A DNA stretch of 64,000 nt from SAR86 cluster bacterium. Lineage in GTDB: Bacteria > Pseudomonadota > Gammaproteobacteria > Magnimaribacterales > Magnimaribacteraceae. The stretch lies in the NCBI GenBank assembly GCA_029268615.1, contig JAQWNM010000015.1, positions 1-64,000 on the forward strand. The letters run 5' to 3'. This document shows, in pieces, positions 1 through 64,000 of this stretch (position 1 is its first letter; every line of letters begins with the position of its first letter). The notes below the pieces were generated by a model. It made no database searches. It worked only from the letters and a program-made list of their open reading frames with translations, and had not been told where the DNA came from. A program made the translations under genes and the position numbers.

Positions 1-294
1 AATTTCATGTTTGATTTTCAAGTTAGTCATAATGGAAGCTTTGAAGGACTTCAAGCTTTTAATCCAGTCACTAACCCTAGTTATACTTTAGCTGGATTGC
101 AGATAGGTTGGTCACTGAATAGTTGGGAATTTATGCTAAATGTAGAGAATATTACTGATGAAGACTACTATGTAGATGTTCAATATTTATCTAACTTATA
201 TACTTTAGATGATAATGGGACAGGTAATATAATCATTGGTACCTTAGGTCAGCCTAGACTTTTCTCAGCTAGTCTTACCTATTATTTTGAGTAA
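1..294 (+). CDS. TonB-dependent outer-membrane receptor, C-terminal fragment
   Basis: The reading frame is open from base 1, so the gene begins upstream of the window and only about 97 C-terminal residues are present. The fragment has the usual end of a TonB-dependent receptor barrel: a strand with the NITDEDYY segment (family form N-[LI]-T-D-x-x-Y), then a GQPRLFSASLTYYF ending with alternating hydrophobic residues and terminal aromatics, as needed for recognition by the BAM machinery. It sits 20 bases before the cupin gene on the same strand, so it may supply the substrate for the downstream enzymes. Substrate cannot be told from this end. Confidence 0.85.
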   Translation, partial: NFMFDFQVSHNGSFEGLQAFNPVTNPSYTLAGLQIGWSLNSWEFMLNVENITDEDYYVDVQYLSNLYTLDDNGTGNIIIGTLGQPRLFSASLTYYFE

Positions 295-314
295 TATTTC
301 AGAGGGAGGGTTTT

Positions 315-770
315 ATGAGTAAAACATTTAATATTCATCAAGATGAACTTGAAGGCAGATATGTCCAAATGGACCAAGTTGAATGGGTAGATTTTCCTGC
401 TGCTTTATGTGAAGGGCCAATTAAATGGAAACTTTTAAATGTTTCTCCTGAACTGGGATCTTGGACTGCAATTTTTGATTGTCCGGCTGAGACTTCCTTC
501 AATAGGCATATTCATATAGGACCTGGAGAGTACTTCTTAACCAAAGGACGTATGGATGTGAGAGGAGGAGATGATGATGGAGGATCTACTGCTATAGCTC
601 CTGGATATGGTTATGAGCCCTGCAATGCAAGACATGACAAGACTTACTTTCCTGAGGATAGTGAGTTCTATATGAATTTTGTGGGACCTCTTAATTTTAT
701 TGATGAAGAGGGCAACACAATAGCATTAGTCACTTGGCAAGATGCTCAAGGTGCTTGGGAAGCATCATAA
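315..770 (+). CDS. ChrR-like single-domain cupin, dioxygenase-like
   Basis: This 151-residue protein is a single cupin resembling the 2,4'-dihydroxyacetophenone dioxygenase / acetylacetone-cleaving group. A likely metal site is visible: H65 and H67 in NRHIHIGPGE, E72, and H107 in NARHDKTY. No signal peptide is seen, so it is cytoplasmic. A GGAGGG ribosome-binding site lies just upstream of the ATG at 315. It is followed by a second, two-domain member of the same family. A C-C bond-cleaving oxygenase on a diketone or hydroxyketone is plausible, but ChrR-like cupins also include isomerases and sensors. Family is fairly sure; substrate is not known. Confidence 0.7.
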   Translation: MSKTFNIHQDELEGRYVQMDQVEWVDFPAALCEGPIKWKLLNVSPELGSWTAIFDCPAETSFNRHIHIGPGEYFLTKGRMDVRGGDDDGGSTAIAPGYGYEPCNARHDKTYFPEDSEFYMNFVGPLNFIDEEGNTIALVTWQDAQGAWEAS

Positions 771-772
771 GT

Positions 773-795
773 TAGAGTCATTATCAAAGACTCTA
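773..795 (+). other. Short hairpin between the two cupin genes
   Basis: A perfect 7-bp inverted repeat (TAGAGTC and GACTCTA) encloses a 9-base loop in the 58-base gap between the cupin genes. The following bases are A/T-rich but contain no clean T run, so it is not a convincing terminator. It could be an mRNA-processing or stability element separating two genes of one transcript. Confidence 0.3.
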
Positions 796-828
796 TGTTA
801 AAAATATTAAATTTTTTGAGGTAAAGTT

Positions 829-1908
829 ATGTCAGAAGCTAAAGCCAATCCGGAATATAATCCATCAGGATATGGTGATTGTATTGATACAAATAGATTG
901 CCTTGGATACCTGTACCAAATGTTAGTGGTATGTTTTTTAAACCGACTAGGGCAAGTTCAGAAAGTGGAATTTTTTCATTAATCTATAAGCTAGAGGCTG
1001 GAACTTCAATGCCTAGTGCAGTTTATTTAGGTGGTATGGATATGTTGATCCTTTCAGGAAAAGCTGAATATGACCAAGATGGTTCAAAGAGTATTTTAGA
1101 ACCTGGAACTTGGGGTTTTATTTCTGCAAATTCTAAAGTAAATGCATTTGTGGCCATAGAGGATACTGAAGTGTTGGCTAATTTTTTTAGTGGAGTCGCT
1201 TTTTTAGGTGACGATGGATCTTTAGAATCATTATTTACAGCAGCAGATGTTTTAAGTCTTGCGAAAGAAAGTAAAGTTACTTTAGTTCCAAATTCATTAT
1301 CAGCTTGTATGGAAGAGGGGACAATTCCATATAGTGGAAATGGCGAGCCTTTGGCAATAGCATCCTCAGATAATGCAAGTAAGATAGTTGATGAGCCAGT
1401 TTCTTCTTCATCAAATGGTTCTGTAACTCATCCTCACTTTGTTGACACACGTTCAGTACCCTGGTTAGTTCTTCCAACAATGCCAGACGTAGGTCTTAAG
1501 CTTCTTAGAGTTAGCGAAGAAACAGGCTTTGTATCTTTGATAGTTCGTCATAATGGAGTAGCTGATCCGCATACTCATTTAGGTGCTAGCGATTTCTTAG
1601 TTTTAACTGGGGCTTTAGGCGTAAGAGCAGGCCCTCCAGAAGGTTACGGTCCTGGAATGTGGTTTTATGAGCCAGCAGGTGCAAGACATGACGCAACACA
1701 AAGAGTTACAGAAGAGGACTTAATATACACAGCAAATATATATGGCCCTTTGTTCTTCGATCAAGGCAAGGGAACGCCAATAGATTACATTTTATCTTGG
1801 ATGGACTACAAAGAGATGGCTGCAGCTTCAGGCGTTAAGCTTGTTCCTAGCACTACTCCAGGTGATTCTAATTTATTAGCTTGGTCTCCACTAAAAGCAT
1901 CTAACTAA
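829..1908 (+). CDS. Tandem two-cupin protein with degenerate N-terminal domain
   Basis: The 359 residues form two copies of the cupin seen in the preceding gene: domain 1 at about 20-155 and domain 2 at about 200-340, joined by a serine-rich linker near 190-198. Domain 2 keeps the metal motif (H248 and H250 in ADPHTHLG, acidic D255, H287 in GARHDAT). In domain 1 the aligned stretch reads SMPSAVYLGGMD, without either histidine, and the later histidine is also gone. It is therefore probably a catalytic domain plus a structural or regulatory pseudo-domain. A GAGG ribosome-binding site precedes the ATG. Probably the same pathway as the upstream single-domain cupin; substrate unknown. Confidence 0.7.
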   Translation: MSEAKANPEYNPSGYGDCIDTNRLPWIPVPNVSGMFFKPTRASSESGIFSLIYKLEAGTSMPSAVYLGGMDMLILSGKAEYDQDGSKSILEPGTWGFISANSKVNAFVAIEDTEVLANFFSGVAFLGDDGSLESLFTAADVLSLAKESKVTLVPNSLSACMEEGTIPYSGNGEPLAIASSDNASKIVDEPVSSSSNGSVTHPHFVDTRSVPWLVLPTMPDVGLKLLRVSEETGFVSLIVRHNGVADPHTHLGASDFLVLTGALGVRAGPPEGYGPGMWFYEPAGARHDATQRVTEEDLIYTANIYGPLFFDQGKGTPIDYILSWMDYKEMAAASGVKLVPSTTPGDSNLLAWSPLKASN

Positions 1909-1921
1909 ATTTTGATAAAGC

Positions 1922-3253
1922 ATGGCTCATAAGAAGCTAGGCTATACTTTAATTACTAATGCTAGGATAATTGATGGTAGCGGAGGAGAGCCCTATTCAG
2001 GACATGTTCTTCTAAATAATAATAGAATAGATTCCATCTTGGATGATCTAAAAGATCTTTCTAAGAGCATCACTATAAGAAAGACTATAGATGCTGAAGG
2101 AAAAACTCTCATGCCAGGACTGATAGATGCGCATTGTCATATAAGTTTTGACGAACCTTCTTCTAATGACGAACTTTTTTTTCACAGAAGAGAAGGTTTA
2201 GCTTCCATCATTGCAAGTCAGAATGCCTATAAGGTTTTACAGGCAGGAGTTACAGGATTTCTTGATGCAGATAGTTTATATAATGTAGGCGTTGATTTAA
2301 GAGACGCAATCGAGAGCGGAATTGTTCAAGGCCCTAGAATGTCTGTAGGAGGGAATGCTTTAATGACTTCAGCAGGAGGCACTGCAGGAAGATTAATTCC
2401 TGACGAAGGAAAAAGGGGCTATGGAGCGGTAGTTAGGAATAAAGATGAAATAATTTTAGAAGTAAGAAGGCAAATAAAGTTAGGAGTTGACTGGATTAAG
2501 ATTCATGTGTCTGGTTTAGTTCCTAGACAAACTTCTGATGGAGAACTAAAAGCATGGAGTTTAGAGGAATTAAAGGTAGCTTGCGACACAGCTCATGAAC
2601 TAGATATTCCTGTAGTAGGTCACTGTAGAAGTGCTGATAGCGTGAAAGACTCTCTTTTAGCAGGTATGGATATGATCTTGCATGGCACGTATATGGATGA
2701 AGAAGGTTTAGAAATACTTGCTAATAAAAAAATACCGATAGTTCCTACTTTTACTTTTCAGGCAAACTTAATAGATTATGCAGATGAAATGGGTGCTTCA
2801 AAAGACTATAAAGAGATTTTTGAAAAGGAAATAGATGACAATATTGAGATTTTAAAAAAGGCTTATAGTCTAGGAGTTCCTTTCTTATGTGGCAGTGAAA
2901 CAGGCTTTTCTGTTACTCCTTACGGTGATTGGCATTATAGAGAGCTAGAAGTTTTTGTGAATAAGCTTGGAATGACTCATTTAGAAGCAATAACTTGTGC
3001 TACCAAAAATGCAGCTCGAGCATTAAGGAAAGAAAAGGAGTTAGGCATGGTAAACCCTGGATTTCTAGCTGACTTGATTCTGATAGATGGAGACCCGTCT
3101 AAAGATGTAACTTTATTAGGAAAAAAAGACTTATTAAAAATGGTATTATTAGACGGTGAAGAAGTTGATTTAACTCCCAGACCAGAAAGACTGAAAGATC
3201 CTTCTGGATGGAGAGTTTCATCCTACTCAGAAAAAATACTAAAGAAATACTAA
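1922..3253 (+). CDS. Amidohydrolase-superfamily metal-dependent hydrolase
   Basis: The 443-residue protein has an N-terminal beta-sandwich part and a TIM-barrel of the imidazolonepropionase/prolidase-like type. Metal-site motifs in order are H71 and H73 (DAHCH), K193 in WIKIH as the likely carbamylated lysine, H234 in VGHCR and H254 in LHGT. The usual catalytic Asp of the GTD motif is replaced by Glu (CGSETG, E326). The C-terminus carries the normal N-P-G-x-x-A-D-L-I-L-I-D-G-D-P segment. The gene starts 13 bases after the cupin gene without a clear Shine-Dalgarno site. It may hydrolyse a cyclic amide, lactone or ketone-derived intermediate; the specific substrate cannot be read from sequence. 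Confidence 0.82.
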   Translation: MAHKKLGYTLITNARIIDGSGGEPYSGHVLLNNNRIDSILDDLKDLSKSITIRKTIDAEGKTLMPGLIDAHCHISFDEPSSNDELFFHRREGLASIIASQNAYKVLQAGVTGFLDADSLYNVGVDLRDAIESGIVQGPRMSVGGNALMTSAGGTAGRLIPDEGKRGYGAVVRNKDEIILEVRRQIKLGVDWIKIHVSGLVPRQTSDGELKAWSLEELKVACDTAHELDIPVVGHCRSADSVKDSLLAGMDMILHGTYMDEEGLEILANKKIPIVPTFTFQANLIDYADEMGASKDYKEIFEKEIDDNIEILKKAYSLGVPFLCGSETGFSVTPYGDWHYRELEVFVNKLGMTHLEAITCATKNAARALRKEKELGMVNPGFLADLILIDGDPSKDVTLLGKKDLLKMVLLDGEEVDLTPRPERLKDPSGWRVSSYSEKILKKY

Positions 3254-3265
3254 AAGAATTAATTT

Positions 3266-3964
3266 ATGTCTAAATTATGTTTAGTGACAGGTGTTGGACC
3301 CGGAACAGGTAAAGCAACCGTCAAACGTTTCAGTGAGTCAGGTTATAAAGTTGCAATGCTTTCTCGTTCAGAAGAAAGATTATCCATTCTAGAAAGTGAA
3401 ATTCCTAATACAAAAGCTTATCCTTGCGATGTTTCTAATGAAGAACAGATGGCTGAAGTAATTTCACTTGTTAAATCAGATTTAGGAATTCCTAATGTCC
3501 TTGTTCATAATGCTGTTAGAGGTGGGAGGGGAAATTTCCTAGAAATAAAACCAAAAGATTTACTTAAAAATTTTGAGATTAATACTATGGGTTTACTTTA
3601 TCTCTCTCGAGGCTTTGCTGAGGATATGCTTAAAAGAGGTAATGGATCTATAATTGTTACAGGGAATACTTCCGCTAGAAGAGGCAAGCCTTGGTTTGCA
3701 ACTACCGCTCCAACTAAAGCAGCTCAAAGAATACTTGCTGAGTCTATTGCTAGAGAGGTAGGACCTAAGGGGATTCATGTATCGTATATTCTTATAGATT
3801 CAGCAATTGATGTACCTTGGACTCGAGAAGCTTGGCCTGACAAACCTGATGATTTTTTTATGAAACCCTCTGCCATTGCTGATGAAATATTCCATATTGC
3901 TCATCAAGATAAATCAGCTTGGACTTTTGATGTAGAAATAAGGCCATTTGCTGAACCTTGGTAA
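3266..3964 (+). CDS. Short-chain dehydrogenase/reductase-like protein lacking catalytic Tyr
   Basis: This is a 232-residue Rossmann protein of the classical SDR family. The nucleotide-binding turn is TGVGPGTGK (residues 8-16), and the NAV segment near residue 82 stands in for NNAG. S136 and K151 are present, but the position four before the lysine, normally Tyr of YxxxK, is T147 (ATTAPTK). Either another residue takes over proton transfer or the protein is not a classical oxidoreductase. The C-terminus is short. The stop codon overlaps the next start in TAATG, so it is translationally coupled to the FAD oxidoreductase. A reductase/dehydrogenase role in the local pathway is inferred. Confidence 0.75.
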   Translation: MSKLCLVTGVGPGTGKATVKRFSESGYKVAMLSRSEERLSILESEIPNTKAYPCDVSNEEQMAEVISLVKSDLGIPNVLVHNAVRGGRGNFLEIKPKDLLKNFEINTMGLLYLSRGFAEDMLKRGNGSIIVTGNTSARRGKPWFATTAPTKAAQRILAESIAREVGPKGIHVSYILIDSAIDVPWTREAWPDKPDDFFMKPSAIADEIFHIAHQDKSAWTFDVEIRPFAEPW

Positions 3965-5340
3965 TGGATATTTTAGAAGAGATTAAATCAATTGTAGGCC
4001 AAAAAGGTATCTTATTGGGTCAAGATGTTTCAAATAGAAAGGCAGGTATATGGATAGAAGAAGGCATTAAAGCTAAGGCCATAGTAAGGCCAAAGAACAC
4101 AGAGGAATTATCTAAAGTATTGAATTTATGTAATCATCACAAGCAAACCATAGTCCCTCATGGAGGTTTAACTGGGCTTGTTCAGGGGGCAATTACAAAT
4201 AAAGAGCAAATAGCTCTTTCAACAGAAAGAATGACTTCTGTGTTAAATATTGACCCAATAGGAAGGACAATGACTGTAGAAGCAGGAGTGCAGTTAGAAA
4301 AAATACAACAAATTGCTAATGAGCATGAATTAATGTTTCCTTTGGATTTAGGTGCTCGCGGATCATGTTCAATAGGTGGAAATATTTCTACCAATGCCGG
4401 AGGAAACATGGTTATGCGTTATGGGATGATAAGAGATTCTATTTTAGGTTTAGAATCTGTTCTAGCCGATGGAAGAATATTATCTTCAATGAATCAAATG
4501 TTAAAAAATAATTCTGGTTATGATTTAAAACAACTTTTTATAGGGACAGAGGGTACTTTAGGTTTTGTTACAAAGGCAGTTCTTAGGTTAAGAGAAAAGC
4601 CTAAAAGTTGTAATACAGCTTTAGCTTCTTTTGATACATTTGATGAAGTAACCAATTTCTTAAAATTGATAGATCAAGGACTTGGAGGTAATTTAAGTTC
4701 TTTTGAAGTAATGTGGAAAGATTACTATAATTTAGTGACTAACCCTCCAGCTAAGAATAACCCTCCAATAGGTCAAGATTTTGCTTATTATGTATTAGTA
4801 GAATCAACAGGTTCAAATCAAGAAAAAGATGAAGTTCATTTTGAGTCTATTCTTGAAGAAGCAATAAATAGAGAATTAATTAAAGATGCTGTAATCGCCA
4901 AATCCCAGACAGAGAGACTTGCTTTATGGTCTATAAGAGATGATGTAGAGCAACAATTTCAGTATGGACCGGTAAAAATATTTGATGTTAGTTTGCCTAT
5001 ACTTTCGATGGAGAAATATATTCAAAATATAAATAATGAATTAAAAAAATATTGGGATTCATTTCATTGTACGGTTTTTGGTCATTTAGCAGATGGTAAC
5101 TTGCATATTATTGTAGGAGTAGGTGCTGGTGATCATAAAACTATCCAAACCATAGAATCTTGCATTTATAAGCCATTAGAGCCTATAGGCGGTGCAATAT
5201 CTGCAGAACATGGCATAGGTATTGAGAAAAAAGACTATTTATCAATTTCTAGGTCAAAGATTGAAATTGATGTCATGAAATCTCTTAAGAATTCTTTAGA
5301 TCCAAATAGAATTTTAAACCCAGGCAAGGTATTTGATTAA
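3964..5340 (+). CDS. FAD-linked oxidoreductase, GlcD / D-2-hydroxyacid dehydrogenase type
   Basis: The protein is 458 residues when started at the ATG at 3964, which shares a base with the SDR stop (TAATG); a TTG two codons earlier is also open but less likely. It has an N-terminal PCMH-type FAD domain (PHGGLTGL and CSIGGNISTNAGG segments) and a C-terminal FAD-oxidase domain with the metal/substrate motif GHLADGNLH and the SAEHGIG signature of D-lactate, D-2-hydroxyglutarate and glycolate dehydrogenases. It oxidises a D-2-hydroxyacid and passes electrons to quinone or a cytochrome. Here it is the last gene of the receptor-cupin island and would oxidise a hydroxyacid product. Confidence 0.87.
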   Translation: MDILEEIKSIVGQKGILLGQDVSNRKAGIWIEEGIKAKAIVRPKNTEELSKVLNLCNHHKQTIVPHGGLTGLVQGAITNKEQIALSTERMTSVLNIDPIGRTMTVEAGVQLEKIQQIANEHELMFPLDLGARGSCSIGGNISTNAGGNMVMRYGMIRDSILGLESVLADGRILSSMNQMLKNNSGYDLKQLFIGTEGTLGFVTKAVLRLREKPKSCNTALASFDTFDEVTNFLKLIDQGLGGNLSSFEVMWKDYYNLVTNPPAKNNPPIGQDFAYYVLVESTGSNQEKDEVHFESILEEAINRELIKDAVIAKSQTERLALWSIRDDVEQQFQYGPVKIFDVSLPILSMEKYIQNINNELKKYWDSFHCTVFGHLADGNLHIIVGVGAGDHKTIQTIESCIYKPLEPIGGAISAEHGIGIEKKDYLSISRSKIEIDVMKSLKNSLDPNRILNPGKVFD

Positions 5341-5363
5341 ATTTTAAAGATTATTGGTATAAT
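5333..5363 (+). promoter_or_regulatory. Extended -10 promoter of the copper protein gene
   Basis: A perfect extended -10 element, TGGTATAAT, ends at 5363. A weak -35 (TTGATT, 5333-5338) lies at the long spacing of 19 bases, which is tolerated for extended -10 promoters. It lies in the 56-base gap before the cupredoxin gene, so this gene and the cytochrome probably have their own sigma-70 promoter separate from the upstream island. Confidence 0.5.
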
Positions 5364-5396
5364 TACTATTTATTTTACAACATAAATAAACTAAAT

Positions 5397-5981
5397 ATGA
5401 AAAATTCATTTTATTTCTTTTTAATTTTCTTATCATTGTCTATTTTTGCAAGCAAAGAGGAAGATGCGATTAGGGAAAGAATTGCCCCAGTAGGCAATGT
5501 ATGTGTTGAAGGCCAAGATTGTGCATCAAAAGTTGTTCAGGTTCAGACATCGCAAATATCTTCAGAAGTTAATTTACCAAAGGTAATGTTATCTGGAGGA
5601 AATGAGCATGAAATAAAAATGCTCAATTTTGGACCAGGAGGTAATATGGTCTTTGATCCTCCTGTTATCAAAGTGTCAAAAGGAGATACCATTCATTTTA
5701 AGGCCACTGATATGTCGCATAATTCTGCTTCAATTGATGGAATGATTCCACCTGGTGCAGAATCTTGGCTAGGAAAAATGAGTCAAGATATAAGTGTGAA
5801 ACTAGAATCTGAAGGGGTATATGTATATCAGTGTGATCCTCATGCCATGATGGCCATGATTGGAGTCATACAAGTAGGAGAACCTTTAAATCTTAAGGAT
5901 GTAAAAGAAGTTGCAAAAGAACAAAAAGTTAGATTTTTAATGAATTCAGAAAGATTAGATGATTATTTGTCTCAACTGTAA
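5397..5981 (+). CDS. Exported pseudoazurin-like cupredoxin
   Basis: The 194-residue protein starts with a signal peptide (basic start, hydrophobic 4-17, cleavage near ASK). A type-1 copper domain covers about 75-162 with ligands H108 (MSHNS), C146, H149 and M154 in the C-x2-H-x4-M arrangement of pseudoazurins. Between signal and copper domain, residues 24-43 contain RERIAPVGNVCVEGQDC, which resembles the leader segment in front of many cytochrome c5 domains. The C-terminal 30 residues are polar and helical. It is a periplasmic one-electron carrier, likely working with the cytochrome c5 encoded next; exact donor and acceptor are unknown. Confidence 0.85.
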   Translation: MKNSFYFFLIFLSLSIFASKEEDAIRERIAPVGNVCVEGQDCASKVVQVQTSQISSEVNLPKVMLSGGNEHEIKMLNFGPGGNMVFDPPVIKVSKGDTIHFKATDMSHNSASIDGMIPPGAESWLGKMSQDISVKLESEGVYVYQCDPHAMMAMIGVIQVGEPLNLKDVKEVAKEQKVRFLMNSERLDDYLSQL

Positions 5982-5988
5982 ATTAAGC

Positions 5989-6013
5989 TAAAAGGATAGT
6001 GAGTCTCCTTTTA
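5989..6013 (+). other. Weak hairpin between copper protein and cytochrome genes
   Basis: An 8-bp inverted repeat (TAAAAGGA and TCCTTTTA) surrounds a 9-base loop directly after the cupredoxin stop codon. The 3' arm itself contains T4 but no T run follows. It may act as a partial terminator or a 3'-end stabiliser that sets the ratio of the two carriers; this is a weak call. Confidence 0.3.
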
Positions 6014-6050
6014 AATAGACTTTTTCTTGAATAAAAGGAATAAAGTAAGA

Positions 6051-6374
6051 ATGCATAAAACTTCTTTATTAATAATACTGTATATCCTTTTTGCTGCACC
6101 AGCAAATTTACTCGCAGAAGTTCAGAAAGGAGAAATGGTATACAAAAGAGCTTGCGGCACATGTCATGGAATAGGTGTGGCTGGAGCTCCAAAAATAGGA
6201 GATAAAGCTTCTTGGACTGTGATAAACGAAAAAGGTTTAGATATTCTTTTGCATTCAGTAGTTAATGGTTTAAATGGAATGCCCCCTAAGGGACTTTGCA
6301 TGAATTGTTCTGAAGAAGAAATTAAGCAAGCAATAGAATATATCCTGGTCAAGTCTGGTCTAAATTTAGAATAA
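6051..6374 (+). CDS. Cytochrome c5-like monohaem carrier
   Basis: I choose the ATG at 6051 (107 residues) because it gives a clean signal peptide (MHKTSLLIILYILFAAPANLLA); a TTG 24 bases earlier would add a charged stretch. The haem site is CGTCH (C35, C38, H39). The axial Met lies in GMPPKG, followed by the CMNCSEEEI segment whose two cysteines form the disulfide typical of the c5 family. It is a periplasmic electron carrier, possibly between the quinol oxidation system or the upstream FAD enzyme and a terminal oxidase. Its 3' end overlaps the convergent yigB gene by 26 bases. Confidence 0.87.
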   Translation: MHKTSLLIILYILFAAPANLLAEVQKGEMVYKRACGTCHGIGVAGAPKIGDKASWTVINEKGLDILLHSVVNGLNGMPPKGLCMNCSEEEIKQAIEYILVKSGLNLE

Positions 6375-7050
6375 GATCTTTAATTTCTAGCCAATTTTTT
6401 GCCTCTAAGAATTCTGCTTTTTCTAATTCCCATTTTTTTTCAGTCGGGTTGAACCAGATTGCTTGAAAGCCAGAATTGATAGCTCCCAAAACGTCATGAG
6501 AAGGGTTATCTCCAACATGACAGATCTCAAACGGCTGTCTTTCAGTCTCACGAATTATCGCATGAAAGTTTTCTGGAGAAGGCTTGCTAGAATTGAGGTC
6601 AGATGATGAAAAATTAAAATCAAAGAACCTGTCCAGACCTATTTTTTTTATGTCAGCATTACCATTGGTTAGACCACCTAATATATATTTTTTGTTAAGA
6701 GATTCAAGCACCTTTAAGACATCATCATAGAAGGTAACATTATTTCTCGCTTCAAAAAAAACTTCAAAAGCTTCTTTACCAATCTTAGAGGCTTCTACTG
6801 AGCTATAGCCAGCTCTTATTGCTAGTTCTGTGATAGATAAAGTTCTTAGTTCAGATAATCTATTAATTAAGTCCTTGTCTTTATAGATTAAATCTTTTCT
6901 TATATTCAACAAAATATCTTCACTGAGTAATATTTCTACAGGAGAATAATTTTCTATAAGCCATTTTCTGGTTATTTTTTCTGCCTCCATGATAACAGGA
7001 AGGATTGGCCATAAAGTATCATCTAGATCAAAGCTTATGACTTTTATCAT
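6349..7050 (-). CDS. yigB: HAD-family phosphatase YigB
   Basis: The 233-residue HAD hydrolase has the four motifs in order: FDLDDTL (nucleophile Asp at 8), GLTNG, a lysine in SSKPSPE, and HVGDNPSHDV. The helical cap lies between motifs I and II. It is placed directly after xerC, as yigB is in enteric and pseudomonad genomes; the E. coli protein dephosphorylates the riboflavin precursor 5-amino-6-(5-phosphoribitylamino)uracil and also other sugar phosphates. Start ATG overlaps the xerC stop by 4 bases (ATGA), indicating translational coupling. Confidence 0.85.
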   Translation of the reverse strand: MIKVISFDLDDTLWPILPVIMEAEKITRKWLIENYSPVEILLSEDILLNIRKDLIYKDKDLINRLSELRTLSITELAIRAGYSSVEASKIGKEAFEVFFEARNNVTFYDDVLKVLESLNKKYILGGLTNGNADIKKIGLDRFFDFNFSSSDLNSSKPSPENFHAIIRETERQPFEICHVGDNPSHDVLGAINSGFQAIWFNPTEKKWELEKAEFLEAKNWLEIKDLILNLDQT

Positions 7051-7946
7051 GATTTATTTTTCTTCGCCCTAGGATGAGTTTTATCATAGACTTTTGTTAA
7101 ATGTTGGAAATCTAATTTTGTATATATTTGGGTTGTAGCTATATCAGAATGACCTAGCATTTCTTGAACAGCTCTTAAATCTCCACTGGACTCTAAAACA
7201 TGGCTAGCAAAAGAATGTCTTAACATATGAGGATGAAGATCAGGAAGACCTCTTTTCTCACTAATTTTTTTTATCCTTAATTGCACGGATCTATGACCTA
7301 AGCGGTAACCCTTATTATTAATGAATAAGGCGTTAGTGGGATCTTTTAGATTTATCTTTATTTCCCGGGAACGCAACCATAAATTCAAAGATTGAATTGC
7401 TTTAATGCCTATAGGAACTATTCTTGTTTTATTTCCTTTTCCTAAAACTCGACAGGTTTGTTCTTTTATAGAAAGGTCTTCAATATTAATATTACAAAGC
7501 TCAGCAAGCCTCAATCCTGAAGAATAAAAAAGTTCAATTATTGCCTTATCTCTTATGTCTACCCAGGTTTTTGGTTTATAGTCTAAGAGCTTAAAGACCA
7601 TATCAGCATCCATTGCTTTTGGAAGCAATTTTGGGCTTTTAGGGCCTTTGATATGAGCTAAAGGGTTATTATCAATCTCATCTTCATTAATTAGGTATTT
7701 AAAAAAACTTCTTATTGAAGATAAGAGCCGCTGAATACTTTTTTGGCTAAGCCCCTTTCTCCTTTCCTTATTTATGAATTGCCTGATATGTTTATCTTGT
7801 ACTTCTTTCCATCTCCCTATATTCGATTCATATAATTCAGAAGATAATTTATTCAAATCTCGCTTATAGCCATCTAATGTATGACTAGAGTATTGCCGTG
7901 TAATTTTTAATTGATTAAGAAAGGATTCAATGCGCTTATTTAGCAT
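7047..7946 (-). CDS. xerC: Tyrosine recombinase XerC
   Basis: The 299-residue recombinase has an N-terminal SAM-like DNA-binding domain (about 1-95) and a C-terminal catalytic domain with the full set R146 (SGLRLAEL), K170, H240 and R243 (HPHMLRHSF), H266 (LGHSD) and nucleophile Y275. Length matches XerC/XerD (about 298). Its place between the DUF484 gene and yigB, downstream of dapF, is the classical xerC locus, which separates it from XerD. With XerD it resolves chromosome dimers at dif. No dif-like site was recognised in this window. Confidence 0.95.
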   Translation of the reverse strand: MLNKRIESFLNQLKITRQYSSHTLDGYKRDLNKLSSELYESNIGRWKEVQDKHIRQFINKERRKGLSQKSIQRLLSSIRSFFKYLINEDEIDNNPLAHIKGPKSPKLLPKAMDADMVFKLLDYKPKTWVDIRDKAIIELFYSSGLRLAELCNINIEDLSIKEQTCRVLGKGNKTRIVPIGIKAIQSLNLWLRSREIKINLKDPTNALFINNKGYRLGHRSVQLRIKKISEKRGLPDLHPHMLRHSFASHVLESSGDLRAVQEMLGHSDIATTQIYTKLDFQHLTKVYDKTHPRAKKNKS

Positions 7947-8630
7947 CTAAATATTTTTCTTATCTATTATCTTGCTAAGAATTTCCAAAATAAAATCTAA
8001 GAATATAGTATCTTTATTCTTATTATACTTGCCTTCTAGGTGACTTCCAAACACTAACACACCTGAAACAGAGGTGCATTTAAGTTTTAAAATTGAGATA
8101 TTCTTAATAACAGAATCTATTTCAAAGATCTTACGGACTTGTTTTGGGTTCACTGGGCCAAAGTAATTATTTTTAGATTTTAAAATATTTTCAATCTCTC
8201 TTTGTAGATTTTTTTCTTTTATTCTACCTACAGGCAAAAGATTATTAATTTCATCTATAAAAAAATATACTTTACAATCTGTAACTCCTAAATCGGAGAT
8301 AAAGGTTGTTTCGACCTCCTCAATAACATCAGTTAACAAGTTACTTTCTAATAAATTTATGATAAGTTTTTTGCATATTTTTAAGAGCTCCTCATTATTT
8401 TTTGCATTTTCAAGAAGGGTATCTAGTTTGTTAGTAGTAACATTAGAGCTTTTTCTCAGTAATTCTACTTGTTTTTGTATTAAGGAAACAGCTGCTCCAG
8501 AATCATGAGATATATCTAAGGATTCTAGGATATCAGGATTTCTTTTTAAGAAATCAGGATTTAGAGCAAGAAATTCTCTAACTTTATTATCAGAAAGATT
8601 TTCTTTCATATTAGAATTCAAAGTGTCCAT
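7947..8630 (-). CDS. DUF484 family protein
   Basis: The protein resembles the DUF484 family, which lies between dapF and xerC in gammaproteobacteria. The N-terminal NKVREFLALNPDFL segment is the family's characteristic start; a GAF-like fold follows. Function is unknown. The start is uncertain: ATG codons at 8642, 8630 and 8609 are in frame. I took 8630, which has GGAG 12 bases upstream and overlaps dapF by 20 bases; 8609 follows the dapF stop by one base. The gene abuts xerC with no gap. Confidence 0.78.
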   Translation of the reverse strand: MDTLNSNMKENLSDNKVREFLALNPDFLKRNPDILESLDISHDSGAAVSLIQKQVELLRKSSNVTTNKLDTLLENAKNNEELLKICKKLIINLLESNLLTDVIEEVETTFISDLGVTDCKVYFFIDEINNLLPVGRIKEKNLQREIENILKSKNNYFGPVNPKQVRKIFEIDSVIKNISILKLKCTSVSGVLVFGSHLEGKYNKNKDTIFLDFILEILSKIIDKKNI

Positions 8631-9420
8631 GAAAATGGGCATCTCCGAAAGCTTTTAGACTTTTAGATTTTGTATATTCTATTAATAATTTTCCCTCTTT
8701 AAAAAAGACATTTACTCTACTTTCCAAAAGATTTAATTCATTACCAATGACAACTGCTGCGCATGCACCACTTCCGCATGCTAAAGTCTCGCCTACACCC
8801 CTTTCATAGACCCTAAGATTTAGACTATTTCTGGAGGTTATGGATGCGATACCAAAATTAACTCCTTCTGGAAATTGCTTATCTTCTGAAAGGTCTAAAC
8901 CCCATTTTTTTAGGGGAAATTCTTGTATATCATCCAAGAAAGCTACTATATGAGGGTTGCCAATGGATGCAATACCTACCTCTAATTTTTTATCTCCCCT
9001 TTTTAAGACATAATTCTCAGAGGGTTCATGAAGAAAAGGAAGATCAGAAGGTTTAAATCTAGGTAAAGGCATAGAAGTAGAAAAAATTCCATCATTTAAG
9101 GATTCTATATGCCAATTACCTCCATCAGTTTCTACTATAAACTTCTCGTCGGTAAGTAGTTTGTTTTCTACAACGTATTTTGCGAGACATCTTGAACCAT
9201 TGATACAGTTTTGCGCTATTGAACCATCACTATTGAATATAGAAGTCCTAAGATCATTTTCTCGATTATGGGGAGGCTCGATAGTTAAGAGCTGGTCAAA
9301 GGAGGTTATTTTTTTTTTTGAAAAATCTTTAATTTGATCAGGTGAGATAGAATTATTTTCAGTAAGTAGATCTAGAATTAAAATTTCATTTCCCAAAGAT
9401 GACATCTTTATGACCTTCAT
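8611..9420 (-). CDS. dapF: Diaminopimelate epimerase
   Basis: The 269-residue enzyme converts LL- to meso-diaminopimelate for lysine and peptidoglycan. Both active-site cysteines are present: C72 in QNCINGSRC and C215 in ETLACGSGAC, with the GNPH motif near 155. Two normally conserved spots differ: the N-terminal GNDF motif reads GNEI, and the first cysteine is followed by Ile where Gly is usual (C-G-N-G). Length is normal (about 275). It lies downstream of lysA by 6 bases and upstream of the DUF484 gene, so it is part of one operon. Confidence 0.93.
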   Translation of the reverse strand: MKVIKMSSLGNEILILDLLTENNSISPDQIKDFSKKKITSFDQLLTIEPPHNRENDLRTSIFNSDGSIAQNCINGSRCLAKYVVENKLLTDEKFIVETDGGNWHIESLNDGIFSTSMPLPRFKPSDLPFLHEPSENYVLKRGDKKLEVGIASIGNPHIVAFLDDIQEFPLKKWGLDLSEDKQFPEGVNFGIASITSRNSLNLRVYERGVGETLACGSGACAAVVIGNELNLLESRVNVFFKEGKLLIEYTKSKSLKAFGDAHFHGHFEF

Positions 9421-9426
9421 ATTATC

Positions 9427-10662
9427 TTAAATTTCTTTTTCTAGTTTAACCATATCTTCAAATGACTCTTTTCTTCTAATAAGCTTAACAGTTGTCTCTT
9501 CAACTAAGATTTCAGGTGGTTTTGTTCGACTATTGTAGTTAGAGCTCATAGTAAAACCATAAGCACCACTGCTATGTATTGCCAATATGCTTCCTTCCTT
9601 TATAGCTAAGTTTCTTTTTTCCCCAAAAATATCTGCACTCTCGCATACAGGGCCTACAACAGTATAATTCTGAGGTGATAGATCTAAGTCTTCAATTGAA
9701 GTGATATTATGCCAAGCATTATATAAGGCAGGTCTTAAGAGATCATTCATACCTGCATCAATAAAAGCAAAAGATGAATTTTCTGTTTTTTTAATTAGTT
9801 CAACTTTTGTAATTATTACTCCCGAATTTCCAACTATGGACCTCCCCGGTTCTAGAATTAATTTATAGTTTTCACCTAACTCTTGTACTAATGAACTTAC
9901 TATATTTTCAATAGATATTTCATCTTCTTGGTTATAAGTAATTCCTATTCCTCCGCCTAAATTAAGGTGAGTTATATCTAATCCTATTTCAATAAATTCC
10001 TCAGCACAAATTTTTACCTTTTCTAGGACTTCTAAGAGAATAGAAGGATCTGTTATTTGAGATCCAATATGGCAACTTATTCCATTTAAAGCGATTCCTT
10101 CTAAGTTTTTAGCATCTTTTGCAATATCTATCATTACTTCCTTTGAAAGGCCAAACTTACTATCCTTCAAGCCTGTAGAAATATACTCATGAGTTTGTGC
10201 TGAAATATCTGGATTTAGTCTCAACGAGCATTGGACCACTATTTTTTTATCCACGGCTAATTGATTAAGTTTAATCAGTTCACTATAGGACTCTATGTTT
10301 ATAAATAAAATATCAGAGTCTATTGCAAATTTTAGTTCTTCCGTGGTCTTTCCTACCCCAGAAAAAACTATCTTTTTTGGATTTGCGCCTGCGAGTAGGG
10401 CTTTTCTAATCTCATTTGCAGACACAACATCAAATCCAGAATCTAAATCAGCTAATAGTTTAAGAATCTGTAAATTTGAATTTGATTTAACTGCAAAGCA
10501 AATCATATCTTGCGCTCTTAGCGAATGAAGATATTTCTGATAGTTTTCTTTAATAACAGATCCAGAATAAATATATGCAGGAGTTCCAAATTCTTCTGCT
10601 AGATCAGTTAATTGAATTTCATCAACGCAAAGAATATTATTTTTTTTGTTAAAACCTTTCAT
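9427..10662 (-). CDS. lysA: Diaminopimelate decarboxylase
   Basis: The enzyme makes lysine from meso-diaminopimelate using PLP. Started at the ATG at 10662 it has 411 residues, close to the family's 415. The PLP lysine is in FAVKSNSN (K59), with the HLNLGGGIGITY glycine loop, LEPGRSIVG, and the catalytic Cys motif GPVCESADIFG. The frame remains open upstream, but those codons lie inside lptM. The chosen start overlaps the lptM stop by 14 bases, which implies translational coupling. Epimerase dapF follows 6 bases later, giving the last two lysine steps in one operon. Confidence 0.94.
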   Translation of the reverse strand: MKGFNKKNNILCVDEIQLTDLAEEFGTPAYIYSGSVIKENYQKYLHSLRAQDMICFAVKSNSNLQILKLLADLDSGFDVVSANEIRKALLAGANPKKIVFSGVGKTTEELKFAIDSDILFINIESYSELIKLNQLAVDKKIVVQCSLRLNPDISAQTHEYISTGLKDSKFGLSKEVMIDIAKDAKNLEGIALNGISCHIGSQITDPSILLEVLEKVKICAEEFIEIGLDITHLNLGGGIGITYNQEDEISIENIVSSLVQELGENYKLILEPGRSIVGNSGVIITKVELIKKTENSSFAFIDAGMNDLLRPALYNAWHNITSIEDLDLSPQNYTVVGPVCESADIFGEKRNLAIKEGSILAIHSSGAYGFTMSSNYNSRTKPPEILVEETTVKLIRRKESFEDMVKLEKEI

Positions 10663-10789
10663 GTTCAGGGTATTGAAGATTAGCACTTTCAGGCATTATA
10701 AGAGGTCCTTTAATTCCGCATGAACTTAATGCAAAAAACAAGCTAAAACCAAGACATATTTTGATAATTGTATATTTAAGATTTTTCAT
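10649..10789 (-). CDS. lptM: LptM (YifL) small lipoprotein
   Basis: A 46-residue gene found by reading the space between argH and lysA. It begins MKNLKYTIIK, has a hydrophobic signal segment and the lipobox LSSC (C24), then GIKGPL. C-G-x-K-G-P-L immediately after the lipid-bearing cysteine is the family signature of LptM/YifL, which in gammaproteobacteria is encoded next to lysA/dapF. LptM is an outer-membrane lipoprotein that assists maturation of the LptD LPS translocon. The start overlaps the argH stop (ATGA) and the end overlaps lysA by 14 bases. The signature, position and overlaps together make the call strong despite the small size. Confidence 0.9.
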   Translation of the reverse strand: MKNLKYTIIKICLGFSLFFALSSCGIKGPLIMPESANLQYPEHERF

Positions 10790-12189
10790 TTCTTTTGTCT
10801 TAATTTTATTACTTCTTTAGCTTTTCTAGATGCCTTTAGTACTTGATCAGGAGAAGTTCCTCCAGTCTTATTTCTTAAATAAATAGTTTTATTTGGATCA
10901 AGAGAATTATATACATCACTTGAAATCAACTTTGAGAATTTTTTGAGTTCGTTAAGATTGAGCTCAAAAAGTTGCACACCTTTATCTTCTGCATAAGCTA
11001 CTGCCTTTCCTACAATTTCATGAGATTTCCTAAAAGGAATATCTTTCATGACCAAATAATCAGCTAAATCCGTAGCTGTTATATGTCCTATATAACAGTC
11101 CTCTTTCATTTTAGCTTTATTAATTTTTACAGTCTTCAACATTGAACTGAAAATATCTAAACTTTCAATACAGTTATCCAAAGAGTTAAAAATGTATGCT
11201 TTATCTTCTTGCATATCCCTGTTGTAAGATAATGGCAGATTTTTCATTAAAGTTAGAAGCCCTAAAAGAGATGAAATATTTCTAGAGGATCTGCCTCTAA
11301 TAATTTCTGCTACATCTGGATTTTTTTTCTGAGGCATTATTGAAGAACCTGTGCAGAATTCTTCACCTATATCAACATAATTGAATTGAGAGGACGACCA
11401 TAAGACTAGTTCTTCACAAAATCTTGAAAGGTGAACCCCAAGAATGCTTGCAGAAGAAGCAATCTCAATCAAAAAATCTCTATCGCTAACTGCATCTAAA
11501 GAATTTTTAGTAATTCTTGCGAAGCCTAGTTTCTTAGCCAGTAAAGATCTATCTATTTTATATCTTGAGCCAGATAGAGCTGCTGAACCTAAAGGCATTT
11601 CATCCATTCTCTTTAAACCATCAGCAAATCTTTCATAGTCCCTTTGTAACATTTCAAACCAAGCTAACAAGTGATGACCTAAAGTTATCGGTTGGGCAAT
11701 TTGCATATGAGTAAAACCAGGCATAATAGATTTATGATGCTTCTCAGCTAAGGAAGCAATTATTATTTGTGATTTTGTTATATTCTTTTGGAGATTCTTT
11801 ATCAACTCCTTAAGATATAATTTTAGGTCTGTGGCAACCTGATCATTTCTAGACCTTCCTGTATGTATTTTTTTTCCAGCATTTCCTATTTTTTTTACTA
11901 AGGCTGACTCTATATTCATATGAACATCCTCGAGATTATATAGCCATTTGAATTTGTTTAACTCTATCTCTTTCTGAATAGATTTAAGTCCAGAAATTAT
12001 CTTTTTTAGATCATTTCTAGTCAATATTCCTGCTTTATTAAGAGCTTTTCCATATTCTATTGACCCTTTTATATCTTCTAAGTAGATTCTTTTATCAACA
12101 TCTAATGAGTTAGTAAAATTCTCAGCCATTGAGTTAGTTTCTTTATTGAATCTACCACCCCAAGATTTATTAGATTTTGTTTTTTTCAT
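10786..12189 (-). CDS. argH: Argininosuccinate lyase
   Basis: The 467-residue enzyme splits argininosuccinate into arginine and fumarate. It carries the fumarase/aspartase signature GSSIMPQKKNP around residue 280 with the catalytic serine, the HTGRSRNDQ substrate loop, and GFTHMQIAQP with the catalytic histidine region. Length matches the family (about 460). Its stop overlaps the lptM start by 4 bases; metF lies 12 bases upstream on the same strand, so it sits within a long metK-to-yigB run. Confidence 0.96.
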   Translation of the reverse strand: MKKTKSNKSWGGRFNKETNSMAENFTNSLDVDKRIYLEDIKGSIEYGKALNKAGILTRNDLKKIISGLKSIQKEIELNKFKWLYNLEDVHMNIESALVKKIGNAGKKIHTGRSRNDQVATDLKLYLKELIKNLQKNITKSQIIIASLAEKHHKSIMPGFTHMQIAQPITLGHHLLAWFEMLQRDYERFADGLKRMDEMPLGSAALSGSRYKIDRSLLAKKLGFARITKNSLDAVSDRDFLIEIASSASILGVHLSRFCEELVLWSSSQFNYVDIGEEFCTGSSIMPQKKNPDVAEIIRGRSSRNISSLLGLLTLMKNLPLSYNRDMQEDKAYIFNSLDNCIESLDIFSSMLKTVKINKAKMKEDCYIGHITATDLADYLVMKDIPFRKSHEIVGKAVAYAEDKGVQLFELNLNELKKFSKLISSDVYNSLDPNKTIYLRNKTGGTSPDQVLKASRKAKEVIKLRQKK

Positions 12190-12201
12190 TTTTATAACCT
12201 T

Positions 12202-13035
12202 TTATCTAAATGACTTAATAATTGTCTCAGTTGGAGCTAATCTATTAATTGTATAGAAGTGGATACTAGGTACGCCATAAGAATAAAGTTTTTTGCAAAG
12301 ATCTGTAATTATTTCTATTCCAAATTTTATTATATCTTCAGGATTTTCGTATGCCCTAAGTTTCTGCAAAAGGTCTTTAGGTATATTAGCACCGCATCCA
12401 TCTGCAAATCTGATAACTGAATCTAGATCATGAATAGGCATTATTCCTGGCACGATAGGGAGATCTAATTTTTTCTTAGTACATAAGTCCATAAACTCAT
12501 AATATGATTTTTCCTGATAAAAGAATTGAGTAATTGCTCCGTCCGCACCAGCTTCAACTTTAGATACAAAATTTTTAAAGTCTTGTTCAGCATTTAATGC
12601 TTCTGGGTGCTTTTCAGGATATGCTGCTACTTCTAAAGTAAAATATGAACCCATTTCATTTTTAATAAACTTTATCAAGTCTATTGCAAAAGGGAAATCT
12701 CCAATGCCACCAAATCCAGAGGGTAGATCACCTCTAAGAACCACTAATCTTGTTACGCCAATTTCTTTATACACATAAAGAAGTTCTTTTATGTCCTGCT
12801 TTGAGGATCCTATTCCGGATATATGAGCGCAAGCATTTGATTTAACTTCAGTAATTAAAGATTTGCAGGTTCCTATGGTTCCTTCTCTAGTTGATCCTCC
12901 TGCACCATAGGTAACAGAAAAGTATTCAGGATTGAACTTTTTAAATACTTTTGCTGTATTTATTAATTTTTCTTTTCCCGTTTCTGTTTTAGGCGGAAAA
13001 AATTCAAAGCTCAGTGCATTAGATTTATATTCCAT
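12202..13035 (-). CDS. metF: 5,10-methylenetetrahydrofolate reductase
   Basis: The 277-residue flavoprotein reduces methylene-THF to methyl-THF for methionine synthesis. Visible family features are the SFEFFPPKTE start, SVTYGAGGSTR, LRGD and the FFYQ segment; length matches bacterial MetF (about 290). Lying directly downstream of ahcY and metK, it completes a methyl-cycle operon: S-adenosylmethionine synthesis, homocysteine recovery and methyl supply. Confidence 0.95.
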   Translation of the reverse strand: MEYKSNALSFEFFPPKTETGKEKLINTAKVFKKFNPEYFSVTYGAGGSTREGTIGTCKSLITEVKSNACAHISGIGSSKQDIKELLYVYKEIGVTRLVVLRGDLPSGFGGIGDFPFAIDLIKFIKNEMGSYFTLEVAAYPEKHPEALNAEQDFKNFVSKVEAGADGAITQFFYQEKSYYEFMDLCTKKKLDLPIVPGIMPIHDLDSVIRFADGCGANIPKDLLQKLRAYENPEDIIKFGIEIITDLCKKLYSYGVPSIHFYTINRLAPTETIIKSFR

Positions 13036-13052
13036 GACTTAGACACTATAAC

Positions 13053-14456
13053 TTAGTATTTATAAATGTCAGATTTGAATGGGCCTTCCCTAGAGACGTT
13101 TATATAGTCGGCTTGTTCCTGATTGAGTTTAGTTACCATTCCACCAAATCCTTCAACCATATAGGAAGCTACTTCTTCATCAAGAGCTTTAGGCAAGACT
13201 TCAACTTTTAGAAGGGCTAATCTTTTATCTTCATCATTAATTGAAGCAAAGGCTTGATCATAAAGGTACATTTGAGCTAACACTTGGTTTGCAAAAGAAC
13301 CATCCATTATTCTTGACGGATGACCAGTTGCATTTCCTAAATTTATAAGTCTTCCTTCAGATAGTAGTATTAAGTAATCTGAGCTTTCAGGATCATGCTG
13401 ACCTTCTGGTGAGGCATCTCTATAGACTTTATGAACTTGTGGCTTCACTTCGTCCCAGAACCAATTATCTTTCATAAATTTAGTATCTATTTCTGTATCA
13501 AAATGCCCAATATTACAAACAACCGAACCTTTTTTTAAAGAAGAAAGCATATTGGCATCACAAACATTATAATTGCCAGTAGTTGTTACAATTAAATCAG
13601 TATCATTCAGAAGCCTTGTGTCTATAGAGTCTATAGAGCCATTATTCACTCCATCGATATAAGGAGAAACTACTTCGAAACCGTCCATACAAGCTTGCAT
13701 AGCGCATATTGGATCTATTTCAGTAACTTTAACAATCATTCCTTCTTGTCTTAGACTTTGAGCTGAACCTTTTCCTACATCCCCATAGCCTATAACTAGA
13801 GCTTTCCTTCCAGCTAAAAGCATATCTGTTGCTCGTTTAATGCCATCATTTAGACTATGTCTACAACCATATTTATTATCGTTTTTAGATTTAGTAACAG
13901 AATCATTTACATTGATTGCAGGGACTTTAAGTTCATTTCTTTCTATCATTTCATATAATCTATGAACTCCAGTTGTCGTTTCTTCAGTAATTCCATGAAT
14001 TTTATCTAGCATTTCTGGATATTTTTCATGAACCATTGCAGTTAAGTCTCCTCCGTCATCAAGTATCATATTTGCGTCCCAAGGAGTTCCGTCTTTAAGA
14101 ATAGTTTGTTCAATACACCAGAGGAACTCTTCATCATTTTGACCTTTCCAAGCATAAACAGGTATTTTCGAAGCGGCCATAGCGGCAGCAGCTTGATCTT
14201 GAGTGGAAAATATATTGCAAGATGACCACCTTACTTCTGCTCCTAGGACAGTTAAAGTCTCAATAAGCACAGCAGTTTGAACAGTCATATGAATGCATCC
14301 AATTATTTTAGCTCCCTTAAGCGGCTGATCCTTAGAATACCTTTCTCTCAATTTCATAAGCGCAGGCATTTCAGATTGGGCAATAACAATCTCTTTTCTA
14401 CCCCATTCTGCTAGTGATAAATCTGAAACTTTATAATCTTTAAAATCTTCGCTCAT
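13053..14456 (-). CDS. ahcY: Adenosylhomocysteinase
   Basis: The 467-residue NAD-dependent hydrolase splits S-adenosylhomocysteine into adenosine and homocysteine. Seen are the [12 protein letters not shown] substrate region, the NAD-binding [12 protein letters not shown] motif, and a C-terminus ending in FKSDIYKY as in the family (K-x-x-x-Y-R-Y). I chose the ATG at 14456 because longer starts run into metK; AAGGAG lies 12 bases before it and the gap to metK is 5 bases. No S-adenosylhomocysteine riboswitch fits in that gap. SAH hydrolase rather than the Pfs/LuxS route is used here. Confidence 0.96.
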
Positions 14457-14461
14457 AATTA

Positions 14462-15622
14462 TTATGCGCTCCTTAACGCTTCTGCTTTGTCTGTTTTTTC
14501 CCAAGTAAAATCTATCTCATCTCTACCAAAGTGTCCGTAAGATGCTGTATTTAGGTAAATAGGTCTTTTTAAATCTAGCATAGCTATTAATTGTTTTGGT
14601 CTTAAATCAAAATTTTCATTTATTAAATCAGCTATCTTTTCTTCATCTATCTTAGCTGTTCCAAAAGTATTAACTGAAATAGAAGTAGGTTCAGCCACTC
14701 CTATAGCATAAGATACTTGTATTTCACACCTTTCAGCCAGCCCTGCAGAAACTATATTTTTTGCAACATATCTACCAGCATATGCAGCTGACCTATCAAC
14801 TTTTGAAGGATCTTTGCCCGAAAAAGCTCCTCCCCCATGTCTTGCCATGCCTCCATACGTATCAACTATAATTTTCCTTCCGGTTAGTCCGCAATCTCCA
14901 ACTGGACCTCCTATTTCAAATTTTCCTGTTGGATTGATGAGAAACTTTGTAGCTGCATTTAACCAATTTGCCGGGAGTATAGGCTTAATAATTTCTTCCC
15001 TTACAGCCTCTATAAGATCTTTTTGAGATACATCTGGATCATGTTGTGTTGAAAGAACAACAGCTGATATTGATTCAGGTTTGCCGTGTTTATCGTATAC
15101 AAAACTAACTTGACTCTTGGCATCAGGTCTTAACCAACTTAGTTTATTTGATTTTCTTACTTTGGCTTGCTGTTTTACAAGTAGATGTGAATAAGTAATT
15201 GGTGCTGGCATTAAGACTTCTGTTTCGTTTGTGGCATAGCCAAACATAAGGCCCTGATCTCCAGCTCCTTGATCTTTATCTTCACCTTCTCCTTCATTAA
15301 CACCTTGAGCTATGTCTTGAGATTGCTTACCTATTTTGTTAATAATCTCACAAGTATTGGCATCACAACCAAGTCTAGGGTCGTTGTAACCTATATCATT
15401 AATAACTTTCTTTACTAGGCTTTCAAGATCTGGATTAGATGATGAAGTAATCTCTCCAGCCAAAACTACAAGATTATCTTTAATTAAAGTTTCACAAGCA
15501 ACCCTAGAGTCTTTGTCTCCTTCGAGCATAGCATCAAGTACGGCATCAGATATTTGATCTGCCATTTTATCCGGATGACCTTCTGAAACAGATTCAGATG
15601 TAAATATTTTATATTCAGACAT
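14462..15622 (-). CDS. metK: S-adenosylmethionine synthetase
   Basis: The 386-residue enzyme makes S-adenosylmethionine from ATP and methionine. Motifs: [20 protein letters not shown] at the start, [12 protein letters not shown] (ATP-binding GAGDQG) near 118, and [19 protein letters not shown] near 262. Length matches bacterial MetK (about 384). It heads the metK-ahcY-metF series and diverges from tkt across 162 bases that hold two identical palindromes, so it may share regulation with the sugar-phosphate genes. Confidence 0.97.
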
Positions 15623-15721
15623 AGTATTCCTTAAAAAATGAGCATTCTACACTCTAAAGCGTCCATTTATCCATATTTTCAGACATTAAATTAATTTTGA
15701 AGAAATATATTCAAGATATCT

Positions 15722-15757
15722 ATACATGTATTTACTAATTAGAGACAATACATGTAT
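15722..15757. promoter_or_regulatory. Pair of identical 10-bp palindromes between metK and tkt
   Basis: The perfect palindrome ATACATGTAT occurs at 15722-15731 and again at 15748-15757, both followed by TT, with starts 26 bases apart (about two and a half helix turns). They lie in the divergent metK/tkt region, 27 bases before the tkt start. They do not match the MetJ box (AGACGTCT). This arrangement is typical of a dimer-binding operator pair; the regulator is unknown, and the AT-rich background reduces certainty. Confidence 0.45.
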
Positions 15758-15784
15758 TTCTAAATTAAAGGCATAAAGTAAAAA

Positions 15785-17794
15785 GTGGCAAATTCTATAA
15801 GAGACTCACAAAACAGAATATATCTTTCAAATGCACTAAGAGTTCTTGCGATGGATGCAGTTCAGCAAGCTAATTCAGGACATCCTGGCATGCCAATGGG
15901 CATGGCAGATATTGCAGAAGTTTTATGGAGAAAGCATTTAAAGCATAATCCTAAAAATCCAAAATGGCCAAATAGAGATAGATTTGTCTTATCTAATGGC
16001 CATGGATCAATGCTTTTGTATGGCTTACTTCACTTAACTGGATATGATTTATCTATAAATGAATTAAAGAACTTTAGGCAATTGGGCTCTAAAACACCAG
16101 GACATCCAGAATTTGGTGTTACAGATGGAGTTGAAACAACTACAGGTCCTTTAGGTCAGGGCATAGCCAATGCAGTAGGTATGGCTATTTCTGAAAAAAT
16201 TTTAGCTAATAGGTTTAATAAATCGGGCTATCCAGTAATTGATCATTTCACCTATGTATTTACTGGAGATGGATGTTTAATGGAAGGAATCTCTCATGAA
16301 GCTTGTTCTTTAGCAGGTACTTTAGGCCTAGGTAAATTAATAGTTTTATATGATGATAATGGTATTTCAATAGATGGTCCTGTGGAAGGTTGGTTTACAG
16401 AAGATATTCCTGCAAGATTTAAGTCCTATGGATGGGAAGTTTTATCTGATATTGATGGTCACGATTCTTCAGCAATTGATTCAGCAATTGAAATAGCAAA
16501 ATCTGAATTATCAAAGCCAACCATTATTTGTTGTAAAACGATAATTGGGAAAGGTTCTCCAAATAAGGAAGGCACAGCATCAACTCACGGAGCAGCTTTT
16601 GGAAAAGAAGAAATTCAGAATATCAGGGAAAATTTAGATTGGAAATTACCCCCTTTTGAAATTCCTGATTCTATTTATTCAGAATGGGATTTTAAAGACC
16701 AAGGTTTAAATCTAGAGGGAACTTGGAAAGATCTATTTCAAGATTATAGTGATTCATTTCCTGAATTAGCATCTGAGTTTTTGAGGTGTACGTCTCTCAA
16801 GGAACCTGAGGGATTAGATTTAGCTTTAGAAGATTTTATTTCTGAAATCCAGGAAGAAAAACCTGAAATTGCCACTAGAAAATCTTCTGAAAGAGTTATA
16901 AATATATTAGGACCTTACATGCCTGAGTTAATCGGGGGTTCAGCGGATTTAACTGGCTCTAATAATACAAATTGGTCTGGTAGTATTCCAATAACTAGAG
17001 ACAATTTTAATGGAAACTATATAAATTATGGAGTAAGAGAGTTTGCTATGACGGGCATTATGAATGGAATGGTTCTGCATGGAGGGACAAGGCCGTATGG
17101 AGGAACTTTTCTAACTTTTTTAGATTATGCTCGAAATGCTGTAAGAATGGCAGCTTTAATGCAAATTCCCACGATTTTAATCTATTCGCATGATTCTATT
17201 TTTGTTGGTGAAGATGGTCCTACCCACCAACCCATAGAACATTTAACGAGCTTGAGAACTACGCCGGATATAGAAACCTGGAGACCTTGCGATACTGTAG
17301 AAACTGTTTTTGCTTGGAAAGCTGCAATAAAAAATATATCTAATCCCACAGCTTTAATCTTATCAAGACAAAATTTACCTACTATTGACAGAACTAGAGA
17401 ACAAACTCAACTAATAGAGAGAGGAGGTTATATTGTTTATGAGTCTTCAAAAAATCCTGATCTAATCTTAATTTCCACAGGTTCTGAACTTTCAATAACT
17501 ATAGAAGCTGCTAAGGAAATAGAAAATAAAACACCTGTTAGAGTAGTTTCTATACCCTGTACTGAAAGATTCGATATTCAGGATGTAGACTACAAAGAAT
17601 CAGTTTTAGGAAAGGGTATAAAGAGAGTTGCTATTGAAGCTTCTTATGAAGATTGGTGGAGAAAATATGTAGGGCTAGAAGGACTAATCATAGGCATGAA
17701 GTCTTTTGGAGAATCGGCTCCAGGGAATAATCTAGCAAAGCATTTTGGCTTTACTAAAGAGCAGATTGCTGATTTTTTATTACAGAATATATAA
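15785..17794 (+). CDS. tkt: Transketolase
   Basis: The 669-residue thiamine-diphosphate enzyme moves two-carbon units in the pentose phosphate pathway. Motifs: [10 protein letters not shown], the substrate histidine in [11 protein letters not shown], the ThDP-binding [13 protein letters not shown] with YDDNGIS, and the pyrimidine-domain glutamate in [11 protein letters not shown]. Length matches bacterial transketolases (about 665). The frame starts with GTG at 15785; the nearest AAGG is 13 bases upstream, so initiation may be weak or regulated. pgk follows 14 bases later. Confidence 0.97.
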
Positions 17795-17808
17795 ATTAAT
17801 AATCTTCT

Positions 17809-18981
17809 ATGCAATATCTAGATGAATTTAATCTTGAGAATAAAAATATACTCTTACGTTTAGACTTAAATACACCTATTCAGGAGGGAAGGATTTCCAA
17901 TGATGAAAGGATTATTCGCTCTATGAAAACAATAAGATATATTTTAGATAATAAAGGGAGATTAAAAATATTAAGTCATTTAGGGCGACCTTTAGAAAAT
18001 GGAATAATCCAAAAGGAGTTTAGTTTGGAACCCGTAGCTAAAAGACTAGGAGAATTATTAAATAGAGAAATCAAACTAATAAATTCACTCGATGATAATT
18101 TTACCCCCCTACCCGGAGAGGTAGTTTTAATAGAAAATATAAGATTCTGTTTAGGAGAAAAGTCTAATGACGAAACTCTTTCTTCAAAACTAGCCAAAAT
18201 GTGCGATATTTTTATTATGGATGCATTTGCTACATCCCATAGAGCTCATGCTTCTACAACAGGAGTCATATCTAAAGCAGATGAAGCCTGCGGAGGTTTT
18301 TTGCTTAAAGAAGAATTATTCTCGCTGAATCAATTACATCAAAATAATAATCATCCTTCTATAGCAATCTTGGGAGGATCTAAGATTTCTACAAAATTAG
18401 ATTTGATAAACTCCCTTGCTAATAAAATGGATCATATAATCTTAGGAGGTGGAATAGCAAATACCTGCTTGGCTGCTCAAGGCTATGAGATAGGTAAATC
18501 TTTATTTGAAGAAGACATGATTGTCCAGGCTAGAGAGCTTTCAGATAAAGAAAATGTTCTTTTACCTTCAAAGGTTATAGTTTCTGATTCCGTTGAAGGT
18601 AAAGGAAGAGTTTCTGATATTGGCTCTATACAAGCTAATGAAGCTATATTTGATATAGCTCCTGAAAGTTTTGCGGATTTAAATGTAATTTTTGACAAAG
18701 CTAAGGTCATACTTTGGAATGGTCCTGTAGGTTTATTTGAATTTGAAGAATTTATATCCGGAACAAAGGCAATAACAGATTTGATAGTTAAATCTGAAGG
18801 ATATTCAGTTGGGGGTGGCGGTGATACAATTGCTGCGGCAGAAAAATTAGGAGTTTTGAGTTCTTTAGATTACATATCCACAGCAGGAGGAGCATTTTTA
18901 GAGTATATGGAAGGGAAGAGATTACCAGCTATTGAAGCTCTAGAGGCAAAAGCTCTTGTGTCAACTAGCAATCAAGCTTAG
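17809..18981 (+). CDS. pgk: Phosphoglycerate kinase
   Basis: The 390-residue glycolytic kinase has the N-terminal LRLDLNTP and SHLGRP motifs, the MDAFATSHRAHAST substrate loop, GGSKISTKL, and the nucleotide loop GGGDTIAAAEK. Length is usual (about 390). It lies between tkt and an aldolase gene. The common gammaproteobacterial partner gap/epd between tkt and pgk is absent here: only 14 bases separate them. Confidence 0.97.
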   Translation: MQYLDEFNLENKNILLRLDLNTPIQEGRISNDERIIRSMKTIRYILDNKGRLKILSHLGRPLENGIIQKEFSLEPVAKRLGELLNREIKLINSLDDNFTPLPGEVVLIENIRFCLGEKSNDETLSSKLAKMCDIFIMDAFATSHRAHASTTGVISKADEACGGFLLKEELFSLNQLHQNNNHPSIAILGGSKISTKLDLINSLANKMDHIILGGGIANTCLAAQGYEIGKSLFEEDMIVQARELSDKENVLLPSKVIVSDSVEGKGRVSDIGSIQANEAIFDIAPESFADLNVIFDKAKVILWNGPVGLFEFEEFISGTKAITDLIVKSEGYSVGGGGDTIAAAEKLGVLSSLDYISTAGGAFLEYMEGKRLPAIEALEAKALVSTSNQA

Positions 18982-19008
18982 GATAATTTCAAATTTTAGG
19001 AGAAGAAT

Positions 19009-20022
19009 ATGGCATTAAATACTTTAGAAGAAATTGCCTCATATATAGTGGCAGATGGAAAAGGTATTCTTGCTGCGGATGAAAGCAATCCAACTTGCGG
19101 CAAAAGATTTGACTCTATTGGAGTTGAGTCTACTGAAGAAAATAGAAGAACATACAGGGAATTATTATTTAGCTCTGAGGGCATGAAAGGTAATATCGGT
19201 GGTGTAATACTATTTGATGAAACAATCAAACAAAATACAAAAAATGGAATATCCCTCGTTGAACTTATAGTTAACCAAGGGGCGCTTCCAGGAATCAAGG
19301 TAGATAAAGGTTTGCAGCCTATTGAAGGATATGAAGATGAGACAATTACGGTAGGGTTAGAAGGGCTTAATGAAAGGCTAGAAGCCTACTATAATCTTGG
19401 TGCTAAATTTACTAAATGGAGAGCTGTTATAAGAATTGGAGAAAATATTCCTTCACAAATAGCAATAGATAAAAATATGGAAGCTTTAGCAGATTATGCA
19501 AAGCTAGTTCAAAAAAATAATATGGTACCAATGGTAGAGCCAGAAGTTCTTATGGATGGAGATCATGGGATTGAAGATTGTTTTGAAGTTACTAGTAGAT
19601 CTTTAGAATCTCTATTTGCTTATTTAAAAGAAAAAGATGTAGACCTAAAGGGAGTTATTTTAAAACCAAATATGGTTACTTCAGGTTCTGAAAGAAAAAA
19701 CAAGGCTAGCATTAAAGATGTTGCAGAGCTTACTCTTAAATGTTTAAAAAAATCTGTTCCTGATGAGTTACCAGGAGTAACATTTTTATCAGGTGGGCAG
19801 TCTGATATTAATGCAACAGCGCACCTAGACGCCATGAATAAGATAGGCGGTTTTGATTGGAAGTTAAGTTTTTCTTATGGAAGGGCTTTGCAGCAACCTG
19901 CTCTCAAAATATGGCAAGGAAAAGAAGAAAATATTGTAGAGGCACAGAAGGCTTTATCTCACAGAGCATTAATGAATAAAAGAGCCTCTTTAGGAGAATG
20001 GGATATTAATTTAGAGAGTTAA
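19009..20022 (+). CDS. fda: Class I fructose-bisphosphate aldolase
   Basis: This 337-residue aldolase is of the Schiff-base (animal-type class I) family. GKGILAADES lies near residue 18, K136 is in KFTKWRAV, E177 and E179 are in VEPEV, and the imine-forming lysine is K219 in GVILKPNMV. It cleaves fructose-1,6-bisphosphate or runs in the gluconeogenic direction without needing a metal. The locus tkt-pgk-fba normally encodes the zinc class II enzyme in gammaproteobacteria, so this is an enzyme-class substitution at a conserved position. An AGGAG ribosome-binding site precedes the ATG. Confidence 0.93.
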   Translation: MALNTLEEIASYIVADGKGILAADESNPTCGKRFDSIGVESTEENRRTYRELLFSSEGMKGNIGGVILFDETIKQNTKNGISLVELIVNQGALPGIKVDKGLQPIEGYEDETITVGLEGLNERLEAYYNLGAKFTKWRAVIRIGENIPSQIAIDKNMEALADYAKLVQKNNMVPMVEPEVLMDGDHGIEDCFEVTSRSLESLFAYLKEKDVDLKGVILKPNMVTSGSERKNKASIKDVAELTLKCLKKSVPDELPGVTFLSGGQSDINATAHLDAMNKIGGFDWKLSFSYGRALQQPALKIWQGKEENIVEAQKALSHRALMNKRASLGEWDINLES

Positions 20023-20029
20023 CTGTAAA

Positions 20030-20467
20030 TTGAAATTACTTGCACAGCGAGTATTAGGAGCTTCTATCAAGATAGAAGATAATTTAATAGTTAGTATTGA
20101 TCAAGGGGTTTTAGTTTTTGTGGCCATTGAAAAGAAAGATAATATAGAATCCTGCAATAAAGCTTCTAATAAACTACTAAGTTATAATATATTTTCAGAT
20201 CTTCATGGAAGAATATCAAAGAATATTATTGAAGTAGATGGAGAAATACTTCTTATACCTCAAGTAACTCTTGCAATGAATACAAAAAAAGGGATAAAAC
20301 CAAGTTTTTCTGAGGCCGCAGACCCTCAAAAGGGGCTTCATTTATTTAATACATTCTTTGATTTACTTTTATCTGAATTTAAGAACGTAAAATCAGGTGT
20401 TTTTGGCGCTGATATGCAGGTGAATTTGATAAATGACGGCCCTGTAACCTTTCTCTTTGAGATTTAA
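20030..20467 (+). CDS. dtd: D-aminoacyl-tRNA deacylase
   Basis: The 145-residue enzyme hydrolyses D-amino acids from tRNA. The cross-subunit GPVT motif is present at the C-terminus (NDGPVTFLFEI). The other signature, normally SQFTL, reads PQVTL: the catalytic Thr and Gln remain but Ser and Phe have changed. The start is TTG at 20030, 7 bases after the aldolase stop; no in-frame ATG serves better, and MKLLAQRV matches the usual N-terminus. It ends 4 bases before convergent tatC. Confidence 0.87.
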   Translation: MKLLAQRVLGASIKIEDNLIVSIDQGVLVFVAIEKKDNIESCNKASNKLLSYNIFSDLHGRISKNIIEVDGEILLIPQVTLAMNTKKGIKPSFSEAADPQKGLHLFNTFFDLLLSEFKNVKSGVFGADMQVNLINDGPVTFLFEI

Positions 20468-20471
20468 ATAA

Positions 20472-21200
20472 TTAATTAGATTCTTTTTTTCCAAAGACTC
20501 TACTGAATAAAAGCCCAAGTTCAAATAAAAGCCATACTGGGATTGCTAAAAGGGTTTGTGAAATTACATCTGGAGGAGTTAATAACATGCCTAACACAAA
20601 ACATCCTATCACCACATAGGGTCTTTTTTGAGCTAAAGCATCAGGAGAGGTAATGCCAGCCCAAGTTAATAAAAAGATTAGAATAGGAATTTCAAAAGAT
20701 ACAGAAAAAGCAAAGAACATGGTCAGAACAAAATCTAAATATCTTTGTATGTCAGTCATTACGGCAATACCTAAAGGTGCAGCACTAGTGAAGAAGCCAA
20801 ACACTAATGGAAAAACTAGGTAATATGCAAATAGTATTCCAGAATAAAAAAGTATAATGCTTGAAATTAATAGACCATAAGCAAGCCGTTTTTCGTCTTT
20901 ATACATTCCTGGAGAAATAAAGCTCCATATTTGAAAAAGGATATATGGCATAGATATTAATAGAGATACAAAAAAAGTTAATTTAATGGGAGTAAGGAAG
21001 GGAGAAGCTACTTCTGTAGCAATCATAGATGTATTAGGCAGGAAAGCTTGTAAAGGTTTTGAAGCAAATTCATATATTTCATTAGAAAAATAAATTAAAG
21101 CTATAAAGCAAACTAAAATAAATAAACCTGCTTTTATTATTCTAGATCTTAGTTCTTGAAGATGATCCGAAAAAGTTTGTTCATTTGAATTTTTATCCAT
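20472..21200 (-). CDS. tatC: Sec-independent translocase subunit TatC
   Basis: The 242-residue membrane protein has six predicted helices and the conserved N-terminal SDHLQELRSRI segment used for signal-peptide recognition, plus the FxxPL-like loop after the fourth helix region. With TatA and TatB it exports folded proteins with twin-arginine signals. I started it at the ATG at 21200, preceded by AAAGGA and overlapping the tatB stop by 8 bases; a longer frame reaches 21221. Confidence 0.95.
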   Translation of the reverse strand: MDKNSNEQTFSDHLQELRSRIIKAGLFILVCFIALIYFSNEIYEFASKPLQAFLPNTSMIATEVASPFLTPIKLTFFVSLLISMPYILFQIWSFISPGMYKDEKRLAYGLLISSIILFYSGILFAYYLVFPLVFGFFTSAAPLGIAVMTDIQRYLDFVLTMFFAFSVSFEIPILIFLLTWAGITSPDALAQKRPYVVIGCFVLGMLLTPPDVISQTLLAIPVWLLFELGLLFSRVFGKKESN

Positions 21201-21468
21201 CCTTTTTTTGATTTTGATCATCTAGGTTTTGCATTTCGTCTTTAAAGTTATTTATTTCTTTAAGAGTATCTTGATTATATATATCTTGTTTTATTTCCTG
21301 TAGCCCTATTGTCTTTTCAACCTCAGCTTTTCCTTTGTCAAAAACATTTTTAATCCATCTCATAAATTTGATGCTATTTCTAGCTACTTCAGGAAATCTT
21401 TCAGGGCCAACAACAACTAGAAATAGAGAAGAGACGATTAGGAGTTCAAAGAAACCGATATCAAACAT
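21193..21468 (-). CDS. tatB: Twin-arginine translocase subunit TatB
   Basis: The 91-residue protein has the short N-terminal membrane helix (MFDIGFFELLIVSSLFLVVV), the FGP-like hinge VGPERFPEVAR with the conserved Glu in the helix, and a long charged amphipathic C-terminal helix. MFDIGF start and GPERLP-type hinge separate TatB from TatA. It lies 3 bases after tatA. It recognises substrates with TatC. Confidence 0.94.
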   Translation of the reverse strand: MFDIGFFELLIVSSLFLVVVGPERFPEVARNSIKFMRWIKNVFDKGKAEVEKTIGLQEIKQDIYNQDTLKEINNFKDEMQNLDDQNQKKDG

Positions 21469-21471
21469 TAA

Positions 21472-21648
21472 TTACTTATTTTCTTCTTTATCTTCTTCTT
21501 TATCTTCGTCTTTAAGAGCTTTTCTAAAGTTCTTTATGGAGTTGCCTAGATCACTACCTATGCCTTTTAATCTTTTTGGACCAAAAATTAGTAAAATTAT
21601 CACTAATACAATTAATATTTGCCAAATGCTTATTCCGCTGAATCCCAT
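21472..21648 (-). CDS. tatA: Twin-arginine translocase subunit TatA
   Basis: A 58-residue gene read from the gap between hisE and tatB. It starts [20 protein letters not shown] (single membrane helix), then has the hinge [14 protein letters not shown] and an amphipathic helix containing FRKAL, and ends in a run of Asp, Glu and Lys. F-G-x-K-[RK]-L-x-x-x-G-x-D-L-G is the TatA signature. It is shorter than E. coli TatA (89) because the acidic tail is reduced. A GGAGAAAAAATT ribosome-binding stretch lies before the ATG. It forms the pore of the Tat system. Confidence 0.95.
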
Positions 21649-21672
21649 AATTTTTTCTCCAATATTATCTTA

Positions 21673-21999
21673 TTATCTATTTTTCTTTTCTTCTAAGCCA
21701 GAAATGCCCATTCTAGACTTTAATTCTAAAAGCATCTGATGAGATTTAATATCTTCAAAGTTTAAGAGTACTAAAATATGAAATAATAAATCAGCTGCTT
21801 CATGAATTATTTGATCTTTCCGTTTCTTATTTCCACTTGCCGCTTCAATTAGTTCTTTTGCCTCTTCTAATATCTTTTCAGATATTTTATTGATGCCCCC
21901 TTCAAATAGACTAGCTGTATAAGATACTGTGCCGTTAGAGTTTTTTCTATTATCAATTACCGCATCCAATTCTTCTAAAATTGTTTTTTCTATTCTCAT
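21673..21999 (-). CDS. hisE: Phosphoribosyl-ATP pyrophosphatase
   Basis: The 108-residue MazG-like hydrolase removes pyrophosphate from phosphoribosyl-ATP in histidine synthesis. Helical motifs with metal-binding acids are visible: KISEKILEEAKELIEAA (E-E-x-x-E) and IIHEAADLLFHILVLL (E-x-x-D). Length matches stand-alone HisE (about 105). It sits between ubiB and tatA, the same place as in pseudomonads, but the partner hisI usually beside it is not here. Confidence 0.93.
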   Translation of the reverse strand: MRIEKTILEELDAVIDNRKNSNGTVSYTASLFEGGINKISEKILEEAKELIEAASGNKKRKDQIIHEAADLLFHILVLLNFEDIKSHQMLLELKSRMGISGLEEKKNR

Positions 22000-22012
22000 A
22001 AGGAGATTGTAA

Positions 22013-23581
22013 CTAGATGTTGTTAAGACTCCAAAGGAGAATTCCAGTTACCAATATATAAAAAAGAACATGTTTTTTATTGTTATTCTTAATTTCTTTT
22101 ATTAATTTTTTATTTCTTGATTCACTTTGAGTATTGTATTCTTCAAGTCTTCCTATTTGAGATATTGCCTTTTCTGCCATAGATGGAAGTTTCTTGGATT
22201 TCTCAATCCATTCAAAAGCATTTTCTTTGACCCATGTATCTAGATTTAAGGGATTATAACGCTCTTGTATCCATTCCTTTAAGAAGGATTTTGCGATTTT
22301 CCAAAAGTCCAACTCAGGATAGAGTTGTTTTCCTAAACCTTCAACATTTATTAAAGTTTTTTGAAGCAACATTAGACTAGAAGGTAAGCTTAGATTGAAT
22401 TTCTCGGTTGACTGAAAAAGAAACATCAGAAGTTTTCCAAAGTTTATTTTTTCTATCGGTTGGTCAAATATTGGTTCGCATGCAGCTTGAATAGTTCTCT
22501 CCAACTCAACTTTTCTTGTATCAGAATTAACCCAGCTAGCTTCAATCATTATTTCAGCAATTTCTGAAAAATTTCTATTAAATAACGCAAGTAGTATTTT
22601 CCCTATTTGAAATAGCTCTTCTTCAGTAAGAGATCCAATTATGGCGTAGTCTACAGCTATGTAACTTGGTTCATCTGGATTATCAACATTTACAAATATA
22701 TTTCCCGGATGCATGTCCGCATGAAAGAAATTATCTACGAAGACTTGCTTTAGAAATATCTCAACCCCTCTTTCTGATAGCAGCTTCAAGTCAACATCTA
22801 ACTCTTTAAGAGATGTTATATCTGATATTGCTATGCCTTTTATTTTTTCCATTACTAAGAGATTTTTAGAAGTTAAATCAACGTAAACTTTAGGTACATA
22901 AAGCAAAGAGTTATTATCAAAATTTCTTCGTGTTTGCGATATATTTGAAGCTTCTATCCTCATATCCAATTCGGCATTAATTACATAATCATATTCATCT
23001 ATTAATGCAGTTAAGTTTAGCCTTTTAGTTTTTTTAAAAATTTTTTCTATTATTCTTCCAATTGCTTTTAATAACGATATATCTCGTTTTATAATTTTTT
23101 CAATTCCTGGCCGAACAACTTTAATGGCAACTAGCTCGGGGTCTTCATTTTTTATCCTTAAAGAAGCTTCATATACTTGAGCAATGGACGCAGCGGCTAT
23201 TGGCTCCTCAGAAAATCTCTCAAATAAACTATCTATCGAAGCATTAAGCCCTTCTTCTATAACTTGTTTAGCTCGATGTAAGTCAAATGGATTAAGGTTA
23301 GCTTGTAATCTTTTGAGCCCTTCATGTATCTTAGGTTCTAAAACGTCAGGTCTAGTAGAAAGAAGTTGACCAAATTTTATAAATACTGGACCACCCTTTT
23401 CAAGACCTCTAGCTAGCCTTTCTCCATGATCTCCCTTAGGTTTAATAAGTTGATAAGGCGAGAAGAGTAAAATATATTTAAGTAAAGTTGGGTATAAAGA
23501 TTTTTCCTTTAAAAGTAGATCAATCCTAGATTTCAGGAGCAAGTGAATAAGAAAAAGAAGTCTAAAAAAATTTCCAATCAT
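22013..23581 (-). CDS. ubiB: UbiB ubiquinone-biosynthesis ATPase/kinase-like protein
   Basis: The 522-residue protein is of the ABC1/ADCK/UbiB family. It has the KxGQ motif in VFIKFGQLLSTRPD near residue 70, an Ala-rich loop (AAASIAQV), and HADMHPGNIF plus VDYAIIG as catalytic and metal loops; the usual D-F-G here is D-Y-A. The C-terminus holds a membrane helix (HVLFYILVTGILLW). It is required for coenzyme Q synthesis and probably extracts lipid precursors from the membrane. It starts 5 bases after ubiE; the ubiJ gene usually between them is missing. Confidence 0.94.
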   Translation of the reverse strand: MIGNFFRLLFLIHLLLKSRIDLLLKEKSLYPTLLKYILLFSPYQLIKPKGDHGERLARGLEKGGPVFIKFGQLLSTRPDVLEPKIHEGLKRLQANLNPFDLHRAKQVIEEGLNASIDSLFERFSEEPIAAASIAQVYEASLRIKNEDPELVAIKVVRPGIEKIIKRDISLLKAIGRIIEKIFKKTKRLNLTALIDEYDYVINAELDMRIEASNISQTRRNFDNNSLLYVPKVYVDLTSKNLLVMEKIKGIAISDITSLKELDVDLKLLSERGVEIFLKQVFVDNFFHADMHPGNIFVNVDNPDEPSYIAVDYAIIGSLTEEELFQIGKILLALFNRNFSEIAEIMIEASWVNSDTRKVELERTIQAACEPIFDQPIEKINFGKLLMFLFQSTEKFNLSLPSSLMLLQKTLINVEGLGKQLYPELDFWKIAKSFLKEWIQERYNPLNLDTWVKENAFEWIEKSKKLPSMAEKAISQIGRLEEYNTQSESRNKKLIKEIKNNNKKHVLFYILVTGILLWSLNNI

Positions 23582-23586
23582 AATGT

Positions 23587-24345
23587 CTATTCTTTGAATC
23601 CTCTATGAATGGCAACTATTCCATTAAAAAGGTTTTCATAACTACAATTAGTGAAACCAGTTTCCTCAAATAGTGTTTTCAATTCATCCTGATCAGGGTG
23701 CATCCTAATTGATTCTGCAAGGTATCTATAACTTTCTGAGCTTTTAGTTATTAGATTTCCGATAATAGGCATTACTTCAAAGGAATATAAATCATAGAGT
23801 TCTTTAAAGACCTCGTTTTGAGGTTTTGAGAATTCCAGCACCATAAGACTCCCTTTGGGTTTTAGAGAATTATAAATTGACTCGAGAGCTATTTCTTTTT
23901 CAGCAAAGTTTCTTAAACCAAATGCAACAGTCACTAAATCAAAACTATCATCATTAAAAGGTAAATATTGTGCATTTATTTGAGCATAGGAAACATTATT
24001 TATTCCTGAATCAAGGAGTCTATTTCTGCCCTCAAGTAGCATTTTTTTATTAAAATCAGATAAAATCAGTTGTCCTCCTTCTCCTATCTTTGACGAGATC
24101 AGTTTCGTTATATCACCAGTCCCTCCAGCTATGTCTAGAACTTTAAAATCTTCTCTTATTGAGGATAGCTCAACTGCTAATCTCTTCCAAAGTCTGTGAG
24201 CTCCAAAAGATAATAAATCATTCATGAGGTCATAATATTCAGATACATTATCAAATACTTCATTTACAAGTTTAGGCTTTTCTTCTGTATCAACCTCAAT
24301 AAAACCAAAGTTAGATTTATTATTCGTTTTTTTCTTTTTCACCAT
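23587..24345 (-). CDS. ubiE: UbiE C-methyltransferase
   Basis: The 252-residue SAM methyltransferase has the UbiE signatures: YDLMNDLLSFGAHRLWKR near 35, the glycine loop VLDIAGGTGD, and VTVAFGLRNF. It methylates the benzoquinol ring in ubiquinone (and menaquinone) synthesis, drawing on SAM made by the metK product. Its ATG shares one base with the stop of the upstream DUF6279 gene (TAATG), so the two are translationally coupled. Confidence 0.96.
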   Translation of the reverse strand: MVKKKKTNNKSNFGFIEVDTEEKPKLVNEVFDNVSEYYDLMNDLLSFGAHRLWKRLAVELSSIREDFKVLDIAGGTGDITKLISSKIGEGGQLILSDFNKKMLLEGRNRLLDSGINNVSYAQINAQYLPFNDDSFDLVTVAFGLRNFAEKEIALESIYNSLKPKGSLMVLEFSKPQNEVFKELYDLYSFEVMPIIGNLITKSSESYRYLAESIRMHPDQDELKTLFEETGFTNCSYENLFNGIVAIHRGFKE

Positions 24346-25196
24346 TAGGTTAAGTCATTTATTAATTCTATATAGTAGTCAATTTTCTTTTCAAAACGTG
24401 AGTATTGCTTTTTATCCAATGATTGCATAATTTTTAGACAAGAAGATAGAAAAATTTGTTTATTTCTTTCATAAAAAGTATTTTCTTCCTCCCTGTTAAT
24501 ATTGATATGTTCCAATAGTTCATTATTAAATGATGACTTATCTCGGTTTTTAAGTATCTTAAGAAGCTTTAAATTCCATTCCTCCTGGCTTTCTAGATAA
24601 ATCTCTCTGTTATCTTCAAGGTCATCTAGCTCTTTATATAAGATTTCTTTTTGAGAAGCATTGAGTCTAATAGCCAATCTTTTGAATCCATCTATGGTAT
24701 TTTCTTTAGTTTCATTGAGATATTCCTCCTTAGAGAGATCTAAAAATTCTTCTTTATTCTTTTTATTTATTTCCTGGAAGTGCGAATAAATACTTTGAAC
24801 TTGTATATCGCTTAATCCAGATGCCAGCTCAATAAAATTTGGTTGAAAGAAATTATTCACTTCAATGAAGTTCGAATAAATTTTCTCATATAAGAGTTCA
24901 AGTGACTTAATGTCTCTATATGTTTCTATTTTTTTTAATTCACCTAAGAGCTGTCTATACACAGGAAGTTCAAATTTTTTATGCCAGTATAAGAATTCTT
25001 TAGTTGTATTTTTGACAAAAGTTTTTTGCGTTTCAGAGAATTCAGCATATTCAAAAAAGTAACTATTTAAATATTTATCTAGGTTCATGTACCATAAATT
25101 TCCTATCAAGGAACATGAAGATATAAGAAAAAAAAACAGTAGCCCTAATAAATTTTTTTTTAAAGACAGTGAATTTTCTCTAACTATATACATCAT
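24345..25196 (-). CDS. DUF6279-like lipoprotein
   Basis: The 283-residue protein has a signal peptide with the lipobox LISSC (cysteine at residue 28) and an otherwise helical, charged sequence rich in Lys and Glu, with an early W-Y-x-x-L-D-x-Y-L motif. These features match the DUF6279 family of gammaproteobacterial envelope lipoproteins, whose role is unknown. It leads the ubiE-ubiB-hisE-tatABC run. A TATAAT sits at 25202-25207 very near the start, so a short leader or a downstream start is possible; the AAGG before ATGATG is the likely ribosome-binding site. Confidence 0.7.
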   Translation of the reverse strand: MMYIVRENSLSLKKNLLGLLFFFLISSCSLIGNLWYMNLDKYLNSYFFEYAEFSETQKTFVKNTTKEFLYWHKKFELPVYRQLLGELKKIETYRDIKSLELLYEKIYSNFIEVNNFFQPNFIELASGLSDIQVQSIYSHFQEINKKNKEEFLDLSKEEYLNETKENTIDGFKRLAIRLNASQKEILYKELDDLEDNREIYLESQEEWNLKLLKILKNRDKSSFNNELLEHININREEENTFYERNKQIFLSSCLKIMQSLDKKQYSRFEKKIDYYIELINDLT

Positions 25197-25232
25197 CCTT
25201 CATTATACTGCTTGTTTTATTGTAAGGATAAG

Positions 25233-25793
25233 ATGTTAACAAATGAAAAATATCCAGCTTTAGTTTGGCTGGACTTAGAAATGACAGGATTAGACCCTGA
25301 ATCTGAAAGAATTATAGAGATTGCTACTGTCGTAACTAATTCTGATCTGAACCAATTGATAGAAGGGCCTAATTTAGTAATCAATCAACCAGAAGAATTT
25401 ATAGAGGGTATGGATGCTTGGAATGTAGACCAACATGGAAACTCAGGATTGATCGATAAAGTAAGAATAAGCAAGATGTCAATTGAAGAAGCAGAACAAT
25501 TAACTCTTCAATTCCTTAAGCAGTACACCGAAGCAGGTAAGTCTCCTTTATGCGGAAATTCTATATCCCATGACAGAAAGTTTTTATCTTTGTACATGCC
25601 TGAACTTGAAAATTTTTTCCATTATAGAAATGTAGACGTAAGTTCTATAAAGGAAGTTGCAAAACGTTGGTTCCCTAATTCCTTAGAAAGTTTTAGAAAA
25701 GAAGGAGGACATCGTGCAATGGTTGATGTGTTAGAGTCAATTGAAGAGCTGAAATACTATAAAAGAAGTCTTTTTAAGGACTTAAGCAAATAG
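25233..25793 (+). CDS. orn: Oligoribonuclease
   Basis: The 186-residue DEDDh 3'-5' exonuclease degrades two- to five-base RNAs, including pGpG from cyclic-di-GMP turnover. ExoI is LVWLDLEMTGLDP (Asp and Glu metal ligands), ExoII is NSISHDRKFL and ExoIII is HRAMVDVLESIEEL. I chose the ATG at 25233 with AAGGAT upstream; a TTG 21 bases earlier is open but adds residues the family lacks. Length fits E. coli Orn (181). Confidence 0.95.
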   Translation: MLTNEKYPALVWLDLEMTGLDPESERIIEIATVVTNSDLNQLIEGPNLVINQPEEFIEGMDAWNVDQHGNSGLIDKVRISKMSIEEAEQLTLQFLKQYTEAGKSPLCGNSISHDRKFLSLYMPELENFFHYRNVDVSSIKEVAKRWFPNSLESFRKEGGHRAMVDVLESIEELKYYKRSLFKDLSK

Positions 25794-25796
25794 TAA

Positions 25797-26129
25797 TTAA
25801 TCCTTTTTCTTGAAGCCTCCATCTAAAATATTAGGAATAGATGTTACTTTATCCCCTTTATGTTCAGTGATTTTTGGATTACCTTTCTCATCAACTTCAT
25901 CTATTCGGATAATTGAACCTATTGGTATATAGCTTCTTTTGACTCCTTTGAATTCGCTTTTTAGTTTTTCTTCACTAGGATCAACGAGGATTTTTGAGTT
26001 TTGATCAAAAAGATATTCTTCTATCTCAATAAAGCCATAAAGGTCACTTTGAAAGATAGATTGGGCATATAGTTCATATATTTCTCCAAGTTGAATTAAG
26101 AGAATTTTGTAGATTCCTTTTTTAGCCAT
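25797..26129 (-). CDS. DUF1820 family protein
   Basis: The 110-residue cytoplasmic protein starts MAKKGIYKI and contains [30 protein letters not shown] and [13 protein letters not shown], which I recognise as the core of DUF1820. The family is common next to miaB in gammaproteobacteria and has no assigned function. It diverges from miaB over 36 bases and ends 3 bases after the convergent orn stop. The longer frame to 26141 adds only MMIV. Confidence 0.85.
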
Positions 26130-26165
26130 TACAATCATCACCCATATTATTTATATTTATTATAT

Positions 26166-27491
26166 ATGGGCAAAAAACTATTCATCAAGACCCACGGGTG
26201 TCAAATGAACGAATATGATTCTAATCGTATGAAAGACCTTTTGCATAATAGTCATGAGTTCAAAATAACCCATAATGAAGAAGAGGCAGATTTAATTTTA
26301 TTAAATACTTGTTCTATAAGGGAGAAAGCTCAAGAAAAGGTTTTTCATCAATTGGGAAGGTGGAAAAGGCTAAAAAAGAAAAATAAGGATCTCAAAATTG
26401 GTGTGGGAGGTTGCGTTGCTAGTCAAGAAGGTTCAGCAATAAAGAAAAGAGCTCCTTATGTAGATATCATTTTTGGACCTCAAACAATTCATAAAGTCCC
26501 AGAATTGTATGATGCTTCTAAAAAAAATAATAAAACTTCAATAGATATCTCATTTCCAAAAACAGAGAAATTTGATGTCCTACCTCAGCCAAATGAAGAA
26601 GGGCCTTCATCTATGGTGTCTATTATGGAAGGTTGTAATAAATACTGTTCTTTCTGTGTCGTCCCTCATACCCGTGGTAACGAGATAAGCAGAGATATAG
26701 AAGGTATTTTGGATGAAGTGCATCACTTCGTTAAAAAGGGTACAACTGAGATAATTTATTTAGGACAGAATGTAAATGCTTATAGAGATAGTTCATCTAA
26801 AGTCAAGGGAGAAGGCTTGGCAAATCTTATTAGAGAAACAGCAAAAATTGATGCTGTGACTAGAATTAGATATACGACCTCTCATCCTTTTGAATTTGGG
26901 GATGATCTAATTGAGGTATATAGAGAAGAGCCAAAATTAGTTAGTCATATTCATTTACCAGTGCAGAGTGGATCAAATAATATACTTAAGGCAATGAGAA
27001 GGCGGCACACTAGGGAGCAATATCTAAATTTGATAGATAAGATTCATGCTACTAGGGATAATATTTCAATATCTTCAGACTTTATAGTAGGTTTTCCGGG
27101 CGAAACAGATAAGGACTTTAATCAAACCCTGGATTTAGTAACTTCAATAGGCTTTGATGAATCTTATAGCTTTATGTACAGTGAAAGACCTAATACTAAG
27201 GCAATAGAAATGAATGATTCTGTGCCCTTAGAAGTCAAAAAAGAGAGATTAGAACTCCTACAGAGTGCCTTAAAGAGGCAAGCCCAAGATATAAGCCGAA
27301 AGATGTTAGGTAAAATTGAGAACTGCCTTGTGCTCGGGAGTTCAAAAAAGGACCCTGGTGAGTTTCAAGCTAGAACTGAGAATAACAGAGTGGTGAATTT
27401 TCCTGATGAGGGCAAAGAGATTTTTGGGAAAATAATCCCTTTAAAAATTATAGAGGTTTTGCCAAATTGCTTGAGAGGAATAGCTGTCTAA
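26166..27491 (+). CDS. miaB: tRNA methylthiotransferase MiaB
   Basis: The 441-residue radical-SAM enzyme adds the methylthio group to i6A37 of tRNAs. The N-terminal domain has the first cluster cysteines ([25 protein letters not shown]). The radical-SAM motif is [17 protein letters not shown] near residue 155, and a TRAM domain ends the protein. Length matches MiaB (about 445). It begins the miaB-phoH-ybeY-corC-lnt operon of RNA and envelope genes. Confidence 0.96.
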
Positions 27492-27495
27492 TGAT

Positions 27496-28458
27496 ATGGA
27501 AAATTTAAAATTTCAATTAGAACCAGAAGATCATCAAAGAATTCAGAATCTGTGCGGACCGACAAATCTTTTCTTAAAGCAAATAGAAAAAACTTTAGAG
27601 ATAAAGATTAGTAATAGAGGATTTAATTTTAAGCTGTCCGGTAAAGAAGGTAATCTAGATATAGGAAAAAAGGTATTGCTTGATTTATATGAACATTTAT
27701 CTTCTTCAAATGAATTAACGCAATTGGATGTGCACTTACATCTTGCAGAGGCTTTAAATTCTCCTGATATAGATGTTATGCAAGATCAAAATCAAAAGAA
27801 AATCCATTTAGTTACCCCTAAATTAGTAGTTATACCCAAAGGTGATATACAAAAGAAATATGTTCAAACTATTAAGACCAGAGATATAACTTTTGGAATT
27901 GGGCCTGCTGGAACAGGTAAAACATTTCTTGCTATAGCGGCCGCTGTAGAGCAGTTGATAAGTGGTCAAGTGCAAAGAATCATGCTGGTAAGACCAGCTG
28001 TGGAAGCGGGAGAAAAATTAGGATTTCTTCCTGGAGATTTATCTCAAAAGATTGATCCTTATTTGAGGCCACTGTATGACGCATTATTTGAGATGTTAGG
28101 TTTTGCCGAAGTTAGTCAGATGATAGATCAAAATATTATTGAAGCGTTGCCATTAGCTTTTATGAGAGGAAGAACATTAGATAATTCATTTATAATTTTG
28201 GATGAAAGCCAAAATGCAACTAAAGAACAGATGAAAATGTTTTTAACTAGGTTTGGTTTTGGGTCTAAATCAGTGATTACAGGTGATATAACACAAATTG
28301 ATCTACCTTCTTCGTCTCAATCAGGCTTGATCCATGCTCAAGAAGTGCTTAAAGATTTAGGAAAAGAAATTGGTTTTATTAATTTTACAGAAAGAGATGT
28401 AGTAAGGCATGGGCTTGTAAAAAAAATAGTCCAAGCTTACGAGAATGATAATTTTTAG
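27496..28458 (+). CDS. ybeZ: PhoH-like ATPase YbeZ
   Basis: The 320-residue ATPase has Walker A GPAGTGKTFLA near 134, Walker B FIILDESQNAT, and a C-terminal arginine-rich finish. An N-terminal KH-like part precedes it. YbeZ works with YbeY in ribosomal RNA maturation and quality control, consistent with ybeY being the next gene. The start ATG is 5 bases after the miaB stop. Confidence 0.93.
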   Translation: MENLKFQLEPEDHQRIQNLCGPTNLFLKQIEKTLEIKISNRGFNFKLSGKEGNLDIGKKVLLDLYEHLSSSNELTQLDVHLHLAEALNSPDIDVMQDQNQKKIHLVTPKLVVIPKGDIQKKYVQTIKTRDITFGIGPAGTGKTFLAIAAAVEQLISGQVQRIMLVRPAVEAGEKLGFLPGDLSQKIDPYLRPLYDALFEMLGFAEVSQMIDQNIIEALPLAFMRGRTLDNSFIILDESQNATKEQMKMFLTRFGFGSKSVITGDITQIDLPSSSQSGLIHAQEVLKDLGKEIGFINFTERDVVRHGLVKKIVQAYENDNF

Positions 28459-28472
28459 TCGTAATACTTTTC

Positions 28473-28925
28473 ATGGATATCACATTTCAAAATCATAATA
28501 AACAGCTGCCTTTAACTAAAAAACAAATAAAGAATTGTATACAACTCTTATTTACCGAAATAGGAAATAAAGATTTTAATAAAATTAACATGTCCATAGC
28601 TTTCTTATCAGATAAGGATATTAGGGCTCTGAATTTAAAATATAGAGAGGTAGATAAAAGCACTAACATTCTTGCATTTCCAGATTTATCCCCTATAGAT
28701 TTCAACTCTAATTCTTACCTAGGAGATTTAGCAATTTGTTTGTCAGTTGTCCAGAAAGAGGCTAATATTAGGTCTTTAAAATTATCTAATCATCTATTTC
28801 ATATTATTATTCACGGCACTCTACATTTATTAGGTTATGATCATAATAATGAAATTAAAGCTGGTATTATGGAAAACATAGAAATTTCTATATTAGAAAA
28901 GTTAAAAATTACTAATCCTTATTAA
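28473..28925 (+). CDS. ybeY: rRNA maturation factor YbeY
   Basis: The 150-residue endoribonuclease has the zinc motif H-x3-H-x5-H in HGTLHLLGYDH near residue 113 and the conserved STNILAFP segment. It takes part in 16S rRNA 3'-end maturation. Length matches the family (about 155). It sits 14 bases after ybeZ. Confidence 0.95.
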   Translation: MDITFQNHNKQLPLTKKQIKNCIQLLFTEIGNKDFNKINMSIAFLSDKDIRALNLKYREVDKSTNILAFPDLSPIDFNSNSYLGDLAICLSVVQKEANIRSLKLSNHLFHIIIHGTLHLLGYDHNNEIKAGIMENIEISILEKLKITNPY

Positions 28926-28943
28926 GAAATAATAGAAGACTAA

Positions 28944-29813
28944 ATGAAAGAAGAGCCTCCAAGTATAAACGCCAAGCCCTATGGGCTTGGTTTCATGAAA
29001 CGTTTTTTTAGAATTACTAAAAGCTTTTATCAGAAGTTTTCTTACAAACCTAAAGATAAGGTTTCCTTTTTAGTTCACCTTAAAGATATTTCTTCTAATG
29101 GTGTTATAGAGAAAGGCACTCTAAGAATGCTAGAAGGAGCTTTAAAGGTAAGCACTTCTAAAGTCAGAGATATTATGATTCCAAAGACTCAAATGATAAT
29201 GGTTGACTCAAAGGAGTCTTTAAAAGATTTTTATGAAAGAATAATAGAATCTGGCCATTCTAGATACCCAATTTTTGATTCCGATATAAACAAAATAATA
29301 GGAATTTTACTTGCGAAGGATTTGTTATCAGAGTCCTTGTTAGGAAAGACTGAGACTTCGGATTTTTCAAAAGTAATGAGGCCAGTAGTATTAATTCCCG
29401 AAAGCAAGAAGCTGAATACTCTTTTAGATGAATTTAGGATGAATAGGAACCACATGGCTATAGTTATTGATGAGTATGGTGAAGTGACAGGATTGGTTAC
29501 TATTGAGGATGTATTAGAAGAGATCGTGGGCGAAATTGAAGATGAAACTGACGATCAATTGAATAAAATGATAGAAAGGAATAAAGATGGAAGTTATTTA
29601 GTTTCAGCTCTTACTCCCATAGAAGATTTTAATCTTGAATTTAACTCAAATCTTCTGAAGGAAGACTTTGATACTTTGGGTGGTATATTGAGTCATCATT
29701 TTGGAAAGATACCTAAAAAGAATGATAGTATTTCAATAGAATCATTACAATTTTTTATAGAATCAACTGAAAAAAGAAGAATTAAGAAAGTAAGAGTTAT
29801 AAAGTTATCTTAA
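28944..29813 (+). CDS. ybeX: CorC/YbeX CBS-domain protein
   Basis: The 289-residue protein has two CBS domains (MIPKTQMIMVD near 75 and VMRPVVLIPESKKL near 140) and a C-terminal CorC_HlyC domain (from about 205). It lacks the membrane DUF21 domain, as YbeX/CorC does. In E. coli it is linked to magnesium/cobalt resistance and ribosome metabolism. The start is debatable: the ATG at 28944 is used, but an in-frame ATG at 28995 follows a strong hairpin at 28972-28990. Confidence 0.92.
   Translation: MKEEPPSINAKPYGLGFMKRFFRITKSFYQKFSYKPKDKVSFLVHLKDISSNGVIEKGTLRMLEGALKVSTSKVRDIMIPKTQMIMVDSKESLKDFYERIIESGHSRYPIFDSDINKIIGILLAKDLLSESLLGKTETSDFSKVMRPVVLIPESKKLNTLLDEFRMNRNHMAIVIDEYGEVTGLVTIEDVLEEIVGEIEDETDDQLNKMIERNKDGSYLVSALTPIEDFNLEFNSNLLKEDFDTLGGILSHHFGKIPKKNDSISIESLQFFIESTEKRRIKKVRVIKLS
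28972..28990 (+). repeat. Perfect GC-rich hairpin at the start of ybeX
   Basis: CCAAGCCC and GGGCTTGG form a perfect 8-bp stem with a 3-base TAT loop, followed by the palindrome TTTCATGAAA and then CG and a run of seven T. In this AT-rich DNA it is the strongest short hairpin I noticed. It lies within the first 20 codons of ybeX, just before an alternative ATG at 28995. It might cause partial termination or control translation. Confidence 0.45.
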
Positions 29814-29848
29814 TTTTATTTAAGAAGTTTTTAGTTATTAAATAAAAT
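29813..29848 (+). repeat. A/T-only inverted repeat before lnt
   Basis: An exact 11-bp inverted repeat (ATTTTATTTAA and TTAAATAAAAT) with a 14-base spacer fills nearly the whole gap between ybeX and lnt; its second arm ends 2 bases before the lnt ATG. No Shine-Dalgarno site is visible there. It may fold weakly in mRNA or be a protein site; in AT-rich DNA such repeats arise by chance more easily. Confidence 0.35.
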
Positions 29849-29849
29849 A

Positions 29850-31340
29850 ATGAAGACTAAATATTTACTTTCAATAATTTCAGGCTCCCTATTCTCTTTG
29901 AGCTTTGCACCATTTAATGTATGGCCCCTATTAATTTTTTCTCTTGTTTTATATATCTATTTATTAAATGGATTAACTTATAAACAAAGTTTTAGGGTTG
30001 GATATTTATATGGATTAGGTATTTGGAGCGTAGGTATTTCCTGGGTGTATGTGAGTATTCACTATCATGGAAACATAAATATTTATTACTCTATAATTAT
30101 TACCTTACTTTTTATAGTCCTCTTATCCTTTTATTCTGCTTTGCAGGCAATCATTTATAAATATTTTAATTTTAATAGATTATCAGGCCCTCTTCTTTCA
30201 TTTTCTTTGTCGTGGGTTTTATTAGAACTAATTAGAGAATCTTTATTTACAGGATTTCCTTGGTTGATTGCAGGTACCTCTATTGCAGGTTCATTAATAG
30301 ATGGCTGGATACCAATTATAGGCGCAATTGGCATGTCAATTTTAATATCAGTCCTTTCAGGATCAATATATATTTTAATTACACAGTTAAATAATAGAAA
30401 ATTAGTAACTTTTGCAGTTATTACTATCTTAGTTATAGTCACCCCCGGTTATTTATTGAAAGATATAAATTGGACTCAAAAAAAAGATCAAATAACTATT
30501 TCAGTAATTCAGCCTAATTTAACTTTAAAAGAGAAATGGAGTTTATCAGGCATACAAAAAACTAGAAGAATATTTGAAAAAGCTATAAAACAAGCAGACA
30601 ACAAAGAACTAATTATCTTTCCTGAAACAGCATTAATTCTTAATGAAAGTAAGCAGATAAATTGGTTAAATTCTATGGATAAGTCTGCTCGACTAAAAGA
30701 AGTAGGTATCATTACTGGCATTATAGAAAGAAAGGAAACTGATCTTAATTCTGAAGATTCATTAATTTATAACAGAATAAAGGGATTTGGAGATGCACAA
30801 GGTTCATATAACAAAATAAAATTAGTCCCTTTTGGAGAATTCATCCCTTTCAATAGATTTAGCGGAAATTTACTAGATCTTATTGGATTAAAACTTACAA
30901 ATACCATCCCAGGTCAAGATTATAGTTCTATAATATTCAAGGATAATAATATCTCACCTTCAATATGCTATGAAGTAGCTTTTAGTAATTTAATTAGAAA
31001 ATCATCTTTAAATAGCAACTTATTAGTAACAATTAGCAATGATACTTGGTTTGGAGGTTCTATTGGACCAGACCAGCATTTGGAGATAGCCCAAAATAGA
31101 GCAATAGAACATCAAAAACCTTTAATAAGGTCTACAAACAGTGGCATAAGTTCTATAATTGATAAAAATGGTAATTTTTTACTAAAACAAGGAAATTTTG
31201 AAGATAAATCTATGAAAGCCACAATTAGCAGCTATCAAGGATTAACTCCTTTCGTTAAATATGGGTACTTATTTACTTATATATACTTAATATTAGGTTA
31301 TTTATGGTTATTTTTTAAAAAAGTAACAAAAGTATCATAA
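29850..31340 (+). CDS. lnt: Apolipoprotein N-acyltransferase
   Basis: The 496-residue inner-membrane enzyme adds the third acyl chain to lipoproteins. Several membrane helices cover residues 1-200 and another lies at the C-terminus; the periplasmic nitrilase-type domain at about 215-460 has the triad E259 (FPETALI), K324 (KIKLVPFGE) and C373 (SICYEV). It closes the miaB-lnt operon. It would finish the lipoproteins encoded in this window, such as LptM and the DUF6279 protein. Confidence 0.95.
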   Translation: MKTKYLLSIISGSLFSLSFAPFNVWPLLIFSLVLYIYLLNGLTYKQSFRVGYLYGLGIWSVGISWVYVSIHYHGNINIYYSIIITLLFIVLLSFYSALQAIIYKYFNFNRLSGPLLSFSLSWVLLELIRESLFTGFPWLIAGTSIAGSLIDGWIPIIGAIGMSILISVLSGSIYILITQLNNRKLVTFAVITILVIVTPGYLLKDINWTQKKDQITISVIQPNLTLKEKWSLSGIQKTRRIFEKAIKQADNKELIIFPETALILNESKQINWLNSMDKSARLKEVGIITGIIERKETDLNSEDSLIYNRIKGFGDAQGSYNKIKLVPFGEFIPFNRFSGNLLDLIGLKLTNTIPGQDYSSIIFKDNNISPSICYEVAFSNLIRKSSLNSNLLVTISNDTWFGGSIGPDQHLEIAQNRAIEHQKPLIRSTNSGISSIIDKNGNFLLKQGNFEDKSMKATISSYQGLTPFVKYGYLFTYIYLILGYLWLFFKKVTKVS

Positions 31341-31354
31341 TTAATATTTAAAAA

Positions 31355-31972
31355 ATGAACTTATTAAAAAAACTACATATATTGCCAATTATATTCTTTT
31401 TAGCTTCTTGTAATGTAACAAATGTTGATTATTTAATTAGTGATCAGCAAAAAATCTTATATTCTATAAAAGAAATAGATGATACATTCTTAAAAAAAGA
31501 TATTATTTTTATTGATATTACTTCTCAATCACTATATTTTTTAAAAAAGGGACAGGTTTTTAAAAAATACACTATTTCCTCTTCTAAGTATGGTACAGGT
31601 AGTAGTGAGGGGAGCTTAAAAACGCCTTTAGGTATTCATTCTATTAAACAAAAAATAGGAAAAGATCTTCCTTTAGGAGCAATTCTAAAGGGAAGGGTCT
31701 GGAATGGGGATATAGCTCAAATTATTTCTGAACCTATTGATACTAATTTTGATCATGTAACTTCTAGAGTTTTATGGCTAGAGGGTTTAGAAAATGGTTT
31801 AAACAGAGGAAAAGGGATAGACTCTTACAACAGATTTATATATATTCACGGCACAGCAGAAGAAGGATTGATAGGAAGTCCTGCTTCAGATGGCTGCATT
31901 AGGATGTATAACGATGATGTTGTAGATTTGTACAATCTATCTGAAATTGATATGCCTGTTTTAATTTTTTAA
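31355..31972 (+). CDS. L,D-transpeptidase (YkuD) lipoprotein
   Basis: The 205-residue protein has a signal peptide with lipobox LASC (C19) and one YkuD domain ending in the active-site motif with H165 (YIHGTAEEG) and nucleophile C181 (SPASDGCIRM). It makes 3-3 peptidoglycan cross-links or links proteins to peptidoglycan. It is shorter than ErfK-type enzymes (about 300) and lacks a LysM domain, so it is a minimal lipid-anchored form. It starts 14 bases after lnt. Confidence 0.9.
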   Translation: MNLLKKLHILPIIFFLASCNVTNVDYLISDQQKILYSIKEIDDTFLKKDIIFIDITSQSLYFLKKGQVFKKYTISSSKYGTGSSEGSLKTPLGIHSIKQKIGKDLPLGAILKGRVWNGDIAQIISEPIDTNFDHVTSRVLWLEGLENGLNRGKGIDSYNRFIYIHGTAEEGLIGSPASDGCIRMYNDDVVDLYNLSEIDMPVLIF

Positions 31973-31986
31973 TATAGGAGCTAATT

Positions 31987-32538
31987 TTGAAAAAATTATT
32001 TTTTTTATTTTTTTTAACAATTCCATTTTATTCTTATTCTCAATGTCCTGAAATTTTAGATCATGACATTAGGGTTTTAGCTTCTTCGGAAAGTAGAAGC
32101 CTGTGTGACTTTAAAGATAAGGTAATATTAGCTGTAAATGTAGCTAGTCAATGTGGCTATACTTATCAATATGAATCTTTACAAAGTTTATATTCAAAAT
32201 ATAAAAGTAAAGATTTTGTAGTACTTGGTTTTCCCTCTAATGATTTCTTCCAAGAAAGAGCAAAAGATGAAGATGAAGTAAAAGAGTTCTGTAAAACAAC
32301 ATATGGTGTGGATTTTCCAATGTTTAAAAGATCTCATGTAAAAACTGGCGGAGGGATGATCAGAAAATCTTTTAAACCAAATTCTTTTTATGAAGATTTA
32401 ATTAAAGAAACTGGTATTGAACCAACCTGGAATTTCAATAAATATTTAATTTCAAAGGATGGCAAAGTTCTTCATTTTGACCAGAAGGTTGAACCTGATA
32501 GTGAGCAATTACTTACAGCTATATCACTACTTTTATAA
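31987..32538 (+). CDS. Exported glutathione peroxidase-like enzyme
   Basis: The 183-residue protein begins with TTG at 31987, supported by AGGAG 6 bases upstream. A signal peptide (KKLFFLFFLTIPFYSYS) is followed by the GPx fold. Active-site residues are C56 (NVASQCGYT), Q89 (in the FPSNDFFQE loop), W148 and N149 (PTWNF). The usual C-N-Q-F of the second loop reads S-N-D-F. The signal peptide is unusual, since the common bacterial homologue BtuE is not exported; it probably reduces peroxides in the periplasm, likely with thioredoxin-type reductants. Its stop overlaps convergent rpiA by 6 bases. Confidence 0.87.
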   Translation: MKKLFFLFFLTIPFYSYSQCPEILDHDIRVLASSESRSLCDFKDKVILAVNVASQCGYTYQYESLQSLYSKYKSKDFVVLGFPSNDFFQERAKDEDEVKEFCKTTYGVDFPMFKRSHVKTGGGMIRKSFKPNSFYEDLIKETGIEPTWNFNKYLISKDGKVLHFDQKVEPDSEQLLTAISLLL

Positions 32539-33213
32539 GGTTTCTATATTTATTATTTTTATATCTTGATCTGATGCTTCAATAATTACATCAGCTTTTC
32601 TTTTAGAAAAAATACCATTTTCTACAATGCCAGGTATATTATTAAGTGTATTTTCCATGTCGTAAGGTACCGGAATTTTTAGATTATGTACGTCTAATAT
32701 TTGATTACCATTATCTGTAATAAAATTAGTTCTATATACTGGCTTTCCTCCCATTCTCATTACTTCACGCGCTATTGAACTTCTAGCAATTTCTAGCACT
32801 TCAATTGGTAAAGGGAATCTGCCTAACAAATCAACGTTTTTAGAATCATCCACAATGCATAAAAATTTCTTTGAGGAGTATGCTAGGATTTTTTCTCTAG
32901 TTAGGGCACCTCCTCCACCCTTAATTAATTCAAAGTTAGAATTAAATTCATCAGCACCATCTATATAGAAATCTATTCCGTGCACCTCATTGAGTTCTAG
33001 TATATTAATGCCTGAAGTAAGTAATAAATTTTTAGAGGCTTCAGAGCTGCATATAGCTGCTTTAAAAGTGAGCTTACTTTTAATTAATTCATCAATAAAA
33101 AAGTTAGTTGTTGAGCCTGTGCCTATTCCTATTACTGAATCTTCATTCAGAAAAGGGAGTATAAATTCAAAAGCTTTTTTAGCAGCTTCTTTCTTTTTGG
33201 TGTTTTGATCCAT
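32533..33213 (-). CDS. rpiA: Ribose-5-phosphate isomerase A
   Basis: The 226-residue enzyme interconverts ribose- and ribulose-5-phosphate. Motifs: VIGIGTGSTTNFFID near 25, DGADEFN near 88, KGGGGALTREKI with the catalytic glutamate near 105. Length matches RpiA (about 220). It diverges from ilvA, as rpiA does in several gammaproteobacteria. Confidence 0.96.
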   Translation of the reverse strand: MDQNTKKKEAAKKAFEFILPFLNEDSVIGIGTGSTTNFFIDELIKSKLTFKAAICSSEASKNLLLTSGINILELNEVHGIDFYIDGADEFNSNFELIKGGGGALTREKILAYSSKKFLCIVDDSKNVDLLGRFPLPIEVLEIARSSIAREVMRMGGKPVYRTNFITDNGNQILDVHNLKIPVPYDMENTLNNIPGIVENGIFSKRKADVIIEASDQDIKIINIETL

Positions 33214-33253
33214 AGAATAAATATGTATAAGGTGATTATTATTTACCTCAAAG

Positions 33254-33259
33254 TATAAT
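33254..33259 (+). promoter_or_regulatory. ilvA: Candidate -10 element for ilvA
   Basis: A consensus TATAAT lies 37 bases before the ilvA ATG in the 82-base divergent rpiA/ilvA gap. No good -35 hexamer is found at 16-18 bases, so the call rests on the -10 alone. No attenuator leader peptide fits in the space. Confidence 0.35.
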
Positions 33260-33295
33260 GATCTTTTCCTATTATTTGGGAATTATTAAAATTTA

Positions 33296-34828
33296 ATGAA
33301 ATTAACTAAAAGTAAGCCATTTTTAAAAAAGATACAATCAAGTAATGTTTATGATGTTGCTATGGTTACACCCTTAACTCAAGCCTCTAAGCTTTCAAAA
33401 GAGCTTGATAATAATATCCTTCTTAAAAGGGAAGATCTTCAACCTGTTTTTTCATTTAAATTAAGAGGGGCTTATAACAAATTATCTAGGTTAAAGAAAA
33501 AGGGCTCAAATAAGAAGGTTATAGCTGCCTCTGCAGGAAATCACGCACAAGGAGTGGCTTATGCATCCAATAAATTGGGTATTAGATCAACAATCGTAAT
33601 GCCATTAACTACTCCTTCAATAAAGATAGATTCAGTAAAGAATTATGGAGCAAGAGTCTTACTTTATGGAGATAACTTTGATGAAGCATTTGCTTACGCT
33701 AAAAATTTATCTTTAGAAAAAAAAGAAGAATTTATTCACCCTTATGATGATCCTGACGTAATAGCTGGTCAAGGTACGATAGGAATGGAAATTCTTGAAG
33801 TGTTGCCAACTCTTGATGCTATTTTTGTACCCGTTGGAGGTGGAGGCCTTATCGCTGGTATAGGGGCATACATAAAAAGTTTGAGACCGGATATAAAAGT
33901 TATAGCAGTAGAGCCAGTTGACGCAGCTTGCTTACAATTAGCTCTTTCAGCAAAAAAGCGGTTGGCTTTGAAAGAGGTTGGGCTTTTTGCAGATGGAGTT
34001 GCGGTCAGACAAATAGGAAAACTTACATATGGTTTAATCAATGAATGGATAGATGAAGTGGTGACAGTGTCAGTAGACGAAATTTGTGCAGCAGTTCAAG
34101 ATACTTTCGAAGCTACGAGAACAATCCCAGAACCGGCAGGTGCTTTGTCTTTAGCAGGATTGAAGAAATTGACTTTACAGAGGGGCTGGAAAAATAAATT
34201 TTTAGTAGCTATTAACTCAGGAGCAAATATTAATTTTGATAGATTATCTCATATTGTAGAAAGAGTTCAGCTAGGAGAAAAGAAAGAAGCGCTAATAAGT
34301 ATAAAAATTCCTGAAAAGAGAGGCAGCTTTAGAAGATTCTGTAAAAGTTTAGAAAAAAGAATGATAACGGAGTTTAATTATAGGGCGGACGATGAAGTTT
34401 CTGCCAATATATTTGTGGCTTGTAAAATCAATGGTGGTTCTTCTGAAAAGAAATCATTAATTAAAGGCCTTAAATCAAAAGGTTATTCTCCTATAGACCT
34501 TTCTGAAAACGAGGTGGCAAAAATACATATAAAACATATGGTAGGTGGAAAGGCTCCTAAACATATAACTGAGTATGGAGAGTTAGTATTTAGAGTTGAG
34601 TTCCCTGAAAAGCCTGGAGCTTTGTTAAATTTTTTGAGCACATTAGGCGATGAATGGAATATTACATTATTTCATTATAGGAATCAGGGTGCAGCTTACG
34701 GACGTGTTTTAGTAGGTTTTCAAGCAAAAGAGAATGAAAGATATAAATTAATTAAGAAACTAAAAGAAATTAATTTCCCTTTTTGGGATGAGTCTGAAAA
34801 CAAAGCTTATTTGTCATTTCTGAATTAA
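33296..34828 (+). CDS. ilvA: Biosynthetic threonine ammonia-lyase
   Basis: The 510-residue PLP enzyme deaminates threonine to 2-oxobutanoate, the first isoleucine step. The PLP lysine is K55 in SFKLRGAYNK; SAGNHAQGVA and the GGGGLIAG phosphate loop follow. The C-terminal third (from about 325) holds the two ACT-like regulatory subdomains for isoleucine feedback, so this is the biosynthetic rather than catabolic form. Its end overlaps the convergent fau gene by 4 bases. Confidence 0.96.
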   Translation: MKLTKSKPFLKKIQSSNVYDVAMVTPLTQASKLSKELDNNILLKREDLQPVFSFKLRGAYNKLSRLKKKGSNKKVIAASAGNHAQGVAYASNKLGIRSTIVMPLTTPSIKIDSVKNYGARVLLYGDNFDEAFAYAKNLSLEKKEEFIHPYDDPDVIAGQGTIGMEILEVLPTLDAIFVPVGGGGLIAGIGAYIKSLRPDIKVIAVEPVDAACLQLALSAKKRLALKEVGLFADGVAVRQIGKLTYGLINEWIDEVVTVSVDEICAAVQDTFEATRTIPEPAGALSLAGLKKLTLQRGWKNKFLVAINSGANINFDRLSHIVERVQLGEKKEALISIKIPEKRGSFRRFCKSLEKRMITEFNYRADDEVSANIFVACKINGGSSEKKSLIKGLKSKGYSPIDLSENEVAKIHIKHMVGGKAPKHITEYGELVFRVEFPEKPGALLNFLSTLGDEWNITLFHYRNQGAAYGRVLVGFQAKENERYKLIKKLKEINFPFWDESENKAYLSFLN

Positions 34829-35403
34829 TCTTGGACCTTTACAAATTTTGTAGGTGTTAAGATGCCGTCCATCTTCAGATCATGATTCTCAGGAAAGCAT
34901 GTTTCTTGTTCTTGAAAATCATAGGCTAGTCCGAGAAGCGGAGCCAATAGATCTTTCTTTGTACTGAAAGTAATATCATAAAACCCTAATCCCATGCCGA
35001 CCCTGAAGCCTAAGTTATCAAAAGCAATGAGAGGCAATATTATCAAGTCTAATTCTTCTATTTCTATTTCTTTGGTACCTATAGGTTCTAATATTCCGAA
35101 GGAATTTTCTATCATTTTAGAATCATGTATATATTCTTTGAAGATCATTTTGCGCCTTTTTTTATCTATAATTGCAGGCAAATAACAATCATTTCCTTCT
35201 TTAAGAATTTTTTTTATGATTCCTAATGTACTTATCTCACTTTTATAAGACCAATAAATTCCTATTTTATTAGCTTCATACTCTTTCTTTATTAATTTAT
35301 CCCATAATATTATGAGTTTTTTTTCTAAGACATTCTGCTCTTCTTTAGAAATAGCAGATCTTATTTTAAGTATTTTTGTTCTTATTGCAGCCTTGGAATT
35401 CAT
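34825..35403 (-). CDS. fau: 5-formyltetrahydrofolate cyclo-ligase
   Basis: The 192-residue protein (start ATG at 35403) converts 5-formyl-THF to 5,10-methenyl-THF with ATP. The N-terminal basic helix (MNSKAAIRTKIL) and the C-terminal GMGLGFYD loop (usual form G-x-G-x-G-Y-Y-D) identify the family. It follows the 6S RNA gene directly, the conserved ssrS-fau (ygfA) arrangement, so it is likely read from the 6S promoter. Confidence 0.9.
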   Translation of the reverse strand: MNSKAAIRTKILKIRSAISKEEQNVLEKKLIILWDKLIKKEYEANKIGIYWSYKSEISTLGIIKKILKEGNDCYLPAIIDKKRRKMIFKEYIHDSKMIENSFGILEPIGTKEIEIEELDLIILPLIAFDNLGFRVGMGLGFYDITFSTKKDLLAPLLGLAYDFQEQETCFPENHDLKMDGILTPTKFVKVQD

Positions 35404-35408
35404 AATAG

Positions 35409-35588
35409 TGACCGCCCAGATTGCCGGTGTAGGCACATCCTTGAACCGATTTGTTCAAGGCGGTGGTTCTCTAAAGATCTTCAGGCTTCCCTTTAGTAGG
35501 GCTTGCACAACAGAGCTTGCAAAAACCTCCTAATTATTTTTTATCGGCTCAAGCGTTTAGTACTTACTGCCAAACAATCTAGGTAGTG
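35409..35588 (-). ncRNA. ssrS: 6S RNA
   Basis: The non-coding space between zapA and fau holds a 6S RNA, as in E. coli. On the minus strand I see TGAGCCGATA in the 5' part, GAAGCCT in the middle, and the 3' hallmark CCTTGAAC...GGTTCAAGG. The ends can pair into a long closing stem: ACTACCTAGATTG at the 5' side with CAATCTGGGCGGT at the 3' side, with G-U pairs. A promoter sits just upstream. Ends are estimates; length about 180 is like E. coli (184). 6S RNA binds and sequesters sigma-70 RNA polymerase. Confidence 0.9.
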
Positions 35589-35593
35589 ATAAA

Positions 35594-35622
35594 AGTATAA
35601 CTCAATTTTTTTTTAAAACTAA
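35594..35622 (-). promoter_or_regulatory. ssrS: Promoter of the 6S RNA gene
   Basis: A TATACT -10 (35594-35599) and a weak TTAGTT -35 (35617-35622) are separated by 17 bases that include nine A. They lie so that transcription starts about where the 6S closing stem begins (near 35588). Confidence 0.55.
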
Positions 35623-35631
35623 ATGTGTTTA

Positions 35632-35937
35632 TCAGTCTATTTCTTTCAAAGAAATTAATTGTTTTTTTAGTTTATTATTTAAACTATCTATCCTTTGGGA
35701 CGTAGCATCATCAACTATTAAATTATTTTTAATTTTTAATAATTCCCGAGCAATATTAAGCCCAACTATTATAGCTGCTCTATTTTCATCTAATTGAGAG
35801 TTCTGTCGTATCTCTTTGAGTTTGTTATCTAAGAATTCAGCAGATTCTCTTAATTCATCTCTTTCTGAATCTTCGCAAGAAATTTTATAACTCTGTCCCA
35901 GAACTTCTATAGATATAATTTTTTTTGGTTCATTCAT
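35632..35937 (-). CDS. zapA: Cell-division protein ZapA
   Basis: The 101-residue protein begins with the ZapA core (ISIEVLGQSYKISC) and continues in a heptad-rich helix with the family's AAIIVGLNIARELL segment. ZapA bundles FtsZ filaments in the division ring. Position upstream of 6S RNA and fau is the conserved one. It starts 3 bases after the ZapB-like gene. Confidence 0.92.
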   Translation of the reverse strand: MNEPKKIISIEVLGQSYKISCEDSERDELRESAEFLDNKLKEIRQNSQLDENRAAIIVGLNIARELLKIKNNLIVDDATSQRIDSLNNKLKKQLISLKEID

Positions 35938-35940
35938 TAC

Positions 35941-36141
35941 TTATTTATTTTTTATATTAGTAACAATCTCTTTTAATTTATCTTGCGCTTTTGATATCTT
36001 AAGTTTTATTTTTGAGTTTTCTATTCTCAGGTTCTTATTCTTATCTAATAAATTCTTATTAACCTGTTTTAGTTCTTCGCTTAAAATAATTAATGCTTGA
36101 AGATTTTTTTCTAAACTTTCTAATTCTGTATTTGTCATCAT
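35941..36141 (-). CDS. Small coiled-coil protein, TIGR02449/ZapB-like
   Basis: The 66 residues form almost one continuous coiled coil (Leu and Ile at heptad spacing, LESLEKNLQALIILSEEL). Size, coiled coil and position directly before zapA match the TIGR02449 family, thought to be ZapB-like. A role with ZapA in the Z ring is an inference from position. Two adjacent ATG codons make the start ambiguous by one codon. Confidence 0.75.
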   Translation of the reverse strand: MMTNTELESLEKNLQALIILSEELKQVNKNLLDKNKNLRIENSKIKLKISKAQDKLKEIVTNIKNK

Positions 36142-36205
36142 TATATAAATAAGAGTAAAGTGTAACTTCCTAAAATATATCTTTCTAGTTTAGGATAAAA
36201 AAAAT

Positions 36206-37522
36206 ATGAAAAAAGTAGATATAAATTTTTTAGAGAGAAGAAGAAAAGTCTTTAATTTAGTTCAAGATAATTCTCTTGTAATTATTCATTCTAGTAATTT
36301 AGTGGCTAGGAATGCAGATGCTAATTACCCTTTCAGGCAGAATAGCGATTTTTTCTATTTAACTGGTTTTGATGAACCTGAATCTTGCTTAGTTTTAAAA
36401 AAGGTATCAGGGGTGGAAGAATTTATTTTATTTTGTAGAGATAGAGATCCCTTAAGGGAGCAATGGGATGGTTTAAGATCAGGTCAAGAAGGAGCCAAAA
36501 AAGACTTTGGTGCTGACGATGCATATAGCATTCAAGATTTAGATAAGATTTTACCTAATACTTTAGAGGGTATAAGAACAATTTACTATCCTATGGTAAA
36601 TTCTAATGGAATAGATATTAGTCTTAATAAGTGGCTAGAAATTACTAGATTAAATGCTCGATCAGGATCTGAAGCTCCTCAAACTATTATTGCTTTAGAA
36701 TCCATTCTTCATGAAATTAGATTAATAAAATCTAGTGAAGAAGTAGAGGTGATGAAAATTGCTGCAAGTATAACAGCGGAAGCTCATTGCAATGCAATGA
36801 AAAAAGTAACCCCAGGAATGTTTGAATACCAACTAGAAGCTGAATATCTTCAAACATTTATGAAACATGGCTCTAGAGCTGCAGCTTATAATTCAATAGT
36901 GGGTGGTGGAAATAATGCATGCATTCTCCATTACAATGAAAATAAGGATGAGCTAAAAAATGGAGATTTAGTTTTGATAGATGCTGGTTGTGAATATCAG
37001 AACTATGCTTCCGATGTAACAAGAACTTTTCCAGTAGGAGGTAAATTTACAGAAGCTCAAAAGTCTATATATGAAGTTGTTTTGAATGCCCATAGTGAAG
37101 CTTTAAAACAGCTTATCCCTGGGAATCCTTGGATAAAAGTCCATGAAGCATCTGTAAATGCCATAACCAAAGGCTTAATTGATTTAGGAATCCTAGATGG
37201 TGTTATGGAGGATTTAATTGAACAAGAGAAATTTAGCAGATTCTATATGCATCGGGTAGGTCATTGGCTAGGAATGGATGTCCATGATGTAGGAAATTAT
37301 AAAGTTGATGGTGAATGGAGGGCCCTAGAAGCAGGGATGGTTCTTACCATAGAGCCAGGAATTTATATTCTAGATTCATTAGAAGGAGTAGATGCTAAAT
37401 GGCTGGGTATTGGAATAAGAATTGAAGATGATGTTCTTATAACAAAAGATGGTTTTGAGATTCTTACCTCTGAAGTCCCCAGGGAAATAGAAGCTATTGA
37501 GGCTTTGATGCATGGCTCCTAA
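36206..37522 (+). CDS. pepP: Xaa-Pro aminopeptidase
   Basis: The 438-residue metallopeptidase removes N-terminal residues before proline. The N-terminal domain has FPFRQNSDFFYLTGFDEP-type sequence, and the C-terminal pita-bread domain shows the dimetal ligands in LIDAGCEY and ASDVTRTF (two Asp), HRVGHWLGMDVHD (His), TIEPGIYI (Glu) and RIEDD (Glu). Length matches PepP (about 440). The stop lies 11 bases inside ubiH, the typical pepP-ubiH pair. Confidence 0.95.
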   Translation: MKKVDINFLERRRKVFNLVQDNSLVIIHSSNLVARNADANYPFRQNSDFFYLTGFDEPESCLVLKKVSGVEEFILFCRDRDPLREQWDGLRSGQEGAKKDFGADDAYSIQDLDKILPNTLEGIRTIYYPMVNSNGIDISLNKWLEITRLNARSGSEAPQTIIALESILHEIRLIKSSEEVEVMKIAASITAEAHCNAMKKVTPGMFEYQLEAEYLQTFMKHGSRAAAYNSIVGGGNNACILHYNENKDELKNGDLVLIDAGCEYQNYASDVTRTFPVGGKFTEAQKSIYEVVLNAHSEALKQLIPGNPWIKVHEASVNAITKGLIDLGILDGVMEDLIEQEKFSRFYMHRVGHWLGMDVHDVGNYKVDGEWRALEAGMVLTIEPGIYILDSLEGVDAKWLGIGIRIEDDVLITKDGFEILTSEVPREIEAIEALMHGS

Positions 37523-38702
37523 CTTGAAATATGATGTAGTAATAATAGGAGCTGGTGTAGTGGGTATGATAATGGCCACACTCCTGTCAAGAAATAACTT
37601 AAAAGTTTGTCTTGTAGACAAAAACGAAGGATTCTCATTAAATGAAGAAACACTTTACCTCGGAAGAACTGCGGCACTTAATCTATTTTCTATAAGATTA
37701 TTGCAAGATATAGGCGTTTGGAAAGATATAGCTCCTTATGCTACTACTTATTCAGAAATTAAAACGTGGGATACTGAAGGAAGTTCAGGGATTTCTTTTC
37801 ATGCTTCAGAAGTGAATCTTGAGAATCTAGGTGCTGTAGTTTCAAATAATGCCTTAATGTATTTCTTAAATAAATTTAATTTTAAAAATGAAAATATAAA
37901 TTTTATAAAAGGATCAAGCCTTGAAAATATATCTGAAATGCCTGGAAAGTTGGCCATCAAAATATCTGAAGGCAAAAAGATTTTTACTGAAGTTTTAATA
38001 GGTGCCGATGGAGGATTATCAACTGTTAGAAAAAAAGCAAAAATTAGAACAAAAGAATGGAGTTATGAACAAAAAGCCATAGTGGCTGTTTTATCTTCAG
38101 AAAAGGACCATTGCTTTATAGCTAGACAGATTTTTACTCCACAGGGCCCAATAGCTCTTCTGCCTTATGATTCTATGAATGAAAGTAGGCTTTCATTAGT
38201 ATGGTCTATAGATAATAAGTCATTTCAAGAAGTGAGTTCATTAAATAATGAAGATTTTTGTGCTCTACTACAATTAAAAGTAGAAGGAGTTTTAGGAGAT
38301 TTTAAGCTCCATGGAAAAAGGAATTCTTTTCCGCTGCATCAAATACATGCAAAAAAATATTTTAAAGGTAGAGTAGCTTTAGTGGGTGATGCAGCTCATG
38401 TAATTCACCCGTTAGCTGGCCAAGGTTTAAATCTAGGCATTGCAGATGCTGAATCCTTATCAAGGGTAATAATACAGTCAAAAAGAAAATTTATAGATAT
38501 AGGTTCTGAAGGGGTATTAAGTAAATTTCAAAAAGAAAGATTTCTTACAAATATGAGGATGATGAGCTTAATGGAAGCATTTAAAAGGGGTTTCGAAGTT
38601 CAAAGTCCTTGGTTAAAGTACGGAAGGAATCTACTTTTTAAGGCAATAGATAAACCTAATAATTTAAAGAGGAAGTTTATAAAAGAAGCTACAGGTATTT
38701 AA
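37512..38702 (+). CDS. ubiH: UbiH/UbiI-family FAD monooxygenase
   Basis: The 396-residue flavoprotein has the FAD dinucleotide fold (VVIIGAGVVGM), the DG motif (GADGGLSTVR) and the second FAD signature GDAAHVIHPLAGQGLNLG, typical of ubiquinone-ring hydroxylases. Being next to pepP it is best called ubiH, although only one such gene is here whereas enterics have ubiH and ubiI in tandem; it may hydroxylate at more than one ring position. It overlaps pepP by 11 bases. Confidence 0.88.
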   Translation: MAPNLKYDVVIIGAGVVGMIMATLLSRNNLKVCLVDKNEGFSLNEETLYLGRTAALNLFSIRLLQDIGVWKDIAPYATTYSEIKTWDTEGSSGISFHASEVNLENLGAVVSNNALMYFLNKFNFKNENINFIKGSSLENISEMPGKLAIKISEGKKIFTEVLIGADGGLSTVRKKAKIRTKEWSYEQKAIVAVLSSEKDHCFIARQIFTPQGPIALLPYDSMNESRLSLVWSIDNKSFQEVSSLNNEDFCALLQLKVEGVLGDFKLHGKRNSFPLHQIHAKKYFKGRVALVGDAAHVIHPLAGQGLNLGIADAESLSRVIIQSKRKFIDIGSEGVLSKFQKERFLTNMRMMSLMEAFKRGFEVQSPWLKYGRNLLFKAIDKPNNLKRKFIKEATGI

Positions 38703-38709
38703 AAGAATT

Positions 38710-38865
38710 TTATTTTATTTTCTCTTCTTTATAGATTACATGCTTTCTGACCACAGGGTCGAATTTCTTTATTTCCATCTTATCAGGCATAGATGATTTA
38801 TTTTTGTCAGTAGTATAGAAGTGGCCAGTTCCTGCCGAAGAGACTAATCTTATTTTTTCACGCAT
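38710..38865 (-). CDS. rpmG: Ribosomal protein L33
   Basis: A 51-residue gene read from the gap after rpmB. It starts [19 protein letters not shown] and contains [18 protein letters not shown], the standard L33 core. The four zinc cysteines of C+ forms are absent, so it is the zinc-free type. It follows rpmB by 1 base on the minus strand, as in most bacteria with an rpmBG operon. Confidence 0.95.
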
Positions 38866-38866
38866 T

Positions 38867-39097
38867 CTAATTTCCTCTAGCCTTTATATCTTGTAGAACT
38901 TTATCTATTCCCACTTTATCTATTATACGCATTCCTTTTGCAGATACAGTTAAACTTACAAATCTCTTTTGTGATTCAACCCAGAATTTATGCTTGTGAA
39001 GATTGAGATTAAATCTACGTTTTGTAGAATTCTTTGCAAAAGAGACATTATTTCCAAACATTGCTCTTTTTCCTGTTACCTGACAAATTTTTGACAT
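38867..39097 (-). CDS. rpmB: Ribosomal protein L28
   Basis: The 76-residue protein has the L28 start [19 protein letters not shown], then [17 protein letters not shown] and the [13 protein letters not shown] segment. Length is the family's (about 78). It is the first gene of rpmB-rpmG and diverges from coaBC. Confidence 0.97.
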
Positions 39098-39127
39098 TTT
39101 TAATATAATTTAACTTCAGAATTCGGT

Positions 39128-39156
39128 TTTATACCAGAACGAATTACTACTAGCAA
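39128..39156 (-). promoter_or_regulatory. Promoter of rpmB-rpmG
   Basis: TATAAA (39128-39133) is preceded by TGG, an extended -10, and by TTGCTA (39151-39156) at exactly 17 bases. The start point would be about 25 bases before rpmB. On the other strand a TATAAT at 39168-39173 could serve coaBC; the two promoters would lie almost back to back in the 110-base gap. Confidence 0.6.
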
Positions 39157-39207
39157 CAGGAAGTGGATATAATTAGTATTTAATTTTTCATAAAATATTT
39201 AAAAGTC

Positions 39208-40401
39208 ATGAAATCTCTTATAAATAAAAAAATCCTTTTAGGCATAACCGGAGGCATAGCTGCATATAAATCTGCAGAAATAGTAAGATCTCTTAAGAAG
39301 ATTGGATCGGAAGTAAGAGTGGTCATGACAAGATCTGCTCAAGAATTTATGACACCATTAACTATGCAAGCTTTATCAGGAAATCCAGTGTCTTCTGAAC
39401 TTTTAGATCATAATGCGGAAGCAGGTATGGGGCACATAGAGCTAGCTAAATGGGCGGATGCTGTTCTTATAGCTCCTTGTACTGCAGAATGTATATCTAA
39501 ACTAAGTATGGGCAGAGGGGATGATTTACTGACCACTTTATCTCTAGTCCATGAGGGAAATCTAGCTATTGCTCCGGCAATGAATCAAGCTATGTGGGCT
39601 GATGTAAGAACACAAGATAATATAAGAACACTTAAAGAAAACGGAACTCAAATCTTTGGCCCTGGATCAGGTGATTTAGCTTGTGGAGATATTGGATTAG
39701 GCAGAATGCTTGAACCTGAAGAAATAATATTTAAATTATCTCAACTTTTTTCTACTGGATTGTTGGCAGGTAAAGAGATTCTAATTACAGCTGGGCCCAC
39801 TCAAGAGATGATTGATCCAGTGAGATTTATTTCTAATAAAAGTTCAGGGAAAATGGGATATGCTATAGCTACATCAGCCCAAGAGGCTGGCGCAAAAGTA
39901 ACTCTTATAAGTGGACCTGTTAAATTAAGTCCACCAGATAATGTTCTATTTGAGTCAGTAACTTCAGCTGATGAAATGTATAAATCCGTTATGCATCATG
40001 CACGAAAATCAGATATTTTTATTTCTACAGCGGCAGTTTCAGATTTTAAACCTAGAGATTTGTCTCAAAATAAGATTAAAAAGAAAAATAAAGATGGAAT
40101 GACCATTGAATTAGAACAAAATAAAGATATTTTGAGTTCAATAACTGAGAAATTTGATTCTATCTATACCGTAGGATTTGCAGCAGAAACAGAAAAAATT
40201 GAAGAGTATGCTAAAAAGAAATTAATAGAAAAAAAATTAAAATTAATAGTAGCCAATGATGTTTCAGATAAAGATATAGGTTTTGATTCAGATGAGAACG
40301 AAGTAACTATATTTAGTCTAAATGCAAAATTAGTTATAAAGAAGGAAGATAAGTATAAAGTCGCTAGGAAGTTAATCGAGTTTATTGCAAAGGATTTGTA
40401 G
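39208..40401 (+). CDS. coaBC: Bifunctional phosphopantothenoylcysteine decarboxylase/synthetase
   Basis: The 397-residue protein makes 4'-phosphopantetheine for coenzyme A. The N-terminal CoaC flavodomain has GITGGIAAYKSAEIVR, the catalytic histidine in MGHIELAKWAD, and the PAMNQAMW motif. The CoaB part from about 190 has ITAGPTQEMIDPVRFISNKSSGKMG and the KIKK motif. Length matches Dfp (about 400). It diverges from rpmBG. Confidence 0.96.
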   Translation: MKSLINKKILLGITGGIAAYKSAEIVRSLKKIGSEVRVVMTRSAQEFMTPLTMQALSGNPVSSELLDHNAEAGMGHIELAKWADAVLIAPCTAECISKLSMGRGDDLLTTLSLVHEGNLAIAPAMNQAMWADVRTQDNIRTLKENGTQIFGPGSGDLACGDIGLGRMLEPEEIIFKLSQLFSTGLLAGKEILITAGPTQEMIDPVRFISNKSSGKMGYAIATSAQEAGAKVTLISGPVKLSPPDNVLFESVTSADEMYKSVMHHARKSDIFISTAAVSDFKPRDLSQNKIKKKNKDGMTIELEQNKDILSSITEKFDSIYTVGFAAETEKIEEYAKKKLIEKKLKLIVANDVSDKDIGFDSDENEVTIFSLNAKLVIKKEDKYKVARKLIEFIAKDL

Positions 40402-40402
40402 G

Positions 40403-40786
40403 TTATTTCGTCTCTTTGTCTGAAGCTTCAACTGGAGCTTCTTCAACCTCCGATACTTCTGGAGTTTCAACTGGAGCTTCTTCAACCTCCGATACTTTTG
40501 GAGTTTCAACTGGAGCTTCTTCAACCTCCGATACTTCTGGAGTTTCAACTGGAGCTTCTTCTAATGGAACTTTTGGAGAGGATGTCTTTTTCCCAAATCT
40601 CTTTTCAAATTTATCTATCCTTCCCCCAGTGTCTACTAGTTTCTGCTTTCCTGTATAAAATGGATGGCATTCAGAACAAACATCTAGTTGGAGAGGTTCC
40701 GCAAGAGTAGATTTCATATTAATTATATTGCCACAACTGCATGTAGCTTTTATATCATGGTATTCTGGATGTGTATTTTGTTTCAT
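40403..40786 (-). CDS. rpmE: Ribosomal protein L31 with acidic repeat tail
   Basis: Residues 1-70 are a normal zinc-type L31 ([10 protein letters not shown]16 and C18 in CSC, C37 and C40 in [13 protein letters not shown]). The protein then continues for about 57 residues instead of ending: three copies of a 13-residue unit ([13 protein letters not shown], one with K) plus a partial fourth. This gives 127 residues rather than about 70. The tail is acidic, Pro- and Val-rich and probably disordered. Its function is unknown; the L31 core is certain. Confidence 0.93.
40428..40562 (-). repeat. 39-bp tandem repeat inside rpmE
   Basis: Three consecutive units (40428-40466, 40467-40505, 40506-40544) and a partial fourth (to 40562). 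Units are almost identical at the DNA level; I see one C/T difference, in the middle copy. The length is a multiple of three, so copy-number change keeps the frame. Identity including third codon positions points to recent duplication. Confidence 0.9.
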
Positions 40787-40822
40787 TATTAAATATCTAT
40801 TCTTGCAATATTTAGAGGGCGC

Positions 40823-40850
40823 ATAATAACAGACCTATAAAAGTAGGCAA
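40823..40850 (-). promoter_or_regulatory. rpmE: Promoter of rpmE
   Basis: On the minus strand TTGCCT (40845-40850) and TATTAT (40823-40828) are separated by 16 bases, a good sigma-70 match about 30 bases before the rpmE ATG. No good promoter was found for the divergent priA gene in the same 95-base gap. Confidence 0.5.
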
Positions 40851-40881
40851 ATACTTAACACTTTTATTATTATATTTTAAT

Positions 40882-43074
40882 GTGAATAATCAAATTATAG
40901 AAATAATATTACCAGTACCTATTCAAGGAACTTTTTCTTATCTAGTACCTAATTCTTTGACAAAGGCAGAATTAAAAGTAGGTTGTAGAGTGTTAGTACC
41001 TTTTGGTACCAGAAAACTTGTAGGAATTATTTTAAAACATTCGAACATAATTAAAGATAAAAGCATTAACTATAAATCAATAACTAGTTTGTTAGATGAT
41101 AACCCTTTAATTGATAAGAAATTATTATTATTAGCAGATTGGGCTTCTCGTTATTATCATCACCCTATAGGAGATGTATTAAGTTATTTTATGACTCCCT
41201 CGCTAAGAAAAGGTGAAGAGGCCTCTTTTGCTTATTCTGATAGTTGGCACATTACAACTGAAGGTGACTTTATTCTTCCTGAGTCATTGAAAAGTTCTCC
41301 TAAACAAAAAGAGGCAATAAGAATCTTTAAAGACACAAAGAATTTAAATAGAGTTGCTGCAAAAGCATATGGAATTACATCTTCTACTATTAAATCTTTA
41401 GAAGATAAAGATTTAATAAAGAAGTCTAAAATTGAGGTAATACCTCAATTCGAGAATTTGGAAACAGCATTTCAAAGAAGAACTCTTAATTCAGAACAAA
41501 GTAAGGCTGTAGAGGAATTAAAAAGAGGGAAAAAAGATTCTACTTATCTTTTGTATGGTGTTACAGGCAGCGGGAAAACAGAAGTTTATATTGAAGCTAT
41601 CTCAGATGTTATAGATCAAGGAAAGCAGGCGTTAGTTTTGATACCAGAAATAGGACTCACCCCTCAAACAGAAGAGCGGTTCAAAAAGAATTTTGGATCT
41701 AGAGTGGTATCTATGCATTCTGCTAAGAATGATAGGGAGAGATTAGATGCGTGGTTGTGCGCCAAAAGGGGAATGGTAGATGTAGTAATAGGAACAAGAT
41801 CATCAGTTTTTACACCTTTTAAGGATCTAGGAATTATAGTTGTAGACGAAGAGCATGATCTATCATATAAGCAAACTGATCGTTTTAGATACTCTGCAAG
41901 GGATATAGCTATCTATAGGTCTAAATTATTAAAGATACCTTTGATATTAGCTTCGGCAACACCTTCATTAGAATCATTGAAGAATGCTGAAGATGACAAA
42001 TATACTCTATTAAAACTTAATAAAAGAGCTTCGGGCGTAGAGATGCCGATATTTAAATCCTTGGATATTAGGGGTGAACGTTTAACTAATGGTTTTTCAG
42101 AAAATTTATTAGAAGAAATAACTTCAGAATTACAAAATAATAATCAGGTATTAATTTTTATAAATAGACGTGGTTTTGCACCTTCATTGGTGTGTGAAGC
42201 TTGTGGCTGGATTGCAACTTGTAAAAGTTGCGATGCAAGTATGATAATTCATACCAAGCCTCTAAGAATGAGATGTCATCATTGTTCAGCTGATCAAAAA
42301 CCTCTAGAAATATGTGGAAATTGCAGAGATCCAAATCTTAATTATTTAGGTGTCGGCACACAAAAGGCCGAACAATTTCTTGAGGAAAGGTTTTCAAAAT
42401 ATCCTGTTATTAGGATAGATAGAGACTCAACAAGAACTAAGAAATCAATGGATAACTATCTAAATGAAATAATGACCGGCAAACCATTGATTTTAGTTGG
42501 TACTCAAATTCTTGCAAAAGGTCACCATTTTCCTAATGTAACTTTAGTTGGCATTTTAGACTCAGATAGTGGTTTATTTAGTGCTGACTTTAGGGGTAGC
42601 GAGAGAGTTGCCCAACTCATTACCCAAGTTTCTGGTAGAGCTGGACGTGCTAATAAGAAGGGAAAAGTATTATTGCAAACTTATTGTCCTGATCATCCTC
42701 AAATAGAAGAATTGACTTCTGGAAATTATGAGAATTTTTCTAAAAAAATTCTCATAGAAAGAATGCAATCTAGTATGCCTCCTTATACTTATCAAGCTAG
42801 ATTCCAGGCAGAGTCTTCTCAAGGAGAATTTGCAATGAGATTTTTAGACGATCTGAAACAAGAAATTTCTGAGGGTAAATTAAGAATTGTAGGCCCTATT
42901 CCTTCAATCATGGAACGTAAAGCAGGAGTCTATAGATGGGAATTAAGTCTCTATGCAGAAAGTAGACTTATTTTGCATAGAAAATTAAAAGAAATGGTTA
43001 ATTTTCTTTACAATAAAAAAAGAATTTCTAATGTAAGATGGTCTTTGGATGTAGACCCCCTAGGGGTTTGGTAA
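40882..43074 (+). CDS. priA: Primosomal helicase PriA
   Basis: The 730-residue helicase restarts stalled replication forks. An N-terminal 3'-DNA-binding domain (PVPIQGTFSYLVP) precedes helicase motifs GVTGSGKTEVY (Walker A), VDEEHD and SATPSLES, then the zinc region with paired cysteines (CEACGWIATCKSC, CHHC, CGNC), and QVSGRAGR. The start is GTG at 40882 with no clear ribosome-binding site. Length matches PriA (about 732). The order rpmE-priA diverging is common in gammaproteobacteria. Confidence 0.96.
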   Translation: MNNQIIEIILPVPIQGTFSYLVPNSLTKAELKVGCRVLVPFGTRKLVGIILKHSNIIKDKSINYKSITSLLDDNPLIDKKLLLLADWASRYYHHPIGDVLSYFMTPSLRKGEEASFAYSDSWHITTEGDFILPESLKSSPKQKEAIRIFKDTKNLNRVAAKAYGITSSTIKSLEDKDLIKKSKIEVIPQFENLETAFQRRTLNSEQSKAVEELKRGKKDSTYLLYGVTGSGKTEVYIEAISDVIDQGKQALVLIPEIGLTPQTEERFKKNFGSRVVSMHSAKNDRERLDAWLCAKRGMVDVVIGTRSSVFTPFKDLGIIVVDEEHDLSYKQTDRFRYSARDIAIYRSKLLKIPLILASATPSLESLKNAEDDKYTLLKLNKRASGVEMPIFKSLDIRGERLTNGFSENLLEEITSELQNNNQVLIFINRRGFAPSLVCEACGWIATCKSCDASMIIHTKPLRMRCHHCSADQKPLEICGNCRDPNLNYLGVGTQKAEQFLEERFSKYPVIRIDRDSTRTKKSMDNYLNEIMTGKPLILVGTQILAKGHHFPNVTLVGILDSDSGLFSADFRGSERVAQLITQVSGRAGRANKKGKVLLQTYCPDHPQIEELTSGNYENFSKKILIERMQSSMPPYTYQARFQAESSQGEFAMRFLDDLKQEISEGKLRIVGPIPSIMERKAGVYRWELSLYAESRLILHRKLKEMVNFLYNKKRISNVRWSLDVDPLGVW

Positions 43075-43075
43075 C

Positions 43076-43921
43076 TTAAAATTTAATTCCAGTTAAATCT
43101 TCGGTTAATTTCCATAATTTAGCAGCGGTTTCATCATTCGAAGCAGCAGAAGTTAATTTACCTATTTTGCAGTCATAAAAATATTCCCCTGAAATTTCTT
43201 CAACTTCATTTGATGAACAAAGATATATTGAAGAAGAGGCACCTTGGAAACTTTTTCTAGCAAAAGGAGTAGCAATCTTCATAGCAAGACGTCCCCAAAA
43301 AGAATCATTTTGAGTACCAAAATTTGTGGCTACAAATCCAGGATGTAAACAATTAACTGTAATTCCTTTTTCAAAAACCTTTCTACTTAACTCTCTGGTA
43401 AAAAGAATATTTGCTAATTTTGACTTTCCATAAACATTCATAGCTTTGAATGTTTCTTTTGACTGCAAGTCATCAAGGTCTATATCTTTTACAAAAGCGT
43501 GAGCTGCTGAAGAAACATTTACAATCCTACTAGGACTAGATTCTTCCAATTTTTGTAATAGAAGTAAGCTAAGAGAGTGGTAAGCAAGATGATTTACAGA
43601 AAAAACTTCTTCAAATTCATCCACTGTTTCTTTTCTTTCTAGATTAATTATTCCAGCATTATTAAGCAATACATGTAACGGAATATTCAATTTCAGAAAT
43701 TCAGACGCTGCTTCCTTTATTTGATCTTGACTAGAGAGATCAGCTATAAAGTAAACACTTTCTTTGCCCGTTTCTTTATATATAGTCTCTTTAAGAAATT
43801 CTGCTTTTTTCTTGTTTCTAGCGATAAAAAAAATATTAGCACCTTGTTTTGCTAGTTCAAGTGAAGTTGCTTCACCAATACCGCTTGTAGCGCCAGTTAT
43901 TAGACAATTCTTGTTTTTCAC
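43076..43921 (-). CDS. SDR oxidoreductase, retinol-dehydrogenase-like
   Basis: The 281-residue classical SDR has TGATSGIG (cofactor), NNAG, catalytic serine in NVSSAAHAF and Y-x3-K in YGKSKLAN. The pattern and length resemble the retinol dehydrogenase/WW-domain oxidoreductase-like group that uses NADP. Substrate is unknown, perhaps a lipid aldehyde or ketone. It is adjacent to the upstream MAPEG gene with at most a 1-base gap, so the two are co-transcribed. Confidence 0.85.
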   Translation of the reverse strand: MKNKNCLITGATSGIGEATSLELAKQGANIFFIARNKKKAEFLKETIYKETGKESVYFIADLSSQDQIKEAASEFLKLNIPLHVLLNNAGIINLERKETVDEFEEVFSVNHLAYHSLSLLLLQKLEESSPSRIVNVSSAAHAFVKDIDLDDLQSKETFKAMNVYGKSKLANILFTRELSRKVFEKGITVNCLHPGFVATNFGTQNDSFWGRLAMKIATPFARKSFQGASSSIYLCSSNEVEEISGEYFYDCKIGKLTSAASNDETAAKLWKLTEDLTGIKF

Positions 43922-44320
43922 TTATAAGTTATATCCAATATAAATCAAACTCAAAACACATATTAGTAAAGATATAATGCTAAGCACAAATCCAACTTGC
44001 CTGAAAATATTTGGATCCTGCTCTTGATTAAGTCCAAATCCATGGCTAGCTCGAGCTATAAAAGAGAGAATTCCTATCGTATGGATTAACCAAAGAGGTC
44101 CTTCTGCCAATGAAATTAATAATAAGGATATGATGTAAGCAGGCGCATATTCAGCCCAATTTCCATGTGACCTCATTCCTTTCAACATTTCAGTATTTCC
44201 ACCATCTCCTAATAAAATCTCTGTCTTAAACCTTAATTTAACAGCATTGATTGATAGTAAAAACCCTATTAAAAGCTGGAAACCGCTATATATAAGAACT
44301 AGTTGCATAGATTCATTCAT
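43922..44320 (-). CDS. MAPEG family membrane protein
   Basis: The 132-residue protein has four predicted membrane helices and the MAPEG core: AVKLRFKTEILLGDG, MRSHGNWAEYAPAYI and ARASHGFGL. The family includes membrane glutathione transferases. I used the ATG at 44320, with GGAG 9 bases upstream; a TTG at 44335 lies on that ribosome site. A detoxifying or glutathione-linked role is possible, and the gamma-glutamyltransferase gene is close by on the other strand. Confidence 0.83.
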   Translation of the reverse strand: MNESMQLVLIYSGFQLLIGFLLSINAVKLRFKTEILLGDGGNTEMLKGMRSHGNWAEYAPAYIISLLLISLAEGPLWLIHTIGILSFIARASHGFGLNQEQDPNIFRQVGFVLSIISLLICVLSLIYIGYNL

Positions 44321-44388
44321 ATTATTTCTCTCCAAGTTAATTGAATGTGATAACTTTACATTAACTTTCTAGATATTTTGAGGTTTCT

Positions 44389-45009
44389 ATGAAAATTTAT
44401 GAGAAATATGTGTTACCCAAACTTTTAAATTTTACTTGTGGTTTAAAACCAATGCGTCATCAACGTGAAAAAGTAGTGCCACTAGCTAAAGGAGAAATAC
44501 TTGAAATAGGCATTGGATCAGGACTTAATATACCTTTCTACAAAACTTCTGGAGTTAAAAGAATTTGGGGACTTGATCCTTCAGAAGAGTTGAATGTAAT
44601 GGCTAAGAAAGTTGCAGATCAATCTGATCTAGAAGTAAAATTCTTATTATCAGGAGCTGAGCAGATACCCCTTCCTTCTAATTCCATTGATACTATTTTG
44701 ATTACCTATACTTTATGTACGATTCCAGAAGTAGAAGCTGCGGTGAAAGAAATGAATAGAGTTCTCAGGCCAGAAGGGGAATTAATTTTTTGTGAGCATG
44801 GCAGGTCTCCAGATGAGAATATACTCAAATGGCAGGATAAAATAAATCCTTATTGGAATGTCATAGGAGGAGGTTGTAATGTAAATAGAGATATTCCAAG
44901 ATTAATAGAATCAGCAGGATTTTCAATAAGGCAAATGGAGTCAATGTATCTTCCAGGAACCCCAAAAGTCTTAGGTTTTAATTATTGGGGTTCAGCAAGA
45001 CTTTTATAA
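44389..45009 (+). CDS. Class I SAM-dependent methyltransferase
   Basis: The 206-residue protein has motif I ILEIGIGSGLN, GLDPSEELN and the post-motif segment TLCTIPEVEAAVKEMNRVLRPEG, typical of Methyltransf_11 proteins, and a GFSI..MYLPGTP ending. A small basic/aromatic N-terminus precedes the fold. It resembles the phospholipid/quinol type (METTL7-like) but the substrate cannot be told. GAGG lies before the ATG. It is followed after 5 bases by ggt. Confidence 0.82.
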   Translation: MKIYEKYVLPKLLNFTCGLKPMRHQREKVVPLAKGEILEIGIGSGLNIPFYKTSGVKRIWGLDPSEELNVMAKKVADQSDLEVKFLLSGAEQIPLPSNSIDTILITYTLCTIPEVEAAVKEMNRVLRPEGELIFCEHGRSPDENILKWQDKINPYWNVIGGGCNVNRDIPRLIESAGFSIRQMESMYLPGTPKVLGFNYWGSARLL

Positions 45010-45014
45010 TTTTA

Positions 45015-46697
45015 ATGAAAAGTAGATTTATAATCCTAGCCTTAATTATGACAAGTATGTATGGAAATGGTTACGATAGAATAACTGGAGAGAACTTTGC
45101 TAGTAGATCTGAAGTTTTAGGACAGAATGGGATGATAGCCACTAGTCATCCTCTAGCTACACAAATTGGCTTAGATATCTTAAAAAAAGGGGGCACTGCT
45201 ATAGATGCTGCGATAGCAGCTAATATTGCATTAGGTCTTATGGAGCCAACAGGCAATGGCATAGGCGGAGATTTATTTGCAATAGTTTGGGATTCTAAAG
45301 AAGAAAAACTCCATGGATTAAATGCTAGTGGCCCATCTCCTAAATCACTTAATTTAAAATTTTTTAAGGAAAGAGGGTTAACAAAAATTCCTCCTTATGG
45401 CCCCTTGCCAGTGACTGTTCCGGGAGCTGTAGATGGATGGATTAAACTTCATGAGAGATTTGGGAATCAAGAGTTTGAATCTTTATTTGAGCCTACTATT
45501 GAATATGCTAGAAAAGGATTTCCAGTGACGGAAACGATTGCGTATTATCTTGAATCTTCAAAAGATAGATATTCCCAATACCCAAATTTTTCAGACATTT
45601 GGCTAAAAAAAGGAAAAACTCCAGCAAAAGGAGACATATTTAAGAACCCTGCTCTGGCATTGACTTTAGAAAGTATAGCCAAAAAAGGGCGTTTAGGTTT
45701 TTATGAAGGTAAGATAGCAAGAAAAATTGCAGATTTTATTCAATCTCAAGGGGGAGTTCTCACTTATGAAGATTTATCAGAGTTTCATTCTGAATGGGTA
45801 GAGCCAGTTTCAACAAATTACAGAGGATATGACGTTTGGGAAATGCCACCCAACGGACAAGGGATAGCAGCGTTACAAATACTAAACATCTTAGAAAATT
45901 TTGATATTAAGAAGTTAGGTCTTTTGAGTGCTGAATATATCCATTTATTTATAGAAGCAAAGAAATTAGCCTTTGCAGATAGAGCTCAATATTATGCTGA
46001 CCCAGATTTTGCAAAAATCCCTTTGAAAGAACTTATCTCAAAATCCTATGCTAAAAAGAGGGCTTCATTAATAGATCTACAAGAGCCTTCTTTAACAGAT
46101 ACACCGGGCGTACTAGAAAATGGTGACACTATTTATCTAACAGCGGCAGATAAATATGGAAACATGATTTCATTAATTCAGAGTAATTATAGAGGGATGG
46201 GTTCAGGCATGATGCCGACTGGCTTAGGTTTTATGTTGCAAGATAGAGGGGAATCATTTAGCCTTCAGGAAGGGCATTCTAATGTTATAGAAGGGGGTAA
46301 AAGACCTTTTCATACAATTATCCCTGCTTTCATAACTAAAGATGGAAAACCTTACATTAGTTTTGGAGTTATGGGTGGTGCTACGCAACCTCAGGCACAT
46401 GCTCAAATAGTTATTAATATAGTTGATTTTGGCTTAAACCTTCAGGAAGCTGGAGATGCGCCTAGAATAGTTCATAGCGGATCCTCTCAGCCTACAGGGC
46501 AGATTATGCATAATGGTGGAACTTTAAGTATTGAGAAAGGCTTTGGCTTAGGATTAGAAGAAGCTTTAAAAAAGATGGGGCATAATTTGAAATATGAAAA
46601 GGGAATTTTTGGAGGTTATCAGGCTATAAAGCTAGAAAATGGTGTTTATTATGGAGCATCAGAGAGCAGGAAAGATGGACAAGCTTCAGGATTTTAA
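45015..46697 (+). CDS. ggt: Gamma-glutamyltransferase
   Basis: The 560-residue enzyme, started at the ATG at 45015 to give a signal peptide (MKSRFIILALIMTSMYGNG), cleaves glutathione and other gamma-glutamyl compounds in the periplasm. The N-terminal MIATSHPLATQIGLDILKKGG is followed by GNGIGGD. The autoprocessing threonine is in ENGDTIYLT, splitting it into large and small subunits. The GGxxRP-type segment is GGKRPFHTI. It could recover amino acids from glutathione. Confidence 0.93.
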   Translation: MKSRFIILALIMTSMYGNGYDRITGENFASRSEVLGQNGMIATSHPLATQIGLDILKKGGTAIDAAIAANIALGLMEPTGNGIGGDLFAIVWDSKEEKLHGLNASGPSPKSLNLKFFKERGLTKIPPYGPLPVTVPGAVDGWIKLHERFGNQEFESLFEPTIEYARKGFPVTETIAYYLESSKDRYSQYPNFSDIWLKKGKTPAKGDIFKNPALALTLESIAKKGRLGFYEGKIARKIADFIQSQGGVLTYEDLSEFHSEWVEPVSTNYRGYDVWEMPPNGQGIAALQILNILENFDIKKLGLLSAEYIHLFIEAKKLAFADRAQYYADPDFAKIPLKELISKSYAKKRASLIDLQEPSLTDTPGVLENGDTIYLTAADKYGNMISLIQSNYRGMGSGMMPTGLGFMLQDRGESFSLQEGHSNVIEGGKRPFHTIIPAFITKDGKPYISFGVMGGATQPQAHAQIVINIVDFGLNLQEAGDAPRIVHSGSSQPTGQIMHNGGTLSIEKGFGLGLEEALKKMGHNLKYEKGIFGGYQAIKLENGVYYGASESRKDGQASGF

Positions 46698-46788
46698 GAC
46701 TGATTTACTCTCTGTTAATAAGGCTGCATAAATCTACTTCTCAAATAAAAAATAATCAAGCAGAGCCCTCATAATCCATTGGTTAGAA

Positions 46789-47250
46789 TTAAAGAAGCTT
46801 TCTTAATTTCTCTAATTTCTCTTTGAATTTTATATCTATATAGCGCCAGTCTATATGATTTTTATCATGATTGAGCTTAATATCAATGCAAGGTAAAGGT
46901 ATTATTGAGCCGGCATTTTCTGGCCATTCAAAAATACTTATTGCATTTTTTTGTTGGAGGTAGTCATGAATTCCTATTTCAAGAAGCTCTTTAACAGAAT
47001 CAAGTCGATAAAGGTCAAAGTGAAATATAGTTATGTTATTTGTTTCATAAATTTCAACTAATGCGAAGGTAGGACTTTTAACCAGACCATTAAAGCCAAT
47101 TCCTTCCATTATTCCTTTTGAAATAGTTGTTTTTCCAGTTCCTAGATCTCCTTGAAGATGAATTGTTTTTATTTCTTTTTGGTTATATCTAATGAACTCT
47201 CCAAGTTCTTTGCCAAGTTTTTTAGTTTCAACATCATTTTGAGTTTTCAC
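46789..47250 (-). CDS. tsaE: tRNA threonylcarbamoyladenosine ATPase TsaE
   Basis: The 153-residue P-loop ATPase has GDLGTGKTT (Walker A) near 37, the SPTFALVEIY and HFDLYRL segments and the C-terminal IFEWPENAG motif, which define TsaE. It takes part with TsaB, TsaC and TsaD in making t6A37 of tRNAs. It follows nnr by 7 bases, a usual pairing. Confidence 0.95.
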   Translation of the reverse strand: MKTQNDVETKKLGKELGEFIRYNQKEIKTIHLQGDLGTGKTTISKGIMEGIGFNGLVKSPTFALVEIYETNNITIFHFDLYRLDSVKELLEIGIHDYLQQKNAISIFEWPENAGSIIPLPCIDIKLNHDKNHIDWRYIDIKFKEKLEKLRKLL

Positions 47251-47257
47251 AAAAGAA

Positions 47258-48769
47258 TCAAAATGCTAGGTTTAATCTAATAGTTTTAATTACATCACTA
47301 GCTAACAGACCTAATTCACCTAAGTCTTGTGATGCTATGTCTGCACTTGCTGAATGGATTTCCACTGCGGTTTCAGTTGCTTCTGAAAGGTTTAAACCTT
47401 GAGCAATGAAGCTTCCAATTAAACCAGAAAGAATATCTCCCATCCCTCCAGAAGCCATACCAGGATTTCCAGATTCACACACACCTAGTTTTAATTTATT
47501 AAAATTTGAACATACTATTGTTCCTGACCCTTTTAGAACGGTAATTGAATTGAACTTTTTTGTAAGTTCTTCTGCTGACTTGAATCTATCTTCTTCTATT
47601 TTTAGTACATCTTTTTTTAATAAAAGAGCTGCTTCTCCAGGATGTGGAGTTATCACTAATTTTTTTGGGGTCATAACTTTTAATTTTATGGATGTCAGCA
47701 TATTTAAAGCATCTGCATCCATAACTAATGGAAGATTGCGTTTTTTACATTCTATGAATGCCTTCTGCATCATTTGTTCTCCCCAAGCGCTCTTCCCTAG
47801 CCCAGGCCCTATGACAATGACATCAGGAGAACCTAAAAAGTCATCTAAATCCTGCCCAGAATTCACTCCTTTTGCCATAACTTCCGGACAAGAAGTTAGT
47901 GCTGCTCCTATGTGTTCAGGTCTTGTTGCAAGACTTACAAGACCGCAACCAGACATAGCTGCACACTTAGAGGCTAAAATAGCTGCGCCTCCAAAGCCTC
48001 TATCTCCTCCTATTATCATTAGGTGGCCATAATGACCTTTGTGGGCATTTAAATCTCTATCAATCAATTTATTTAGAGAATTTTCAGAATCAAGGAGATA
48101 AGAATTGGACTTAACTTTAGATCTTAATGAAGATTTAATATCCAATTGGTTAAGAAGTATCTCTCCGGCATAAGATCTGCCTTCAGATGTGTATAACCCT
48201 CTTTTTAAACCAATAAAAGTTAGTGTGAGATCTGCTTTTACCGCTATGCCAAGAATTTTTCCAGTATCTGCACATATACCTGAAGGCACATCCAAAGCTA
48301 TTATTGGATAACTTTTTCCTAGAGCATTAATATTTTGGACGGCTGAGTGCATCTTCCCATTTAATCTTCCTCTAATTCCAATACCTATCAAGGCATCAAC
48401 AATTACGGTGTCTTTTTTCGATAATTTTAATTTATTAAATTGTTTTATGCCGAGTATTTTAATTCTCATTGATTTAGCTAAAGATAAAGCTTGAGATGCA
48501 GCTGAAGAAAATTTCTTAGTAGGTTCTGGACAAACAATAGTGACTTCAATACCTGAGTCTTTTGCTAATGAAGCTAAAAGGTAGCCATCTCCTGCATTAT
48601 TCCCTTTTCCACAAAAGACAATCATATTTTTCATTTCCGGCCATCTATTGCGGATTATTTGGAAAGAAAATTTTGCAGCTTTTTCCATCAAAGAAAAAGA
48701 GGTAATATTTCTCTCTTTAATAGCTAAACCGTCTATTCTTTTTGTTTCTGACGTCGTGTAAAGTTCCAT
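47258..48769 (-). CDS. nnr: Bifunctional NAD(P)H-hydrate epimerase/dehydratase
   Basis: The 503-residue fusion repairs hydrated NAD(P)H. The YjeF-N epimerase domain (about 1-215) has FCGKGNNAGDGYLLA and DALIGIGIRGRLNG. The ribokinase-like ADP-dependent dehydratase domain (about 230-500) has HKGHYGHLMIIGG, VIGPGLG, VMDADALN, ITPHPGEAALLL and GNPGMASGGMGDILSGLI. Domain order and length match E. coli Nnr (515). Confidence 0.95.
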   Translation of the reverse strand: MELYTTSETKRIDGLAIKERNITSFSLMEKAAKFSFQIIRNRWPEMKNMIVFCGKGNNAGDGYLLASLAKDSGIEVTIVCPEPTKKFSSAASQALSLAKSMRIKILGIKQFNKLKLSKKDTVIVDALIGIGIRGRLNGKMHSAVQNINALGKSYPIIALDVPSGICADTGKILGIAVKADLTLTFIGLKRGLYTSEGRSYAGEILLNQLDIKSSLRSKVKSNSYLLDSENSLNKLIDRDLNAHKGHYGHLMIIGGDRGFGGAAILASKCAAMSGCGLVSLATRPEHIGAALTSCPEVMAKGVNSGQDLDDFLGSPDVIVIGPGLGKSAWGEQMMQKAFIECKKRNLPLVMDADALNMLTSIKLKVMTPKKLVITPHPGEAALLLKKDVLKIEEDRFKSAEELTKKFNSITVLKGSGTIVCSNFNKLKLGVCESGNPGMASGGMGDILSGLIGSFIAQGLNLSEATETAVEIHSASADIASQDLGELGLLASDVIKTIRLNLAF

Positions 48770-48805
48770 AAGAATATGTTTATCTCAATAATATTAGAAA
48801 TTATA

Positions 48806-48823
48806 GACTTTAAAAATAAAGTC
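48806..48823. repeat. Short inverted repeat between nnr and queG
   Basis: GACTTT and AAAGTC flank a 6-base AAAAAT in the 70-base divergent gap, 16 bases before the queG start. It could be a small operator, but a repeat this short is weak evidence. Confidence 0.25.
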
Positions 48824-48839
48824 CACTACTAATCAAAAT

Positions 48840-49913
48840 ATGGAAAAAGAAATACCTGAGAGAGAGTTAACTAGTCTTGTTCTTGAAATTAAGTCTTTTG
48901 CAAAAAATTTAGGCTTCAACCAAGTAGGTATTTCTGACATAGATTTAAAAAATCATGAACAATATCTTGACGCTTGGTTGGAGAATAATTTTCAAGGAGA
49001 CATGGATTATATGAAGAGGCATGGAACTAAAAGAAGCCGTCCCGAAGAATTGATTGAAGGTACTAAAAAGGTTATTTCTGTATCTATGGACTATCTGCAC
49101 AAAGATTATAAAGGAATGGAGCTCATAGAAAATAAAGACAAAGCCTTTATTTCTGGATATGCCTTGGGCAGAGATTACCACAAGGTAATGAAGAAGAAGT
49201 TACAAAAACTAGTTGATTTTATAAAGTTAAAAGTTTCTTCTGAAGCAAGAGTCTTTGTAGATAGTGCGCCAGTATTAGAGAAAGCTTTAGCTGAAAAATC
49301 TGGTTTAGGTTGGATAGGTAAGAATACTCTTCTTTTAAATAAACAAAGAGGATCATTCTTTTTTTTAGGAGAGATATACACAAATTTGAATTTACCAATA
49401 GATGCTGCTGAGGAAATTAATCATTGTGGATCTTGTAAGGCTTGCATTGATATTTGTCCTACTAAAGCCATTGTGGGGCCAAAGCAACTAGATGCTAGAA
49501 AGTGTATTTCTTATTTAACTATTGAGTACAAAGGCTCGATAGATGTAAAACTTAGACCAATGATGGGCAATAGAGTTTTTGGTTGTGATGATTGTCAGTT
49601 AGTTTGTCCTTGGAATAAGTTTGCACAATTTACCGAAGAAGAAGATTTTAAACCTAGGCACAATTTAAATAACTCTAGTCTTTCTGAACTCTTCAAATGG
49701 ACAAAAGAAGAGTTTCAAAAGAAAACCAATGGATCACCCATCAGAAGAGCAGGTTATGAAAGTTGGTCGAGGAATATAGCAATTGCGTTAGGAAACGCCG
49801 ATACAAATAAAGAGGTATATGAATCTTTGGTCTCTAGAAAGAATGACTCTTCGGGTATAGTAAGAGAGCATGTAAAGTGGGCTTTAGATCAACATAAAGG
49901 AAAAGCATCATGA
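48840..49913 (+). CDS. queG: Epoxyqueuosine reductase
   Basis: The 357-residue cobalamin enzyme makes queuosine in tRNA from epoxyqueuosine. DUF1730 domain lies at the N-terminus; DSAPVLEKALAEKSGLGWIGKNTLL is around residue 142. Two 4Fe-4S clusters are in CGSCKACIDICPTKAI and CDDCQLVCPWN. A HEAT-like helical tail ends the protein. Length fits QueG (about 360-380). Divergence from nnr matches the E. coli arrangement. Its stop overlaps the next start by 4 bases (ATGA). Confidence 0.95.
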   Translation: MEKEIPERELTSLVLEIKSFAKNLGFNQVGISDIDLKNHEQYLDAWLENNFQGDMDYMKRHGTKRSRPEELIEGTKKVISVSMDYLHKDYKGMELIENKDKAFISGYALGRDYHKVMKKKLQKLVDFIKLKVSSEARVFVDSAPVLEKALAEKSGLGWIGKNTLLLNKQRGSFFFLGEIYTNLNLPIDAAEEINHCGSCKACIDICPTKAIVGPKQLDARKCISYLTIEYKGSIDVKLRPMMGNRVFGCDDCQLVCPWNKFAQFTEEEDFKPRHNLNNSSLSELFKWTKEEFQKKTNGSPIRRAGYESWSRNIAIALGNADTNKEVYESLVSRKNDSSGIVREHVKWALDQHKGKAS

Positions 49914-50926
49914 AAGAAGAATATATTGTTAAGTTAGATCCTGAAGATGAGTATACTCATACTCCTGATGAGTCTTCAAATTATAATGAGAGCATGTATT
50001 TCAATGTATTTGATCATAAAAAAAAGATAGGGGGTTGGTTTAGATTAGGAAATAGGCCTAATGAAGGCTACTCTGAAATGTCATGTTGTTTATATCTACC
50101 AGACGGTAAAGTAGGTTTCATGTTTGGAAAGCCATCGATTTCTGATAATAATTCTTTTAATGCTGGCGGGATGTCTTTTGAAGTTTTAGAACCATTTAAA
50201 AGATTACATATAGAATACAAAGGAAAGATTTTATTATTGAGCGATCCACAGCAAATGATGAATCCTGGAAAAGCATTTAAATCTAATCCGACTGTAGATT
50301 GTCAGGTAAGTCTTGGAATATTAGGTGAATCTCCAATGTATGGCGGAGAAACTTTGAAAAAAGATGGTTCTGCATTAGATGTAGATCCAGAAAAAAGTTT
50401 TTCAAAGGCGCACTATGAACAACATATATCTGGAAAGGGATTAATGAAGATAGGCGAGAAAGAATTCTCTATAAAAGGCCTGGGCCTAAGAGATAAGAGT
50501 TGGGGGCCTAGATATTGGCAAGCGCTGGAGTGGTATAGATGGTTAACCATTAACATCAATAAGGATATAGGCTTTATGTTTAGTATTGTTCATCAAGGAG
50601 ATGGCATTGAGCGAAGAGGCGGACTGGTATTTATAGATAATAAATACCACAATATTCAGGAATGTAAGATTCAAACTAAATATGATGAAAATTTCTGTCA
50701 AACCTCTCTCAAAGCTTGGGCAAAAACCAAAGTAGGAGAGTATGAAGTTGAGGGAAATATCCTATCTTTAATACCTTTGAGAAATAGGCGCACTTCGCCA
50801 GATGGGAAGGTATTAACTACTAGAATTACTGAAGGTATGACTGAGTATACATATCAAGGAATGAAGGGGTATGGGATGTCAGAATATTTAGATCAGATTA
50901 TTGATGGAAAACCGATAGGCGTTTAA
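49910..50926 (+). CDS. DUF7064/7065-like protein, CrtC-type beta fold (putative)
   Basis: The 338-residue protein has no signal peptide or membrane helix. It is rich in beta strand and contains GLGLRDKSWGPRYWQALEWYRW near 190 and a C-terminal TEGMTEYTYQGMKGYGMSEYL. These resemble proteins annotated with DUF7064/DUF7065, related to the CrtC/AttH lipocalin-like hydratases. Function is unknown. It is translationally coupled to queG but followed 3 bases later by an LLM flavoenzyme, so it may join that enzyme in a lipid or terpenoid reaction. Confidence 0.6.
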   Translation: MKEEYIVKLDPEDEYTHTPDESSNYNESMYFNVFDHKKKIGGWFRLGNRPNEGYSEMSCCLYLPDGKVGFMFGKPSISDNNSFNAGGMSFEVLEPFKRLHIEYKGKILLLSDPQQMMNPGKAFKSNPTVDCQVSLGILGESPMYGGETLKKDGSALDVDPEKSFSKAHYEQHISGKGLMKIGEKEFSIKGLGLRDKSWGPRYWQALEWYRWLTININKDIGFMFSIVHQGDGIERRGGLVFIDNKYHNIQECKIQTKYDENFCQTSLKAWAKTKVGEYEVEGNILSLIPLRNRRTSPDGKVLTTRITEGMTEYTYQGMKGYGMSEYLDQIIDGKPIGV

Positions 50927-50929
50927 TTT

Positions 50930-51916
50930 ATGAAAATTAGTGCGGTTGATCAATCTCCTATTTTTTCTAATTCAAATGCGAACTCGGCTCTTCAAGAATC
51001 TGTGGAACTAGCTAAAGAATGTGATCTTATAGGGTTAACTAGATTTTGGGTTGCAGAGCATCATGGTTCAAACTCATTTGCAGGTTGTTCACCTGAAGTT
51101 TTAATTCCTAAAATTGCAGCAGAAACTGAATCTTTGCGCATAGGGTCTGGAGGAGTAATGTTAATGCATTATAGTCCCTATAAAGTAGCTGAGAATTTTA
51201 GATTATTAGAATCATTATTTCCTGGGAGGATAGATTTAGGCTTAGGAAGGGCACCAGGTAGCGATCCTCATCAGGCAGGAGCTTTAGCATACGGATCAAA
51301 GACGACTGGCCCAGAATTCTTTCCAACAAAAATGAAAGACCTCACATCTTTTTTGGTTGGAGATCAGCCAACTTCACTAGCTTTTGAGAATGTTAGCGTC
51401 ACGCCAGGCCTTGGAAATATACCAGAAATATGGCTACTAGTTTCTTCTCAACAAGGAGCAGAATATGCGGCGCATTTTGGATTACCTATATCACTTGCAT
51501 ATTTTATTAATCAAGATTGTTTAGACTTAGCTGATTACTATCGACAGAATTTTAAACCTTCTGTCTTTAGTAAAGTGCCTATAGTCAGCTTAGGAATATT
51601 TGCTATATGTGCTGAAAAAGATGATGAAGCAGAAAGGTTATCGGCTAGTGCTGCATTATGGAGAATGAATTTACAGAGAGGTCGTTTTGAACCTTTTAAA
51701 ACTACTGAAGAGTCTCTAGCAATTATTGATCAAGATAAAATTGATATCTCAGATAGTAGAACTTTTATTGGATCTCCAGAAACAATCTATAAAAAGCTGA
51801 TGCCTCTTTTAGAGATAACAAAACCAGACGAACTGAAAGTTGTAACAATTTGTGAGCCCTTATCAAAAAGGGCAAAGTCCTACAAATTACTAAAAGAATT
51901 TTTTGATTCTAAATAA
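50930..51916 (+). CDS. LLM-class flavin-dependent oxidoreductase
   Basis: The 328-residue TIM-barrel protein is of the luciferase-like monooxygenase family, YhbW/MsnO8 type. Visible motifs are RFWVAEHHGSNSFAGCSPEVLI, IGSGGVMLMHYSPYKVAENFRLLESLFPGRI and GLGRAPGS, which bind F420/FMN and substrate in the family. It probably uses FMNH2; substrate is unknown. It lies 3 bases after the DUF7064-like gene. Confidence 0.88.
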   Translation: MKISAVDQSPIFSNSNANSALQESVELAKECDLIGLTRFWVAEHHGSNSFAGCSPEVLIPKIAAETESLRIGSGGVMLMHYSPYKVAENFRLLESLFPGRIDLGLGRAPGSDPHQAGALAYGSKTTGPEFFPTKMKDLTSFLVGDQPTSLAFENVSVTPGLGNIPEIWLLVSSQQGAEYAAHFGLPISLAYFINQDCLDLADYYRQNFKPSVFSKVPIVSLGIFAICAEKDDEAERLSASAALWRMNLQRGRFEPFKTTEESLAIIDQDKIDISDSRTFIGSPETIYKKLMPLLEITKPDELKVVTICEPLSKRAKSYKLLKEFFDSK

Positions 51917-51998
51917 TCTTTCTTTGGATTGAGGAAATAAAATTCTTTTAATAAATTTATGAAATATAATTATGTTTAATCTATTTAAAAGGAATTAG

Positions 51999-53270
51999 GT
52001 GTCTAGTTTAAATATACCAGCATATTCTCAAACAAGGGTTCTAAGCTCAGCTTCGCCATGGCATTTATTTTGCTTAAGTATGCTTTATCTAGCCCAAGGT
52101 TTACCTAATGGTTTTTTAGGCCTTGCTTTGCCTACCTATTTGGCAACTCAAGGAGCTTCAGTAGCAGATATTGGTCTTTTATTATCCATTACGATGTTAC
52201 CTTGGACAATAAAGTTTTTATATGGTCCTTTTGTAGATAGTTTCTCTTTGTTAAAATTTGGTAGAAGAAGATTTTGGATACTATTAAGTCAATCTTTGAT
52301 GATTATTTCTCTTGTACCTTTAGTAGTTATTGGAGTTGATAATTTAAGTATAACTAACTTAGTAATCATCTTAGTTATTCATAATATTTTTATGGCTTTT
52401 CAGGATATTTCTACTGATGCATTGGCTGCAGATAGTTTGCCGGAGAAGGCATTGAGTAAAGGAAATGGCATAATGTGGGGAAGTAAAGTATTCGGTAAAG
52501 GCTTAGGAATGGCTATAGCTACCTCCATATATTTTACTTATGGAACAACTTTAGGTATCAGTGTCCTTATGATTCTAATAGCTCTAATCATGTTAGTTCC
52601 TATGTTTTCAAAAGAGCTTAATTATAAAGTTGGCCTAGAAAAAGAAGTCTATGAAGTTGCAAAAAAGTTAAATGTTAAAGAGTTATTAACTGGAATTTTT
52701 AATGGGTTTAATTCCTCAAGAGTTTTTTTTGCCATTATTTTTATTTGTTTTGCAAATTTAAGTATGGGAGTTTATGAAGTTTTATATAATAAGTTTTATA
52801 TAGATGAATTGAACTGGACAGGGCAAATGATTGGGGATGCAAGACCTTGGGGATTTTGGATTGGAGGTTTAGTAGGTCTTGGAGCGGGATTATTAGGCTC
52901 CTTCATAAGTCATACAATTTTATTGAGAATCTTTATTTTTTGTGAGCTTATATTGTTTTTTCTTTTGAGTACCTATTCAGCATTTTTTTCACAAACATTA
53001 GGGTATATTATTCTTTTAGGCATAGAGGTTTTCGATGCAGGAATGACCGTACTTCTTTTTGCGATTTTAATGAGCCTATGTACAACCAAGACTAGTGCTA
53101 CAAATTTTGGAATCTTCATGGCTATTTCAAATATGTCTTTATTTGCAGGTGACATTATTGCTGCCCCAATTTTGATCTTAGTAGATTATTCCGGAGCTTT
53201 TCTTTTCTGCGGTATTTCGTTGATACCCTGCTTCTATTTAGCTTCCAGATTAGAAATTAAGAGAGGATAA
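51999..53270 (+). CDS. MFS transporter, AmpG-like
   Basis: The 423-residue membrane protein has about 12 predicted helices. The first helices (YLAQGLPNGFLGLALPTYLATQGAS, LPWTIKFLYGPFVDSF) and the FQDISTDALAAD segment match the AmpG/PAT branch, which imports muropeptides or exchanges acetyl-CoA. The start is GTG at 51999 with AAGGA 7 bases before it; a TATAAT lies at 51965-51970. AmpG itself is often near envelope genes; the substrate is not certain. It converges on dhaA with a 10-base gap. Confidence 0.82.
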   Translation: MSSLNIPAYSQTRVLSSASPWHLFCLSMLYLAQGLPNGFLGLALPTYLATQGASVADIGLLLSITMLPWTIKFLYGPFVDSFSLLKFGRRRFWILLSQSLMIISLVPLVVIGVDNLSITNLVIILVIHNIFMAFQDISTDALAADSLPEKALSKGNGIMWGSKVFGKGLGMAIATSIYFTYGTTLGISVLMILIALIMLVPMFSKELNYKVGLEKEVYEVAKKLNVKELLTGIFNGFNSSRVFFAIIFICFANLSMGVYEVLYNKFYIDELNWTGQMIGDARPWGFWIGGLVGLGAGLLGSFISHTILLRIFIFCELILFFLLSTYSAFFSQTLGYIILLGIEVFDAGMTVLLFAILMSLCTTKTSATNFGIFMAISNMSLFAGDIIAAPILILVDYSGAFLFCGISLIPCFYLASRLEIKRG

Positions 53271-53280
53271 TCTTTTAAGG

Positions 53281-54171
53281 TTAATCTAAATTTTCTAAGA
53301 AATTACTCAAAGCTTCCCCTATCTGATGAGGAGAAATCTCTTGAATAAAATGACCACCTTCTACTGTCACTTCTTTTTGATTAGGCCATTTTCTGGCAAT
53401 TTCTCTTTGATTGCCCACCAATATAGATCCAGGTTCTGCATTTATAAATAACTTAGGAATTTTAGTTTCACTCATAAACTTTGCATAATCTTGGCAAATC
53501 TTTACAACATTTTCAGGCTCTCCATCAATAGGAATCTGCCGAGGCCAAGTGAGAGTGGGTCTTCTTGATTCACCAGATTCTTTAAAAGGTTTTCTATAAT
53601 TATTCATTTCTTCTTCAGAAAGTCCTCGATAAACATCACCCGCTAGAACCCTTTCTACAAAAAAGTTTTTTTCTAAAATTAATTCTTCTCCAGCATCACT
53701 TCTAAAAGCCTGAAATATATTTCTAGCTGCTTCTGGCCAATCTTCCCAACTGTCAATAGGGCTTGTTATGGCTTCCATATAAATAATGGCTTTAACCTTT
53801 TCAGGATTTAAGTTAGCCCAATGAAAACCTAATGCAGAACCCCAGTCATGAATAACAAAAGTAATATTATCTAAGTTTAACTCTTCAAAGAGTTTATAGA
53901 GATATTTAGAATGATCTTCAAAGGAGTAACTATTAGGACCTGAATTATCTAATTTATCTGAATCTCCCATACCAATTAGATCTGGTGCTATGATGCGCCC
54001 ATGCTTCTCTGCATAAGGCATTATATTTCTCCATAAATAGGACGAAGTTGGATTACCATGTTGAAAAATAATAGGGTCACCTTTACCTTTATCTACATAG
54101 GCTATCTTTTTCTCATATACTTCTGTAAAAGACTTTTGGTAAGGAAATTCACTTGAAATTTTTTTGGTCAT
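53281..54171 (-). CDS. dhaA: Haloalkane dehalogenase
   Basis: The 296-residue alpha/beta hydrolase carries the complete haloalkane dehalogenase set: N40 (HGNPTSSYLW) and W110 for halide binding, nucleophile D109 in IHDWGSALGFHWA, acid E133 in YMEA, and H274 in EGGHFIQE. This matches subfamily HLD-II (DhaA/LinB type), in which the acid is a Glu after strand 6. Length is usual (about 295). No signal peptide. It hydrolyses halogenated alkanes to alcohols; marine methyl or longer-chain halides are plausible. It is the last gene of the RND operon, 5 bases after the exporter. Confidence 0.92.
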   Translation of the reverse strand: MTKKISSEFPYQKSFTEVYEKKIAYVDKGKGDPIIFQHGNPTSSYLWRNIMPYAEKHGRIIAPDLIGMGDSDKLDNSGPNSYSFEDHSKYLYKLFEELNLDNITFVIHDWGSALGFHWANLNPEKVKAIIYMEAITSPIDSWEDWPEAARNIFQAFRSDAGEELILEKNFFVERVLAGDVYRGLSEEEMNNYRKPFKESGESRRPTLTWPRQIPIDGEPENVVKICQDYAKFMSETKIPKLFINAEPGSILVGNQREIARKWPNQKEVTVEGGHFIQEISPHQIGEALSNFLENLD

Positions 54172-54176
54172 CTTAA

Positions 54177-56459
54177 TTAATTTTTATCAAATTTTAATAG
54201 TAAAGCAGGGAAATAAAATAGGTCTAATATTAGAGCTACAAAAAAGGCAAGGGAGGAAAAGAGAGCGAATCCATGCATTGGAACGAAATATGCCCAGAGA
54301 AGAACCATGAAGCCACAGATTAATATGAATGTCATAATAATTAGTGGAAATCCTACGGTTTCAAAGCCATAAATAATTGCTTCTTCTTTACTAAAACCTA
54401 ATGTATTTTTAGCATGTAGATACTTACTTAATAGATGAACTGTAAAGTCTACAACAATTCCAAGGGTTGTTCCCATGCCAAGAGCAGTTAGGAAACTTAC
54501 TTCTGAAACTAATAAACCCCATATACCAAAGGCAACTCCAATCGGCAAAATATTAGGAATAGTAGTCAGAATGCCAAGTTTAAATGATTTAAAAAATAAT
54601 ATGATTGTTAGTGTAATCATTACCAGGCCTACTGATAAAGCATAAGAGAGGTTTTCTAAAATTACTTGACCCATATACACAAAGATTGCTCTTTGGCCTG
54701 TACCTTCTGAGACCATATTTTCTGGCATATTATTGGCCACATATTTATCTACTCTATCAGCAAAACCTTTGTATTCTAAAGAACCCAATTCACTTAATGA
54801 CGCAGTTATTTTCGTAGAAAGCCTATCTTGACTAATAGAATTATTTAAATCTAGACCAAAAGGTAGTGACATTTCATAGAAGAATAAATACTGAGAGCTT
54901 AGGTCTTGATCCTTTGGAATAACGTTCCATTTTTGATCACCTCCATGCAAGGTACTATTTAGTTTCTTCATTGTGGTAGAAAGCGAACTTACATGCAGAA
55001 CTTCAGGTTGAAGTTCTAGCCATTTTTTAAATTTTTCTACTTCAGCAAGAAAAGTTGGATTAGAGATTGAATCTGTATCAGTAGAAAGTTGGTAATTTAC
55101 TGGAAACGTTCCACCCAGCCTTTCATTTAGCCACATGGTGTCAGAAGTTAAAGGACTAAATCTTTCTGAATAAAATTCCATCGGACTGTCATTTGTATGA
55201 TTTAAAGGGATAAAAGAGATTAGGAGAACAGATACAAGAGGTACAACCCAAAATAATCGTTTGGCATGAAGGATGCTAAACTTTCCTATTCTTTTTGCAA
55301 AATTTGTATGTTGCTCAGTTCTCTTAGGAGCGCTTACTGCAAAAAAAGAACAGAGAGGAGCAAGTAAGAATATAGTAAAGAAGAAGGCTAATAATACTCC
55401 AAAGAAGACACTATTGCCCAACGTTCTTAGGGGTTCAATTGGTGTCAAATTCAAGGAAAGAAAACCTATCGCAGTCGTTATAGATGTTAAGAATAATGGT
55501 TGAAGATTCAATTTAAGGCTTTCAAGCATTGATTCTTTAGAGTCCATATCTTTTAATCTGTATTGGAAATAGATACTAAAGAGATGAACACAATCCGCTA
55601 CTGCTAAAGTTGAAATTAGTATAGGCACCATCATAAAAGGTTGAGTAACTAGTCCGCCATACCATCCTGTTAAACCCATGGCGCTTCCTACACTTGAGAC
55701 TATTATTATTAAAGATCCTGTTACGGCTGTAATACTTCTCAAGAGGAAATATAATGATACTAAAATTACTATAAAGAGCAGAGGAATTAGAATTGGAAAT
55801 TGAGCTTTAATAATTCTTGGACTTAAGTATTCTACATAAACCATTCCAGATATCTTAATTTCCAATTCTGGATATTCAACGCGAGTCGTTTCTAAGAGAT
55901 TTAAAACAGGAGTTACCGTTTCTCCATATTCTTTCTCTACATCTAACCTTGGAGGATCAACGGTAATATTAATAAGAGTTGTTTTTTTATCTTTAGATAT
56001 AATTGAGCCATAAGCTAAGGGCTCATTTTCAATAAGCGTTTCTTTTTTTGAGATTTCTCCTTTACTCATGGAAAGGGTATCCTCTATAAAAGGTTCTACA
56101 TATAGATCATCTCCAACTGCTGAAACGTAAGAGTAATTACTTAAAGAATCAACTCTAACTGAGTGAGGAATAGTCCAGGCTTGTTCGGTTAATTTTTCTA
56201 TGAGATCCAGAGTCCTAGGTTGAAAGATGGTGCCTTCTTTAGATCCTATAGCGATTACCAAGTTGTCTGTGGTTGTAAAAGTATCTTCTACCTCTTTGTG
56301 CGCAAGAACAGTACTATGATTTTCAGGGAAAAAGTTATCAATATCTGGTGAAAATTCAATAAATCTAATCCCAGATAGACAAATGCATAGAGTTAATATA
56401 GATAAAATTATTAAAATAATTCTAAACTCCATTATTTTGTTTGCTACCCAATTTATCAT
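54177..56459 (-). CDS. RND-superfamily (MMPL/HAE-3-like) exporter
   Basis: The 760-residue membrane protein has two repeated halves, each one helix, a periplasmic domain of about 170 residues, and five more helices (around 205-375 and 600-755). The late ALGMGTTLGIVVDFTVHLLSKYLH and early STLAVADCVHLFSIYFQYR segments are the MMPL/patched-type helices with proton-relay Asp. It resembles the hydrophobe exporter-3 family that carries lipids or hopanoids. An AGGAG site sits 7 bases before the ATG, and the gene lies 21 bases after the beta-barrel gene in an operon with a LolA-like protein. Confidence 0.87.
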   Translation of the reverse strand: MINWVANKIMEFRIILIILSILTLCICLSGIRFIEFSPDIDNFFPENHSTVLAHKEVEDTFTTTDNLVIAIGSKEGTIFQPRTLDLIEKLTEQAWTIPHSVRVDSLSNYSYVSAVGDDLYVEPFIEDTLSMSKGEISKKETLIENEPLAYGSIISKDKKTTLINITVDPPRLDVEKEYGETVTPVLNLLETTRVEYPELEIKISGMVYVEYLSPRIIKAQFPILIPLLFIVILVSLYFLLRSITAVTGSLIIIVSSVGSAMGLTGWYGGLVTQPFMMVPILISTLAVADCVHLFSIYFQYRLKDMDSKESMLESLKLNLQPLFLTSITTAIGFLSLNLTPIEPLRTLGNSVFFGVLLAFFFTIFLLAPLCSFFAVSAPKRTEQHTNFAKRIGKFSILHAKRLFWVVPLVSVLLISFIPLNHTNDSPMEFYSERFSPLTSDTMWLNERLGGTFPVNYQLSTDTDSISNPTFLAEVEKFKKWLELQPEVLHVSSLSTTMKKLNSTLHGGDQKWNVIPKDQDLSSQYLFFYEMSLPFGLDLNNSISQDRLSTKITASLSELGSLEYKGFADRVDKYVANNMPENMVSEGTGQRAIFVYMGQVILENLSYALSVGLVMITLTIILFFKSFKLGILTTIPNILPIGVAFGIWGLLVSEVSFLTALGMGTTLGIVVDFTVHLLSKYLHAKNTLGFSKEEAIIYGFETVGFPLIIMTFILICGFMVLLWAYFVPMHGFALFSSLAFFVALILDLFYFPALLLKFDKN

Positions 56460-56480
56460 CCTTGTCTCCTGAGATTAATT

Positions 56481-57695
56481 TTATAAATAGTATATAAATT
56501 CCAATTTGAGGAAATCTTCATCTTGAAAATAATCAAATAAGCCTTGCGGTTCTCTATAAGGGTTAAATGTATTTAATTTCTTTCCTTTAGTAAAGATAAC
56601 TCCTTCAATAGAAATTTTACAGCAGCTTTTGAGTCTACTAGAGGCTTCAATGAATATATTTTTCTCATTTGTATCTTGATTCCATAAAAGTCCGCTTAGG
56701 ATTTGAGTATCAGCTATATCATTAAATGTAAGACGAGTTCCAACTGATATAGGGGAATTTTCAATTCTATCATCATGATTAAACTCAGCTATCCATCCTA
56801 AATCAATCCTACTTTCAAAGATCCCTATTTGGGTATATTCAACACCAGCAGTGGCAGCAGAGAAACGATCTTCTTGTCCTGATCTTGAAAAACCTTCTAA
56901 TTTGAATGCCATATTGCCTAGAATATACAAGATCTCAATTCCAGTTTGATCAATCACATTGTATAAAGGTCGAAGCAGAGGTACTTGCTTTGATAAATCT
57001 ATTTCAAAAAGCGGTTCTCTACTGGTACCCGAGAAATGAGACACAGCATATTCAAAAGCGCTAAAATATTGATTCCAGCGAAAAGCAAAATCGATTCTTT
57101 TTTCCTCTGAGTTAGATTCATACAAAGGATTTTCAGTATTTACCAAGATGGGAGCTCTAAGTCTTGCATTTTGTCCGCCAAAGGTTCGTTCTCTAAAGCC
57201 TAATAGAGCATAGGCATCAAAAGTTCCATGTAATCCTTCAAAAGAAATATTTATCATGGGTTGCCCAAGTTTATCTTCTCCATCTATATTTTCAACTAAG
57301 TCTGTTTGGTTAATTATGTCTACTCGATGTACCGTTTCTGTAACGCCCCAAAAGTCTTTTCTAATTCCAATTTTAGTTTCAAAAATATTTCCCACTATTG
57401 TCCAATTTAATTCTTGTATATCAATTATGTCTCTCTCAGAATCTTCCGAATCTTTTCTAAATTTTGACTTAAAAGTAAAACTTTTTTTTGAATCTTCAGA
57501 CTCAATATATATCTCTGGTGAAAATGATATTGATGAATGAAATTTATCTTGGTCAAAGAATCCTTCTTTGGAGAAATACCTTCCTTCAAAAGAAACTTCT
57601 CCCAAGAATTCTCTACCCGAAAAACTATTTTGGCTGAAACTAAGAACTAGGAATGAGAAAACTAGCCTATTTAAAATATTAAATAGGCATTTCAT
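56481..57695 (-). CDS. Putative outer-membrane beta-barrel of the RND operon
   Basis: The 404-residue protein, started at the ATG at 57695 that follows the LolA-like stop by one base, has a signal peptide (NILNRLVFSFLVLSFSQNSFS). The rest is alternating-strand sequence with many aromatic and charged residues and ends in FLKLEFIYYL, a typical barrel end. The KIGIRKDFWGVTETVHRVD and EDKLGQPMINISFEG segments recall DUF1302-type porins, which also accompany RND exporters. It would be the outer-membrane part of an envelope-spanning system. Function is inferred. Confidence 0.72.
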   Translation of the reverse strand: MKCLFNILNRLVFSFLVLSFSQNSFSGREFLGEVSFEGRYFSKEGFFDQDKFHSSISFSPEIYIESEDSKKSFTFKSKFRKDSEDSERDIIDIQELNWTIVGNIFETKIGIRKDFWGVTETVHRVDIINQTDLVENIDGEDKLGQPMINISFEGLHGTFDAYALLGFRERTFGGQNARLRAPILVNTENPLYESNSEEKRIDFAFRWNQYFSAFEYAVSHFSGTSREPLFEIDLSKQVPLLRPLYNVIDQTGIEILYILGNMAFKLEGFSRSGQEDRFSAATAGVEYTQIGIFESRIDLGWIAEFNHDDRIENSPISVGTRLTFNDIADTQILSGLLWNQDTNEKNIFIEASSRLKSCCKISIEGVIFTKGKKLNTFNPYREPQGLFDYFQDEDFLKLEFIYYL

Positions 57696-57696
57696 A

Positions 57697-58479
57697 TCAT
57701 TTCGATCTTTTGAGACTATTCTGTGAGAAGTCTCTTTCAGTAAATCCATTTTGAAAAACCATATCTTCCATCAAAAGAGTCGTACTTTTTTTTGTTTGGT
57801 GATTTATCATTTCTATTTCCGAAGGTCTCCAAAATTTGTTGAGGTACTTATTAAAATCTCTAAAGTATTGAGTTTTTAAATGTGAGAATTTTCTATCGAA
57901 ATGTTCAATTTTTAAAATGAGGTAATTTTCTTTCTCTACCCAAACTCTTTGTTTAGTGTAACCGGAATACGGATCTAATGGAGTTCTTTCTATCAAGTAA
58001 CAGTCCTTTTCATTTAGCTGTTCTTCTCCTTTATAGCTATATGAGAATTTTTCTATTTCCTGGAATGAAAGGTCCTCTAAAGAAAATTCACTTCCTAAAA
58101 AAGGGCCCGATCTATTCTTTGATACGATGCGTTTAACTCGCTTTAGAGCAGGCATATATAGCCATTGGTCATCAGTTTTCATTTTATGTGCATAGCCTAG
58201 GACTGCTATCCCTCTGACGTCTCTTGGAGTTTTAAAAACTATTAAGGATTTATCGCCATCACCTTCAACTTCCATAATTTTTGATTGCATAGATCTTTCT
58301 GTAATTTGACCTTTCTTATTTTTTAAGAGCATTCTCATGTTGGATCGACTGTCTATGAAACCCGAGGTATTTGCGTCGGCCATAAGCGCTATTTCTAGCC
58401 CTCTATTTTCTTCAACAAAGACCTTGAAAGAAGACAATGAGATAATCAGAAAGAGGGTAATATTCTTTTTTAAAGACAT
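57697..58479 (-). CDS. LolA-like outer membrane lipoprotein-sorting protein
   Basis: The 260-residue protein has a signal peptide (KKNITLFLIISLSSFKVFV) and the fold found in proteins annotated as outer membrane lipoprotein-sorting (LolA-like). Core pieces are GFIDSRSNMRMLLKNKKGQ, KTPRDVRGIAVLGYAH, WLYMPALKRVKRIVSKNRSGPFLGSEFSLEDL and the C-terminal repeat of aromatic strands. It probably holds lipids in a hydrophobic cavity. First gene of the operon LolA-like, barrel, RND exporter, dhaA, with divergent quinone oxidoreductase 77 bases away. Confidence 0.83.
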   Translation of the reverse strand: MSLKKNITLFLIISLSSFKVFVEENRGLEIALMADANTSGFIDSRSNMRMLLKNKKGQITERSMQSKIMEVEGDGDKSLIVFKTPRDVRGIAVLGYAHKMKTDDQWLYMPALKRVKRIVSKNRSGPFLGSEFSLEDLSFQEIEKFSYSYKGEEQLNEKDCYLIERTPLDPYSGYTKQRVWVEKENYLILKIEHFDRKFSHLKTQYFRDFNKYLNKFWRPSEIEMINHQTKKSTTLLMEDMVFQNGFTERDFSQNSLKRSK

Positions 58480-58556
58480 TTTTATTTGATTTTTTTTTAC
58501 AACTGATTTTATGCGTTATAGTTTAACAAATTCTTATTATTTTTTTTATAAAAAAC

Positions 58557-59522
58557 ATGGAAGCTATACATCAAGTAGACTCAAAATTAATTTGGCAAAA
58601 GGATAAAGACCCTAAAATCAAAGAAGATGAGGTTTTGATTCAAGTTAAAGCTACGGCTGTAAACAGGGCAGATTTAATCCAACGATCAGGCAATTATCCT
58701 CCTCCAGAAGGGGCAAGCCCTATTCTAGGATTAGAATGCGCGGGAGTCATTAAAGAAGTTGGAAAAAATACTAAATCTTTTAAAGAAGGTGATGAAGTTT
58801 GTGCATTACTAAGCGGAGGTGGCTATGCTGAGATAGTTGCCGTTCCTGAAGGACAAGTTTTAAATATACCAAAGGGTCTGACTTTTAAGGAAGCCGCAGC
58901 AATTCCTGAGGTATTTGCAACAGCTTATTCAAATTTGTATATGGAAGGAAGATTATCGGATAACGAAACAGCATTGATCCATGCTGGAGCTAGTGGCGTG
59001 GGAACAGCAGCTATTCAAATTTGTAAAGCATTTAAGAATCCATGTTTTGTAACCGCAGGAAATGAAGAGAAGATAGCAAAATGTATCGATCTAGGAGCTT
59101 CTGGCGGCCTAGTAAGGTCTTCAGAAGGTTTCGCTGATGATGTTCTTGAATGGACAAATCACACAGGAGTTAATGTTATATTAGATCCAGTTGGAGCAAG
59201 CTACATAGAAGATAATTTAAATTGTTTATCCATGGAAGGTAGACTTATCATCATTGGTCTGATGGGGGGAGCGCAAAGTAATTTAAATCTAGGTCAACTA
59301 TTAATGAAGAGAGCTAGAATATTAGGATCGACATTGCGAGCTCAATCTATTGAATCAAAAGCTAGGATTATGATGCAACTTAAAAAAAATCTTTGGGACT
59401 TCATAGAAGATAAAAAAATAAATCCAATTATCGATACTGTTTTTCCTATTGAGAAAGCAGAAAAGGCTCACGAGCTTATTGCAGGAAATCAAACCTTTGG
59501 GAAGGTAATTTTAGAGTTATAA
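58557..59522 (+). CDS. Zinc-free quinone oxidoreductase (PIG3-like)
   Basis: The 321-residue MDR-family protein has the N-terminal substrate domain (NRADLIQRSGNYPPPEGASPILGLECAGVI), then the NADPH site AGASGVGTAAIQICKAF near 142, and lacks the catalytic and structural zinc cysteine sets of alcohol dehydrogenases. YPPP and length match the PIG3/QOR group, which reduces quinones. It diverges from the LolA-like operon and ends 6 bases inside the convergent mmsB. It may detoxify quinones. Confidence 0.88.
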   Translation: MEAIHQVDSKLIWQKDKDPKIKEDEVLIQVKATAVNRADLIQRSGNYPPPEGASPILGLECAGVIKEVGKNTKSFKEGDEVCALLSGGGYAEIVAVPEGQVLNIPKGLTFKEAAAIPEVFATAYSNLYMEGRLSDNETALIHAGASGVGTAAIQICKAFKNPCFVTAGNEEKIAKCIDLGASGGLVRSSEGFADDVLEWTNHTGVNVILDPVGASYIEDNLNCLSMEGRLIIIGLMGGAQSNLNLGQLLMKRARILGSTLRAQSIESKARIMMQLKKNLWDFIEDKKINPIIDTVFPIEKAEKAHELIAGNQTFGKVILEL

Positions 59523-60404
59523 ATCTAAGTATTTTTTCTGAATGCTAGAGAAATCAAGGTCTTCTAACCCTTGTTCCATAAGTTCTTGATAAAGCTCCCT
59601 AGCAAGATCTCCCATAGGAGTTTGTGAGTTAGAGCTTTCAGAAGCTTCTTTGGCGAGACCTAAATCTTTAGACATAAGTTTATTTAGAAAGCCGCCTTCA
59701 TAGTTTCTGCTTGCTGGAACTCCGTCCATTACTCCTGGAAATGGATTATATACTTCTAATGACCAGTTCCCGCCTGAACTTTTACGCATGATTTCAGAGA
59801 GAACACTGGGATCGAGATCGTTTTTAACGCCTAAAGCTATGGCTTCGGCAGTGCCGCACATGTGAATTGCTAAAAGCATATTATTGCAAACCTTAGCAAC
59901 TTGGCCTGCTCCATTATTGCCTGCATGAAATATATTTTTACCCATCCTTTCTAGAATTGGTTTAGCTTTAGTAACATTGTCTGAGTGGCCACCAACAATG
60001 AAAGTAAGACTTGCATTTTGAGCTCCTCCGACACCTCCTGAAACTGGTGCATCGATCATTCTAAGATTTCTTTCCTTAGCTTTATATGCAACTTTCCTTG
60101 CAGAATCTGGAGCTATTGTAGAGCAATCAATTATCAAGGTTTCTTTGTCTAGAATTTCTAAGAGACCTTTTTTACCTAGATATAGTGATTCTACATGTTG
60201 GCTTGCCGGAAGCATTGTGATGAGAATATCTGCATTTACAGTAGTTGAAGGAGCATCTTTTGCTATTTTTATCCCATTACTTTTTGCAATTTTTATTGCC
60301 TCATCCATTAAATCAAATCCGGTGACTTCCATTCCTGATTTTACTAAGTTAGACGCCATTGGACCACCCATATTTCCTAACCCTATAAAACCTATTTTTG
60401 TCAT
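59517..60404 (-). CDS. mmsB: 3-hydroxyisobutyrate dehydrogenase
   Basis: The 295-residue beta-hydroxyacid dehydrogenase has GFIGLGNMGGPMASNL at the start (NAD), DAPVSGGVGGAQ for substrate and the catalytic lysine in GAGQVAKVCNN near 172. It oxidises 3-hydroxyisobutyrate to methylmalonate semialdehyde in valine degradation. It is the last gene of the operon mmsA, acyl-CoA dehydrogenase, two crotonases, mmsB, which settles the choice among related dehydrogenases. Confidence 0.94.
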   Translation of the reverse strand: MTKIGFIGLGNMGGPMASNLVKSGMEVTGFDLMDEAIKIAKSNGIKIAKDAPSTTVNADILITMLPASQHVESLYLGKKGLLEILDKETLIIDCSTIAPDSARKVAYKAKERNLRMIDAPVSGGVGGAQNASLTFIVGGHSDNVTKAKPILERMGKNIFHAGNNGAGQVAKVCNNMLLAIHMCGTAEAIALGVKNDLDPSVLSEIMRKSSGGNWSLEVYNPFPGVMDGVPASRNYEGGFLNKLMSKDLGLAKEASESSNSQTPMGDLARELYQELMEQGLEDLDFSSIQKKYLDL

Positions 60405-60416
60405 ATCAATTCCTAT

Positions 60417-61547
60417 TTAAATTATTAAATCATCAAGTGGATTTTTGTTCCAAGCTGGCTTAAGGTGCTCTTCAATCCATGAATTAGGTACATTATCTAT
60501 CTTCGAGTATTGCCATTTTGGTTGATTATCTTTTTCTATTATCACAGCACGAATTCCTTCAGTAAAATCAGGATGCCTAGTTACTTGTATAGCTAAATCT
60601 AATTCAAATTTAAATACCTCTTTAAGTTGCATATGATCTTTAAAGTGACATTGTTCCCAGATAATATGAGCTGAAGTTGGGCTCCCTCCGGCTAATCCTT
60701 TTTTTCCTCGTTGAAACCACTTATCATCAATATCATTAGAGAGAATATTATTTGTGACCATGGGAAGGGTTTTCTCATTAGTGAGATCTTGAACTATTTC
60801 TAATCTTTGCTCAAGTTGTGGATCTGGAAATCCTAACTTAGATTTAGGCATACTTGCAAAAGACTTGATAAATGAATCTAAAAGTTCATTATTTTTTGTT
60901 CGATCATCTGACCAATCTAATTTAGTTAATTCTTGTTCAAATGATTCTTTTCTTGAAATTGAAATATAGTAATCAGTCAGTCCTACCATTTGAGTATCAG
61001 CAGCATTAAGTTGTGAGGCAGTAAGCATCATATAAAGCCCAACTCCTTTTGGTAGTTTATTAATGAAGTGAGTAAATCCAACGTCAGGAAATAGTCCTAC
61101 TCCTATTTCAGGCATGGCAAATCTTGTTCTTTCTGTGCTTAATCTATAATCACAACCAAGCATTATTCCTACACCACCGCCCATAGTGATTCCATCTACC
61201 CAACATATGATTGGTTTCAAGTAAGTATGGATTTTATAATCTAATCTATATTCTCTCTCAAAAAAAGCCTCAGCAAAAGGATTAGGCCCTCCTGGTTTTT
61301 TTATCATAGACTCATAAAGGGCTCTAATGTCTCCTCCAGCACATAATGCTTTATCTCCTGCACCTTCGATAATTACAGCATTTATTTTATTATTAACTTC
61401 CCATGCATCAAGTTGGGGTAATATTTTGTCTACCATGGAGAGAGTAAGTGAGTTTAGGGATTCTGGAGAATTTAAGACTATATGACCTATTTTTGATCCA
61501 TTTTTAGCTTCTTTCTCAGAAACAAGAACCAGTTCTTTATCAAGCAT
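60417..61547 (-). CDS. 3-hydroxyisobutyryl-CoA hydrolase
   Basis: The 376-residue crotonase-superfamily protein has the long HIBCH form rather than the 260-residue hydratase form. The oxyanion residues lie in CAGGDIRALYES near 75 and the MPEIGVGLFPDVGFTHF segment is typical of HIBYL-CoA hydrolases; the C-terminal helices end in NNLP-like WIEEHLKPAWN. It releases free 3-hydroxyisobutyrate from its CoA ester for MmsB. Its ATG overlaps the ECH stop by 8 bases. Confidence 0.9.
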   Translation of the reverse strand: MLDKELVLVSEKEAKNGSKIGHIVLNSPESLNSLTLSMVDKILPQLDAWEVNNKINAVIIEGAGDKALCAGGDIRALYESMIKKPGGPNPFAEAFFEREYRLDYKIHTYLKPIICWVDGITMGGGVGIMLGCDYRLSTERTRFAMPEIGVGLFPDVGFTHFINKLPKGVGLYMMLTASQLNAADTQMVGLTDYYISISRKESFEQELTKLDWSDDRTKNNELLDSFIKSFASMPKSKLGFPDPQLEQRLEIVQDLTNEKTLPMVTNNILSNDIDDKWFQRGKKGLAGGSPTSAHIIWEQCHFKDHMQLKEVFKFELDLAIQVTRHPDFTEGIRAVIIEKDNQPKWQYSKIDNVPNSWIEEHLKPAWNKNPLDDLII

Positions 61548-62310
61548 TTTTCCATTCTGGAGGTCGCTTTTCTAAGAACGCTGCCACTCCTTCAGCTTGA
61601 TCTTCACTGTCAAACAAGCTTACAAAGGGTTCTTTTTCATAACCATAACTCTTCTTAGAAGTTCGAGCAGAATGAATTAATTTTTTACATGCAGCTACAC
61701 TTATAGGGCTTTGGTTATTAGATTGAGATGCAAGTTCTAAAGCCAGAGGTAGACTTTCTCCTGATCCAACAACTTCTTCAACTAAACCAATTTTAAGAGC
61801 TTGATTTGCATCTAATTGTTCTCCACCTAATATCATTCTTTTAGCCCAACCTTCTCCCACTAATCTAGGTAATTGATGAGTACCTCCTCCACAAGGAAGT
61901 AGTCCTACTTTAGGTTCAGGTAAAGCTAGTTTAGAGCTCTCTTCAGCAACTCTAATATCGCAAGCTAGAGCGCATTCTAACCCTCCACCCATTGCAAATC
62001 CATTAACAGCTGCTATGGAAAACCCTCTGAATTCACTTAAGGCAGAAAATGCTTTTGCAAATGCTTCGCCCATATCGTTAGCTGCAACTTTTTTGCCCTC
62101 ATGAAAAACCCGTAAGTCAGCTCCTGCTGAGAAAAATTTGTCTCCTTCTCCAGTGATCACAAGACTAAAAACTTCTCTATTATCATTTAAGGTTTTAATG
62201 GTTTCTTCAAGAAACCCTAAACTCTCTAAATCCCAAGTATTAGCTGGAGGATTATTTATGGTAATTAATGCAGTATTATTTTCTATGGAAATTTTTAATT
62301 TATTTGACAT
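61540..62310 (-). CDS. Enoyl-CoA hydratase
   Basis: The 256-residue crotonase has the FSAGADLRVF oxyanion loop and AAVNGFAMGGGLECALACD, and a LALPEPKVGLLPCGGGTHQLPR loop with a Pro-Glu pair; the second catalytic Glu of classical hydratases, usually in this region, reads Cys-Gly here. In the valine pathway it would hydrate methacrylyl-CoA to 3-hydroxyisobutyryl-CoA, which fits its place between the dehydrogenase and hydrolase genes. Confidence 0.87.
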   Translation of the reverse strand: MSNKLKISIENNTALITINNPPANTWDLESLGFLEETIKTLNDNREVFSLVITGEGDKFFSAGADLRVFHEGKKVAANDMGEAFAKAFSALSEFRGFSIAAVNGFAMGGGLECALACDIRVAEESSKLALPEPKVGLLPCGGGTHQLPRLVGEGWAKRMILGGEQLDANQALKIGLVEEVVGSGESLPLALELASQSNNQSPISVAACKKLIHSARTSKKSYGYEKEPFVSLFDSEDQAEGVAAFLEKRPPEWKNA

Positions 62311-62316
62311 GATGTT

Positions 62317-63477
62317 TTATTGGATAATTTGTGTTGCGTCTTCCATTAGCATTCTCCTTCCTATGATCATTTTCATGATCTCATTTGTGCCCTCAAGTAT
62401 TTGATGTACTCTAACATCTCGGACGTATCTCTCTAATGGATATTCTTGAATATAGCCATAACCTCCAAATATTTGCAAAGCCTCATTACATACATTAAAT
62501 CCTACATCCGTAGCAAATCTTTTAGCCATAGCTGAGTAAGTTGTCGCCTCTGGGTGGTTATCATCTAATTTTGTTGCTGCTAACCTTACCATTTGTCGTG
62601 CAGCTACAAGTTCTGTTGTCATATCAGCAAGTTTAAATTGAAGAGCTTGGAATTCTCCTATTTTTTTTCCGAATTGCTCTCTCTCATTCATGTATTTTTG
62701 TGCTTCAGTAAGAGCTGCTTGAGCGGTTCCTATAGAGCATGTTGCGATATTTATTCTGCCCCCATCTAATCCTTTCATAGCTATTTTAAATCCCTCACCT
62801 TCTTTTCCAATAAGATTTGAAGAAGAAACTCTTACATCTTGCAGACTAACAATTCGTGTAGGCTGGTTTTTCCATCCCATTTTTTCTTCTTTTTTCCCGT
62901 ATTCAATGCCTGTGGCATCTGCTGGGACGAGAAAACAAGAAATACCACCAGCTCCCTCTTTTCCCGTTCTAGCCATTAGAACCAGGCAATCAGTTGCACC
63001 TGATCCTGATATAAAGGATTTACTTCCATTAATTATGTAAGTATCTCCATCTTTCTTTGCGGTTGTTTTCAAAGAGGCAGCATCAGATCCTGCATTGGCT
63101 TCAGTCAGGCAATAAGATGCTAATTTTTTTCCTGAGCATAAGGAAGGAGTCCATTCATTTCTTAATTTTTCGGGTCCAAAATTACTTATCATCCATGTAG
63201 CCATATTGTGGATAGTGATAAAAGCAGTTGTACTAGTACATCCCATTGATAGTTGTTCAATTATGATACTGGCATCTAGTCTTCCCAAGGCCATGCCTCC
63301 ATCTTCTTCTGAGACATACAAAGAACAAAATCCAAGATCTCCAGCTTTTTTGATAACCTCAATAGGGAATTCACTATTTGCATCCCATTCCGCTGCTTTT
63401 GGAGCTAATTCTTTCTGCGCAAATTCACTTGCTAAGTTTTGAAAAGCAAGTTGGTCTTCTGATAGGTCAAAATTCAT
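62317..63477 (-). CDS. Acyl-CoA dehydrogenase, probably isobutyryl-CoA dehydrogenase
   Basis: The 386-residue flavoenzyme has the SYCLTEANAGSDAASLKTTAKKDGD signature near 125 and the catalytic base Glu in YPLERYVRDVRVHQILEGTNEI near 370. Length matches short-chain acyl-CoA dehydrogenases (about 380). It is 3 bases after mmsA and 6 before the hydratase, so it likely oxidises isobutyryl-CoA to methacrylyl-CoA in valine catabolism. Electrons would go to ETF. Confidence 0.9.
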   Translation of the reverse strand: MNFDLSEDQLAFQNLASEFAQKELAPKAAEWDANSEFPIEVIKKAGDLGFCSLYVSEEDGGMALGRLDASIIIEQLSMGCTSTTAFITIHNMATWMISNFGPEKLRNEWTPSLCSGKKLASYCLTEANAGSDAASLKTTAKKDGDTYIINGSKSFISGSGATDCLVLMARTGKEGAGGISCFLVPADATGIEYGKKEEKMGWKNQPTRIVSLQDVRVSSSNLIGKEGEGFKIAMKGLDGGRINIATCSIGTAQAALTEAQKYMNEREQFGKKIGEFQALQFKLADMTTELVAARQMVRLAATKLDDNHPEATTYSAMAKRFATDVGFNVCNEALQIFGGYGYIQEYPLERYVRDVRVHQILEGTNEIMKMIIGRRMLMEDATQIIQ

Positions 63478-63480
63478 TCT

Positions 63481-64000
63481 CTATTTAAGCTTAATTGTTA
63501 AATTTGCACCTTCACTTTTGCCATCTTCAAACCATCTCTCTGTTACGGTTTTAGTTTCAGTATAAAATCTAACTGCTTGTTTACCATAAGCATGCAGATC
63601 TCCATAAAAAGAACCTTTCCATCCTGTAAACGAAAAGAAGGGTAAAGGAACAGGAATAGGTACATTGATTCCAACTTGACCTACTTCTATTTCATGGCGA
63701 TATTTTCTGGCAGCACTTCCTGAGTTTGTAAATATAGAGGTTCCATTTCCATAAGGGTTTGCATTTACTAGGTCCAAAGCCTCTTGCAAAGTATCTACAC
63801 AAATACATAAAAGGACTGGTCCAAATATTTCAGTTTTATAGATTGTTGAGTCGATGGTGACATCCGTAAATAAAGTAGGTCCTACCCAATGTCCATCAGG
63901 GTAGTCTTTAACAATACAATCACTTCCATCTAGAAGACAAGTGGCTTCTTTTTTACCAGTTTCAATCAGTCCTATTACTCTTTCTTTGGCTTGTTTGCTT
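63481..64000 (-). CDS. mmsA: Methylmalonate-semialdehyde dehydrogenase, C-terminal part
   Basis: The frame remains open to the end of the window, so about 172 C-terminal residues are present and the start lies beyond 64000. It has [11 protein letters not shown], the [11 protein letters not shown] loop, [31 protein letters not shown] and the TKTVTERW end, all hallmarks of CoA-acylating MMSDH (MmsA). It turns methylmalonate semialdehyde into propionyl-CoA. The catalytic cysteine region is outside the window. First gene of the valine operon. Confidence 0.95.

Follow-up and report, generated by a model that had tools for sequence, protein, structure and literature searches.

Which compound is handled by the genes at the beginning of this stretch of SAR86 DNA, and by what route? 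The window—64,000 nucleotides of contig JAQWNM010000015.1 from a SAR86 cluster bacterium—opens within a gene for a TonB-dependent receptor, which is followed on the same strand by five enzyme genes (Table 1). The initial annotation described this arrangement aptly: 20, 58, 13, and 12 bases separate the stop codons from the following starts, and the SDR gene runs a few bases into the FAD gene. Its three-way guess of "aromatic, diketone or terpenoid" degradation can be narrowed: the diketone is favored by a Dke1-family cupin and by the recurrence of these genes together in relatives. With a probability of roughly 0.65, we regard the region as belonging to a catabolic island, of which it forms the right half and which imports and degrades a β-dicarbonyl compound or its precursor via a Dke1–glyoxalase–FAD route.

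Table 1. Features at the beginning of the window; all Pfam matches of the five enzyme ORFs lie above the cut-offs.
Feature	Position	Strand	Basis or remark
TonB-dependent receptor, 3′ end	1..294	+	Complete gene encodes 744 aa and starts on contig C17
Dke1-family single cupin, 151 aa, β-diketone dioxygenase by homology	315..770	+	Pfam Cupin_7 and active-site residues
Double cupin, 359 aa	829..1908	+	Pfam Cupin_7 (x2)
Prolidase-like amidohydrolase, 443 aa	1922..3253	+	Pfam Amidohydro_1
SDR-fold protein, 232 aa	3266..3964	+	Pfam adh_short; nearest solved structure 3h7a
FAD-dependent protein of D-2-hydroxyacid dehydrogenase type, 460 aa	3958..5340	+	Pfam FAD_binding_4/FAD-oxidase_C
Pseudoazurin (flank; probably not part of the island)	5397..5981	+	TIGR02375, 128.3 bits (cut-off 109.85)
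c-type cytochrome (flank)	6027..6374	+	

The window opens in the middle of the receptor because the contig itself begins there. Over 141 bases, the end of contig C17 is identical to the beginning of the window, the edge of which thus cuts the island. Joining both over this overlap gives the receptor as one ORF with its start at position −1940; divergent from it, C17 carries genes for glyoxalase I, a SnoaL-like protein, a Rieske oxygenase, and an ACMSD-like protein. The upstream extension that the initial annotation had suggested therefore yields both the rest of the receptor and further candidate pathway genes. The join is supported by six relatives (G003, G013, G017, G019, G020, and G022), since their uncut contigs show the order glyoxalase–receptor–cupin, whether or not Dke1 is present. 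The receptor part on C17 (694 aa) bears Plug and TonB_dep_Rec_b-barrel domains above the Pfam cut-offs; the 97-aa tail within the window alone matches no Pfam family, and the best NCBIfam model for the receptor, TIGR01783, stays under its cut-off (128.7 versus 223.5). Promoter-like sites (19 versus a shuffle mean of 22.2) and terminator-like sites (3 versus a mean of 3.4) show no excess over shuffles, and a single transcript hence stays putative.

The non-heme iron enzyme Dke1, which has been studied extensively and is known from acetylacetone, yields a 2-oxoaldehyde and a carboxylic acid. The single cupin matches the acetylacetone-cleaving enzyme 3bal with E = 1.2e-55 and 81 of 136 residues identical, and all eight Dke1 residues checked are kept (H62, H64, E69, Y70, R80, E98, H104, and T107). 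Hereby, the three iron-binding histidines H62, H64, and H104 correspond to H65, H67, and H107 of the single cupin, and the outer-shell residues Y70, R80, E98, and T107 to Y73, R83, E101, and T110; these histidines and outer-shell residues are invariant in six aligned Dke1-family sequences, that of the window included. The roles of the Dke1 active-site residues are described in passages of PMC4019311. By its sequence and active-site residues, the single cupin is a member of the Dke1 family and is predicted to cleave β-diketones. Of the "two dioxygenase-like cupins" annotated initially, this one can accordingly be named more closely; the other consists of two cupin domains, the N-terminal one of which lacks the HxH motif. 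Its C-terminal domain keeps H248, H250, R266, E281, H287, and T290—with Phe256 at the position of Dke1 Tyr70 in an alignment by eye—and this pattern is invariant in 10 sequences. The sole PDB match of the double cupin at E ≤ 0.001 is 2o1q (E = 8.5e-8). It has one intact metal site and may be a second Dke1.

Glyoxalases convert 2-oxoaldehydes into D-2-hydroxyacids. The VOC protein encoded divergently from the receptor scores 206.5 bits against TIGR00068 (cut-off 120), which marks it as a lactoylglutathione lyase (glyoxalase I). It shares 98 of 155 residues with 1fro, human glyoxalase I, and keeps the metal ligands as Q23, E90, H117, and E163 at the human ligand positions Q33, E99, H126, and E172. 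It is the only glyoxalase I of the TIGR00068 type found in its genome, and a glyoxalase II is encoded on contig C4 (298.2 bits, cut-off 200.8). A catechol dioxygenase was rejected as identity of the VOC protein: the ring-cleavage model TIGR03213 gives 20.6 against a cut-off of 366.45, and solved glyoxalases I align with the protein over 155 residues. The earlier remark that this set belongs to no standard pathway is half correct: the degradation of acetylacetone by Dke1 and then glyoxalase to lactate is described in PMC7226712 and PMC4019311. Such a route is not evident from the window because the revealing glyoxalase lies outside of it.

In the amidohydrolase, H71, H73, K193, H234, and H254 are invariant in 10 aligned sequences, matching the metal-binding HxH, Lys, His, and His of the superfamily; at the position of the catalytic Asp, as found in 2qs8 and 3mtw, 10 of 10 aligned orthologues carry a Glu (Glu326). 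The SDR-fold protein lacks the Tyr of YxxxK—the catalytic motif of classical SDRs—with a gap at the Tyr column and Lys151 kept, and the same holds for its G002 counterpart; its membership in the pathway is uncertain. For the FAD gene, an ATG two codons on is an equally good start as the TTG of the ORF list. Its product matches the D-lactate/D-2-hydroxyglutarate dehydrogenases 3pm9, 6lpn, and 8jdc nearly end to end. As a glycolate oxidase GlcD, however, it was rejected, since the best NCBIfam model (TIGR00387) reaches 285.9 bits, far under the cut-off of 567.9; hence, the substrate of the FAD enzyme cannot be named.

In the proposed route, the TonB receptor would bring the compound across the outer membrane. 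The Rieske oxygenase, the SnoaL-like protein, a YxxxK-bearing SDR, and two amidohydrolase-superfamily enzymes might then turn it into a β-diketone. By addition of O2, this diketone would be cleaved to a carboxylic acid and a 2-oxoaldehyde, either by the Dke1-type cupin, by the double cupin through its intact domain, or by both; this activity is predicted from homology and, for Dke1, a complete active site. Homology and linkage suggest that the divergent glyoxalase I, together with glyoxalase II from elsewhere, would convert the 2-oxoaldehyde into a D-2-hydroxyacid; homology and partial linkage suggest that the FAD enzyme would oxidize the latter to a 2-oxoacid for central metabolism.

Linkage was assessed in 61 genomes—the own genome and 60 relatives—with presence called at E < 1e-80 for the glyoxalase, E < 1e-70 for the Dke1 cupin, and E < 1e-180 for the double cupin. 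The glyoxalase is present in 12 of the 61 genomes, which are exactly those with the Dke1 cupin (6 genomes) or the double cupin (10 genomes); half of the 12 have the double cupin only. None of the 49 cupin-less genomes, many of which are incomplete, has this glyoxalase: 14 show only a distant, shorter match (E from 8e-7 to 3e-18), and the other 35 have no match at E ≤ 0.001. As the genes are tightly linked physically, this phyletic match partly reflects one event rather than 12. Relatives again group the receptor with the cupin(s) and the amidohydrolase, and often with the FAD gene as well; the Rieske oxygenase, the ACMSD-like protein, and an SDR are likewise conserved in the island.

The FAD gene adjoins the cupins in eight of the 12 island genomes. 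It is found away from the island in G002 and G003, has no strong match in G012 (74% complete) and G020 (51% complete), and occurs in G005 and G008, both of which are without the island. In G002, the SDR (69%) and FAD (63%) genes adjoin relatives of the window's cytochrome c (a 53% match beside the FAD gene), HAD, xerC, DUF484, and dapF genes—a housekeeping stretch that by the look of its sequence also holds argH and lysA—and Dke1 is on another contig. This synteny and the distribution of the FAD gene weaken the idea of all five enzymes as one fixed operon; the annotated single pathway of five genes is not secure, given an SDR without the catalytic Tyr and an SDR–FAD pair apart from the cupins. 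Two units might thus be neighbors by chance, that is, a receptor–cupin–amidohydrolase operon and an older SDR–FAD(–cytochrome c) pair, with the FAD enzyme as a housekeeping D-2-hydroxyglutarate dehydrogenase. The gene is single copy, and the second-best solved match of its product is 6lpn, a mitochondrial D-2-hydroxyglutarate dehydrogenase. Yet, G001 and G015 have the FAD gene immediately behind Dke1, and G013, G017, G019, G022, and G032 have it behind the amidohydrolase, without these housekeeping neighbors on the stretches read, and outside SAR86 a GlcD-type gene (L068) or a Dld-type D-lactate dehydrogenase gene of another subfamily with a Lact-deh-memb domain (L094, L099, and L116) comes directly after Dke1. 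We consider chance proximity unlikely.

Dke1 loci in further genomes extend this picture. The best 80 of 154 loci, from named genomes, were sampled; all fractions refer to these 80, the nearest relatives, among them four records with SAR86 in the title as well as near-duplicates. Neighbors were counted by tblastn, as picking longest ORFs misses genes in GC-rich loci. The island-type glyoxalase lies within 10 kb at 19 of the 80 loci and within 1 kb at 13; four of four scanned non-SAR86 glyoxalases among the 19 exceed the TIGR00068 cut-off. Twelve further loci bear a short GloA-like form, of which the six scanned are all under the cut-offs (NF050074, 123–137 of 165; TIGR00068, 71–85 of 120). With short forms included, the counts rise to 31 within 10 kb and 21 within 1 kb, so that 21 of 31 glyoxalases fall in the 12% of flanking bases nearest to Dke1 (p = 4e-13, relatedness ignored). 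The available flanks of the other 49 loci show no glyoxalase, whereby 18 of the 80 loci have a flank below 3 kb. In Henriciella (L099), a glyoxalase–Dke1 fusion is followed by D-lactate dehydrogenase, acetate–CoA ligase, and pyruvate carboxylase, each above a curated cut-off; D-lactate dehydrogenase directly follows Dke1 also in Aurantiacibacter and Croceicoccus. Receptors were counted at 17–18 loci, depending on the tblastn threshold. Whether glyoxalase goes together with dehydrogenase or with the receptor was tested with correction for relatedness, but the test had six usable pairs (median p 1) and no power; hence, we do not lean on the uncorrected Fisher value (10/31 versus 1/49, p = 2e-4, relatedness ignored).

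The cupins might instead act on a compound other than a β-diketone, such as an α-hydroxyketone or aryl-2-oxoacid, with the glyoxalase as a general methylglyoxal defense linked by chance. Passages of PMC4019311 report that Dke1 cleaves maltol and phenylpyruvates besides β-diketones, and no second glyoxalase of this type turned up in the genome; against this stand its absence from the cupin-less genomes described above, and the fusion and repeated glyoxalase–Dke1 adjacency in unrelated groups, which make this reading rather improbable. Degradation of an aromatic acid by the Rieske dioxygenase, SDR, and ACMSD-like decarboxylase, with the VOC protein as catechol 2,3-dioxygenase, would fit the conservation of the former three in the island and the name catE/gloA that part of PMC11582366 gives to SAR86 genes, but is very improbable, as the VOC protein scores as a lactoylglutathione lyase and the cupins and the glyoxalase–Dke1 fusion are left unexplained. 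Aromatic steps could precede the β-diketone cleavage, which makes this only partly a rival to the Dke1–glyoxalase–FAD route.

With the acetylacetone route of Acinetobacter johnsonii (Dke1, EC 1.13.11.50), the SAR86 set has in common the Dke1-family cupin with three-His site and outer-shell residues, glyoxalase I, and an exit of D-2-hydroxyacid dehydrogenase type. It differs in being embedded in an island with a TonB receptor, double cupin, amidohydrolases, Rieske oxygenase, and SDRs. The Henriciella locus would perform the same chemistry by homology and shares the receptor type (44% identity); in contrast to SAR86, glyoxalase I and Dke1 are fused, the dehydrogenase is Dld-type instead of GlcD-type, and the probes find no Rieske oxygenase or double cupin and only a 28–29% amidohydrolase match ∼7.4 kb away.

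Acetylacetone is "not a naturally occurring metabolite" according to a passage of PMC7226712, and no title among the matches listed from the open-licence literature addresses Dke1–glyoxalase gene linkage. Tentatively, SAR86 and relatives might hold a TonB-linked pathway, not described before, for a natural oceanic β-diketone, or for a ring compound made into one by the Rieske oxygenase and amidohydrolases of the island; such compounds would be the class of physiological substrates that is still missing for the Dke1 family, and glyoxalase I would serve catabolism rather than detoxification. Some SAR86 catE/gloA genes, read as catechol 2,3-dioxygenases in part of PMC11582366, may be glyoxalases in a diketone route. 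The recurrent linkage of Dke1 to glyoxalase I—in one case as a fusion—, D-lactate dehydrogenases, and TonB receptors makes for a concrete and testable natural pathway, and places this candidate in an abundant, hard-to-culture lineage of the ocean.

The five enzyme genes and the TonB receptor tail that the initial annotation had claimed are present where it placed them, at the beginning of contig C15 of a 1.77-Mb genome (18 contigs, 96% complete). The last 141 bases of another contig of this genome, C17 (86,024 bases), are the first 141 bases of C15, and reading through both yields a single receptor ORF of 744 aa. This overlap suggests that C17 and C15 are joined; the same order of glyoxalase, receptor and cupin is found on uncut contigs in six relatives. 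Divergent from the receptor, C17 encodes a glyoxalase I—a VOC protein above the curated cut-off, with 98/155 residues identical to 1fro—a SnoaL_4 protein, a Rieske oxygenase and an Amidohydro_2 protein, for which ACMSD is nearest. Farther left follow two SDRs, two more SnoaL_4 proteins, a Rieske ferredoxin and a second Rieske oxygenase, and still farther upstream a longer catabolic stretch.

Coordinates and assignments of the island genes and of related features
Feature	Location	Assignment
Dke1 cupin	window 315-770	95/140 identical to 2o1q, 81/136 to the beta-diketone dioxygenase Dke1 (3bal); all Dke1 residues checked are conserved
Double cupin	window 829-1908	Two Cupin_7 domains; metal residues in the C-terminal domain only, invariant across 10 orthologues
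Amidohydrolase	window 1922-3253	Nearest: prolidase-like amidohydrolases 2qs8, 3mtw; Glu326 at their Asp position in 10/10 aligned
SDR	window 3266-3964	SDR-fold protein without catalytic Tyr
FAD enzyme	window 3958-5340	D-2-hydroxyacid dehydrogenase type; matches 3pm9, 6lpn (mitochondrial D-2-hydroxyglutarate dehydrogenase), 8jdc (probable D-lactate dehydrogenase)
Block shared with relative G002 (contig C1, L147)	window 3266-10686	SDR, FAD, cytochrome c, HAD, xerC, DUF484, dapF collinear; argH, lysA likewise, assigned by look of sequence
Further single ChrR-type cupin (L036, L054)	own genome, C16:38341-38721	~28% identical to window Dke1
Second, different Cupin_7 protein	L075:6201-6665; L096:8823-9299	
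Longer catabolic stretch (L058)	C17 ~60,000-76,000	By eye: several Rieske oxygenases, SDRs, acyl-CoA dehydrogenase, AMP ligase, nitroreductase-like, MFS, second TonB receptor

In a set of 61 genomes, made up of the window's own and 60 relatives, the Dke1 cupin, the double cupin or both occur in 12, and it is exactly these that have the island's glyoxalase I; neither cupin was found at E<=0.001 in the remaining 49, 14 of which show a distant and shorter glyoxalase match only. Because these genes are physically linked, the 12 genomes do not represent 12 independent events. Dke1 occurs in six (the window's own G000 plus G001, G002, G015, G017, G022) and the double cupin in ten (G000, G002, G003, G012, G013, G017, G019, G020, G022, G032), with the two on different contigs in G002. 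Ten of the 12 genomes have the glyoxalase gene divergent from that of the receptor, and the other two have it divergent from Dke1; G015 bears a second copy away from the island. The amidohydrolase lies inside the island in 10/12, and the Rieske–SnoaL–ACMSD–SDR arm was seen in nine, the G032 contig stopping within it. The FAD gene adjoins the cupins in eight, lies elsewhere in two and is without strong match in two; two island-less genomes also have it.

In G002, Dke1 lies on a contig other than the one with the collinear block, and the window's island seems to have landed next to this conserved SDR-to-dapF block. The ChrR-type cupin has weak matches of similar length in G002, G015 and G017.

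Beyond SAR86, we surveyed the best 80 of 154 Dke1 relatives in named genomes. Within 10 kb of Dke1, a window-type glyoxalase I lies in 19/80 loci (13 within 1 kb) and a short GloA-like form in 12 further loci (eight within 1 kb). All four long-type proteins scanned from loci outside SAR86 (L099, L104, L106, L129) exceed the TIGR00068 cut-off; none of six short forms scanned, of the 12, exceeds any glyoxalase cut-off, glyoxalase models still being their top matches. A window-like receptor accompanies 17/80 loci and an AraC-type regulator 24/80. In the Dke1 tree, 13 loci form a near clade with the window (support 94, not starred), which is richer than the other 67 loci in glyoxalase (11/13 versus 20/67), receptor (11/13 versus 6/67) and D-2-hydroxyacid dehydrogenase (8/13 versus 3/67). 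At least 14 changes in glyoxalase state are needed on this tree, which rests on few columns and leaves many forks open.

Glyoxalase I, Dke1 and D-lactate dehydrogenase are consecutive in Aurantiacibacter and Croceicoccus. In Henriciella (L099), glyoxalase I and Dke1 form one 382-aa ORF (TIGR00068 187.2 bits, plus Cupin_7), followed 3' by D-lactate dehydrogenase (754 bits, cut-off 391), acetate-CoA ligase (1016, cut-off 724.95) and pyruvate carboxylase (1703, cut-off 1114.45)—by homology, a putative route for both acetylacetone-type cleavage products.

At L075 and L096, the second Cupin_7 protein lies between receptor and glyoxalase I, beside Dke1, with a close match also in L085; it is possibly the counterpart of the SAR86 double cupin. 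At L060, titled Rhodobiaceae bacterium NP1070, Dke1 shares 81-82% identity with the window's protein and falls into one group with it, but no glyoxalase, receptor or FAD match was found within 10 kb; this suggests either lateral transfer or a mislabelled bin. Four Dke1 genes (L082, L084, L092, L118) stem from MAG records titled Klebsiella pneumoniae; three group with environmental Gammaproteobacteria, and the titles look wrong.

The literature searches made here turned up neither the SAR86 island with its TonB receptor nor the double cupin or the glyoxalase–Dke1 fusion, and the main text of a 2024 SAR86 comparison (PMC11582366) contains no occurrence of cupin, glyoxalase or amidohydrolase. The chemistry itself is already known from acetylacetone degradation (PMC7226712).

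To the observed gene content, residues and linkage we add a proposed pathway. The Rieske, SDR, ACMSD-like and prolidase-like enzymes would most likely build or release a beta-diketone, their order and roles being guesses. Dke1-type cleavage would then give a 2-oxoaldehyde, which glyoxalase I, together with a glyoxalase II encoded on contig C4 of the same genome, may convert to a D-2-hydroxyacid, and the FAD enzyme would oxidize this to a 2-oxoacid.
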